From Kiritimatiellia bacterium (GTDB lineage Bacteria > Verrucomicrobiota > Kiritimatiellia > UBA8416 > JADHWI01), in contig JADHWI010000025.1 of the NCBI GenBank assembly GCA_016783565.1, positions 1 to 35,808 of the forward strand: a stretch of DNA of 35,808 nt, in the 5' to 3' direction. This document shows, one piece after another, positions 1 to 35,808 of this stretch. The notes under the pieces are model-generated. The model saw nothing but the letters and a program-made list of their open reading frames with translations, did no database searches and was not told where the DNA came from. Every line of letters starts with the position of its first letter. Within the stretch, counting starts at the first letter, position 1. A program made the position numbers and the translations under genes.

Positions 1-93
1 ATCCGCCGGATCGCGGGAAGACTCGTCAGCATTAAAGTCTGTATCAGGTATCTGCTCTTCCTCATTCATCGTGAGCTCCTTTTCCACGTCCAT
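1..93 (-). CDS. Acidic N-terminus of an unidentified protein, cut by the window edge
   Basis: Only the first 31 codons are present. The ATG at 93-91 has a GAGGAG ribosome binding site 7 nt upstream. A second in-frame ATG at 69-67 follows a GGAGCTC and is an alternative start. The visible peptide is rich in Asp and Glu with no hydrophobic segment. It lies 61 nt downstream of the eight-helix membrane protein on the same strand, so co-transcription is likely. The family cannot be recognised from this fragment. Confidence 0.55.
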   Translation of the reverse strand, partial: MDVEKELTMNEEEQIPDTDFNADESSRDPAD

Positions 94-152
94 TTTATAT
101 CTCCTCATCGTTGTCGTATTCTCTGCTCTGCACACCCGCTGGGTGCGAATCA

Positions 153-184
153 GCTCATAGAGCCGACTCTACAATCGCCACTTC
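153..184. repeat. Dispersed GCTCATAGAGCC-type repeat overlapping a stop codon
   Basis: This stretch of about 31 nt matches 26064-26094 with four or five differences. Both begin GCTCATAGAGCC and end GCCACTT. The copy here supplies the stop codon and last residues of the membrane protein ending at 155. Confidence 0.6.
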
Positions 185-1336
185 CGGGTCCGCTTGCTCA
201 CCCGCCTGCCCCCTCTTTTCCTCATCCATCGTGCGATGGCTTCCGGACAGGAATTCGGCCACCACGGCGCATTCGAGGCCGAAAGGAAGATAGCCGGTAT
301 AGCCCAGGATCGGCATCTCAAATAACTTGAATCGTCCGACAAACGGTACCGCGTAGATCCATTTGGCCATGCTGCAGATGTTCCACAGCTCCCAAAAAAA
401 ACCGCAGATCAATGCAGCCAATGCCAACAGCACAATGTTTCGCCAGTTACCTTGCTCCAGCGCGGCAAAGATCGTGCGCTGTCCGCGTATGCTTTGCAGT
501 GAAGTAATCACCAGAAGTGGCGCGAGCCACAAGAGGGGGAAAAGGAAATCAGGCCACACACCCACAGCCGCCAACCCCGCACATGATAGCAACAGTACCA
601 CCCACGCCCAAACGCGTGGACGAGCAACGCGAATAAAAATAAAACTCTGAAGCCCTGCGGATAATTGGGGCCAGGTCGCCAACAAATCACGCGTGCCAAG
701 CACCGCCGGTAACACCGTTGAAAACGGAAGTGTGGCATAAACAAAGTACTGCCACCGCGACAGATCGTTGAGCCCAACGTAGTACCAATTTTGCACAAAA
801 CGATTGAGATATTCGAAGTACCACCAGAACAGGGCACTCAACACAAACAGCGCAGCCGTATAACCCGGTTTATCACGCAGCATACAGCGACCACTTCGTC
901 GAAATGTCCAGGCATTGACAATCAAAATATATCCGAACCAGAGCGGCGAAAACGTAAATGCCTGCAACGGCGAGAACCATTCAAAACGCGTCCATGCCAA
1001 TACCCACGTCACACCCGTAACCGCGATGCCCAGCCAACCCCACCAGGGAAAAAAATGACACTGCACCTCCAGCGGTTTAGCGGTTAATTGTCGCCGCAAG
1101 ACCCGAATCATAAACGGAAGCACCACGACAAGAGTCAAGAAGGCAAGCGCGATAAATATCAACCATGAAAATTCAGCATGCTCAACGTAATGTGTCAACG
1201 GAGGAAATTCCAGGTACTGTTGAATCGGTTTACCGACCAGCACAATGCCAACCAATGGTAGTGTCACCAGCAACAACAAAACATCAAGAATGCTTCGCAT
1301 ACGTCGCCTCTTACTTAAACGATAAGATGACTTCAT
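155..1336 (-). CDS. Multi-pass membrane protein with internal duplication, function unknown
   Basis: This 393-residue protein has about eight to ten hydrophobic segments (roughly 14-36, 57-78, 97-116, 129-145, 158-175, 196-213, 242-280, 300-320). The start chosen is the ATG at 1336 because GGAGAGG lies 5 nt before it; an ATG ten codons upstream has no such site. Two segments look like copies of one unit: E175-x2-N178-x5-W184-x-Y186 and E316-x2-N319-x6-W326-x-Y328, each at the end of a Trp/Phe-rich helix and followed by a Pro-containing hydrophobic stretch. The repeated architecture suggests an integral-membrane enzyme or carrier built by duplication, but I do not recognise the family. The last nine codons and the stop lie in a dispersed repeat (153-184). 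The tail around residues 368-385 is hydrophilic and acidic. Confidence 0.8.
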   Translation of the reverse strand: MKSSYRLSKRRRMRSILDVLLLLVTLPLVGIVLVGKPIQQYLEFPPLTHYVEHAEFSWLIFIALAFLTLVVVLPFMIRVLRRQLTAKPLEVQCHFFPWWGWLGIAVTGVTWVLAWTRFEWFSPLQAFTFSPLWFGYILIVNAWTFRRSGRCMLRDKPGYTAALFVLSALFWWYFEYLNRFVQNWYYVGLNDLSRWQYFVYATLPFSTVLPAVLGTRDLLATWPQLSAGLQSFIFIRVARPRVWAWVVLLLSCAGLAAVGVWPDFLFPLLWLAPLLVITSLQSIRGQRTIFAALEQGNWRNIVLLALAALICGFFWELWNICSMAKWIYAVPFVGRFKLFEMPILGYTGYLPFGLECAVVAEFLSGSHRTMDEEKRGQAGEQADPEVAIVESAL

Positions 1337-1541
1337 TGTACCTCTCCTTCCGGAACGACCGGTCACTTAAACATAACGGATAAGAAACCGATCGTTCCTT
1401 TATTACAGTTTGCTGCTGAATCATCCATGTTTTTTACATCTCTTTTATGCTCCTTAGCCCACCAGGGTGCGACGTTCCGCTCGACTTACGGCCCCCTGCG
1501 CCCCTGCGGCTCACCACGATTCCCCTCTACCCGTGGCAGAC

Positions 1542-1583
1542 GGAGCCGCACCTACAGATTTAGCTTTTCTGTAGGGCCGCTCC
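1542..1583. repeat. Long GC-rich hairpin over the end of a gene
   Basis: On the plus strand GGAGCCGCACCTACAGA is followed by a 9-nt loop and TCTGTAGGGCCGCTCC, giving a long imperfect stem. The stop codon of the 263-residue membrane protein (1554-1552) is inside the stem. A further GCCGCTC/GAGCGGC hairpin overlaps the right end. It may act as a transcription end or RNA stabiliser, but there is no T-tract, so I call it a structured repeat rather than an intrinsic terminator. Confidence 0.5.
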
Positions 1584-2343
1584 GCGAGCGGCTCGACTCA
1601 GTACACGCTTTAAACGCACGCCACATACGCTCATAAAAGTTTTCTTCAAAATACCCCTGTTGCACAAAGTGAGGCTCAATAGTGGGGTCACAAAGAAACG
1701 GACTCAACAACCAGGACAATTCACACCCGACAAAACCGGAAACGCCAATCCAGGCGACCATCAATGCCACCGTAAGACGTTTACGAATCTGAAGCGCTAC
1801 AAGCAAACGGTAAAGCTTAAGGTTGCCGGCGATACCGGCTGCCCCAATAACGGAAACATGCGCAATCAGTAACCACCAATATACACTCGTAATAGGATCT
1901 GCCGCGCGATCGGTTAGCTCGAATTCGAGATATGCCATGCCGGGCGATGGGAGCTGCGCAATCAGAAATAATAGAACCGGACTGAACGCCCCCAGCAATG
2001 AAGCTGCAACCGCTAATCCGATCAACATACAAATACAGACCTGGCGGAAGCTCAATGCCGCCCCGAACACTTGCGCCAGCATGGTGTTAGCCGTGGCGCT
2101 GGTCAGAACGGTAGCGAAAAAAAGAACCGGCATTTTTAGAGCAGAATAAAGTCCCTGCAACGGTGCACGCCACATACCGAACACAAATCCGTACGCCATC
2201 GTACCTAAGAGAATCGTGACGATCCCACCCGTCACGATACGGCGGCTGTCACGGTTCTCGTGAACACATGCCACCAGGTCCGATCCCATGCGGCAAAAGC
2301 TTCCGGGACCGGACAAAGATGCTCTGTTAGCAAGATGACTCAT
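1552..2343 (-). CDS. Membrane protein, second member of a paralogous pair
   Basis: The 263-residue protein has about six hydrophobic segments (roughly 36-58, 68-92, 101-130, 153-180, 190-212). It shares a layout with the gene just upstream: a YGF(V/M)xGM segment after the first helix, and a late helix ending in a CELSWLLSPF motif (207-216), matching LRPLVG in the partner. I associate this layout with bacterial inner-membrane proteins of unknown function that carry a W-x-LRPF-x-G motif. Its ATG overlaps the upstream stop codon (ATGA, 2343-2340) and has no ribosome binding site, so translation is probably coupled. The last dozen codons (SRSRSGPTEKLNL) fall in a dispersed hairpin repeat and may be a recent addition. 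Confidence 0.75.
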   Translation of the reverse strand: MSHLANRASLSGPGSFCRMGSDLVACVHENRDSRRIVTGGIVTILLGTMAYGFVFGMWRAPLQGLYSALKMPVLFFATVLTSATANTMLAQVFGAALSFRQVCICMLIGLAVAASLLGAFSPVLLFLIAQLPSPGMAYLEFELTDRAADPITSVYWWLLIAHVSVIGAAGIAGNLKLYRLLVALQIRKRLTVALMVAWIGVSGFVGCELSWLLSPFLCDPTIEPHFVQQGYFEENFYERMWRAFKACTESSRSRSGPTEKLNL

Positions 2344-3158
2344 CGTCTGTGCTTTAGATATGGGACTTGTGAATGTGCTTCTTTATGAGGGGCGCTCCAA
2401 TGCTGCAAAAAGAACTTCTTACCGAGCAAACGTGCCCCCTGATACTCGCCGACCAAAGGTCGAAGCGTCGTCGTCATCTGAAGAACGACCAAAATGAATA
2501 TCGTCGCCCACGTTCGAAAGACGCCGGGGTTACAACGGCTGAGATGCGACAAGGCAGATTCCAGCAATCGCAAGCCAAAGAGCACGCCAATGCCCCAAAA
2601 AGCGAGATGAATGCCTCCCATGAAAGCCGTCGCGTTTGTGGCCTGGGAAAACACCCACGCCACAGGCGCAAAACCTATCAGCAAAATACCGCCCAGGGCC
2701 AGCGTCGCCATGAGCAAACTTGCAACCTGCGATAAGGACTGATCGCCGCCAGCCAAACAAGTAAAGATGTACAAGCTGGGCAGACAGATAACCGCAGACA
2801 ACAACAGCCCCAGGCAGACCTTGGCTGGCACGGCCCATAACTGGTGACCGCCGGAAAACATGCCCATAACCAGGCCATAGCCCAACATGCAAACCATCGC
2901 TATAGAGATAAGCATGAGGGTCAAGCGCTGGCGATTGCCCTGGATGAGCTCACAGACAACTTGGGCCGGATGTTTAAGCAAGGCGCTCACCACAGTTTGT
3001 GTGGTCGCGTTATCTCCGAGCAGTACATAATCATCCGCAAATGCGGCTGATGCACAGTTCCGAGACTTTCCACGAACCCTTCTTGCGGCTTCCGCTTCAT
3101 GCAAGCGCTCTCTTTGCCCCAAAGAAATCTCCCCGTCAGGTCTGGATGTGTCGTTCAT
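2340..3158 (-). CDS. Membrane protein, first member of a paralogous pair
   Basis: The 272-residue protein has a charged cytoplasmic N-terminal region (1-76) and about six hydrophobic segments (roughly 79-101, 108-135, 143-170, 178-198, 213-231). The last is followed by TLRPLVG (231-237), a motif also seen in degenerate form in the downstream gene. AAGGAG lies 10 nt before the ATG, slightly far. A 23-bp operator-like element sits 63-85 nt upstream of the start (3221-3243), and an identical arrangement precedes the regulator operon, so the adjacent winged-helix protein probably controls this gene. Function unknown. The pairing with its downstream paralogue suggests a two-subunit membrane complex. 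Confidence 0.78.
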   Translation of the reverse strand: MNDTSRPDGEISLGQRERLHEAEAARRVRGKSRNCASAAFADDYVLLGDNATTQTVVSALLKHPAQVVCELIQGNRQRLTLMLISIAMVCMLGYGLVMGMFSGGHQLWAVPAKVCLGLLLSAVICLPSLYIFTCLAGGDQSLSQVASLLMATLALGGILLIGFAPVAWVFSQATNATAFMGGIHLAFWGIGVLFGLRLLESALSHLSRCNPGVFRTWATIFILVVLQMTTTLRPLVGEYQGARLLGKKFFLQHWSAPHKEAHSQVPYLKHRR

Positions 3159-3220
3159 TTTCCATCTTCTCCTTTCGTGTTGCTTCCGTTCTCAATTAAG
3201 GCTTCCATCGGCTCTTTACC

Positions 3221-3243
3221 CAAAGTACTTTGTAATGCAAAGT
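3221..3243. promoter_or_regulatory. Candidate operator, copy 1
   Basis: CAAAGTACTTTG (a perfect 12-bp palindrome) is followed by five bases and CAAAGT. The inner part, ACTTTG-N5-CAAAGT, is itself a perfect inverted repeat of 17 bp. The same arrangement occurs at 4296-4318. It lies between the regulator gene and the LRPF-pair operon, where a promoter is expected. Confidence 0.6.
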
Positions 3244-3284
3244 ATGTCGCCAGAAGAAACCTCCACCCCTTCGCGTTGTAATCC

Positions 3285-3659
3285 TTATGCCAATACGGTT
3301 TTCTCGGACGGGACCTTTTGAATGGCAGGCTCTTCCTGCAATCCCTGTTGTGCTACAGACAGAACTTGTTGCAATGCAGATAGATAATCCTGAAAACGTT
3401 GCAATCCCTTTTTTGAAAGAGTTACTGTTGTTTGAGGCTTATTCTTTACAAATGCCTTGGTAATACAAATCGCTTCAGCTTCGTCGAGCACCTTTAAATG
3501 TCGATTAAGATTACCATCGGTCAAGTCACACTGGTTGCGTAATTCGTTAAAGGTCAAACTCGTATCCGACGCACATAAGGCTGACATAATAGAAAGTCGA
3601 TTCGGTTCGTGAAAAATTTTCTCAAGAGCATCAAAAGGATTCTGATCAGAGATAGTCAT
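3285..3659 (-). CDS. Winged-helix transcriptional regulator (ArsR/MarR-like, HTH_34 type)
   Basis: This 124-residue protein is almost entirely one winged-helix domain. An N-terminal helix with P-x-R-L-S-I-M-S-A-L (residues 17-26) is followed by the recognition segment LTFNELRNQCDLTDGNLNRH and a wing around residues 69-84. The pattern fits the small one-domain regulators of the HTH_34 (PF13601) group, relatives of ArsR without the metal-binding cysteines. The ATG at 3659 overlaps the stop of the upstream membrane protein by 4 nt (ATGA), indicating coupling, so I reject the long 5' extension. Two copies of an inverted-repeat element (3221-3243 and 4296-4318) flank the regulator operon and are the obvious candidate binding sites. 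Confidence 0.85.
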   Translation of the reverse strand: MTISDQNPFDALEKIFHEPNRLSIMSALCASDTSLTFNELRNQCDLTDGNLNRHLKVLDEAEAICITKAFVKNKPQTTVTLSKKGLQRFQDYLSALQQVLSVAQQGLQEEPAIQKVPSEKTVLA

Positions 3660-4261
3660 GATCCGGGTTCCTCCATACGGTTGCGATAAAGTACGATTCC
3701 TCCGGCCAACTCGCCGGCACCGAATACCAGGCCCATCGGCCAGGGATTGGTAAAACTGACACAAGGGGACAGCAGACAATATGTTCCACAGATCATATAG
3801 AAAACGCCTACAATATAGTTCATTCTTGGCAGCGACTGGCGATAGGCTACATGAACCAGGCCATAAAGGCACATCCAAGCACCGAACAAAAGGTCGTATT
3901 GCTCGTGCAAAACCAGCGACAGGCTGAAAACTGCGCCAATACCCAATGCCGGGAGTGCATCTGCAGCGGGTTTCAGCTGCCTCAAGTCACGCTGTACTGC
4001 AGCATCACGTAAAAACCAAATCGCCAAGCCACCATAATTGGCAATCATTCCAATCGCGAGCACCCCCGTCCAACCCGCAAGATGCGCCAGGGGCGAAGCG
4101 GGAAACGCTGAACGACTCATCGCATAGGCACCCAATAATGCAACAGCCCCTCCAACCACCCGCGCCTTACCGGAATAACCTTTAAACCGCTGCTTTGCCA
4201 GCACCAGCTCCTGCATCCTGCGGACTTGACCCATGGCATCATGAATGTGGTTTGCTATCAT
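3656..4261 (-). CDS. Five-helix membrane protein co-encoded with a regulator
   Basis: The 201-residue protein has an amphipathic N-terminus (1-34) and about five hydrophobic segments (36-50, 60-85, 102-140, 147-168, 174-192). The start at 4261 is preceded by AAGGAAG at good spacing. The reading frame is open 24 codons further, but those codons run through the operator at 4296-4318 and are presumably not translated. It is the first gene of an operon with the winged-helix regulator (4-nt overlap). Genes of this type next to HTH_34 regulators may be sensors or effectors of the same response. I do not recognise a named family. Confidence 0.75.
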   Translation of the reverse strand: MIANHIHDAMGQVRRMQELVLAKQRFKGYSGKARVVGGAVALLGAYAMSRSAFPASPLAHLAGWTGVLAIGMIANYGGLAIWFLRDAAVQRDLRQLKPAADALPALGIGAVFSLSLVLHEQYDLLFGAWMCLYGLVHVAYRQSLPRMNYIVGVFYMICGTYCLLSPCVSFTNPWPMGLVFGAGELAGGIVLYRNRMEEPGS

Positions 4262-4295
4262 TTTTTCTTCCTTCGCCATGTAACATATAAAACCA

Positions 4296-4318
4296 CAAAG
4301 CACTTTGCAACACAAAGT
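4296..4318. promoter_or_regulatory. Candidate operator, copy 2
   Basis: CAAAGCACTTTG is followed by five bases and CAAAGT, with ACTTTG-N5-CAAAGT a perfect inverted repeat. It matches copy 1 (3221-3243) in all three hexamers but one base and in all spacings. It lies 35-57 nt upstream of the ATG at 4261, so it would overlap the promoter of the membrane protein/regulator operon. Confidence 0.6.
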
Positions 4319-4447
4319 TTCATCTTTTTTCACGGCTTCATTGTATATAGAATTCTTTCATTCCATATTACACTTGACGGTTTAGGACATCAGTCCCACC
4401 ATTATTCAATATAGAAAGTCACATAAAATATAATCGTGAGGATTCCC

Positions 4448-5083
4448 GTGAAAAAATGGAAACACACACACCAGTCACAATCCACCATCACTGGTTTCAC
4501 GCTTCTTGAGCTACTTGTTGTTGTCGCCATTATCGGTATTATCGTTTCCCTCATGATTCCCGCGCTACATATGGCTAAACAGCGTGCCATGAGAACAAAA
4601 TGCGCCTCCAAGCTACGCCAAATGTATGCTGCCAATATAGCCTATTCCGGTGATCATGGCGGTCAAGGGGTCACGAATGCTTGCTGCGGCCTGCCTCCAT
4701 TCTGGTTTCAAGACCTTGGGCCCTACCTGACAGAGCGCGAGGACGATCCTTGCGGTCCTGAGCTCCGATGTCCGGCTGGAGAGGCAACGGACCTGTTTGG
4801 CGAGACCTACGACGAAGGTACGTGGGAAGGCGTTGATTACGGCCTAATCCAAGCGGCGGTAAACTTCATGGGCTTGGAAGATCCCAAACGCACCGCCATG
4901 TTTCTCGACAGTCATGGTGAATTTACATTGATCAATGAAGGTGTCTTCACCGGCATGATGAGCAGTTCAGGAGCAAAAGTCCTCCGTCATCCAGGTGGCG
5001 ATATCGGGTCCATGAATGTTGTTTTTTGCGATGGTCACCTTGAAGTTGTTCTTGACGCAGAGTACGAAGATCTCGTGCCTTGA
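4448..5083 (+). CDS. Prepilin-type pseudopilin with H-X-DG domain, copy 1
   Basis: The protein begins with a short basic leader and a type III signal peptide: cleavage and methylation before Phe at TG|FTLLELLVVVAIIG, with the conserved Glu five residues in. A single N-terminal helix is followed by a globular domain that ends in a His...G-S-M-N-V-V-F-C-D-G-H box, the H-X-DG signature of PVC-type pseudopilins. The spacer here is 13 rather than the usual 9 residues. The GTG at 4448 is preferred because GAGG lies 6 nt upstream; an in-frame GTG at 4436 adds four residues. The product should be processed by a prepilin peptidase and belong to a type II secretion-like or pilus-like assembly. It is a tandem duplicate of the next gene. 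Confidence 0.85.
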   Translation: MKKWKHTHQSQSTITGFTLLELLVVVAIIGIIVSLMIPALHMAKQRAMRTKCASKLRQMYAANIAYSGDHGGQGVTNACCGLPPFWFQDLGPYLTEREDDPCGPELRCPAGEATDLFGETYDEGTWEGVDYGLIQAAVNFMGLEDPKRTAMFLDSHGEFTLINEGVFTGMMSSSGAKVLRHPGGDIGSMNVVFCDGHLEVVLDAEYEDLVP

Positions 5084-5132
5084 TTGTGACAACCCATAGA
5101 AACATACACAAACTCGGGTATTTAGTAACATC

Positions 5133-5777
5133 ATGAATAAAAACACACCGAGTCTTGCGCAATCCGAAACACGCGGTTTCACACTCCTTGAACTACTGGT
5201 TGTTATTGCCATTATCGGTATTATCGTCAGCCTGATGATTCCCGCATTACACATGGCAAAACAGCGCGCCATGCGAACTAAGTGCGCCTCCAAATTGCGA
5301 CAAATGTATGCTGCAAACACGACGTATTCCGGCGATCACGGAGGTCAGGGCGTATACAACTATACCGCCAGCGGTGGCGGTACTGTATATTGGTTTCAAG
5401 ACCTGGGCTCTTACTTGACTGGACGCGATACGGACGCTGAGCCCTGTGGTCCGGAACTACGTTGCCCTGCAGGGGAGGCAAACAGCCTGTTTGGCGAAGA
5501 ATATAACGAGGGAACATGGGAAAGCGTTGACTACGGCCTTATGGAAGTCGCTCTGATCTTCAACGGCGTTGAAGATCCAAAACGAACCGCCATGTTCCTC
5601 GACACCCATGGGGATGATGCCTTAATGGATGAGCCGACTTTCACCACGATGATGAGCAGTGGCAGCGCTAATGTGCTACGGCATCCTGGCGGCACAATAG
5701 GGTCTATGAATGTCGTCTTCTGTGATGGTCATCTTGAAATGATTCTGGATGCCACCTACGAAGACCTGGTTCCTTAA
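5133..5777 (+). CDS. Prepilin-type pseudopilin with H-X-DG domain, copy 2
   Basis: The 214-residue protein has the leader cleaved at RG|FTLLELLVVIAIIG and the C-terminal HPGG...MNVVFCDGH box. It is close to identical with the preceding gene in the N-terminal helix and first 60 mature residues, and diverges more in the middle (YNYTASGGGTVYWFQDLG against NACCGLPPFWFQDLG). No convincing ribosome binding site precedes the ATG, though the 49-nt gap makes co-transcription with copy 1 likely. The mature proteins keep conserved cysteines (CGPELRCPAGE), which could form a disulfide. A weak AAGAAC/GTTCTT stem follows at about 5790. Confidence 0.85.
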   Translation: MNKNTPSLAQSETRGFTLLELLVVIAIIGIIVSLMIPALHMAKQRAMRTKCASKLRQMYAANTTYSGDHGGQGVYNYTASGGGTVYWFQDLGSYLTGRDTDAEPCGPELRCPAGEANSLFGEEYNEGTWESVDYGLMEVALIFNGVEDPKRTAMFLDTHGDDALMDEPTFTTMMSSGSANVLRHPGGTIGSMNVVFCDGHLEMILDATYEDLVP

Positions 5778-5846
5778 CCCGGACATTTCAAGAACCATCG
5801 TTTTATCGTTCTTAAAACCGACCGTTAAACTAAGTAACATTGCCGT

Positions 5847-6569
5847 TCAATCATCGCGCTCAACGATCAACGCCGTCAGCATGTTACTCATCACCGCATT
5901 AATTTCAGAGACAAGAGAAACGCGATCTATAATCTCGTAAGTACTTTGAGTATAAGTGCTTCCATCAATTTCTTTTGAACAGTTCTTAATCAAATCTGCT
6001 ATGCTTCGGCGCGTTGATTCCAAATGAAACTGCAACGCAAGAACCCGATTATCCATGATAAAACCTTGATTCTCGCAGGCCTCACTTGATGCCAACTGCG
6101 TTGCCCCTGCGGGCAAATCAAACGTGTCTCCATGCCAATGAAAGACGGTCAACTCCTCCGGTAGTACATGCCCCACAGACGTGGCAAGCGCCACACTGGA
6201 GCGCTGAATCGGAAACCACCCAATCTCGCGACACACATTGGGATAAATACGTGCTCCAGCCACCTCTGCAATCAACTGTGCACCCAGGCAAATTCCCAGT
6301 ACGCGCTTCCCGCACTCAATCGCATTCGCAATACCACGCTTTTCCTCGACCAACCATGGATACTGCGCCACATCCGAAACTCCCATAGGACCGCCCATGA
6401 CAATCAGTAAGTCAAATTGATCTGGATGGGGCATGGAATCGCCCGCATAAAGCTGAGATGCTGACAACTCGAAGCCATCAGCTCCGAAATAATTCGCCAT
6501 TGATCCCAGTCCTTCAAAAGGCACATGCTGCACATAATGAACTCTCATACTTCGTATAGATCTTTTCAT
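5847..6569 (-). CDS. Class I glutamine amidotransferase-like protein
   Basis: This 240-residue protein has the full catalytic set of class I (triad) glutamine amidotransferases: Cys94 in the nucleophile elbow GICLGAQL, and His182 and Glu184 in LQFHLE. HWHGDTFDLP (144-153) is typical of the stand-alone GMP-synthase-like group. Such proteins hydrolyse Gln or gamma-glutamyl compounds, but the acceptor is not evident. The C-terminal 45 residues extend past the domain. AAGGG lies close to the ATG at 6569. It stands alone between the pseudopilin pair (convergent) and mnmG (224-nt gap, same strand). Confidence 0.85.
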   Translation of the reverse strand: MKRSIRSMRVHYVQHVPFEGLGSMANYFGADGFELSASQLYAGDSMPHPDQFDLLIVMGGPMGVSDVAQYPWLVEEKRGIANAIECGKRVLGICLGAQLIAEVAGARIYPNVCREIGWFPIQRSSVALATSVGHVLPEELTVFHWHGDTFDLPAGATQLASSEACENQGFIMDNRVLALQFHLESTRRSIADLIKNCSKEIDGSTYTQSTYEIIDRVSLVSEINAVMSNMLTALIVERDD

Positions 6570-6793
6570 GATGCCCTTACACTAATCGATTGAACATATA
6601 TTGCGAACAGAATATTGAGCAATTTGCGCTAGTCTGAACGGGGGTTCGAGATTGTCCTGTCCAACTTCTATCCGCTTAGAACCGATAGGTCAGTCATTCC
6701 TGGCCGACGCTCTCAGGCGCCTCAAAACAAAATGATAGCTCAGAAAACGTAACTCGCATTATGCACCGATATATCAAGAGGGCACATTCTGAA

Positions 6794-8659
6794 TTAAGCA
6801 TTCTCGCTTTGCTCACCACGTTTAATAATCACGGACAAGAGAGCCAGATCAGCCGGGCTAAGCCCGGGAATGCGAGATGCCTGACCAATACTTTCAGGCC
6901 GAATGCGCGCCAATTTATCTCGCGCTTCAATTCGCAGCGTGGAAAACGATGCATAGTCCAGCCAATCCGGAATGATTTGATCGTCCAGCGCACGCATTTT
7001 CTCGGCATTCTTACGTTCAGTCTCAATATATCCGGCATATTTTGAACGGATTTCCACCTGCTCGACAATTTCCGGATGCAACGGAACTTCAGGCTGAGGA
7101 AGATCCGCATAGCACCCTCCAGACCGTCTGAGGTGAAGCGAAAGAGAGTCACCATTCAAGCGCGTATGCTCCAATCGATGCAATTCCGTGGTCACAGCTT
7201 CCGAAAACTTCCGAGTTTCCTCTATATATGCAGGATTTACCAGACACAGACGCTGCGAAAAATCAGCCAGACGATATCGCGCATTATCCTGACGCAACAA
7301 AAGACGCCGCTCTGCACGCGATGTGAACATGCGATACGGTTCATCAGTTCCTTTAGTCACTAAATCATCAATGAGCACGCCAATATAGGCCTCATCACGA
7401 GCCAGAACGACAGGTTTTTCACCACGCAGCTTATACACTGCATTCACCCCTGCCATAAAACCCTGTGCAGCGGCCTCCTCATACCCGGTTGTACCATTCA
7501 CCTGCCCAGCGAAATACAATCCTTGAATATTTTTTGTCTCAAGCGTGTGATTCAGCTGAGTAGGATCAATGAAATCGTATTCGATTGCGTAGGCCCAGTG
7601 CAGGATCTCCGCGCGCTCAAACCCGGGAATAGAATGAATCATTGCCTGCTGCACCTCTCGTGGCAGACTATTTGACGTACCATTTGGATAAATCAGATTT
7701 GTTGTGCGCCCCTCCGGCTCGACAAACACATGATGCGAGGTTTTATCCCGAAATTTAACGATTTTATCCTCTATAGAAGGGCAATAACGCACCCCGGTGC
7801 CCTTAATAGCACCGCCATAGAGGGAACTGCGATGAAGATTACTTTCAATTATTTCGTGCGTTTTCGCTGTCGTATGCGTGATATGACACGGAATTTGATC
7901 CATTCCTGGTTCCCAGGGCATCAACATAGATGGCGATTGTTCCACGTGGAACAATTGCCCGCGTCGCGCTGCCCAGGAAAGAAATGGCGGAGGGTCCAAC
8001 CCGGGCTGGAGTTCCATGTCATCAAATGCAATCGTCTCGCTTGCCAATCGTGCCGGCGTGCCGGTTTTCAGACGCTCAGTACGAAATCCGAGCTCACAAA
8101 ACTGAAGACCCAAAGCGTCAGCAGCCGGTTGTCCTCGCCGCCCACCACGTACTTCTTCGTCCCCAATATGCAAACTCCCCCCGAGAAATGTACCTGCCGT
8201 TATGATAGCAGCGCGAACGCTGATCTGTACGCCATCAGCAAATTCAATCCCTGTAACGCGATCCCCGGAAAGCATAACCCTTGTGGCTTCTCCCTCCAGA
8301 ACCTCCAGGCTATTCTGAGAGGAAATAACAGTCTGCATCCTGTTCGCATACGCATGCTTATCAGATTGTACACGATGAGCTTGAACCGCAGGTCCTTTAC
8401 GCGTATTGAGCGTACGAAACTGAATTCCTGTAGCATCGGTATTGCGCGCCATCTCGCCCCCGAGCGCATCCAGTTCAACTACAAGATGGGATTTAGCGAT
8501 TCCGCCGACAGCAGGATTGCAGGGCATACTCGCTACATCAGTGATATCGATGGTAACGAGTGCCGTGCGTGCACCCATACGTGCCGCAGCCAAGGCTGCC
8601 TCACAGCCGGCATGACCACCGCCAATGACGGCGATATCAAATTCCCGCTTTTTGCACAT
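6794..8659 (-). CDS. mnmG: tRNA uridine-34 5-carboxymethylaminomethyl modification enzyme MnmG (GidA)
   Basis: The 621-residue length is normal for MnmG. The FAD-binding motif [10 protein letters not shown] is at 13-22, and [10 protein letters not shown] at 44-53 is family-specific. Near the C-terminus KYAGYIETE and PGLSPADL form the helical domain that contacts MnmE and tRNA. MnmG and MnmE together use FAD, folate and GTP hydrolysis to make the cmnm5 group on wobble uridine. GAGGA lies 7 nt before the ATG. mnmE is next upstream on the same strand, separated by a structured 232-nt gap. Confidence 0.98.
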
Positions 8660-8682
8660 GATCGGATCCTCATTACTTTACG

Positions 8683-8797
8683 TGGGTCACGCACGCCTTC
8701 ATTGCTTTATGCTTTCATTGCTAGACAGCGGCATTCCCTTCGCGTTGCTACGGGTTAAGCCGCCTCTACATTGTATGATGCAGTAGCGTGTGACCCA
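8683..8797. other. Structured intergenic segment between mnmE and mnmG
   Basis: TGGGTCAC (8683-8690) and GTGACCCA (8790-8797) are perfect complements, extended by ACGC/GCGT with a 2-nt bulge. Inside are GCGGC (8729-8733) and GCCGC (8758-8762), which can form a second stem. It may be a small RNA, an mRNA leader structure for mnmG or a degraded repeat. I see no known RNA family. Confidence 0.3.
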
Positions 8798-8891
8798 AAG
8801 CACCGCGGAGGGAACACGCGCCAAAAAAGCGCTCTTACCCATTCAAAGCATCGCAGAACTATATGATTAGATGCTTCGCCCTCAATAAAAG

Positions 8892-10283
8892 CTACTTACC
8901 TATACAAAATCGACTGAAAATACGATCCAAAAGTGCCGTATCATAGCGCTTTCCAATAATCTCTCCCAGCCCTTCAAGCGCGGAGCGCAGCTCGGTCGCG
9001 GCAGTCACAATAAGCCCCTCATCTTCAGACCCCAGCTGTTCAATAGCAGCTTCACAATGTTTTTTTGCGTTGAGCAAACCCATGCGATGGCGCTCTGAGA
9101 TATAAATTCCCGTGGCATCATCCGCGCTGACCCCAAGGCGTTCTGCCATCAACTCCGTCAGACGCTCAATTCCCTGTCCTGTCGCTGCCGAGACCTGAGC
9201 TTCTATTTCCCAAGTTCCCGTCCTCAACTCCAACAAATTGGCGGCCAAATCGCATTTATTCGCCACCAAAACCGTGGTTGAGTTGTCGCATGCTTCGAGT
9301 TGCTGAATATCATCATCTACCGGACCCATGGCTGCATCCACGAGATATAGTGTCAAATCCGCTCGGCTAAGCATGCCTTGCGTGCGGGTGATCCCTTCCT
9401 GTTCAATACGACAATCCGTATCTCGCAATCCCGCAGTATCCACGAGACGCATCGGCACCCCATGCACGATCAAGGTTTCTTCCACCGTGTCACGTGTGGT
9501 TCCTGGCACATCTGTAACAATAGCACGATCTGAACCCAGAAGCCGATTCAGAAGAGACGACTTGCCCACATTGGGTCGCCCTGCTATCACCACCACGGCG
9601 CCCTCACGCAGGAGTCGACCTTCTTCCCAGGTCTTCAGTACCGCGTTAATACTCACCATGCTTGACTTCAGGCGCTCCATAATTTCAGGAAGAATGGGAG
9701 TCGGAAGCTCGCCGTCGTCGAAATCCAAAACTGCTTCGAGATCAGCCGCTGTACTTAGTATTTTATTGTAAGTATCTCCAATATAAGAACTTAAGTGACC
9801 CTCGAGTTGATCTATCGCGCAATTAGCTGCGCGATTTGATTGCGCATTGATCAAATCCATGACCGCTTCAGCCTGCACCAGGTCAATGCGGCCATTCAGA
9901 AAAGCACGGCGCGTAAATTCCCCGGGGCCGGCCAAGCGTGCGCCGGCTTCGAGTACTGCCGCAAGAATGCGCCGCGCTGCTGCCTGGCCACCGTGCCCCT
10001 GCAGCTCAACCACATCTTCCCGCGTATAACTCTGTGGCGCACGATAAAGAAGAAGTATCACCTCGTCCAAATCCTGCCCCTCAGAATCCACTATTGTATC
10101 AGCGCCATGCACAAATCCGTGCAAGAAAGTACCGGCGGTACGCTCAGAGGGTTTGGGTCCGGATCCGCGGAAAACGGCATCCGCCACATCAAACGCTCCG
10201 GGGCCCGACACGCGAACAATGGATATCGCAGCCTTACCCGGCGCCGTGCAAAGCGCAGCAATCGTATCAATATTCGTATTCAT
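8892..10283 (-). CDS. mnmE: tRNA modification GTPase MnmE (TrmE)
   Basis: The 463-residue protein has the MnmE N-terminal folate-binding domain (DTIAAL, then GEFTRRAFLNGRIDLVQAEAV at about 121-141), an inserted Ras-like G domain, and the invariant C-terminal CIGK. G motifs: G1 GRPNVGKS (235-242), G2 GTTRDT, G3 DTAG (282-285), G4 NKCD. The Cys of CIGK is required for activity in studied MnmE proteins. I chose the ATG at 10283 because homologues begin a few residues before DTIAAL and GGGA lies just upstream; an ATG ten codons earlier is possible. It partners MnmG, encoded next. Confidence 0.97.
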   Translation of the reverse strand: MNTNIDTIAALCTAPGKAAISIVRVSGPGAFDVADAVFRGSGPKPSERTAGTFLHGFVHGADTIVDSEGQDLDEVILLLYRAPQSYTREDVVELQGHGGQAAARRILAAVLEAGARLAGPGEFTRRAFLNGRIDLVQAEAVMDLINAQSNRAANCAIDQLEGHLSSYIGDTYNKILSTAADLEAVLDFDDGELPTPILPEIMERLKSSMVSINAVLKTWEEGRLLREGAVVVIAGRPNVGKSSLLNRLLGSDRAIVTDVPGTTRDTVEETLIVHGVPMRLVDTAGLRDTDCRIEQEGITRTQGMLSRADLTLYLVDAAMGPVDDDIQQLEACDNSTTVLVANKCDLAANLLELRTGTWEIEAQVSAATGQGIERLTELMAERLGVSADDATGIYISERHRMGLLNAKKHCEAAIEQLGSEDEGLIVTAATELRSALEGLGEIIGKRYDTALLDRIFSRFCIGK

Positions 10284-10420
10284 ATCGTCCCGCATTCTCA
10301 ATGTTCGCAGCATGTTTGAACAGCAGAAAAAACTGGCATGGAATTACACTGGACGCTTATTGCGAGGAAAGATACCTTTCACTATGCGTTAACAGTCTTT
10401 GTGGAAGGTAAAATACACCG

Positions 10421-11110
10421 ATGAAAGTATTGATTGCAGAAGACGATCTCCATACGCGCGAAGCGCTGATTGAGATTCTGAACGATGAAGGCTATGAAAC
10501 ACTAGCTGCGGCAGACGGACGCGAAGCTCTCAAATTATATACGCAACAAAAACCTGACTTTGTCTGCCTTGACGTGATGATGCCCGATCTCAGCGGGTAC
10601 GATGTATGCCGAGAAATCCGCCGATTTGATCGACATATACCGATTATCTTCATTACCGCTAAAAGCGAAGAGATTGATAAGGTTCTTGGCCTTGAGATTG
10701 GTGCCGATGACTATATTGTAAAGCCATTCGGAGTAAAAGAGGTCGTGGCACGCATTCATGCTGTATCCAGACGCATTCACCGATCAAAGATTTCGGAAGG
10801 TGAACATGTCACAGAATTTGTAATGTGCGATCTGAAGATTGTTCCATGCGAATTACGGGCCTACCGTGATGAGCAGGCCATTGATCTGAGTCCAAGAGAC
10901 GCCAGCATTTTGGAACTTCTCTTCCACAATCGAGGTAAAGTTATCGATCGCAATACGTTGTTTAATGAGTGCTGGGGATTAAATTATATGCCGGATAGCC
11001 GCTCACTGGATCAACATATCTCGCAACTTCGTAAACGCATTGAAAAAGATCCTCATGACCCATGCATCATTCGTACTGTGCATGGTGCCGGATATCGCTT
11101 TGAGGGATAA
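10421..11110 (+). CDS. OmpR/PhoB-family response regulator, orphan
   Basis: The 229-residue protein has a receiver domain (1-120) with the acidic pocket Glu7-Asp8-Asp9, phospho-acceptor Asp51 (CLDVMMPD), Thr79 and Lys101 (KPFG). A winged-helix output domain (about 130-229) ends in the typical HGAGYRFEG. All residues needed for phosphorylation are present. No histidine kinase is encoded next to it, so the partner lies elsewhere. GGAAGG lies 12 nt before the ATG, farther than ideal. It diverges from mnmE across a 137-nt gap. It might regulate the pst cluster in this window, but nothing in the sequence shows that. Confidence 0.93.
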   Translation: MKVLIAEDDLHTREALIEILNDEGYETLAAADGREALKLYTQQKPDFVCLDVMMPDLSGYDVCREIRRFDRHIPIIFITAKSEEIDKVLGLEIGADDYIVKPFGVKEVVARIHAVSRRIHRSKISEGEHVTEFVMCDLKIVPCELRAYRDEQAIDLSPRDASILELLFHNRGKVIDRNTLFNECWGLNYMPDSRSLDQHISQLRKRIEKDPHDPCIIRTVHGAGYRFEG

Positions 11111-11114
11111 TGGT

Positions 11115-11400
11115 ATCACGGGTCGCCGGTGCGACCGGCTCGATAGGAATCTCGCCCTCCAGATGATACTTGCGGATTGCCGGGCACAATGGAACGCGAA
11201 GCGCTCAGGCTATCCCTGCTGAAGCCCAGGTTGCAGCATCGCGGGTCGCCGGTGCGACCGGCTCGATAGGAATCTCGCCCTCCAGATGATGCTTGCGGAT
11301 TGCCGGGTACAATGGAACGCGAAGCGCTCAGACTATCCCTGCTGAAGCTCCCTGCCTGCCGAGCCCAGGTTGCAGCATCGCGGGTCGCCGGTGCGGCCGG
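11115..11400. repeat. Tandem 123-bp repeat (two and a fifth copies)
   Basis: The unit starts ATC(A/G)CGGGTCGCCGGTGCG at 11115, 11238 and 11377. The first two copies are almost identical over 123 nt. The second carries a 16-nt insertion near its end, and the third is cut after about 24 nt. The unit contains CGGTGCGACCGG, a short inverted repeat. The minus strand is open over 95 codons only because the repeat lacks stops there. It fills the 302-nt gap between the response regulator and the ACT-domain gene. Confidence 0.85.
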
Positions 11401-11412
11401 CATCCACGTTTA

Positions 11413-11814
11413 TCAGGATACTTTCTTCCAGACGTCTTCCACCTTCTTCAGCGATGGCGTACTGATTACCGCATAGCTGTTACAACCGTTCTTTCCCTCA
11501 CAAGCCGTTGCATAAACGTAATTTATATTGATCTTTGCCTTACCAAGAAGGGTCACCACTTCGGCTAGTGCACCGGGCTTGTTTTCAAGAGGAATGAGAA
11601 CTACTTTCTGTTCGGTGAATGCGACCCCGCCACTCTTTAGAACACGTCGTGTTGCTGCCGCATTACTCACCACCAGTTGCACCAACGCAACATCCGGACT
11701 GTTCGCCACAGAAATGCCATCCAGATTAATCTTGTCCAACGCCAGCTTCTTGGTGATCTTTGCCAGCTCCCCTGGTCTATTCTCGAGATAAAGCGTAAAT
11801 TGTTGTTTCAACAT
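11413..11814 (-). CDS. Tandem ACT-domain protein
   Basis: The 133-residue protein is two ACT domains back to back. The first has TLYLENRPGELAKITKKLA (7-25) and the second LIPLENKPGALAEVVTLLG (73-91); the N-(R/K)-P-G turn is the ligand-binding signature. There is no catalytic domain, so it is probably an amino-acid-sensing regulatory protein that binds a partner enzyme. The ATG at 11814 is chosen because AGGAGG lies 6 nt before it. An extension of up to 14 residues is open but would cover the ribosome binding site. The stop lies 12 nt from the 123-bp repeat block. Confidence 0.88.
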   Translation of the reverse strand: MLKQQFTLYLENRPGELAKITKKLALDKINLDGISVANSPDVALVQLVVSNAAATRRVLKSGGVAFTEQKVVLIPLENKPGALAEVVTLLGKAKININYVYATACEGKNGCNSYAVISTPSLKKVEDVWKKVS

Positions 11815-11968
11815 CGTCATCCTCCTCTCATAAACAATGGGAACGAAGTCTCCCATTACATTTTATGCTCCTCTACGAGAATCAGTCTATGCCTGCACTC
11901 TGTTCTGCGCAAGGAGGAATTGCGGGGATTGCATCTCTCCCGCAAGCCTGTAAACTGATGCCCCAGAG

Positions 11969-12664
11969 ATGAAGAAAGCAATTATCAGTGTGCTGCGAAT
12001 TGTAATCGGACTGGGCCTTTTGCCTCTTTGCGTCATCGCCATCCGATCATTACTACAATTGATCCTTCTGCTTCAGAACACTTCGGACGGGACGGTACCT
12101 CCCGATGGATGGGCTCTTATTTCCGGTTTTCTATTGTGGATTGCCGTTTTTCTAATGCTTCCGCGCCCGGCACGCTCCTATGTTCTGGCGCATGAACTCA
12201 CACATGCATTGTGGGCGTCACTTTGCGGCGAACGCGTCATGGGGATCCGCGTCAATCAGGATAGCGGCTCCGTACTCCTCTCGCGCAGCAATTTTCTCAT
12301 TACCCTGGCCCCTTATTTTTTCCCGCTCTACACGGTTCTTGTCATCGCGGCCCACTGCATCATCACCATTTTTTTTGACCTCGGACCCTATCGGTTATAC
12401 ATCCTTGGGCTGATTGCTTTCACATGGGGCTTTCATTTCACCTTCACCATTCACACCTTGCTGCAACACCAGAGCGACATACGGGAATGCGGCTATCTTT
12501 TCTCGTATACCTTCATTTTTTTCATGAACCTTGTCGGCATTGTGCTGTGGGTTCTTCTCGTCTCTCCCATCACATCCGTAGAGCTTCTCCACGTATTACA
12601 CGCGCAAGGAAACACTGTTTGGAGCTGGATAATCAATGCTGCCAGTCTATTTATTAAACAATAA
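11969..12664 (+). CDS. Membrane protein with HEXXH metalloprotease motif
   Basis: The 231-residue protein has about six hydrophobic segments. The second is followed by YVLAHELTHALWASLCGE, with the zinc-binding HEXXH motif (His75, Glu76, His79). SNFLITLAPYFFPLY (107-121) comes next, then a His-rich stretch ending in QHQSDIRECG (His167, Asp170), which could supply a third ligand. The layout resembles M50-type intramembrane zinc proteases, though I cannot place it in a named subfamily. The ribosome binding site is weak. The downstream ECF sigma gene begins 61 nt later on the same strand. A link, such as proteolysis of an anti-sigma factor, is possible but only inferred from neighbourhood. Confidence 0.72.
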   Translation: MKKAIISVLRIVIGLGLLPLCVIAIRSLLQLILLLQNTSDGTVPPDGWALISGFLLWIAVFLMLPRPARSYVLAHELTHALWASLCGERVMGIRVNQDSGSVLLSRSNFLITLAPYFFPLYTVLVIAAHCIITIFFDLGPYRLYILGLIAFTWGFHFTFTIHTLLQHQSDIRECGYLFSYTFIFFMNLVGIVLWVLLVSPITSVELLHVLHAQGNTVWSWIINAASLFIKQ

Positions 12665-12725
12665 ATGCGCACAGCAGTCCGTTGTATGAACAGAAAGTGG
12701 GAAAAGGGGGGTTAAAAACACAATC

Positions 12726-13304
12726 ATGGATCAATCGGATGCCGAGCTGATTTCCCGCTATCGGGAAGGCGACATCGATGCCCTCGAACGTTTGGTTGAG
12801 CGACATCGGAGACCGCTATACGGCTACATTATAAGAATGGGCCGCGTAGGAACCGATGCCGATGAAGTGTTCCAGGAAGTCTGGTTGCGCGCCATTCGCA
12901 AAATGACTCGCTATCGACAGAAGAATTTTTTGGGGTGGTTGATGCGCATTGCACACAACCATGTGATTGATGAATCGCGACGCAAACGTGCCTTGCTGAC
13001 CCTGGATGAACCCTTGGAAAGCGGCGAAGCACGCATTGCACATGTAGCATCTGCGGATGCGACCCCGTGTGAGCAAGTCGTGGATGAGGAATTAGGATCA
13101 CGAATTGAGGCCGCCGTTACTTGCCTGCCCGAGGAACAGAAAGAAGTATTTCTGCTACGCACAAAAATGGATTTACCTTTTAAAGAAATAGCTAAAATTC
13201 AGCATGTATCGATCAATACCGCCCTGGCAAGAATGCAGTATGCGCTCGCCAAATTACGCGATATACTGACGGATGACTATGCCGCTATGAGCCGGACAAC
13301 TTAA
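12726..13304 (+). CDS. ECF-type RNA polymerase sigma factor
   Basis: The 192-residue protein has sigma region 2 at the N-terminus (DAELISRYREGDIDALERLV, then DEVFQEVWLRAIRKM and FLGWLMRIAHNHVIDESRR) and region 4 (CLPEEQKEVFLLRTKMDLPFKEIA, then VSINTALARMQYALAKLR). The layout and size are those of extracytoplasmic-function sigma-70 factors. A G-rich tract lies 14 nt before the ATG, too far for a good ribosome binding site. The downstream gene encodes a single-TM protein in the usual place for the anti-sigma partner. Confidence 0.93.
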   Translation: MDQSDAELISRYREGDIDALERLVERHRRPLYGYIIRMGRVGTDADEVFQEVWLRAIRKMTRYRQKNFLGWLMRIAHNHVIDESRRKRALLTLDEPLESGEARIAHVASADATPCEQVVDEELGSRIEAAVTCLPEEQKEVFLLRTKMDLPFKEIAKIQHVSINTALARMQYALAKLRDILTDDYAAMSRTT

Positions 13305-13417
13305 CAATTTGGAACTATCAAATTTTTTATGAAAAGAGGAGCCGATTGACGATTACGGGCGACGATTACGGAAAACGATCCGCCCTTCGGGCTACGGCGT
13401 GAGGAAAGGAGCTGAGT

Positions 13418-13999
13418 ATGACAACAAACACGGAACAACAGGTTCTACTGGCGATGAGCGGGGAACTTTCCCCGGCACAACAAGAAGAACTCGAGGCAAA
13501 ACTACGCGAGTCGAACGCCGCCACCCTGTACCGAGAACAGGCCGAACGCATTATGAGCGATGCCCGTCAGCATCTTTCCGATGCAGCCCCGGCACCTGAA
13601 TCCATCGCGAACATCATCCACCAGGCTCGAACGATGCGTCGGGGCATCATCATTCCGTTCCCGCAACCCGTCGTGCGCGCCATCGCCGGTGCTGCAGCCC
13701 TTGCGCTTTTCGTAACCAGTTGGTTGGCACTGACATCCACTACTCCGACTTCCAGTCCAGTGGACGACCTACACACGATCGTCGCCATGGTTTCCGAACA
13801 AGACGATTTTTTCCAAAACAACGCGGAGTTGGCAGAACGTGAGCGCATGCTGGCCCTGGCTCGCCAACTCCTTATTATGGAAGGGTTTACTGAAGAGACG
13901 AATGGGGAGGAAGATGAGGCACTTCTATTTGAGGTGCTTGAGCCCACAAGTCTTCAATTGAATAATACGAGCGCGTCTCCTCAAGAAATATATGGATAA
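13418..13999 (+). CDS. Putative anti-sigma factor, single transmembrane segment
   Basis: The 193-residue protein has a soluble N-terminal part (1-80) with a helix-rich QQVLLAMSGELSPAQQEELEAKL segment typical of anti-sigma N-termini, one hydrophobic segment (about 87-106, AIAGAAALALFVTSWLAL), and an acidic C-terminal part. AGGAG lies 6 nt before the ATG. It follows the ECF sigma gene by 113 nt. The gap contains an 11-nt direct repeat, GACGATTACGG (13348 and 13361), and a GCC-CTTCG-GGC hairpin. The role is inferred from context and topology; no zinc-binding HXXXCXXC motif is present. Its 3' end overlaps the rsfS 3' end on the other strand by 113 bp. Confidence 0.7.
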   Translation: MTTNTEQQVLLAMSGELSPAQQEELEAKLRESNAATLYREQAERIMSDARQHLSDAAPAPESIANIIHQARTMRRGIIIPFPQPVVRAIAGAAALALFVTSWLALTSTTPTSSPVDDLHTIVAMVSEQDDFFQNNAELAERERMLALARQLLIMEGFTEETNGEEDEALLFEVLEPTSLQLNNTSASPQEIYG

Positions 14000-14246
14000 C
14001 AACCTCGATATAATCCACCAGTAACCAGCCGCAATCCGGATCGCCAGCCTTGCGATAGCAAGGCTCCCCGGCCTCTTTCAACACATGCTGTACTTCATTG
14101 AAAAGTGCTTTGAGATGCGGTGGACTGGTTCCCGATACCACCACACTATAATCCGTTACCTCCGAGACCTCCCTCAAATCTCGTATCGAAATATCCTTGC
14201 CCAGTTTTGACCCCAATACCTGAGCTGCGAGTTGTGCGAGTTCCAA
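13887..14246 (-). CDS. rsfS: Ribosomal silencing factor RsfS (Iojap family)
   Basis: The 119-residue product matches RsfS throughout: VTDYSVVVSGTS (30-41), HLKALFNEVQHVLKEAG, and W-L-L-V-D-Y-I-E-V-V-I-H-I-F followed by YYSIEDLW. RsfS binds ribosomal protein uL14 and blocks subunit joining in stationary phase or starvation. There is no ATG or GTG upstream before the in-frame TAG. The only standard start is the TTG at 14246; an ATT four codons upstream is less likely. It follows nadD on the same strand, a pairing common in bacteria. The 3' 113 bp overlap the convergent putative anti-sigma gene. Confidence 0.93.
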   Translation of the reverse strand: MELAQLAAQVLGSKLGKDISIRDLREVSEVTDYSVVVSGTSPPHLKALFNEVQHVLKEAGEPCYRKAGDPDCGWLLVDYIEVVIHIFLEETRSYYSIEDLWAQAPQIEVPHLPPHSSLQ

Positions 14247-14354
14247 AGCTTTAATAACGATTCTCTCTTTCTTTCCGATTTCCGTAAATGTCTACCTGTT
14301 AAAATACACTTACGTCCCTGGAAATATACACTGATAAACGTGCAAACAGATACA

Positions 14355-14999
14355 CTATGCCCCGTACAGATGGTGTTCTGCAATATACATTTCCACTGGC
14401 GGGGGCACAAGATAGCGAATGCTGAGCCCCTCTGCAACACGATGTCGAATATCAGACGAAGAAATATCCATCAACCGCCCTGAGGCCAGATTTTCCAGAA
14501 GCCGTTCCGGCCAGGGTTCCGCCAGCTTGATATTCTCAGGACTCAATCGCTCCACATCAGAACCTGGTCTACAAAGGGTGAGCATGTTGCACGACTCCAA
14601 AACCGAATAAATGTCCTTCCATGTATGCAATTCCGTCAACGTATCAGCACCAATAATGAAATTCAATGAACAGGACGGATACATTTTATGTAATTCATGT
14701 AGCGTGTCGATAGTATAGGTTGGTCCCTCACGCTGAAGCTCAAGATCGCAAAGATCAAAACGCCATTCATCTTCCAGAACAGCCTCCAGCATAGCCAGAC
14801 GATGCCGTGCCTCCACGACCATGGCCGTATCTTTGTGAGGCGGGATATGACTGGGCAGGAACAAGATACGACTGAGATCAAAAATCTCCATCGCATTCTG
14901 GGCCAGAACGAGGTGACCTACATGCAATGGATTGAATGTCCCGCCCAGGATTCCCAGTCTGGCCCGCACAGGCTTCTCGGTTTTCTGCCACGCATCCAT
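14355..14999 (-). CDS. nadD: Nicotinate-nucleotide adenylyltransferase
   Basis: The 214-residue protein has the nucleotidyltransferase motif GGTFNPLHVGH (19-29), PSHIPPHK, FIIGADTL, and the C-terminal ISSSDIR (the S-S-T/S-x-I-R motif). NadD transfers AMP from ATP to nicotinate mononucleotide to make deamido-NAD. Length is normal with about 12 extra residues at the N-terminus before R-L-G-I-L-G-G. No clear ribosome binding site precedes the ATG at 14999. rsfS lies 108 nt downstream on the same strand. Confidence 0.96.
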   Translation of the reverse strand: MDAWQKTEKPVRARLGILGGTFNPLHVGHLVLAQNAMEIFDLSRILFLPSHIPPHKDTAMVVEARHRLAMLEAVLEDEWRFDLCDLELQREGPTYTIDTLHELHKMYPSCSLNFIIGADTLTELHTWKDIYSVLESCNMLTLCRPGSDVERLSPENIKLAEPWPERLLENLASGRLMDISSSDIRHRVAEGLSIRYLVPPPVEMYIAEHHLYGA

Positions 15000-15198
15000 G
15001 ATGTACCGAGTATTGACCTGCCTGAATCAAACATCAAGCTCAGGATTGCAGCAATTATCCGGAATATATACACCATCTTATTCTCACCGTTCTTTTTCAT
15101 CAATCGTGGTTCTGAGCCATAACAAAACGAAATTTTTGATTTTTCTCTGACGCCTTTGTATGGTTCATACAAGAAAAGATTAACCTCACAGAGGCATT

Positions 15199-17034
15199 AT
15201 GAAAAACACATCAGTGATAATTATTATATTGATCGCTTGCTTCGGTATGGAAGCCCGAAGCAAAGACATAAAGGCTCTTCTAAACAAGGTACCACCTACG
15301 CATCCGCGGTTGTTTATGAGACGAGGAGAAGAGGATTCCCTCCGCAAGAAAATCGCTGCAGATCTGCTTCTGTCACAGGCTTTTGAACATGTCACGACCG
15401 TGTCCGACGGCATATTGAGCACGAAACCGGTCAAAAGAAAGAAGACCGGTAAACGCCTGTTGAGCGTTTCACGTATGGCGCTTAAGCGCGCAACCTATCT
15501 CTCGTTTGCAGGCCGAATGACAAAAAACCCACAATATGCAGCACGCCTTGAGAAAGAGTTGCTGGCCGCTGCCGCTTTCAGCGATTGGAACCCAAGCCAC
15601 TTTCTCGATGTAGGCGAAATGACCGCAGCTCTGGCAATTGGATATGACTGGTTGTACGATGAGCTCAGTGCGGAAGCACGAAAAACCATCAAGGCAGCCA
15701 TCATTGAGAAAGGTCTGAAAACATCTCTCAAAGGGGGCTGGTGGGTCAAGAAAACAAACAACTGGAACCAGGTCTGCCACGGGGGACTGGTCCTGGGTGC
15801 ACTAGCTGTCATGGAAGACGAGCCTGAGCTGGCCGTTCAAATCATTGAGCGTGCCATTCAGAACGTACCCAGAGCCATGGCTGAATATGCACCGGACGGT
15901 GCCTATCCGGAAGGTCCCGGCTACTGGAAATATGGCACCACGTACAATGTCGTCCTGCTTTCTGCCCTGGAGTCGGTTCTGGGCACAGATTTCGACCTTT
16001 CCGATGCTAAAGGCTTTCTGGAATCCTCCGACTACTACCTGCATGCAACGGGACCGACAGGATTGTTTTTCAACTACTCGGATTGCGGAACAAGAGGAGG
16101 TGTTTCACCCGCTATGTACTGGTTTGCTGCAAAACGTAAACAGCCATCACTCTTATGGCGCGAGCGCCAGGAACTTATTCAGTTTTTAGAAATAAATCAC
16201 AATCCTGACAGGAGCTCGGGACGCTTCTTTCCTTTTCTGCTCATATGGGCCAGCCCTCTCAAGTCGATATCGCCACCGCCAGCCACGCAATACACAGCCG
16301 ATGGACGCTCTCCAATCGGAATCCATCGAAGCGGGTGGAAAAATACCCGGGAAACCTTCGTGGGCATCAAAGCCGGTTCGCCCGGAGTCAACCATGCACA
16401 TATGGACATTGGCTCATTCGTACTGGATTCCAAGGGCGTACGGTGGGCGGTTGACCTGGGATCCCAATCCTACCACAGCCTGGAGTCAAAAGGCGTTGTT
16501 CTGTGGAATCGTAGTCAGAACAGTCAACGATGGAATGTTTTCCGACTCAACAACTTCAGCCACAACACGTTAGTCGTAGACGGTCAGAAACAGCGCGTGA
16601 ACGGGCGCGCGTCGATCCTCAGCTTTTCCGACAAGGCACCCACGCCTCACACGATTGTGGATATGAGCGCCGTCTACAAAGGGCAGTTGGCCGCCGCAAA
16701 GCGCACCATCGGCCTGCGCAAGAACCAATCGGTCCTGGTTCAGGACGAGCTCAAAACACTGGATCGCAAAACCGCCGTGCGCTGGGGCATGGTAACACGA
16801 GCGAAAGTGACCATAACGTCTGATCGCTCTGCGGTTTTGAAACAGGATGGAGAAGAGTTCTTCATCTCGGTGCTGAATCCTGAAAATGCCAAACTTGAAC
16901 TGTTCGATACCGAGAATCCTCCCGAGTCTTTCGATGCCCGCAATCCGGACACACGTATGATAGGTTTCCACACAGACATTCCGGCGTCGACCAACGCTCA
17001 CCTCCACGTACTTCTCAGCCCGGACAAGCTATAA
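15199..17034 (+). CDS. Secreted heparinase II/III-family polysaccharide lyase
   Basis: The 611-residue protein starts with a signal peptide (about 1-21). An alpha-toroid domain carries NNWNQVCHGG (187-196, Asn and His194) and YPEGPGYWKYG (236-246, candidate catalytic Tyr). A beta-sandwich heparinase II/III-like domain begins around 375 with NHAHMDIGSFVLD (His399, His401) and FSHNTLVVDGQ. These are the residues used by lyases that cleave uronic-acid-containing polysaccharides such as heparin or alginate by beta-elimination. The exact substrate cannot be read from sequence. AGAGG lies just before the ATG. No sulfatase or transporter gene adjoins it. A TTGGCTCG-A-CGAGCCAA palindrome follows at 17068-17084. 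Confidence 0.88.
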   Translation: MKNTSVIIIILIACFGMEARSKDIKALLNKVPPTHPRLFMRRGEEDSLRKKIAADLLLSQAFEHVTTVSDGILSTKPVKRKKTGKRLLSVSRMALKRATYLSFAGRMTKNPQYAARLEKELLAAAAFSDWNPSHFLDVGEMTAALAIGYDWLYDELSAEARKTIKAAIIEKGLKTSLKGGWWVKKTNNWNQVCHGGLVLGALAVMEDEPELAVQIIERAIQNVPRAMAEYAPDGAYPEGPGYWKYGTTYNVVLLSALESVLGTDFDLSDAKGFLESSDYYLHATGPTGLFFNYSDCGTRGGVSPAMYWFAAKRKQPSLLWRERQELIQFLEINHNPDRSSGRFFPFLLIWASPLKSISPPPATQYTADGRSPIGIHRSGWKNTRETFVGIKAGSPGVNHAHMDIGSFVLDSKGVRWAVDLGSQSYHSLESKGVVLWNRSQNSQRWNVFRLNNFSHNTLVVDGQKQRVNGRASILSFSDKAPTPHTIVDMSAVYKGQLAAAKRTIGLRKNQSVLVQDELKTLDRKTAVRWGMVTRAKVTITSDRSAVLKQDGEEFFISVLNPENAKLELFDTENPPESFDARNPDTRMIGFHTDIPASTNAHLHVLLSPDKL

Positions 17035-17067
17035 TCCAGGCGCGTAACCATTTTCTTCGTTGTAGCG

Positions 17068-17084
17068 TTGGCTCGACGAGCCAA
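17068..17084. repeat. Perfect palindrome after the lyase gene
   Basis: TTGGCTCG and CGAGCCAA flank a single base. It has no T-tract. It resembles the GGCTC/GAGCC palindromes at 26063-26115 and may belong to the same dispersed group. Confidence 0.45.
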
Positions 17085-17133
17085 TAGCCGAGCTGCAGAC
17101 AAGGGACTGCCACCTTTCCGCTTAATTTCAAAA

Positions 17134-17152
17134 TCATCAAGGTAGGGCGGTC
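17134..17152. repeat. Partial copy of the 86-bp repeat
   Basis: TCATCAAGGTAGGGCGGTCA is identical to the start of each unit of the tandem array at 18464-18700. The diguanylate cyclase gene lies between this copy and the array. Confidence 0.6.
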
Positions 17153-17219
17153 AACCCGTTCTGACACCAGGCCTGCGTGTTCGATTGAGTTCCTGCGTAA
17201 TCCTTGCTATACAAAGCCC

Positions 17220-18443
17220 ATGGTGATTCTTGCATGGCTTCGACGCATTTTCGTACTCCTTCTTCCGGGTATTGCGGCGATTGTTGCGATCCTGGTCGCC
17301 TCGGAGCATCTGGCCAATCTGCGACACATTCCTCTGTGGCTGCAATCCCTGCCTTTCATCATGCTCTTCTCATCCATCGCACTTGGCATCATGTTTCGGC
17401 AAACTCGAATGGTCATGCCGGGAATAGTGCTGGCAGCCGTAACGATGCGCTGCGCGCCCAATATCGCGATGGTCGATACCACAACCATGCGGGCAGCCAT
17501 TCTACTGCCGGTTTGGTTTGCCGCATGCTATCCATTACGAGAACAACGCTTTCTCAGCTTATGGAGCTTGCTTCTGCTGATCGTTGCGACTGCTGTCAGC
17601 GCCAGCCTTTTTCTACCTATTACGCCAGCGATCGATGACCGACTTACCGCGCTGATTAATATGACCTCTAACGAACATTGGAGCGCTTTCTCTTCACTTC
17701 CGATCCCGGCTCTTGTTCTTACTGTCATCGCCGCCATCGTATTACTGGTTAACCGCAAACTCACGCTGGGTGCACTGTTGCTGCAATGCCTGATCCTGGC
17801 ACTCATGGCCCTGGATGCGCGTGGTCCATATGGCCACGACTGGGCTAATACCTTTTTCTGCACAGCCATGAGCGGATCAACGTTTCTTCTGCTCTGTGCA
17901 GTTTTGACCGGGATATGGCAACATACCTTTATCGACGAGCTAACCGGCTTACCGGGCCGTCGAGCACTGCGACAACACATGACATCGCTTGGAAAACGGC
18001 AGGCCCTGGCCATCGTCGACGTCGATCATTTCAAAAAAATCAATGATCGACATGGTCATGACGTTGGCGATCAGGTGTTGCGATTCCTGTCATCCCGGTT
18101 GCGCGCTTTTCGACACGGTACAGCGTATCGTTTTGGAGGCGAAGAGTTTGTTATCGTCTTGAAACGCGCAGATCCAAAAGATCATTTTTCGCGTCTGGAT
18201 GCATTACGCCAGGATATTGCCGACAAACGTTTTGTGCTGAGATCTCTGGATCGTCCCCGCAAGAAGCCTCGCAGCAAAAAGCAGAAAAAACCGAAAACCA
18301 CTTCTCGCACTATAAAAGTCACCGTCAGCATAGGAATGGCCATGCGGTCAGAGAAAAACCGTAAACCGGACAACATCCTTCAAGCCGCCGACAAAGCCTT
18401 ATATCGCGCCAAACGCGGTGGAAGAAACCGGGTGAAGAAGTGA
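17220..18443 (+). CDS. Membrane-bound diguanylate cyclase (GGDEF domain)
   Basis: The 407-residue protein has about seven transmembrane helices (1-235) and a C-terminal GGDEF domain. DELTGLPGRRAL is at 239-250, VDVDHFKKINDRHGHDVGD at 266-284, and an intact GGEEF at 306-310, so it should make c-di-GMP. The inhibitory RxxD site expected just before GGEEF is missing (RHGTAYRF). A strongly basic insertion of Lys, Arg and Pro (about 345-363) precedes TVSIGMA, which is unusual. No good ribosome binding site is seen before the ATG at 17220. Repeats flank the gene on both sides. Confidence 0.9.
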   Translation: MVILAWLRRIFVLLLPGIAAIVAILVASEHLANLRHIPLWLQSLPFIMLFSSIALGIMFRQTRMVMPGIVLAAVTMRCAPNIAMVDTTTMRAAILLPVWFAACYPLREQRFLSLWSLLLLIVATAVSASLFLPITPAIDDRLTALINMTSNEHWSAFSSLPIPALVLTVIAAIVLLVNRKLTLGALLLQCLILALMALDARGPYGHDWANTFFCTAMSGSTFLLLCAVLTGIWQHTFIDELTGLPGRRALRQHMTSLGKRQALAIVDVDHFKKINDRHGHDVGDQVLRFLSSRLRAFRHGTAYRFGGEEFVIVLKRADPKDHFSRLDALRQDIADKRFVLRSLDRPRKKPRSKKQKKPKTTSRTIKVTVSIGMAMRSEKNRKPDNILQAADKALYRAKRGGRNRVKK

Positions 18444-18463
18444 AACGGCTGATAAACATCGCA

Positions 18464-18700
18464 CGCCGCCGTCCCTACCACTCCACTTCCAACTCATCAA
18501 GGTAGGGCGGTCAGTCCCTTGACCGCCGAGCCACATCCGGACGGCGAGGGACCGCCGTCCCTACCGCTCCACTTCCGGCTCATCAAGGTAGGGCGGTCAG
18601 TCCCTTGACCGCCGAGCCTCATCCGGACGGCGAGGGACCGCCGTCCCTACCACTCCACTTCCAACTCATCAAGGTAGGGCGGTCAGTCCCTTGACCGCCG
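18464..18700. repeat. 86-bp tandem repeat with long hairpin potential
   Basis: CTCATCAAGGTAGGGCGGTC begins at 18493, 18579 and 18665, exactly 86 bp apart. Within a unit GGTAGGGCGG and CCGCCGTCCCTACC pair, with inner GGTCAGTCCCTTGACC and CGGACGGCGAGGGACCGCCG elements, so each unit can fold into a large hairpin. The array sits between a diguanylate cyclase gene and the convergent small membrane protein gene, whose stop codon (18685-18683) is in the last unit. Confidence 0.9.
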
Positions 18701-18937
18701 AATTTTCAATTGCCGCAGCCACCCTCCTACAAACTGACCGGCAAAGTAGGCGGCAAGAAAACAGGGAAACGTGCACCACTGCCAACCCAGGCCACTGAGA
18801 ATGCGCATGGCGGCTATCAGCGGAATGGGAAGGTGCACGGCAGCAAACCAGGCTACAGAGAATTTCCGAACCCCGGCACGCCAGAACCCGAATGGGATAT
18901 TTAGAACCAGCACAGCAAATAAAACCGCAAAAAGCAT
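18683..18937 (-). CDS. Small conserved membrane protein
   Basis: This 84-residue protein starts with a hydrophobic helix (1-17), then IPFGFWRAGVRKFSVAWFAAVHLPIPL and a second and third hydrophobic stretch ending in FAGQFVGGWL. I recall similar small proteins of about 75 residues in other bacteria with the same PFG-x-WR-x-x-VRKFS-x-x-W pattern; function unknown. It starts 12 nt after the ABC exporter stop, so it is the last gene of that operon. The final five residues (RRSRD) and the stop come from the 86-bp repeat, so the original C-terminus may have been altered. Confidence 0.75.
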   Translation of the reverse strand: MLFAVLFAVLVLNIPFGFWRAGVRKFSVAWFAAVHLPIPLIAAMRILSGLGWQWCTFPCFLAAYFAGQFVGGWLRQLKIRRSRD

Positions 18938-18949
18938 AGACGGAGCGTC

Positions 18950-20692
18950 CTATAATACGTGGCGATTATACAGATCGAAGTAATAGCCACGACGTGCGAT
19001 CAATTCCTCGTGACTCCCTTCCTCCACCACGCCACCCTCGCGCAACACGTAAGTATAGTCCGCACGCCGAACCGTCGAAAGCCGATGTGCGATAATCAAC
19101 GTGGAACGCCCTTCGCATAATGCGTCCATTGATTTCTGAATCAACTCCTCTGACTCAGTGTCCAACGACGAAGTGGCTTCATCGAAAATAAGTACCGACG
19201 GATTCTTCAGAAACAGTCGTGCAATCGAGACGCGTTGCTGCTGACCTCCGGAAAGTTTAACTCCCCGTTCACCTACCAGCGTGTCGAATCCATTGGGAAG
19301 CGCTTGAATAACATCATAAATGTGAGCATTCTTCGCCGCCTCAATCAATTCTTCCTCCGTAGCTTCCGGGCGACCAAACATGATATTTTCACGGATACTG
19401 GAATCAAACAAAAAGACCGATTGTTGAACAATTCCGATCTGTCGACGCAGATCATATTTCCGCAGATCCATAATATCCAAACCATCGACACGAATCACGC
19501 CCTCCTGGGGTTCATAAAACCGTGGGATTAGTGATGCAATGGTGGATTTCCCAGCGCCTGATTCCCCCACCAGGGCCACAGCCCGGCCGGGTCGCACATG
19601 AATATTGACATTCTGAAGCACCCAATCGGGATCATCCGAATAATATTTGAATGAGACATTCTCAATCTCAATGTCCCCCTTAACCTTCGGCAGAGCAATC
19701 GCATTGGGCCGGTCTTCAATATCCGGAGACTCATCCATGATCTCTACAAAACGCTCAAATGCCGCCACACCCTGCTGATATTGCTCCATAAACCCGGTCA
19801 GGCGACGAATGGGCTGAAACATATAACGGCGGTACATGAGAAAACCTATCATCTCCACCAATTCTAAATGACCGTAATGCACCAACAGCATACCACCGCC
19901 AATAATAATCACTGAATAGGACTCGAGAATGAACATCATGCCGGAATGAAAGCCCGCCATTTGTCCATACATATTCGTCTTCGCCATACAAAATTCTGAA
20001 TTCACATCATCAAACTGTTCAATGGCATAAGATTCCTTGGCATAGGACTGAACTTCGCGAATTCCCTGAATGGCATTTTCCACGTTACTATTGATATCCG
20101 CCACCCGTCGCCTTACCTCTCGAAACGTACGACGCAAACGCAGACGGTATACGTTGCCCCAGATCAGGATCAACGGCATGGGAATCATTACAATGATGGC
20201 CATCTGCCAATTCATGATAAACATGAAAATGAGAGAGCCGCCCAGCAGGCACAATGAGATGAGAAAATCTTCGGGCCCATGATGAGCCAGCTCACTGATC
20301 GTGAACAGGTCATTGGAAATCCGGGACATAATGTGTCCCGTTTTGGTATTGTCAAAATAACGGAACGATAGCTTCTGAAGATGGCGGAACAAATCGCCGC
20401 GCATTTCTGTTTCAATGCGAGTCCCGAGAATATGTCCCCACTTCACATTAATAAACTCAGCCAATGCCATCAGAAGAATAAGCACACTGAGCACCGCAAT
20501 CGTATACCAGATGCCCGCCAGAGAGGCCTCGGAAAGTTGTTCACGCCCCAGCATACGTACTACCAGGAAAGGAATTACGATCATGAATAGGGCACGCAAT
20601 GCTGCGGTCGATAGATCAAGCGTCAGCAAACGACAATGCGGCCGATAATACGCAAGAAATCGTTTTAAGAGATGGCGTGTGTCTTCTGACAT
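18950..20692 (-). CDS. ABC exporter, fused permease and ATPase (MsbA-like)
   Basis: The 580-residue protein is a half-transporter: a six-helix type-1 exporter domain (about 20-310) and a nucleotide-binding domain with Walker A GESGAGKST (376-384), signature LSGGQQQR (480-487), Walker B LIFDEATSSLD (501-511) and His-loop AHRLSTV. It should work as a homodimer moving a lipid, peptide or drug out of the cytoplasm. The ATG at 20692 has AAGG close upstream; a GTG two codons earlier is also open. The gene lies 8 nt after a secreted-protein gene in an operon headed by an ECF sigma factor, so its cargo may relate to envelope stress or to that secreted protein. Confidence 0.93.
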   Translation of the reverse strand: MSEDTRHLLKRFLAYYRPHCRLLTLDLSTAALRALFMIVIPFLVVRMLGREQLSEASLAGIWYTIAVLSVLILLMALAEFINVKWGHILGTRIETEMRGDLFRHLQKLSFRYFDNTKTGHIMSRISNDLFTISELAHHGPEDFLISLCLLGGSLIFMFIMNWQMAIIVMIPMPLILIWGNVYRLRLRRTFREVRRRVADINSNVENAIQGIREVQSYAKESYAIEQFDDVNSEFCMAKTNMYGQMAGFHSGMMFILESYSVIIIGGGMLLVHYGHLELVEMIGFLMYRRYMFQPIRRLTGFMEQYQQGVAAFERFVEIMDESPDIEDRPNAIALPKVKGDIEIENVSFKYYSDDPDWVLQNVNIHVRPGRAVALVGESGAGKSTIASLIPRFYEPQEGVIRVDGLDIMDLRKYDLRRQIGIVQQSVFLFDSSIRENIMFGRPEATEEELIEAAKNAHIYDVIQALPNGFDTLVGERGVKLSGGQQQRVSIARLFLKNPSVLIFDEATSSLDTESEELIQKSMDALCEGRSTLIIAHRLSTVRRADYTYVLREGGVVEEGSHEELIARRGYYFDLYNRHVL

Positions 20693-20700
20693 ATGCACCT

Positions 20701-21123
20701 TCAGCGTGCCACGAAGACGAGCAAAAGCTTCCCAGTTGATGCCGGCAATCCACCGAGCACCAGAGGAGTTTTGTCGCGCAATGCAACGGTCGTATTAATT
20801 AATGCTTTATTACCGCGACGCACCTGTATCTTGAGTTGCCCCTGCGCCCCACTGCACTGCACGCTGTATCCGCCAAGTGACCGGGTCTCACCAGCAGGAA
20901 GACGCATTGACGTAGAGCCTTTCAGGCTGAAATGATTATACGGCAGACTACGCTGAAGCACCCCTGCCACATCTGACAACCCACTGGAAGAGGCTTGCTG
21001 TTGCTGCGTGGCGTGAATCAGGCGAACGGAAAGGGTTTGACCCGCCTGTGCCGAAAAAACCCCTGCCGCCAGCAGAAAGATTGCCACCACACACAAACTA
21101 AATTGGTATCGATAATTATTCAC
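20701..21123 (-). CDS. Secreted protein of unknown function in a sigma-factor operon
   Basis: The 140-residue protein has a signal peptide (1-27, AQA|GQ). The mature part is about 113 residues of alternating hydrophobic residues with several Gly-Leu-Gly turns (LGGYSVQC, LVLGGLP), consistent with a beta-rich periplasmic domain. A single Cys remains. It starts with GTG, whose last two bases and the next A form the upstream stop TGA (GTGA overlap, 21123-21120), so it is coupled to the putative anti-sigma gene. I recall no named family. Confidence 0.72.
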   Translation of the reverse strand: MNNYRYQFSLCVVAIFLLAAGVFSAQAGQTLSVRLIHATQQQQASSSGLSDVAGVLQRSLPYNHFSLKGSTSMRLPAGETRSLGGYSVQCSGAQGQLKIQVRRGNKALINTTVALRDKTPLVLGGLPASTGKLLLVFVAR

Positions 21124-21491
21124 GCGTCATTATTCTCCAGATCCATGATCCAGACGATGGTACCGTGGGATGACTCATCCTCCATTATGAGAACTCCGCC
21201 ATGAGATGCAACCACTTCCAGCGAATTTATTTGATTGCTTACATCCATGGACGGACCACGCAAAGAAACCACGCCAACAATGGACAGCAAAAGCGCCATG
21301 GAAGCCATGGCCAGAACACGACGCGGTATAATCGGAAACCATGAGAGACTCGGTAAAGATTCTTCCTGCACACGGTAACGGGCGTGAGCGCGAAAATCAG
21401 ACCAGAATTCATCGCTTTCCCGATTGGATTGCGGTGAGGATGCCTGACCGAGAGCGTTAAAGGCCGCCGCCGATTTCTTCTTATCATTCAT
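21120..21491 (-). CDS. Putative anti-sigma factor, single transmembrane segment
   Basis: The 123-residue protein has a charged N-terminal half with DEFWSDFRAHARYR (27-40), one hydrophobic segment (59-77), and a short periplasmic tail rich in Asp and Glu. It overlaps the 3' end of the ECF sigma gene by 8 nt and the next gene by 4 nt. Topology and position indicate an anti-sigma partner that would hold the sigma factor at the membrane. No zinc-binding anti-sigma motif is visible, so the role is inference. Confidence 0.68.
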   Translation of the reverse strand: MNDKKKSAAAFNALGQASSPQSNRESDEFWSDFRAHARYRVQEESLPSLSWFPIIPRRVLAMASMALLLSIVGVVSLRGPSMDVSNQINSLEVVASHGGVLIMEDESSHGTIVWIMDLENNDA

Positions 21492-22050
21492 GGTTCATCT
21501 CCGTTTCAAGAAGCACTCGAAGCTTTTGTTTCCCGTTGAACAGGCGGGACATCACCGTACCCATGCTAACGCCCGTAGCCGCCGCGATTTCCGAATAAGA
21601 CAACCCGTCTGTATACCGGAATTGCAATGCGATCCTGTGCACCTCCGGTAATCGGGCCAGAGCTTGATGTACGCGCTGAATATCCTCATTGCGCTCCATA
21701 ATGTGGTCTGGTGACTCCTGTTTCGTATCAGGTAGCTGTCGATAATCCTCAGGGTCATCATCTGGCAACGGCACTTCGCCTCGTCGGGAACGTGACCGAA
21801 TATGATCCAGAGCACAATTATGCGCAATCCGGTAAAGCCATGTTTTCAACGACGCTCCCCGTCGAAATCGAGGCATTCCCCGCCAGGCTTTAAGAAACGT
21901 ATCCATAACAACATCATCCGCGCTATCGGGGCCCACAAGACGATACGCTACGGCATAAACAAATCCGCGGAGCGGCTCAAAAAGCTCCGCAAATGCATCC
22001 ATATCGCCAGATGCCGCGCGTCTGATTAGATCTCGAGAACCCATGTTCAT
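21484..22050 (-). CDS. ECF-type RNA polymerase sigma factor
   Basis: The 188-residue protein has region 2 ([54 protein letters not shown]) and region 4 ([42 protein letters not shown]). The linker is long and acidic ([21 protein letters not shown]). It starts at the ATG at 22050 or the ATG two codons later; neither has a strong ribosome binding site. It heads a five-gene operon: putative anti-sigma, secreted protein, ABC exporter, small membrane protein. It probably controls that operon. Confidence 0.94.
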
Positions 22051-22213
22051 TTATTATGACGCCTTAAACGCTGCGTTTATTCACTCTTTTGCGATCTTGA
22101 GGCCCATAGACTGCTTTCTGCAAGCTTCAATCTTGCACATAAATGCTAAACTCGACTTTCTATCAACAGCATGTCAACCTGTTCGCTGTAAAAACCATTA
22201 CGGGAGATTTTTC

Positions 22214-22372
22214 ATGCGTTACGTCTGCATTAACTGTGCATACATTTATGATCCTGTTCAAGGTGACCCGCTTAATAATATTCCACCCGGCATCCCTTTT
22301 GAAGATCTTCCGGAAGAATGGGTTTGCCCCATGTGTTATGCAACGAAAGACAAATTTGATCCTCTTGACTGA
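22214..22372 (+). CDS. Rubredoxin
   Basis: The 52-residue protein has the two CxxC knuckles that bind one iron: Cys5-x2-Cys8 and Cys38-Pro-x-Cys41. [10 protein letters not shown] and [13 protein letters not shown] are conserved in the family. The residue after the last Cys is Tyr where Gly is usual. GGAG lies 7 nt before the ATG at 22214; longer 5' extensions are not supported. Rubredoxins carry single electrons, often in oxygen or peroxide detoxification in anaerobes. The fused methyltransferase/reductase gene starts 14 nt downstream. Confidence 0.95.
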
Positions 22373-22386
22373 AGAAGGAGTCTCTC

Positions 22387-24225
22387 ATGCAACCATTTCT
22401 TGACGCTATACGCGAAACACCCCAGATCTTTGATGGGGCCATGGGCACCATGATTTACGAAAAGGGCGTCTTCATCAATGCCTGCTATGATGAACTGTGC
22501 CTGACGCGTCCGGATCTTGTGAGAGAGATTCACTGTGAATATGTCGCCGCAGGTGCAGATGTCATTGAAACCAATACCTTCGGCGCTAACCGCATTCGGC
22601 TTGCCGAGCACGGCTTGGCCGACAAAGTGACGGCCATTAATACCCAGGCGGTCAAACTGGCACGTGAAGTCGCCGACGATAATATCTACGTGGCCGCATC
22701 AGTCGGACCATGTCTGAATAGCCATCAACTCTGGTCAGACGATACTGCGGAACCCATCCGGGCTGCCTTTTCCGAGCAAATTCAGATACTCATAAACGCT
22801 GGTGTGGATCTGATCATGCTGGAAACCTTTGTCCATCTGGGTGAGCTACTTTTGGCGGCTGAATGTGCATCCGGGAAGGGCGTGCCGGTCTTTGCCTCCT
22901 TCACCATTAATGAACATGGCCACACTCTCGTGGGAAATACCATCAAAACCATGGTTCATGCTCTTAGCGAATGCCCCTTTGTCGATGGACTGGGCATCAA
23001 TTGCGGAGTCGGACCCTCTCATGCATATGAAGCCACAGAGCAGATTTTATCACTCACAAAAAAACCTCTGGTCGTCATGCCTAACGCAGGCCTTCCGAGA
23101 CAGGTAGAAGGGCGCACTTTATACCTTACCAGTCCTGAGTATTTCACAGAGTATGCCAAGCGGCTTATTGAACTCGGTGCACGTGGCGTTGGCGGATGCT
23201 GCGGTACGACACCCGCACATATCCGAGTCGCTTCCAAAGCCGTAAAATCACTCAGTAAGGTCAAAAAACACGTCGATATTCAACGCTATGAACCCGAATC
23301 TTCTCAAAACATAACCCTGGTGCCTCCTGCTGAGAAATCACAATTCGCGCGCCGTATTTTAAATGGAGAAAAAGTCACATCAATCGAACTGCTTCCGCCG
23401 CGGACATTTGATCTGACCGTTTTCCTGGAAAAAGCCAAACGCTGTCACGAAGCAGGCATCGATGCCATTAATATACCCGATGGCCCGCGTGCCAGCGCAA
23501 GGGTTTCCCCCATGATTGCCGCCATTGCTATGCAACGCGAGGTAGGCATAGAAGCCGTATTACATTATTGCTGTCGCGATCGCAATCTTATCGGAATGCA
23601 GTCCGATCTGTTGGGCGCTTATGCGGCTGGTCTTCGCAATGTACTCATCATTACCGGAGACCCGCCCAAGCTTGGGGACTATCCGGATGCGACCGGCGTG
23701 TTCGACGTGGATGCCATCGGCCTGACGCGGGTGGTCAGTAATCTCAATCGGGGGTTTGATGTGGGTGGCAACCCTTACGGAGCTGCTACAGGAATCTTTG
23801 CCGGTGTGGGCGCCAACCCTTGTGCCATATCATTCGACTATGAGATAGAACGCTATCAACAAAAGGTGGAAGCCGGGGCAGAGTTTAGTATCACTCAACC
23901 CATTTTTGATGTGAACGCGTTATTCCGTTTTCTGGACAAGGCAGAGCAGAATGATGCGACCATACCGGTTCTCGCCGGTGTCTGGCCGTTAACCAGTTTC
24001 AAAAACGCAGAATTTATGCGCAATGAAGTCCCTGGAGTGGAAGTGCCTGATGCAGTCATGGAGCGTATGGCTCGTTGTAAAACTAAAGAAGACGGCATTC
24101 ATGAAGGCATCGCCATCGGACAAGAAATATGTGAAAAAATCTCTGATCGTGTTGCCGGCTTTCAGGTCAGCGCCCCATTCGGCAAGGTCGATATTGCTCT
24201 TAATGTGCTGAATTTACATGGGTAA
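22387..24225 (+). CDS. Bifunctional homocysteine S-methyltransferase / methylenetetrahydrofolate reductase
   Basis: The 612-residue protein fuses two enzymes. Residues 1-290 are a homocysteine methyltransferase domain with FDGAMGT (15-21) and zinc ligands Cys206 (INCGVG) and Cys271-Cys272 (GGCCGTTP). Residues about 320-612 are a MetF-like domain with Glu334 in SIELLPPR, ITGDPP, and QPIFD. The order is that of Bacillus YitJ-type proteins. It would reduce methylene-THF and supply methyl groups for methionine. AAGGAG lies 6 nt before the ATG. A rubredoxin gene lies 14 nt upstream; reduced rubredoxin or ferredoxin as electron donor instead of NADH is a speculation. Confidence 0.95.
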   Translation: MQPFLDAIRETPQIFDGAMGTMIYEKGVFINACYDELCLTRPDLVREIHCEYVAAGADVIETNTFGANRIRLAEHGLADKVTAINTQAVKLAREVADDNIYVAASVGPCLNSHQLWSDDTAEPIRAAFSEQIQILINAGVDLIMLETFVHLGELLLAAECASGKGVPVFASFTINEHGHTLVGNTIKTMVHALSECPFVDGLGINCGVGPSHAYEATEQILSLTKKPLVVMPNAGLPRQVEGRTLYLTSPEYFTEYAKRLIELGARGVGGCCGTTPAHIRVASKAVKSLSKVKKHVDIQRYEPESSQNITLVPPAEKSQFARRILNGEKVTSIELLPPRTFDLTVFLEKAKRCHEAGIDAINIPDGPRASARVSPMIAAIAMQREVGIEAVLHYCCRDRNLIGMQSDLLGAYAAGLRNVLIITGDPPKLGDYPDATGVFDVDAIGLTRVVSNLNRGFDVGGNPYGAATGIFAGVGANPCAISFDYEIERYQQKVEAGAEFSITQPIFDVNALFRFLDKAEQNDATIPVLAGVWPLTSFKNAEFMRNEVPGVEVPDAVMERMARCKTKEDGIHEGIAIGQEICEKISDRVAGFQVSAPFGKVDIALNVLNLHG

Positions 24226-24308
24226 GACAATATAAGTCGCCTCATGGTTGTGTGGTTTGATTCTGAAGTCCGGTTTTTTATCTGGAATCCTAATATGGAG
24301 ATCACACG

Positions 24309-25997
24309 ATGAAAAAGAAAACGTGCACCTGCCATCGGCAATATTCATCTGCCATAACAGAAGGGGTTGAGCGCGCAGCAAGTCGTGCCATGCTTCACGC
24401 TGTGGGTTTCTCAGACAACGATTTCCAGAAATCTCAGATAGGGGTCGCCTCCACATGGAGCATGGTTACACCCTGCAACATGCATATTGACAAATTGGCA
24501 AGGCAATCTGAAAAAGGAATCAACGCAGCAGGCGGTAAAGCCGTTATCTTTAATACCATTACGGTTTCTGATGGCATTTCCATGGGAACCGAAGGGATGA
24601 AATACTCACTTGTTTCTCGTGAAGTCATTGCAGATTCCATAGAAACCGTTTGTGGATGTGAAGGCTTTGACGGCCTGGTTGCCATTGGTGGATGCGACAA
24701 AAATATGCCGGGATGTCTGATCGCCATGGCCCGATTGAACCGGCCGTCTATCTTCGTTTATGGCGGCACTATTTTACCGGGAAAACATGCGGGACGTGAT
24801 GTGGATATTGTTTCTGTATTCGAAGCCGTGGGTCGCCATGCTCGTGGAGACATTAATGACTCCGAACTTCATGATATCGAATGCTGTGCCATTCCAGGTG
24901 CCGGATCTTGTGGCGGCATGTATACTGCAAATACGATGGCTTCCGCCATTGAAGCCATGGGTATGAGCCTTCCCAACAGCAGTGCTCTCGCAGCGGTTTC
25001 TCAAAAGAAACGTGATGATTGTCGCAATGCCGGCGCTGCCGTTCTTAACTTGATTAAAAAAGGAATTCGTCCTTCTGATATCCTCACACGTGATGCGATG
25101 CTCAATGCCGTCACTATCGTAACCGCTCTTGGAGGATCCACTAATGCGGTCCTTCATCTCCTGGCCATAGCACATACGGCAAACATTAAACTTTCCATTG
25201 ATGACTTCACAAAAATCGGTCGAAAAGTACCTGTTCTCGCAGATTTAAAACCAAGCGGTCAATATGTCATGGCTGATCTGGTTCGCATTGGTGGTGTAAC
25301 CCCGTTGATGAAAACATTATTAAAAGCCGGTCTTCTTCAAGGCAACTGTCTCACCGTTACAGGTAAAACGCTTAAACAAAATCTGCATGGAGTGAAGCCA
25401 TATCCCGCTAAACAACAGGTTATTCGACCCTTAAACAATCCCATCAAACAAACAGGTCATCTTGTAATATTGCGCGGTAATTTGGCCCCAGAAGGTTCTG
25501 TAGCAAAAATTTCTGGTAAAGAAGGCACACGTTTCGAAGGTAAAGCACGCGTCTTTTCATCCGAAGAAAAAGCACTACAAGCGATTCTGGCCGGCCGCAT
25601 ACGTAAAGGACATGTTATCGTGATCCGTTATGAAGGACCTAAAGGCGGTCCAGGCATGCGCGAAATGTTATCACCCACATCCGCTATCATGGGTCAGGGA
25701 TTAGGTAAAGATGTTGCTCTTATTACAGACGGACGATTTTCCGGAGGTAGTCATGGTTTTGTTGTCGGCCATATTACCCCTGAAGCAGCCATTGGTGGTC
25801 CCATTGCATTAATTAAAAACGGTGATCCTATTATTATTGATGCAGATAAATGCTCAATTACTCTTAACGTACCCGTAACTGAATTAAAACGTCGTAAGAA
25901 AGCCTGGAAGCCTATGCGTGCGCGTTACACACGTGGAGTCCTTGCCAAGTACGCGGCAACCGTTAGCACGGCATCTGTAGGTGCTGTGACAGATTAG
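24309..25997 (+). CDS. ilvD: Dihydroxy-acid dehydratase
   Basis: The 562-residue protein has the Fe-S ligand cysteines Cys56 (TPCNMH), Cys129 ([10 protein letters not shown], with Lys131 expected to be carbamylated) and Cys201 ([14 protein letters not shown]), plus GRFSGGSHG near the C-terminus. It catalyses the third step of valine and isoleucine synthesis. GGAG lies 8 nt before the ATG. The gene is alone, without ilvB, ilvN or ilvC next to it. Its base composition is more AT-rich than the genes before it. The 83-nt leader shows no clear attenuator. Confidence 0.97.
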
Positions 25998-26000
25998 AGC

Positions 26001-26165
26001 TTTTCAGAACATGCCGTGCAAAGCACGGACGTATCATCGTCCCTCAGCTACGCTTCGGCTTTGGCTCATAGAGCCAACTTTACATCAGCCACTTGTCGTG
26101 TCGGCTCTATGAGCCGATTCATGTCTTTCCGAGACATGCCGTACAAAGCACGAGAATATCAGTAT
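26001..26165. repeat. Structured repeat element with flanking direct repeats
   Basis: Related sequences ACATGCCGT(G/A)CAAAGCACG occur at about 26009 and 26134, each inside a longer match (26001-26036, 26124-26161). Between them are GGCTCATAGAGCC (26063-26075) and CGGCTCTATGAGCCG (26102-26116), both palindromic. 26064-26094 also matches 153-184. The element fills the gap between ilvD and tRNA-Gln. Confidence 0.6.
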
Positions 26166-26199
26166 CAGAAAATTTGTTAATCATGACCAAGAAAAGAAA

Positions 26200-26273
26200 T
26201 GGTTGCCCGACTAGGATTTGAACCTAGACTGATTGATCCAGAGTCAACTGTGCTACCGTTACACCATCGGGCA
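26200..26273 (-). tRNA. tRNA-Gln (anticodon CTG)
   Basis: The reverse complement folds as a tRNA: acceptor TGCCCGA/TCGGGCA, a T-arm with GGTTCAAATCC, and an anticodon loop CTCTGGA closed by GTTGA/TCAAT. The anticodon CTG reads CAG (Gln). The 3' CCA is encoded. It lies 100 nt downstream of dnaN on the same strand. Confidence 0.95.
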
Positions 26274-26373
26274 TCCAAAAATATTGACGACGAAGCGGGA
26301 GAGTATAGGGCTTGCACCTTCTGCTACAAGTCCGAAAATAAAGAATTATCGCTCTTCCGTTCTATTAGGTTCT

Positions 26374-27468
26374 TCAATTCACACGCATGGGCATCAGTAC
26401 ATACAGGAATGGAATATCACATTTCATCACTCCCGGACTCAGCTCATCAGTCATCTCAATATAGATTTCATCACTTGTGAGATTCCGCAGCGGATCCATC
26501 ATAAATTCAGAATTAAATGCTACACTGATTTCTTTTCCACTGTACTTTACGGCCACTGTTTCGCGAGCTTCTCCAATATCAGGTGTATTGGTTACTACCG
26601 TTAATTGATTATCTGCAAATGTCAGACGTGTTGCATTAGATTTTTCAGTCGTTAATAACGATGTTCGTTTTAATGCTGTCAACAACACATCCCGCTCTAT
26701 TGTGACACGTTCTTCACACTGATTAGGTATCACCTGTCGGTAATTAGGATACGTACCATCAATAAGCTTAGATGCCACCATGACATCACCAAATTCAAAT
26801 ACAATTTGATTTTCTTTCGAGTAAATATTCATATTCCCTTCATCTTCAAGAACATGTAAAAGTTCTTGAACCGCTTTACTCGGCAAAATCATATCCGCTT
26901 CTGCTTCGTCAGGGAATTCCACCTCATTTTCTACCAAAGCTAAACGTCGACCATCTGTGGCAACCATCGTTAATTTTCCATCACGAAAACTCAACAACAC
27001 ACCATTAAGAACAAAACGTGTTTCATCCGTAGATGCCGCATAAGACGTTTTCTTCAACATTTCCCTGAACACACCCTGATCAAGCGTATAACAGGATTTT
27101 TCTTCCGGACTGGAAATCGGTGGAAACTCTTCCTGGTTCAAACCGATTATCTTGAAATGAGATGAACTGCAATCCAGCGTTGCTACATCATTTTCATCAA
27201 TATCCAACGTAATAGCTGAATCCGGCAATTCACGAACAATACTACTCAGCCGACGTACGGGCAGCGTACTGATTCCACTGTTTTCAATATCGGCTTCAAT
27301 TGCACAACGAACACTCACTTCCAAATCAGTCGTTGTCAACCATAGCTTGTCATCTTCAGCTGTGAGTAAGGCATTGGAAAGAATAGGAAGCGTGCTACGC
27401 ACACTCACCACGTTCTGTACAACATGAAGACCTTCCAACAAAGCGGCTTTTGTTACTGATAATTTCAT
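26374..27468 (-). CDS. dnaN: DNA polymerase III beta subunit (sliding clamp)
   Basis: The 364-residue length is normal. Family features include the N-terminal LHVVQNVVSVRSTLPILSN, TDLEVSVR, ATDGRRLA (about 170), YPNYRQVIP, and the C-terminal end L-M-P-M-R, which lines the clamp's partner-binding pocket. It forms the ring that holds DNA polymerase III on DNA. GTGGAG lies 8 nt before the ATG. dnaA and recF are not adjacent. The upstream side is an AT-rich region with a small lipoprotein gene. Confidence 0.98.
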   Translation of the reverse strand: MKLSVTKAALLEGLHVVQNVVSVRSTLPILSNALLTAEDDKLWLTTTDLEVSVRCAIEADIENSGISTLPVRRLSSIVRELPDSAITLDIDENDVATLDCSSSHFKIIGLNQEEFPPISSPEEKSCYTLDQGVFREMLKKTSYAASTDETRFVLNGVLLSFRDGKLTMVATDGRRLALVENEVEFPDEAEADMILPSKAVQELLHVLEDEGNMNIYSKENQIVFEFGDVMVASKLIDGTYPNYRQVIPNQCEERVTIERDVLLTALKRTSLLTTEKSNATRLTFADNQLTVVTNTPDIGEARETVAVKYSGKEISVAFNSEFMMDPLRNLTSDEIYIEMTDELSPGVMKCDIPFLYVLMPMRVN

Positions 27469-27719
27469 TTATTTTTCTCCACAAGTCGACTTACTAACAC
27501 CCTGGTACATTATGGATATCAATATATTTAAATACACTAGTATTATTATGTCCTGCTGATAAAGTAAAAAAGCCGAAGAAAAGCAATAGAATCAATGAAA
27601 AAATGGTCATATGGCCTGTAAGTAGATTGTGAACGAACTGAAGACACAAATTTGAGATGTCAATATGTAGCTCCTTATTGACAAGATATCGATGATTTGT
27701 TGACAGGAAATGAAAGTAT

Positions 27720-27971
27720 TTATTTATCTTCTTTGAGAATAGCATTCAGCTCCTTGTTATGCTGTTCTGAAACAGTATGTATCTTGTCTTGCATTTGACG
27801 ACCCTGTTTGAGAACACGATAGCCTGTAACTTCTTCAGCAATGGTGTTGGCAATAGAGTCAGATTTTGGTTTTTTGACTGGTTGATTTTTTTCAGACGAT
27901 GAATTTTCAATAGAACAACCGGGAAAAATTATAGCGAGTAATACAATTAGAAGAAAATATGATGATTTCAT
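27720..27971 (-). CDS. Small lipoprotein, function unknown
   Basis: The 83-residue product begins with a lysine-charged N-terminus, a hydrophobic stretch and a lipobox-like IIFPGC, predicting lipid attachment at Cys19. The mature part is hydrophilic and Lys/Glu-rich with a probable coiled or helical C-terminal half. An ATG four codons upstream of the chosen start is an alternative. The frame is open another 22 codons, but that part has no ribosome binding site. It precedes dnaN by 251 nt on the same strand. Confidence 0.6.
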   Translation of the reverse strand: MKSSYFLLIVLLAIIFPGCSIENSSSEKNQPVKKPKSDSIANTIAEEVTGYRVLKQGRQMQDKIHTVSEQHNKELNAILKEDK

Positions 27972-28439
27972 GATACAACCCATTCTTTTCTGCTCAGCAA
28001 TTATTCTATAAATGATGGTTGGAGGATGAAAGGTAAAACGAAACAAATATGTATTTTAATGGGGATGTTCACAACCTGTTAATAACTGTTAATGAAAATA
28101 GATGAAGTACATCACCAATAACGACGTGTTTAAAAACGGGAAAAAATATGACAAAAATGTGAAAATATGCACATTTTAGTTGTAAATCATTCGTAAACAA
28201 TGAGTTATAAAAATTTGTTGATTAATAAGAAATGCAATATTCACGAAAAAATAGGCCAAATAAGTACCTGAAATAAGGGAAGATAGAAAAGAAAAGAGAC
28301 AAAATGACCCAACGTAAGGGGCTTTTCATAACTTGGCTTGTTACAACAGCTTAGCATCTTTTGGAATCTATCTTGTTCACCGTCACATAGTGGTTTAAGC
28401 TGTGATTTTCAGAAGAAAATAAAGGAAAAGAGGGACGAA
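27972..28439. other. AT-rich intergenic region with repeats, weak origin candidate
   Basis: This gap of about 470 nt between divergent genes is very AT-rich. It holds a 10-bp tandem repeat CTGTTAATAA/CTGTTAATGA (28076-28095), and an inverted repeat AAAATGTG-N8-CACATTTT (28154-28177) whose arms include ATTTTCACA (minus strand, 28158-28166) and ATATGCACA (28165-28173), each one mismatch from TTWTNCACA. These may be regulatory sites for the 28440 gene, or part of a replication origin near dnaN. Confidence 0.3.
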
Positions 28440-30170
28440 ATGGGAGCCGCTGAAGAATTAGAAAAAAAATCATCGGCTGTGACATTGTCTGATATGGAAA
28501 TGTTTCTATTTCCCGAGCTGATGTACAGCTTGATGTTGGCCAATATCATGTCTCCACGTATCTGGAAGTGGCTTGAAGATCCATGGTTTGATGATTTGGA
28601 TAAAATGAAGCCCTATCGGCGTATTCAGAGACTCAAACAATATATCATGGATCATTATGCCTTTAATCTCGATTTGGATACCTGGGGGTTAACTACAACC
28701 GAACGAGAAATAGGTCGCTTTAAGCACATTATCTCTGAGGAGACGCTTGCGAAATCCAATGCACTCTTTGGATATGAAGGTGACAAATACTACTTTGATA
28801 TTGATATTCGTACACATTTTGGTCTGGATAAATATACCAGCAACGTCATTCCATATTGGAAAACAGAAACGGTCGAAGCCATGGATGCTTTTTGCCACCG
28901 TGAAGAATATGAAAGAGGAGCTGGCGAATGCGTATCCCTGGCGGCTCTATACGGTGCGGCATTATTCATTATAGCCAAAATACCATTGCAGGACATTTAT
29001 TTGATGGCAACACCTCTGCACTCGCAGAATTTTGTTAATCTTAATGGTGGTATTTTGACGAACAATCGTCGCTTGGTAACCAAAAATATGTGGTTTAATG
29101 GAACCGCACTTTCAGAACAGGCACGTCGAGCCCTGGAAAATGAACAAGTCACCATTGTGACACATGAAAGTGGAGTTATTCATACGATATATCAGGATGC
29201 GACCATTGATCCATCTGCCTATCAGATATTTTCAGAACAGCTTTCTGCATTTCTTAAGATCGATTTGACTCCTGAACTGTTAGGAAATTTTGTAAGGCAT
29301 GATAGTAGCATCCATAAATGTTTCCAGGTTCGTGGAGAACGTAACGGAAAATCATATTATATAGCGGTTGAGAAGGCTCTCAATTACGAATATGGCAGTT
29401 CCTATCGTCTTACAGATAATACACGCGATAAACTGTTGGCCGACATCGATACGGAAGCATTTGAACCCAATCCGCTGAAGAGTAGAATTATTTTAAATGA
29501 TCTGGAGACATTCATTCAGACAGAAAAAATCGACATTAATAAAGAGGAAGATGTCGCGCGACTGAAAGAACAATTTGCAAGCGATTGTTTAAGTGCGGAG
29601 ATCGCAATTCAGAACCTTTGTAGTTTTTGCCATACAAAGCCCCGATTACCTGATGGTTTGGTAAAAAAATACCGCACCTACGAGCAACCTCTGGGTATTG
29701 AACAAGGAATGAAACGCGAGGAGATTATTGATCAGCTGAAAGCGGTTCGAAGTCACAACGAGCTCGCGGCGATGTCATTCTATGCCTTTAGAGATCTTAA
29801 TGTGATAGACGTGGAACCATTCTTGAAAGCCTGTATTGAACGCAATCCCGTTTGCATTGAGGCAACAGAGAATTCAAGCAATGACCAAATCATAAAAAAG
29901 ATAGAAGATTTGCCTAATATGTCCATTTATGATGGTCCCGGAAGGCTTGCTCAACCAGATGAGGTATGGAATTACGGTCGTGGAGATGGCGTGGAAAAAG
30001 CGGTGATGCTGGCAACGGTTTTGCGTCCTCGTCGACCGACAGATGAGATGACGATTTGTCTCGATGATGAAACCGTAGAAGTAAACTGTGGAATCTTAAA
30101 TGTATCTTTCAGGACGTCTAAAGCATTGGGTCAAAAGGTATGGACAATTCCTCCGGAAGCGCAGGTATGA
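28440..30170 (+). CDS. Papain/transglutaminase-like domain protein
   Basis: The 576-residue protein is cytoplasmic by sequence (no signal peptide). A central region resembles a transglutaminase-like fold: Cys164 in GAGECVSLAALYGAALF, His194 in MATPLHSQNFV, and a following NNRR (208-211) that could supply the third residue. The family is not one I can name, and no substrate is evident. AGAGGG lies 5 nt before the ATG at 28440; the frame is open 34 codons further without a better site. Its stop overlaps the alr start by 4 nt (ATGA), so the two are translationally coupled. Confidence 0.72.
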   Translation: MGAAEELEKKSSAVTLSDMEMFLFPELMYSLMLANIMSPRIWKWLEDPWFDDLDKMKPYRRIQRLKQYIMDHYAFNLDLDTWGLTTTEREIGRFKHIISEETLAKSNALFGYEGDKYYFDIDIRTHFGLDKYTSNVIPYWKTETVEAMDAFCHREEYERGAGECVSLAALYGAALFIIAKIPLQDIYLMATPLHSQNFVNLNGGILTNNRRLVTKNMWFNGTALSEQARRALENEQVTIVTHESGVIHTIYQDATIDPSAYQIFSEQLSAFLKIDLTPELLGNFVRHDSSIHKCFQVRGERNGKSYYIAVEKALNYEYGSSYRLTDNTRDKLLADIDTEAFEPNPLKSRIILNDLETFIQTEKIDINKEEDVARLKEQFASDCLSAEIAIQNLCSFCHTKPRLPDGLVKKYRTYEQPLGIEQGMKREEIIDQLKAVRSHNELAAMSFYAFRDLNVIDVEPFLKACIERNPVCIEATENSSNDQIIKKIEDLPNMSIYDGPGRLAQPDEVWNYGRGDGVEKAVMLATVLRPRRPTDEMTICLDDETVEVNCGILNVSFRTSKALGQKVWTIPPEAQV

Positions 30171-31279
30171 ACAGTCGCGTAAGCCTTGATATCAGTCTTA
30201 AAATACTGCGACAGAATTATATTCGCATCGCAGAAGCAGTGGCACCTTGTACCGTCATTGTGGTGCTCAAAGCCAATGCCTATGGTTTAGGTGTTGAGGG
30301 AATTGCCGGAGAATTAGCCGCAGCCGGTGCAACACGATTTGCCGTTGCAGAATTAAACGAAGCTCTGGCTCTGAAGTCATTGGATTGCTCAATTCAAATT
30401 CTGGGAAGTGTGTTGCCCGGAGAAATAGAAGCCGCGATTGAAGCCTCCATTGTGCTGCCGGTGAGTGATATGGATACGGCTTCGCGCATAAACGAGGAAG
30501 CTGCCCGACAGGGACGCAAGGCAACATGCCAGGTGTTGGTGGATACCGGTATGGGGCGATTGGGAGTCCTTGCGGATCACACTGTGGATTTTCTTGAGCA
30601 AGTGATGGCTCTTCCTCATGTAATATGTGAGGGGATTTATTCGCATTTTCCCATGGCTTATCGTAGCGGCAGTGATTACACGCAAGCACAAATCCAGTGT
30701 TTTAAAGAGGTATTACATGCCTGTGAAGAACGCGGAATTGCTTTACCGTGGCGCCATATGGCGAACAGTGATGCCATCAATAATTTTCCAGAAACATATC
30801 GACCGCCGTTTAACGCGGTACGAACAGGAATTAATTTACACGGATCGTTTGATATTGAAGGACAGCGTTGTTTGGATTTGCGTCCCGTCTTGACGTTGAG
30901 AACAAAACTGGCGTCCGTGCGTCGCTTGCCGGCCGGTACATATATTGGATATGGCTGCACGTATCGGTTGTCGCGCGACATGCTTGTGGGTACCATTTGT
31001 GCCGGATATGCAGATGGTTTGCCGTTGGCGCTTTCCAATCGCGGTTATGTTCTGATCGGGAATCAACCTTGCCCGGTGTTGGGTCGTGTGTCCATGGACT
31101 ATACGACGATTTCGCTGGAGCAGGTGCCGGACGCGGTGACAGGTGATGATGTTATCTGCCTCGGGGGCGAAGGTTCGAAAGCCATCAGCGTTGAAGATTG
31201 GGCGCAACTTAAAGGCACACATCCGTATGAAATTATTTGTTCATTTGGCTCACGCGTGGAACGTCGTTACGTGGAATAA
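30167..31279 (+). CDS. alr: Alanine racemase
   Basis: The 370-residue protein has the PLP lysine Lys35 in VVLKANAYGLG (usually VKADAYGHG), HMANSDA, and the second catalytic base Tyr262 in IGYGCTY. It makes D-alanine for peptidoglycan. I chose the ATG at 30167, which overlaps the stop of the upstream gene (ATGA); nine earlier codons are open but unlikely. The C-terminus ends within a few residues of the usual end. Confidence 0.95.
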   Translation: MNSRVSLDISLKILRQNYIRIAEAVAPCTVIVVLKANAYGLGVEGIAGELAAAGATRFAVAELNEALALKSLDCSIQILGSVLPGEIEAAIEASIVLPVSDMDTASRINEEAARQGRKATCQVLVDTGMGRLGVLADHTVDFLEQVMALPHVICEGIYSHFPMAYRSGSDYTQAQIQCFKEVLHACEERGIALPWRHMANSDAINNFPETYRPPFNAVRTGINLHGSFDIEGQRCLDLRPVLTLRTKLASVRRLPAGTYIGYGCTYRLSRDMLVGTICAGYADGLPLALSNRGYVLIGNQPCPVLGRVSMDYTTISLEQVPDAVTGDDVICLGGEGSKAISVEDWAQLKGTHPYEIICSFGSRVERRYVE

Positions 31280-31323
31280 GAATGGCAAGACGCATGAGCT
31301 TTTGTGTGCGGAGGAGATAGACC

Positions 31324-31695
31324 ATGGCTTTACAAAAAAAACGACCCGACGCCAAACGGGAAGCAGAGTTGCGGGCCGGACTGCGGAGAGATAAAGCGCT
31401 CAAAGAGCAAGGATATCGGGCTCAAGCCCTAAAGCTCTTTCCGCATATCTGTGGAAGTTGCGGGCGCGAATTCTCCGGCAAGCGATTGCGCGAACTGACC
31501 GTGCACCACAAAGATCACGATCATGAAAACAATCCGCGGGATGGCAGCAACTGGGAGTTGCTGTGCGTGTACTGTCATGACAACGAACACGAAAAATGCT
31601 TGATGAAGGGACATGGGGGCGGCCCAGCTTCCGCGACATCATCAGCGCCTTCCTTGGCCAATCCGTTTGACGGTTTAGACAAGCTGATAAGCTAG
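31324..31695 (+). CDS. YajD-type HNH nuclease family protein
   Basis: The 123-residue protein has an HNH domain with a CxxC pair (Cys43, Cys46), HHKDHDHENN (61-70), WELLCVYCH (77-85) and a final NEHE. This zinc-bound beta-beta-alpha arrangement matches the small YajD family. The C-terminal 30 residues are Ala/Ser-rich and probably disordered. GGAGGAG lies 7 nt before the ATG. It follows alr by 44 nt on the same strand. Biological role is not known. Confidence 0.88.
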   Translation: MALQKKRPDAKREAELRAGLRRDKALKEQGYRAQALKLFPHICGSCGREFSGKRLRELTVHHKDHDHENNPRDGSNWELLCVYCHDNEHEKCLMKGHGGGPASATSSAPSLANPFDGLDKLIS

Positions 31696-31740
31696 ACTGT
31701 CGCCTTATTTCTTTGACAGCATTCTGTAGTAGTTGCTCCG

Positions 31741-31772
31741 CCAGCCAACCCTCACGGAGGGGGGCAGGCTGG
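31741..31772. other. Hairpin downstream of the HNH gene
   Basis: CCAGCC-AA-CCCTC and GAGGG-GGGCA-GGCTGG form a strong imperfect stem with an ACG loop. There is no T-tract, so it is an uncertain terminator or structured repeat. Confidence 0.4.
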
Positions 31773-31896
31773 TGAGCGACAGGGGCGCAGGGCTCTGGAA
31801 GTCAGGGTAATAGCCGCCATGTCATCAGGATGCTCTAGATGTGAGCATGATGCCGTGTAGCGCATGCTTCGCACCCCTCCTTAGGCTTCTTTCTGC

Positions 31897-31935
31897 CTAA
31901 CCGAATTCTAACATCACCCTCACAACCGTTTAACG
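31897..31935 (+). promoter_or_regulatory. Pho-box-like array of four 11-bp repeats before the porin gene
   Basis: CTAACC, CTAACA, CTCACA and TTAACG start at 31897, 31908, 31919 and 31930, exactly 11 bp apart. The last ends 9 nt before AATACT (31945-31950), a plausible -10 element. Direct repeats of this spacing are the usual PhoB/PhoP layout; TTAACA-type half-sites are like those of Bacillus PhoP. The downstream gene encodes a phosphate-type porin. The remaining 180 nt before the ATG look like a 5' leader. Confidence 0.6.
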
Positions 31936-32114
31936 GCCCGACGGAATACTCTGCCGCGTGAATAACGGAACTCTCAGTTTAAACGAAGGAGGTGATGACG
32001 ATACGACCCGCAGCGGTGCGCAAAGTGTATCCAAACATCTGAACGTCGGCGTGGCCGGCAAAAGACGAAGACAAAGCATAGAGCAGAAAAAACAAGCAAC
32101 AGAAGGAAGACAGA

Positions 32115-33281
32115 ATGAAAGCAATTAGAATACTGAGTTTCTTCATGGTTTTGGCATTCGCCGCCTCCGCTGTCATGGCCGGGGGCGTCAAATACCAGAA
32201 CGAAGACGGTCATTACCTGAAGTTGGGTGGTCGCATCCAACTGCAGTATCATATGGAAGACCCCGATGACGGTGAGTCGACGGACGAGCTGAAGTTCCGC
32301 CGCTTTCGTCCATACATTGAGGGTAGCGTTCATCAAGACTGGAAGGGCAAGTTCCAGTGGGACATGGGCAAGGGCGACACCGAGGTGAAGGATGCCTACT
32401 TCCAGTTCTCTGGTTGGGATGGCATCAAGGTCACGATCGGTAATGCGAACTTCCCGTTCTCGCGTGAATTCCTGACGTCTTCAAAGAAGCAGCAGTTCGT
32501 CGAACGCACCTTCGTGGGTGACCACAACTACGGTACGCCTGACCGTCAGGCCGGTGTGCACGTTGAGGGCTCCCTGTCCGATAAGCTGATCACGTGGGCC
32601 GTTTCCGGTGGCGTGGGTTCCGTGGACCCCGACAATAAGAAACTGGATATGGACACCACGGTTTCTTTGAACAAGGGCGACGACTGGAGCGATGGCCCGA
32701 TCATCGGTGGGCGTGTTGAGCTGTTTCCGATGGGCTATTTTAAGCCCGAGCAGGGAGACTTGAAGAAGGGCGACTTCAAAGCCGCCGTTGCTGTGGCTGC
32801 CTTCGCCTGGGAGAACGACGAGGACAATCTTGACAGCGACATGGTCGAAGCCGATGACGGCGCGATGACCCGCAAGGTTGGTAAGCAGGATGTTGACAGC
32901 ATCACCGGTGTTGAGATCAGCGCCGCCGTACGTGGTGCCGGCCTGTCTGTGGATGCCGAGTACAACACGTTCGACTCCGAACTGGTTGCCGGTGGCATCA
33001 ACAGCGGCCTCTACAGCGACAGCGAAACGACGCTGGAGAACTGGTCGGTCGAAGGTGGCTACATGATACTTCCCGGGAAGCTCGAAGTGGTTGCCGGCTA
33101 CCAGGTACAGGATGCCGACGGCTACTCAGACGAATGGACGCGCTCATCTGTGGGTGCCAACCTCTTCGTGAAGAAGCATGACATCAAGTACCAGGTGACG
33201 TACCAGGTCGGCGAAAACAAGGATGGCAAGGACGGCAACGATGTAGACGAGCTGTTCGTACAGGCACAGTACGTTTTCTAG
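32115..33281 (+). CDS. Phosphate-selective porin of the OprO/OprP type
   Basis: The 388-residue protein has a signal peptide (1-22, VMA|GG), then LKLGGRIQLQYHM and KFRRFRPYIEGSV, typical of the first strands of the Porin_O_P family. Alternating-residue strands run to the end, with terminal Phe (QAQYVF), the outer-membrane assembly signal. The protein is acidic and rich in Asp and Gly in its loops. GAAGGAAG lies just before the ATG. A Pho-box-like array lies 180 nt upstream, and pstS follows. It should let phosphate or other anions cross the outer membrane. Codon use is GC-biased and even, as for a highly expressed gene. Confidence 0.9.
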   Translation: MKAIRILSFFMVLAFAASAVMAGGVKYQNEDGHYLKLGGRIQLQYHMEDPDDGESTDELKFRRFRPYIEGSVHQDWKGKFQWDMGKGDTEVKDAYFQFSGWDGIKVTIGNANFPFSREFLTSSKKQQFVERTFVGDHNYGTPDRQAGVHVEGSLSDKLITWAVSGGVGSVDPDNKKLDMDTTVSLNKGDDWSDGPIIGGRVELFPMGYFKPEQGDLKKGDFKAAVAVAAFAWENDEDNLDSDMVEADDGAMTRKVGKQDVDSITGVEISAAVRGAGLSVDAEYNTFDSELVAGGINSGLYSDSETTLENWSVEGGYMILPGKLEVVAGYQVQDADGYSDEWTRSSVGANLFVKKHDIKYQVTYQVGENKDGKDGNDVDELFVQAQYVF

Positions 33282-33311
33282 ATCAGTCACACGATAGAAG
33301 GATAAAACATC

Positions 33312-33701
33312 ATGATAGTGAAAGCCGCTCACATTGAGTCGGAAGGATCACGCGAGATCCTGCGTAACGCTCTGCTTTCCCGGCAGGCCGTTGATCTGGA
33401 AGCCCTGGTGAACTCGACCGGCATGGACGCCGGGACGGTGCGCAAGGAGCTTCGGTCGTTGGTGGCTGCCGGTGAGGTCGAAGAGTTGCGCCCCGTGGCT
33501 TTCATGGAGAAGCAGCGGCGGGCGACGGTGTCGACGCACTACCGCCTGTTGCGCGAAACCGACACGAAATACCTTTGGGAACAGTCCCTTGTTGTACGAA
33601 TTCCGGCTGCGCGGGCATTTAACTTCCGTCAACAGGAATCCGGCGAAAGGGGGATTATCCCAGTTCAAGAGCAACACAATGAAAAAGGAAGGAAAACAAA
33701 G
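33312..33701 (+). CDS. Winged-helix region reading in frame into pstS
   Basis: An ATG at 33312 with AAGGA 10 nt upstream opens a frame of 130 codons that continues without a stop into pstS. Residues 10-70 look like a helix-turn-helix/winged helix (SREILRNALLSRQAVDLEAL, then GTVRKELRSLVAAGEVEEL). Residues 95-130 look like translated non-coding DNA. It may be a small regulator whose stop was lost, a real N-terminal domain of a longer PstS form, or a chance extension. It starts 31 nt after the porin stop. Confidence 0.5.
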
Positions 33702-34556
33702 ATGAAAAAGACAAGACAAGCAATACTGGGAATCGTGTGTGCTGCGGCATGCACCGGTTCGATCGCTCTGGCGGAAGAAACGTTGACATTGGATGGATCC
33801 ACTACAGTGGGCCCCATTGCCAAAGCGTTCGCAGAGTACTACATGAGCCTGAACAAGGACGTGAATGTTACGGTGGGAGAATCAGGCAGTGGCAATGGAG
33901 CCAAGAGCCTGGTGAACAGCACCTGTGATGTTGCGAACCTGTCCCGGTTCATGAAGACGAGTGAGTTCGAGGCGGCAGTGAAAAACGGTGTGACGCCAGT
34001 CGCGCATGTGGTGGCTATGGATGGTCTTCCGGTTCTGGTGCACCCGAGCAACCCTGTCACGGATCTGAAAGTATCCCAGGTGCGCGACATCTTCTCCGGA
34101 AAGATCACGAACTGGAAACAGGTCGGTGGTCCGGACCGTGACATCATCACGATCAGCCGCGAGACCAACAGCGGTACGTACGAGACCTTCTACAAGCTCG
34201 TCATGACGCACAAGGTCAACGACGAGAAGGTGAAAGAGAAGATCGCGGAAAAGACCGAGTACGTGGGCAGCAACGGTGCCATTCGTGCCCGTATCCAGAA
34301 AACCCCGAACGCTATCGGCTATGCCGGCCTCGGGTTTGTGGACCGCACGGTCAAGGCGCTTGAGATCGAAGGTGTATACCCGGACCTGGATACGGTGACG
34401 TCCGGCGAATATGCGATCTCGCGGCCGCTATTCATGTTTACGAACGGGTACCCGAAGCTCGGTAGCCATGTACACCGTTTTGTGACCTTGCACTTGGGTC
34501 CGAAGGGTCAGGAAATCGTGGAGTCCATCGGCTTTGTTCCTGTGACGAAGTACTGA
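33702..34556 (+). CDS. pstS: Phosphate ABC transporter substrate-binding protein
   Basis: The 284-residue protein begins with a signal peptide (1-24, ALA|EE). LDGSTTVGP (30-38) and ESGSGNG (60-66), followed by SRETNSGTYE and the C-terminal GFVPV, are the phosphate-binding loops of PstS. The start at 33702 has AAGGAAGG about 10 nt upstream and puts the signal peptide at the N-terminus. An intrinsic terminator follows. Function: binds inorganic phosphate in the periplasm and delivers it to PstCA. Confidence 0.93.
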   Translation: MKKTRQAILGIVCAAACTGSIALAEETLTLDGSTTVGPIAKAFAEYYMSLNKDVNVTVGESGSGNGAKSLVNSTCDVANLSRFMKTSEFEAAVKNGVTPVAHVVAMDGLPVLVHPSNPVTDLKVSQVRDIFSGKITNWKQVGGPDRDIITISRETNSGTYETFYKLVMTHKVNDEKVKEKIAEKTEYVGSNGAIRARIQKTPNAIGYAGLGFVDRTVKALEIEGVYPDLDTVTSGEYAISRPLFMFTNGYPKLGSHVHRFVTLHLGPKGQEIVESIGFVPVTKY

Positions 34557-34574
34557 TCGATATCGTCCAAACAT

Positions 34575-34611
34575 AGCCCGCAGCGTCTGGAGCGCTGTGG
34601 GCTTTTTTTTT
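34575..34611 (+). terminator. Intrinsic terminator after pstS
   Basis: AGCCCGCAGCG and CGCTGTGGGCT form an 11-bp stem with one G-U pair, a 7-nt loop and a run of eight or nine T. It ends the porin-pstS transcript, so pstC needs its own promoter or read-through. Confidence 0.92.
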
Positions 34612-34630
34612 GCTGAGATTGCTGCCGCAT

Positions 34631-34669
34631 CTAACACAAATTTAACACAACCCTAACACGGCATCAACG
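34631..34669 (+). promoter_or_regulatory. Pho-box-like array of four 11-bp repeats before pstC
   Basis: CTAACA, TTAACA, CTAACA and TCAACG start at 34631, 34642, 34653 and 34664, exactly 11 bp apart. A weak TAGTCT (34679-34684) lies about 10 nt beyond the last copy, as at the porin promoter. The array sits directly after the pstS terminator. Confidence 0.7.
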
Positions 34670-34731
34670 AAGGCGCTCTAGTCTGTACATGACATTGCAC
34701 AGGAATAGCAATCGTTTCGGAGGCACGAAGA

Positions 34732-35808
34732 ATGGGAATACATGTATCACAGGCCGGAAGCCTGGTAATGAGCACCCGGGCCAACCTTCGCCAGAAGCTG
34801 ACGAAAGTCTTCGGCGAGGGATTGCTATTCGTCATCACATCGGTGGCGGCCATTGCAGTCCTGTTTATCATTCTCTTCATTGCCAAGGATGCGATTCCCT
34901 TTTTTGAAGCGCGTGGCTTCAAAGAGTTCTTTACGAGTACCCGGTGGTATCCATCCCAGGAACCGCTGGAATTCGGCGCGCTGGCTATGTTTGTCGGTAC
35001 CGGACTGGTGACTGCGGCGGCCGTCTTGTTCGCCATGCCGCTAGGTGTGGCAGCCGCTGTGTGCTTGAGCGACGTGTTGCCTTTCTCGGCGCGACAGATC
35101 GTGAAGCCTATCATAGAAATTCTGGCTGCGATTCCATCGGTGGCGTACGGCTTTTTTGCACTCGTGGTGTTTGCACCCCTCTTGCAGGATCAGGGCGGGC
35201 GTGTGTTGGCTATCGCCTGGTGGGTGGCGGCAACACCGCTTATCCTGATTACAGCCATTGTGCTCAGTGACTTGCTCACGGGTTTTCTGGGGAACGAGTC
35301 GGCACGGAGATGGGCACGACTCGCAACACTCGTATTGTTCTGCGCGGCCGGCCTCTGGCTTCTCACGGCAACAGGCAGTACGTTGCGGGCCCTGCAGATC
35401 AACAGTGGTACCAATGCCCTGAACGTAGCAATCATTCTCGGAATCATGGCCCTACCGACGGTGGTCAGTGTCTCGGAAGATGCCCTGCAGGCCGTGGGTC
35501 GTGAGCTGCGGGAGGGAAGCTACGCCCTGGGATCCACGCGGGCGGAGACGCTCTGTAAGACCATTATACCGGCAGCTAGCAGCGGCATACTGGCGGCGGT
35601 ATTGCTGGGTGTCATGCGGGCCATGGGTGAAACGATGGTAGTCTGGATGGCCTCCGGCAATGCCTCGCAGATCCCCAAACCATTCTACAATCTTCTAGCT
35701 CCGGTCAGGACTCTGACAGCCACGATTGCGGGGGACATGGGCGAGGCCGACCACGTCACCGGCTCGGCGCGTTACCATGTCCTGTTTGCCATGGGGCTGT
35801 GTCTACTG
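34732..35808 (+). CDS. pstC: Phosphate ABC transporter permease PstC, cut by the window edge
   Basis: The first 359 codons are present. After a 30-residue cytoplasmic N-terminus come hydrophobic segments at about 35-56, 81-105, 121-145, 155-175, 195-213 and 225-243. The cytoplasmic EAA loop is EGSYALGSTRAETLCKTIIP, followed by GVMRAMGETM, typical of PstC. Compared with a 300-residue PstC there is an extra segment (about 178-220) between helices. GGAGG lies 8 nt before the ATG. It is preceded by a Pho-box-like array, and pstA and pstB probably follow. Confidence 0.93.
   Translation, partial: MGIHVSQAGSLVMSTRANLRQKLTKVFGEGLLFVITSVAAIAVLFIILFIAKDAIPFFEARGFKEFFTSTRWYPSQEPLEFGALAMFVGTGLVTAAAVLFAMPLGVAAAVCLSDVLPFSARQIVKPIIEILAAIPSVAYGFFALVVFAPLLQDQGGRVLAIAWWVAATPLILITAIVLSDLLTGFLGNESARRWARLATLVLFCAAGLWLLTATGSTLRALQINSGTNALNVAIILGIMALPTVVSVSEDALQAVGRELREGSYALGSTRAETLCKTIIPAASSGILAAVLLGVMRAMGETMVVWMASGNASQIPKPFYNLLAPVRTLTATIAGDMGEADHVTGSARYHVLFAMGLCLL

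Follow-up and report, generated by a model that had tools for sequence, protein, structure and literature searches.

We asked whether a long open frame near the end of the window (the whole stretch of DNA analysed, 35,808 nucleotides of a Kiritimatiellia contig) encodes one protein that joins a DNA-binding domain to the phosphate-binding protein PstS, or whether two ordinary genes have run together. The initial annotation, made from the letters alone, had described a helix-turn-helix-like region that reads into pstS with no stop between the two, and had considered a ToxR-like membrane protein, two products from one frame, and an accidental fusion after a stop was lost. Reading of the contig confirmed the frame: 33312-34556 on the plus strand contains 414 codons uninterrupted by stops.

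The open frame and its parts

The features of the locus are listed below.

31897..31935, + strand: tandem repeats of 11 nt resembling a Pho box, CTAACC-CTAACA-CTCACA-TTAACG, ahead of the porin gene (repeat scan)
32115..33281, + strand: Porin_O_P, phosphate-selective-type outer membrane porin, first gene of the operon (PF07396, E 9.1e-16)
33297..33302, + strand: Shine-Dalgarno GAAGGA ahead of the winged-helix ATG at 33312 (taken from the sequence itself)
33312..33599, + strand: winged-helix domain (codons 1-96), from a family of small proteins encoded in operons (family profile, fold models, third-position GC)
33600..33701, + strand: codons 97-130, variable winged-helix tail running on to the pstS leader, the region that holds the stop in relatives (third-position GC, low pLDDT, weak similarity to the L130 tail)
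33685..33692, + strand: Shine-Dalgarno AAGGAAGG of pstS (read directly from the DNA)
33702..34556, + strand: pstS, 284 aa when read from its own ATG (TIGR02136 match; orthologs start at the same place)
33702..33773, + strand: PstS signal peptide MKKTRQAILGIVCAAACTGSIALA, probable cut between ALA and EE (hydropathy; L004 ortholog)
34575..34611, + strand: intrinsic terminator after pstS, 12-pair stem, T8 (terminator scan)
34631..34669, + strand: Pho-box-like tandem repeats upstream of pstC (repeat scan, 18/18)
34732..35808, + strand: pstC, incomplete at the contig end (PF00528; matches PstC of relatives)

The downstream part is an ordinary PstS. Residues 131-414 are a full TIGR02136 member, the full model matching frame residues 147-411 with 264.1 bits against a curated cut-off of 206.6, and the protein differs from other members only by its upstream in-frame extension. 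It is encoded alongside pst genes, with pstC following at 34732 in the window and a pst gene order in relatives. The strong internal start at 33702 proposed in the initial annotation holds up, as pstS has kept its own Shine-Dalgarno, ATG and signal peptide. The L004 ortholog has ASA followed by EE at the position matching ALA and EE of the window protein.

The upstream part starts at ATG 33312 behind a good Shine-Dalgarno sequence. AlphaFold, run with 25 family members, predicted that residues 5-95 fold as a winged helix, with pLDDT of 85-97 over most of the core and low confidence for residues 97-130; a separate 97-residue model agrees. Foldseek matched the model to winged helices of the MarR, TFE-alpha and ArsR types, at TM-scores that were moderate, about 0.4-0.6. 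Residues 1 to about 95 are thus confidently predicted to be a MarR/TFE-like winged helix, in line with the helix-turn-helix-like region first noticed. MarR/TFE-alpha-type proteins are the closest predicted folds. There is no significant sequence family match; in Pfam and NCBIfam, residues 1-130 gave no confident family match. Conserved winged-helix residues are intact in the fused copy, and no decay is visible, a point against an accidental join.

Between these two parts the coding signal fades. Third-position GC falls from 0.73 over codons 1-96, a value like that of the neighbouring genes, to 0.44 over codons 97-130, with 0.31 for codons 115-130 taken separately; in pstS it is 0.70. The linker fits the end of a winged-helix gene plus a pstS leader, minus a stop. 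Because it has no coding signature, we counted it in favour of an accidental join and against a ToxR-like sensor.

Separate genes in relatives

We built a family profile from nine members and searched it over 346 genomes of the class, which returned about 26 sites with E values under 1e-6. The window's match stood in an open frame of 416 aa in this search; all other strong matches had frames of 117-176 aa, and among them no second fused copy was found in these genomes. Weak matches in frames of 260-500 aa (DeoR/GntR-like and others) were judged to cover no more than the helix-turn-helix of other regulators, and we dropped them. A wider search of the phylum found no full-length members outside the class.

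The winged-helix gene lies directly before pstS in 11 relatives. The initial annotation had held that a stop between the two parts in relatives would refute its reading; such a stop is present in 11 of 11. Nine of them have the two genes in different frames, so that loss of the stop there would miss the PstS frame. The remaining two (L089 and L130) have a single stop as the sole break in a common open frame, which makes the open join in the window unremarkable as a matter of chance. L130 is the nearest relative found, with its porin, winged helix and PstS 66%, 37% and 74% identical to those of the window; none of the comparison genomes shares the genus of the window genome, and the sole one that shares its taxonomic family lacks a match to PstS. 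In L130 the gene order and frame are as in the window: porin, winged helix, TGA, 42 nt, pstS ATG. The linker tail resembles the L130 tail weakly (shuffle p of about 0.02), too weakly to place the lost stop. In two other genomes, PstS orthologs about 78% (G023) and about 72% (G014) identical are encoded directly after the porin, and the winged-helix gene is absent.

These comparisons support the option that a stop was lost and the fusion is accidental, since relatives keep two genes with a stop between them. The best explanation, to which we give a probability of about 0.7, is a stand-alone winged-helix gene of a Pho operon, likely a local regulator, whose stop is absent here. Its absence may reflect recent stop loss, a small deletion or a wrong base in the assembly. 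Most likely the join is confined to the window genome and either arose by accident or reflects an assembly error.

A substitution or indel error in the metagenome-assembled contig could hide the winged-helix stop, in which case the organism would have no fusion at all. We regard this as a real possibility, though short of an even chance. The window genome is in 77 contigs with 84.8% completeness, and the stop is present in every relative. Moreover, TAA at 33620 and TGA at 33680 lie one frame away in the linker, so a single indel upstream, real or erroneous, could also explain the join by having displaced an ordinary stop. However, the sequence bears no specific sign of error, and the codon bias is intact through codon 96. 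Either way, the case is a caution about domain fusions seen in one genome of an assembled metagenome.

A small winged-helix family in nutrient operons

Counted by hand, with L099 and L100 left out, the family comprises about 27 small stand-alone proteins from Kiritimatiellia-type genomes. About 21 of the 27 are in pst/pho loci, where the usual layout is porin, winged helix, and then pstS, phoU, pstB or phoB. Two members lie between cysteine/methionine metabolism genes, and for two or three more the context is unclear. The window genome also has a paralog, located after amtB-glnK and before an outer-membrane protein gene. A literature search returned nothing on pst operons in Kiritimatiellota, nor on winged-helix genes within pst operons.

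Several individual loci stand out. At G000:C64 (locus L075, 2798-8064), a winged-helix paralog and an outer-membrane protein gene lie between two tandem amtB-glnK pairs. At L094 (4763-9261) and L091 (4067-9991), in genomes of different families, members are found among genes for cysteine synthase and Cys/Met PLP enzymes. The L080 locus (1058-5364) runs from porin and winged helix into a frame for a PhoB-like response regulator, with a PAS/HAMP histidine kinase next. In L077 (4981-7691), porin and winged helix are followed by a MetX-like homoserine acetyltransferase frame, which replaces the pst genes.

Upstream of the porin gene, 31897..31935 is likely the promoter region of the operon. The best three-unit score of its repeats was 17/18, and none of 300 shuffles was as good. 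A scan of the window for CTAACA-type tandem repeats found 4 against 0.36 expected. The same type of 11-nt repeat occurs upstream of most orthologous porin genes in relatives; because the motif for that scan was picked after viewing the window, the relatives and not the window are the independent test. Pho-box-like repeats were not found upstream of amtB, and a sigma-70 scan gave no consensus promoter. The operon carries the mark of a Pho regulon, tandem 11-nt PhoB-type repeats upstream, as putative PhoB sites. The simplest reading is a PhoB-controlled unit of porin, winged helix and pstS, with the second gene as a local regulator.

From its predicted fold and gene order, the winged-helix family is most likely a local regulator of nutrient-acquisition operons. 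The protein would bind DNA and regulate its own operon, which would form a second layer below PhoB.

A rather unlikely alternative is that the winged-helix protein works with the transporter as a protein partner, the role proposed for FeoC, and is not a DNA-binding regulator. FeoC of the feoABC iron operon is likewise a small winged helix within a transport operon, and its DNA binding has not been demonstrated (PMC7762939). FeoC (PF09012) was the most frequent Pfam match in a profile search of nine members, though a weak one (6 of 9, best 2.8e-4) that did not include the window copy. FeoC structures appeared weakly in a PDB profile search, and a comparison with E. coli FeoC gave a partial match, to be taken as a lead only. 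Family members also adjoin pst, amt and phoU/glnK genes. However, the FeoC similarity is weak and confined to the helix-turn-helix core, and members are also found beside biosynthetic cysteine/methionine genes where a transporter is absent. Unlike FeoC, the family is longer and has a conserved Y-R...D...W motif at the C-terminus; the window copy has no cysteine in residues 1-130 and hence lacks the cysteine motif of the FeoC wing. No feoB neighbour was found, the neighbours being pst/pho, amt/glnK or cysteine/methionine genes.

A broader version of the local-regulator reading, which we consider improbable, is an undescribed family of interchangeable local regulators, one for each nutrient operon (phosphate, ammonium, sulfur amino acids) in Kiritimatiellia-type bacteria, of which the phosphate copy has been joined to PstS in the window genome. 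If this were true, the join would tie synthesis of the regulator to export of the phosphate-binding protein. The small winged-helix family could be a general local regulator of nutrient operons and is the more interesting part of this locus than the fusion. It is a modest new lead, an uncharacterised family that recurs in loci for the acquisition of phosphate, nitrogen and sulfur, in a phylum that has been little studied.

Possible products of the joined frame

If the sequence is right, ribosomes that start at 33312 cannot stop before 34554 and hence would read on into PstS, and most PstS would still start from 33702. Sec export would use the signal peptide, which is now internal. Signal peptidase would probably cut between ALA and EE; this would free normal PstS, and a stub with the winged helix would stay behind at the membrane.

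It is very improbable that the fusion and the short PstS are two products of one frame maintained by selection, for instance as a regulator tethered near the membrane. The frame does contain two good ribosome sites, but the arrangement is seen in one genome only; it is shared by 0 of the 11 adjacent relatives, and the other strong family matches are unfused.

We assign hardly any probability to a genuine ToxR-like one-component phosphate sensor, in which a cytoplasmic winged helix, one transmembrane segment and a periplasmic phosphate-binding domain would signal across the membrane. The frame shares with ToxR/CadC the order of winged helix, hydrophobic segment and periplasmic domain, and both of its domains are intact. 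However, the winged helix is of another subtype. That of ToxR has the OmpR fold with an N-terminal beta sheet (PMC8517210), whereas our fold models begin with a helix at residues 5-23 and lack this sheet, and a Pfam search gave no Trans_reg_C match in the frame. The hydrophobic segment is probably not a retained anchor either. The whole frame has one hydrophobic stretch only, the PstS signal peptide beyond residues 1-130, and its hydropathy is modest (best 19-residue window 1.86). As a plausible signal peptidase site is kept, the periplasmic domain would probably be freed, which makes a retained sensor unlikely. The ToxR-like layout of the initial annotation therefore finds no support here, given the separate genes in relatives, the missing beta sheet and the probable cleavage.

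Elsewhere in the window, 4436-5083 and 5133-5777 encode two adjacent pseudopilin-like proteins that closely resemble each other and carry a methylation-type motif at the N-terminus.
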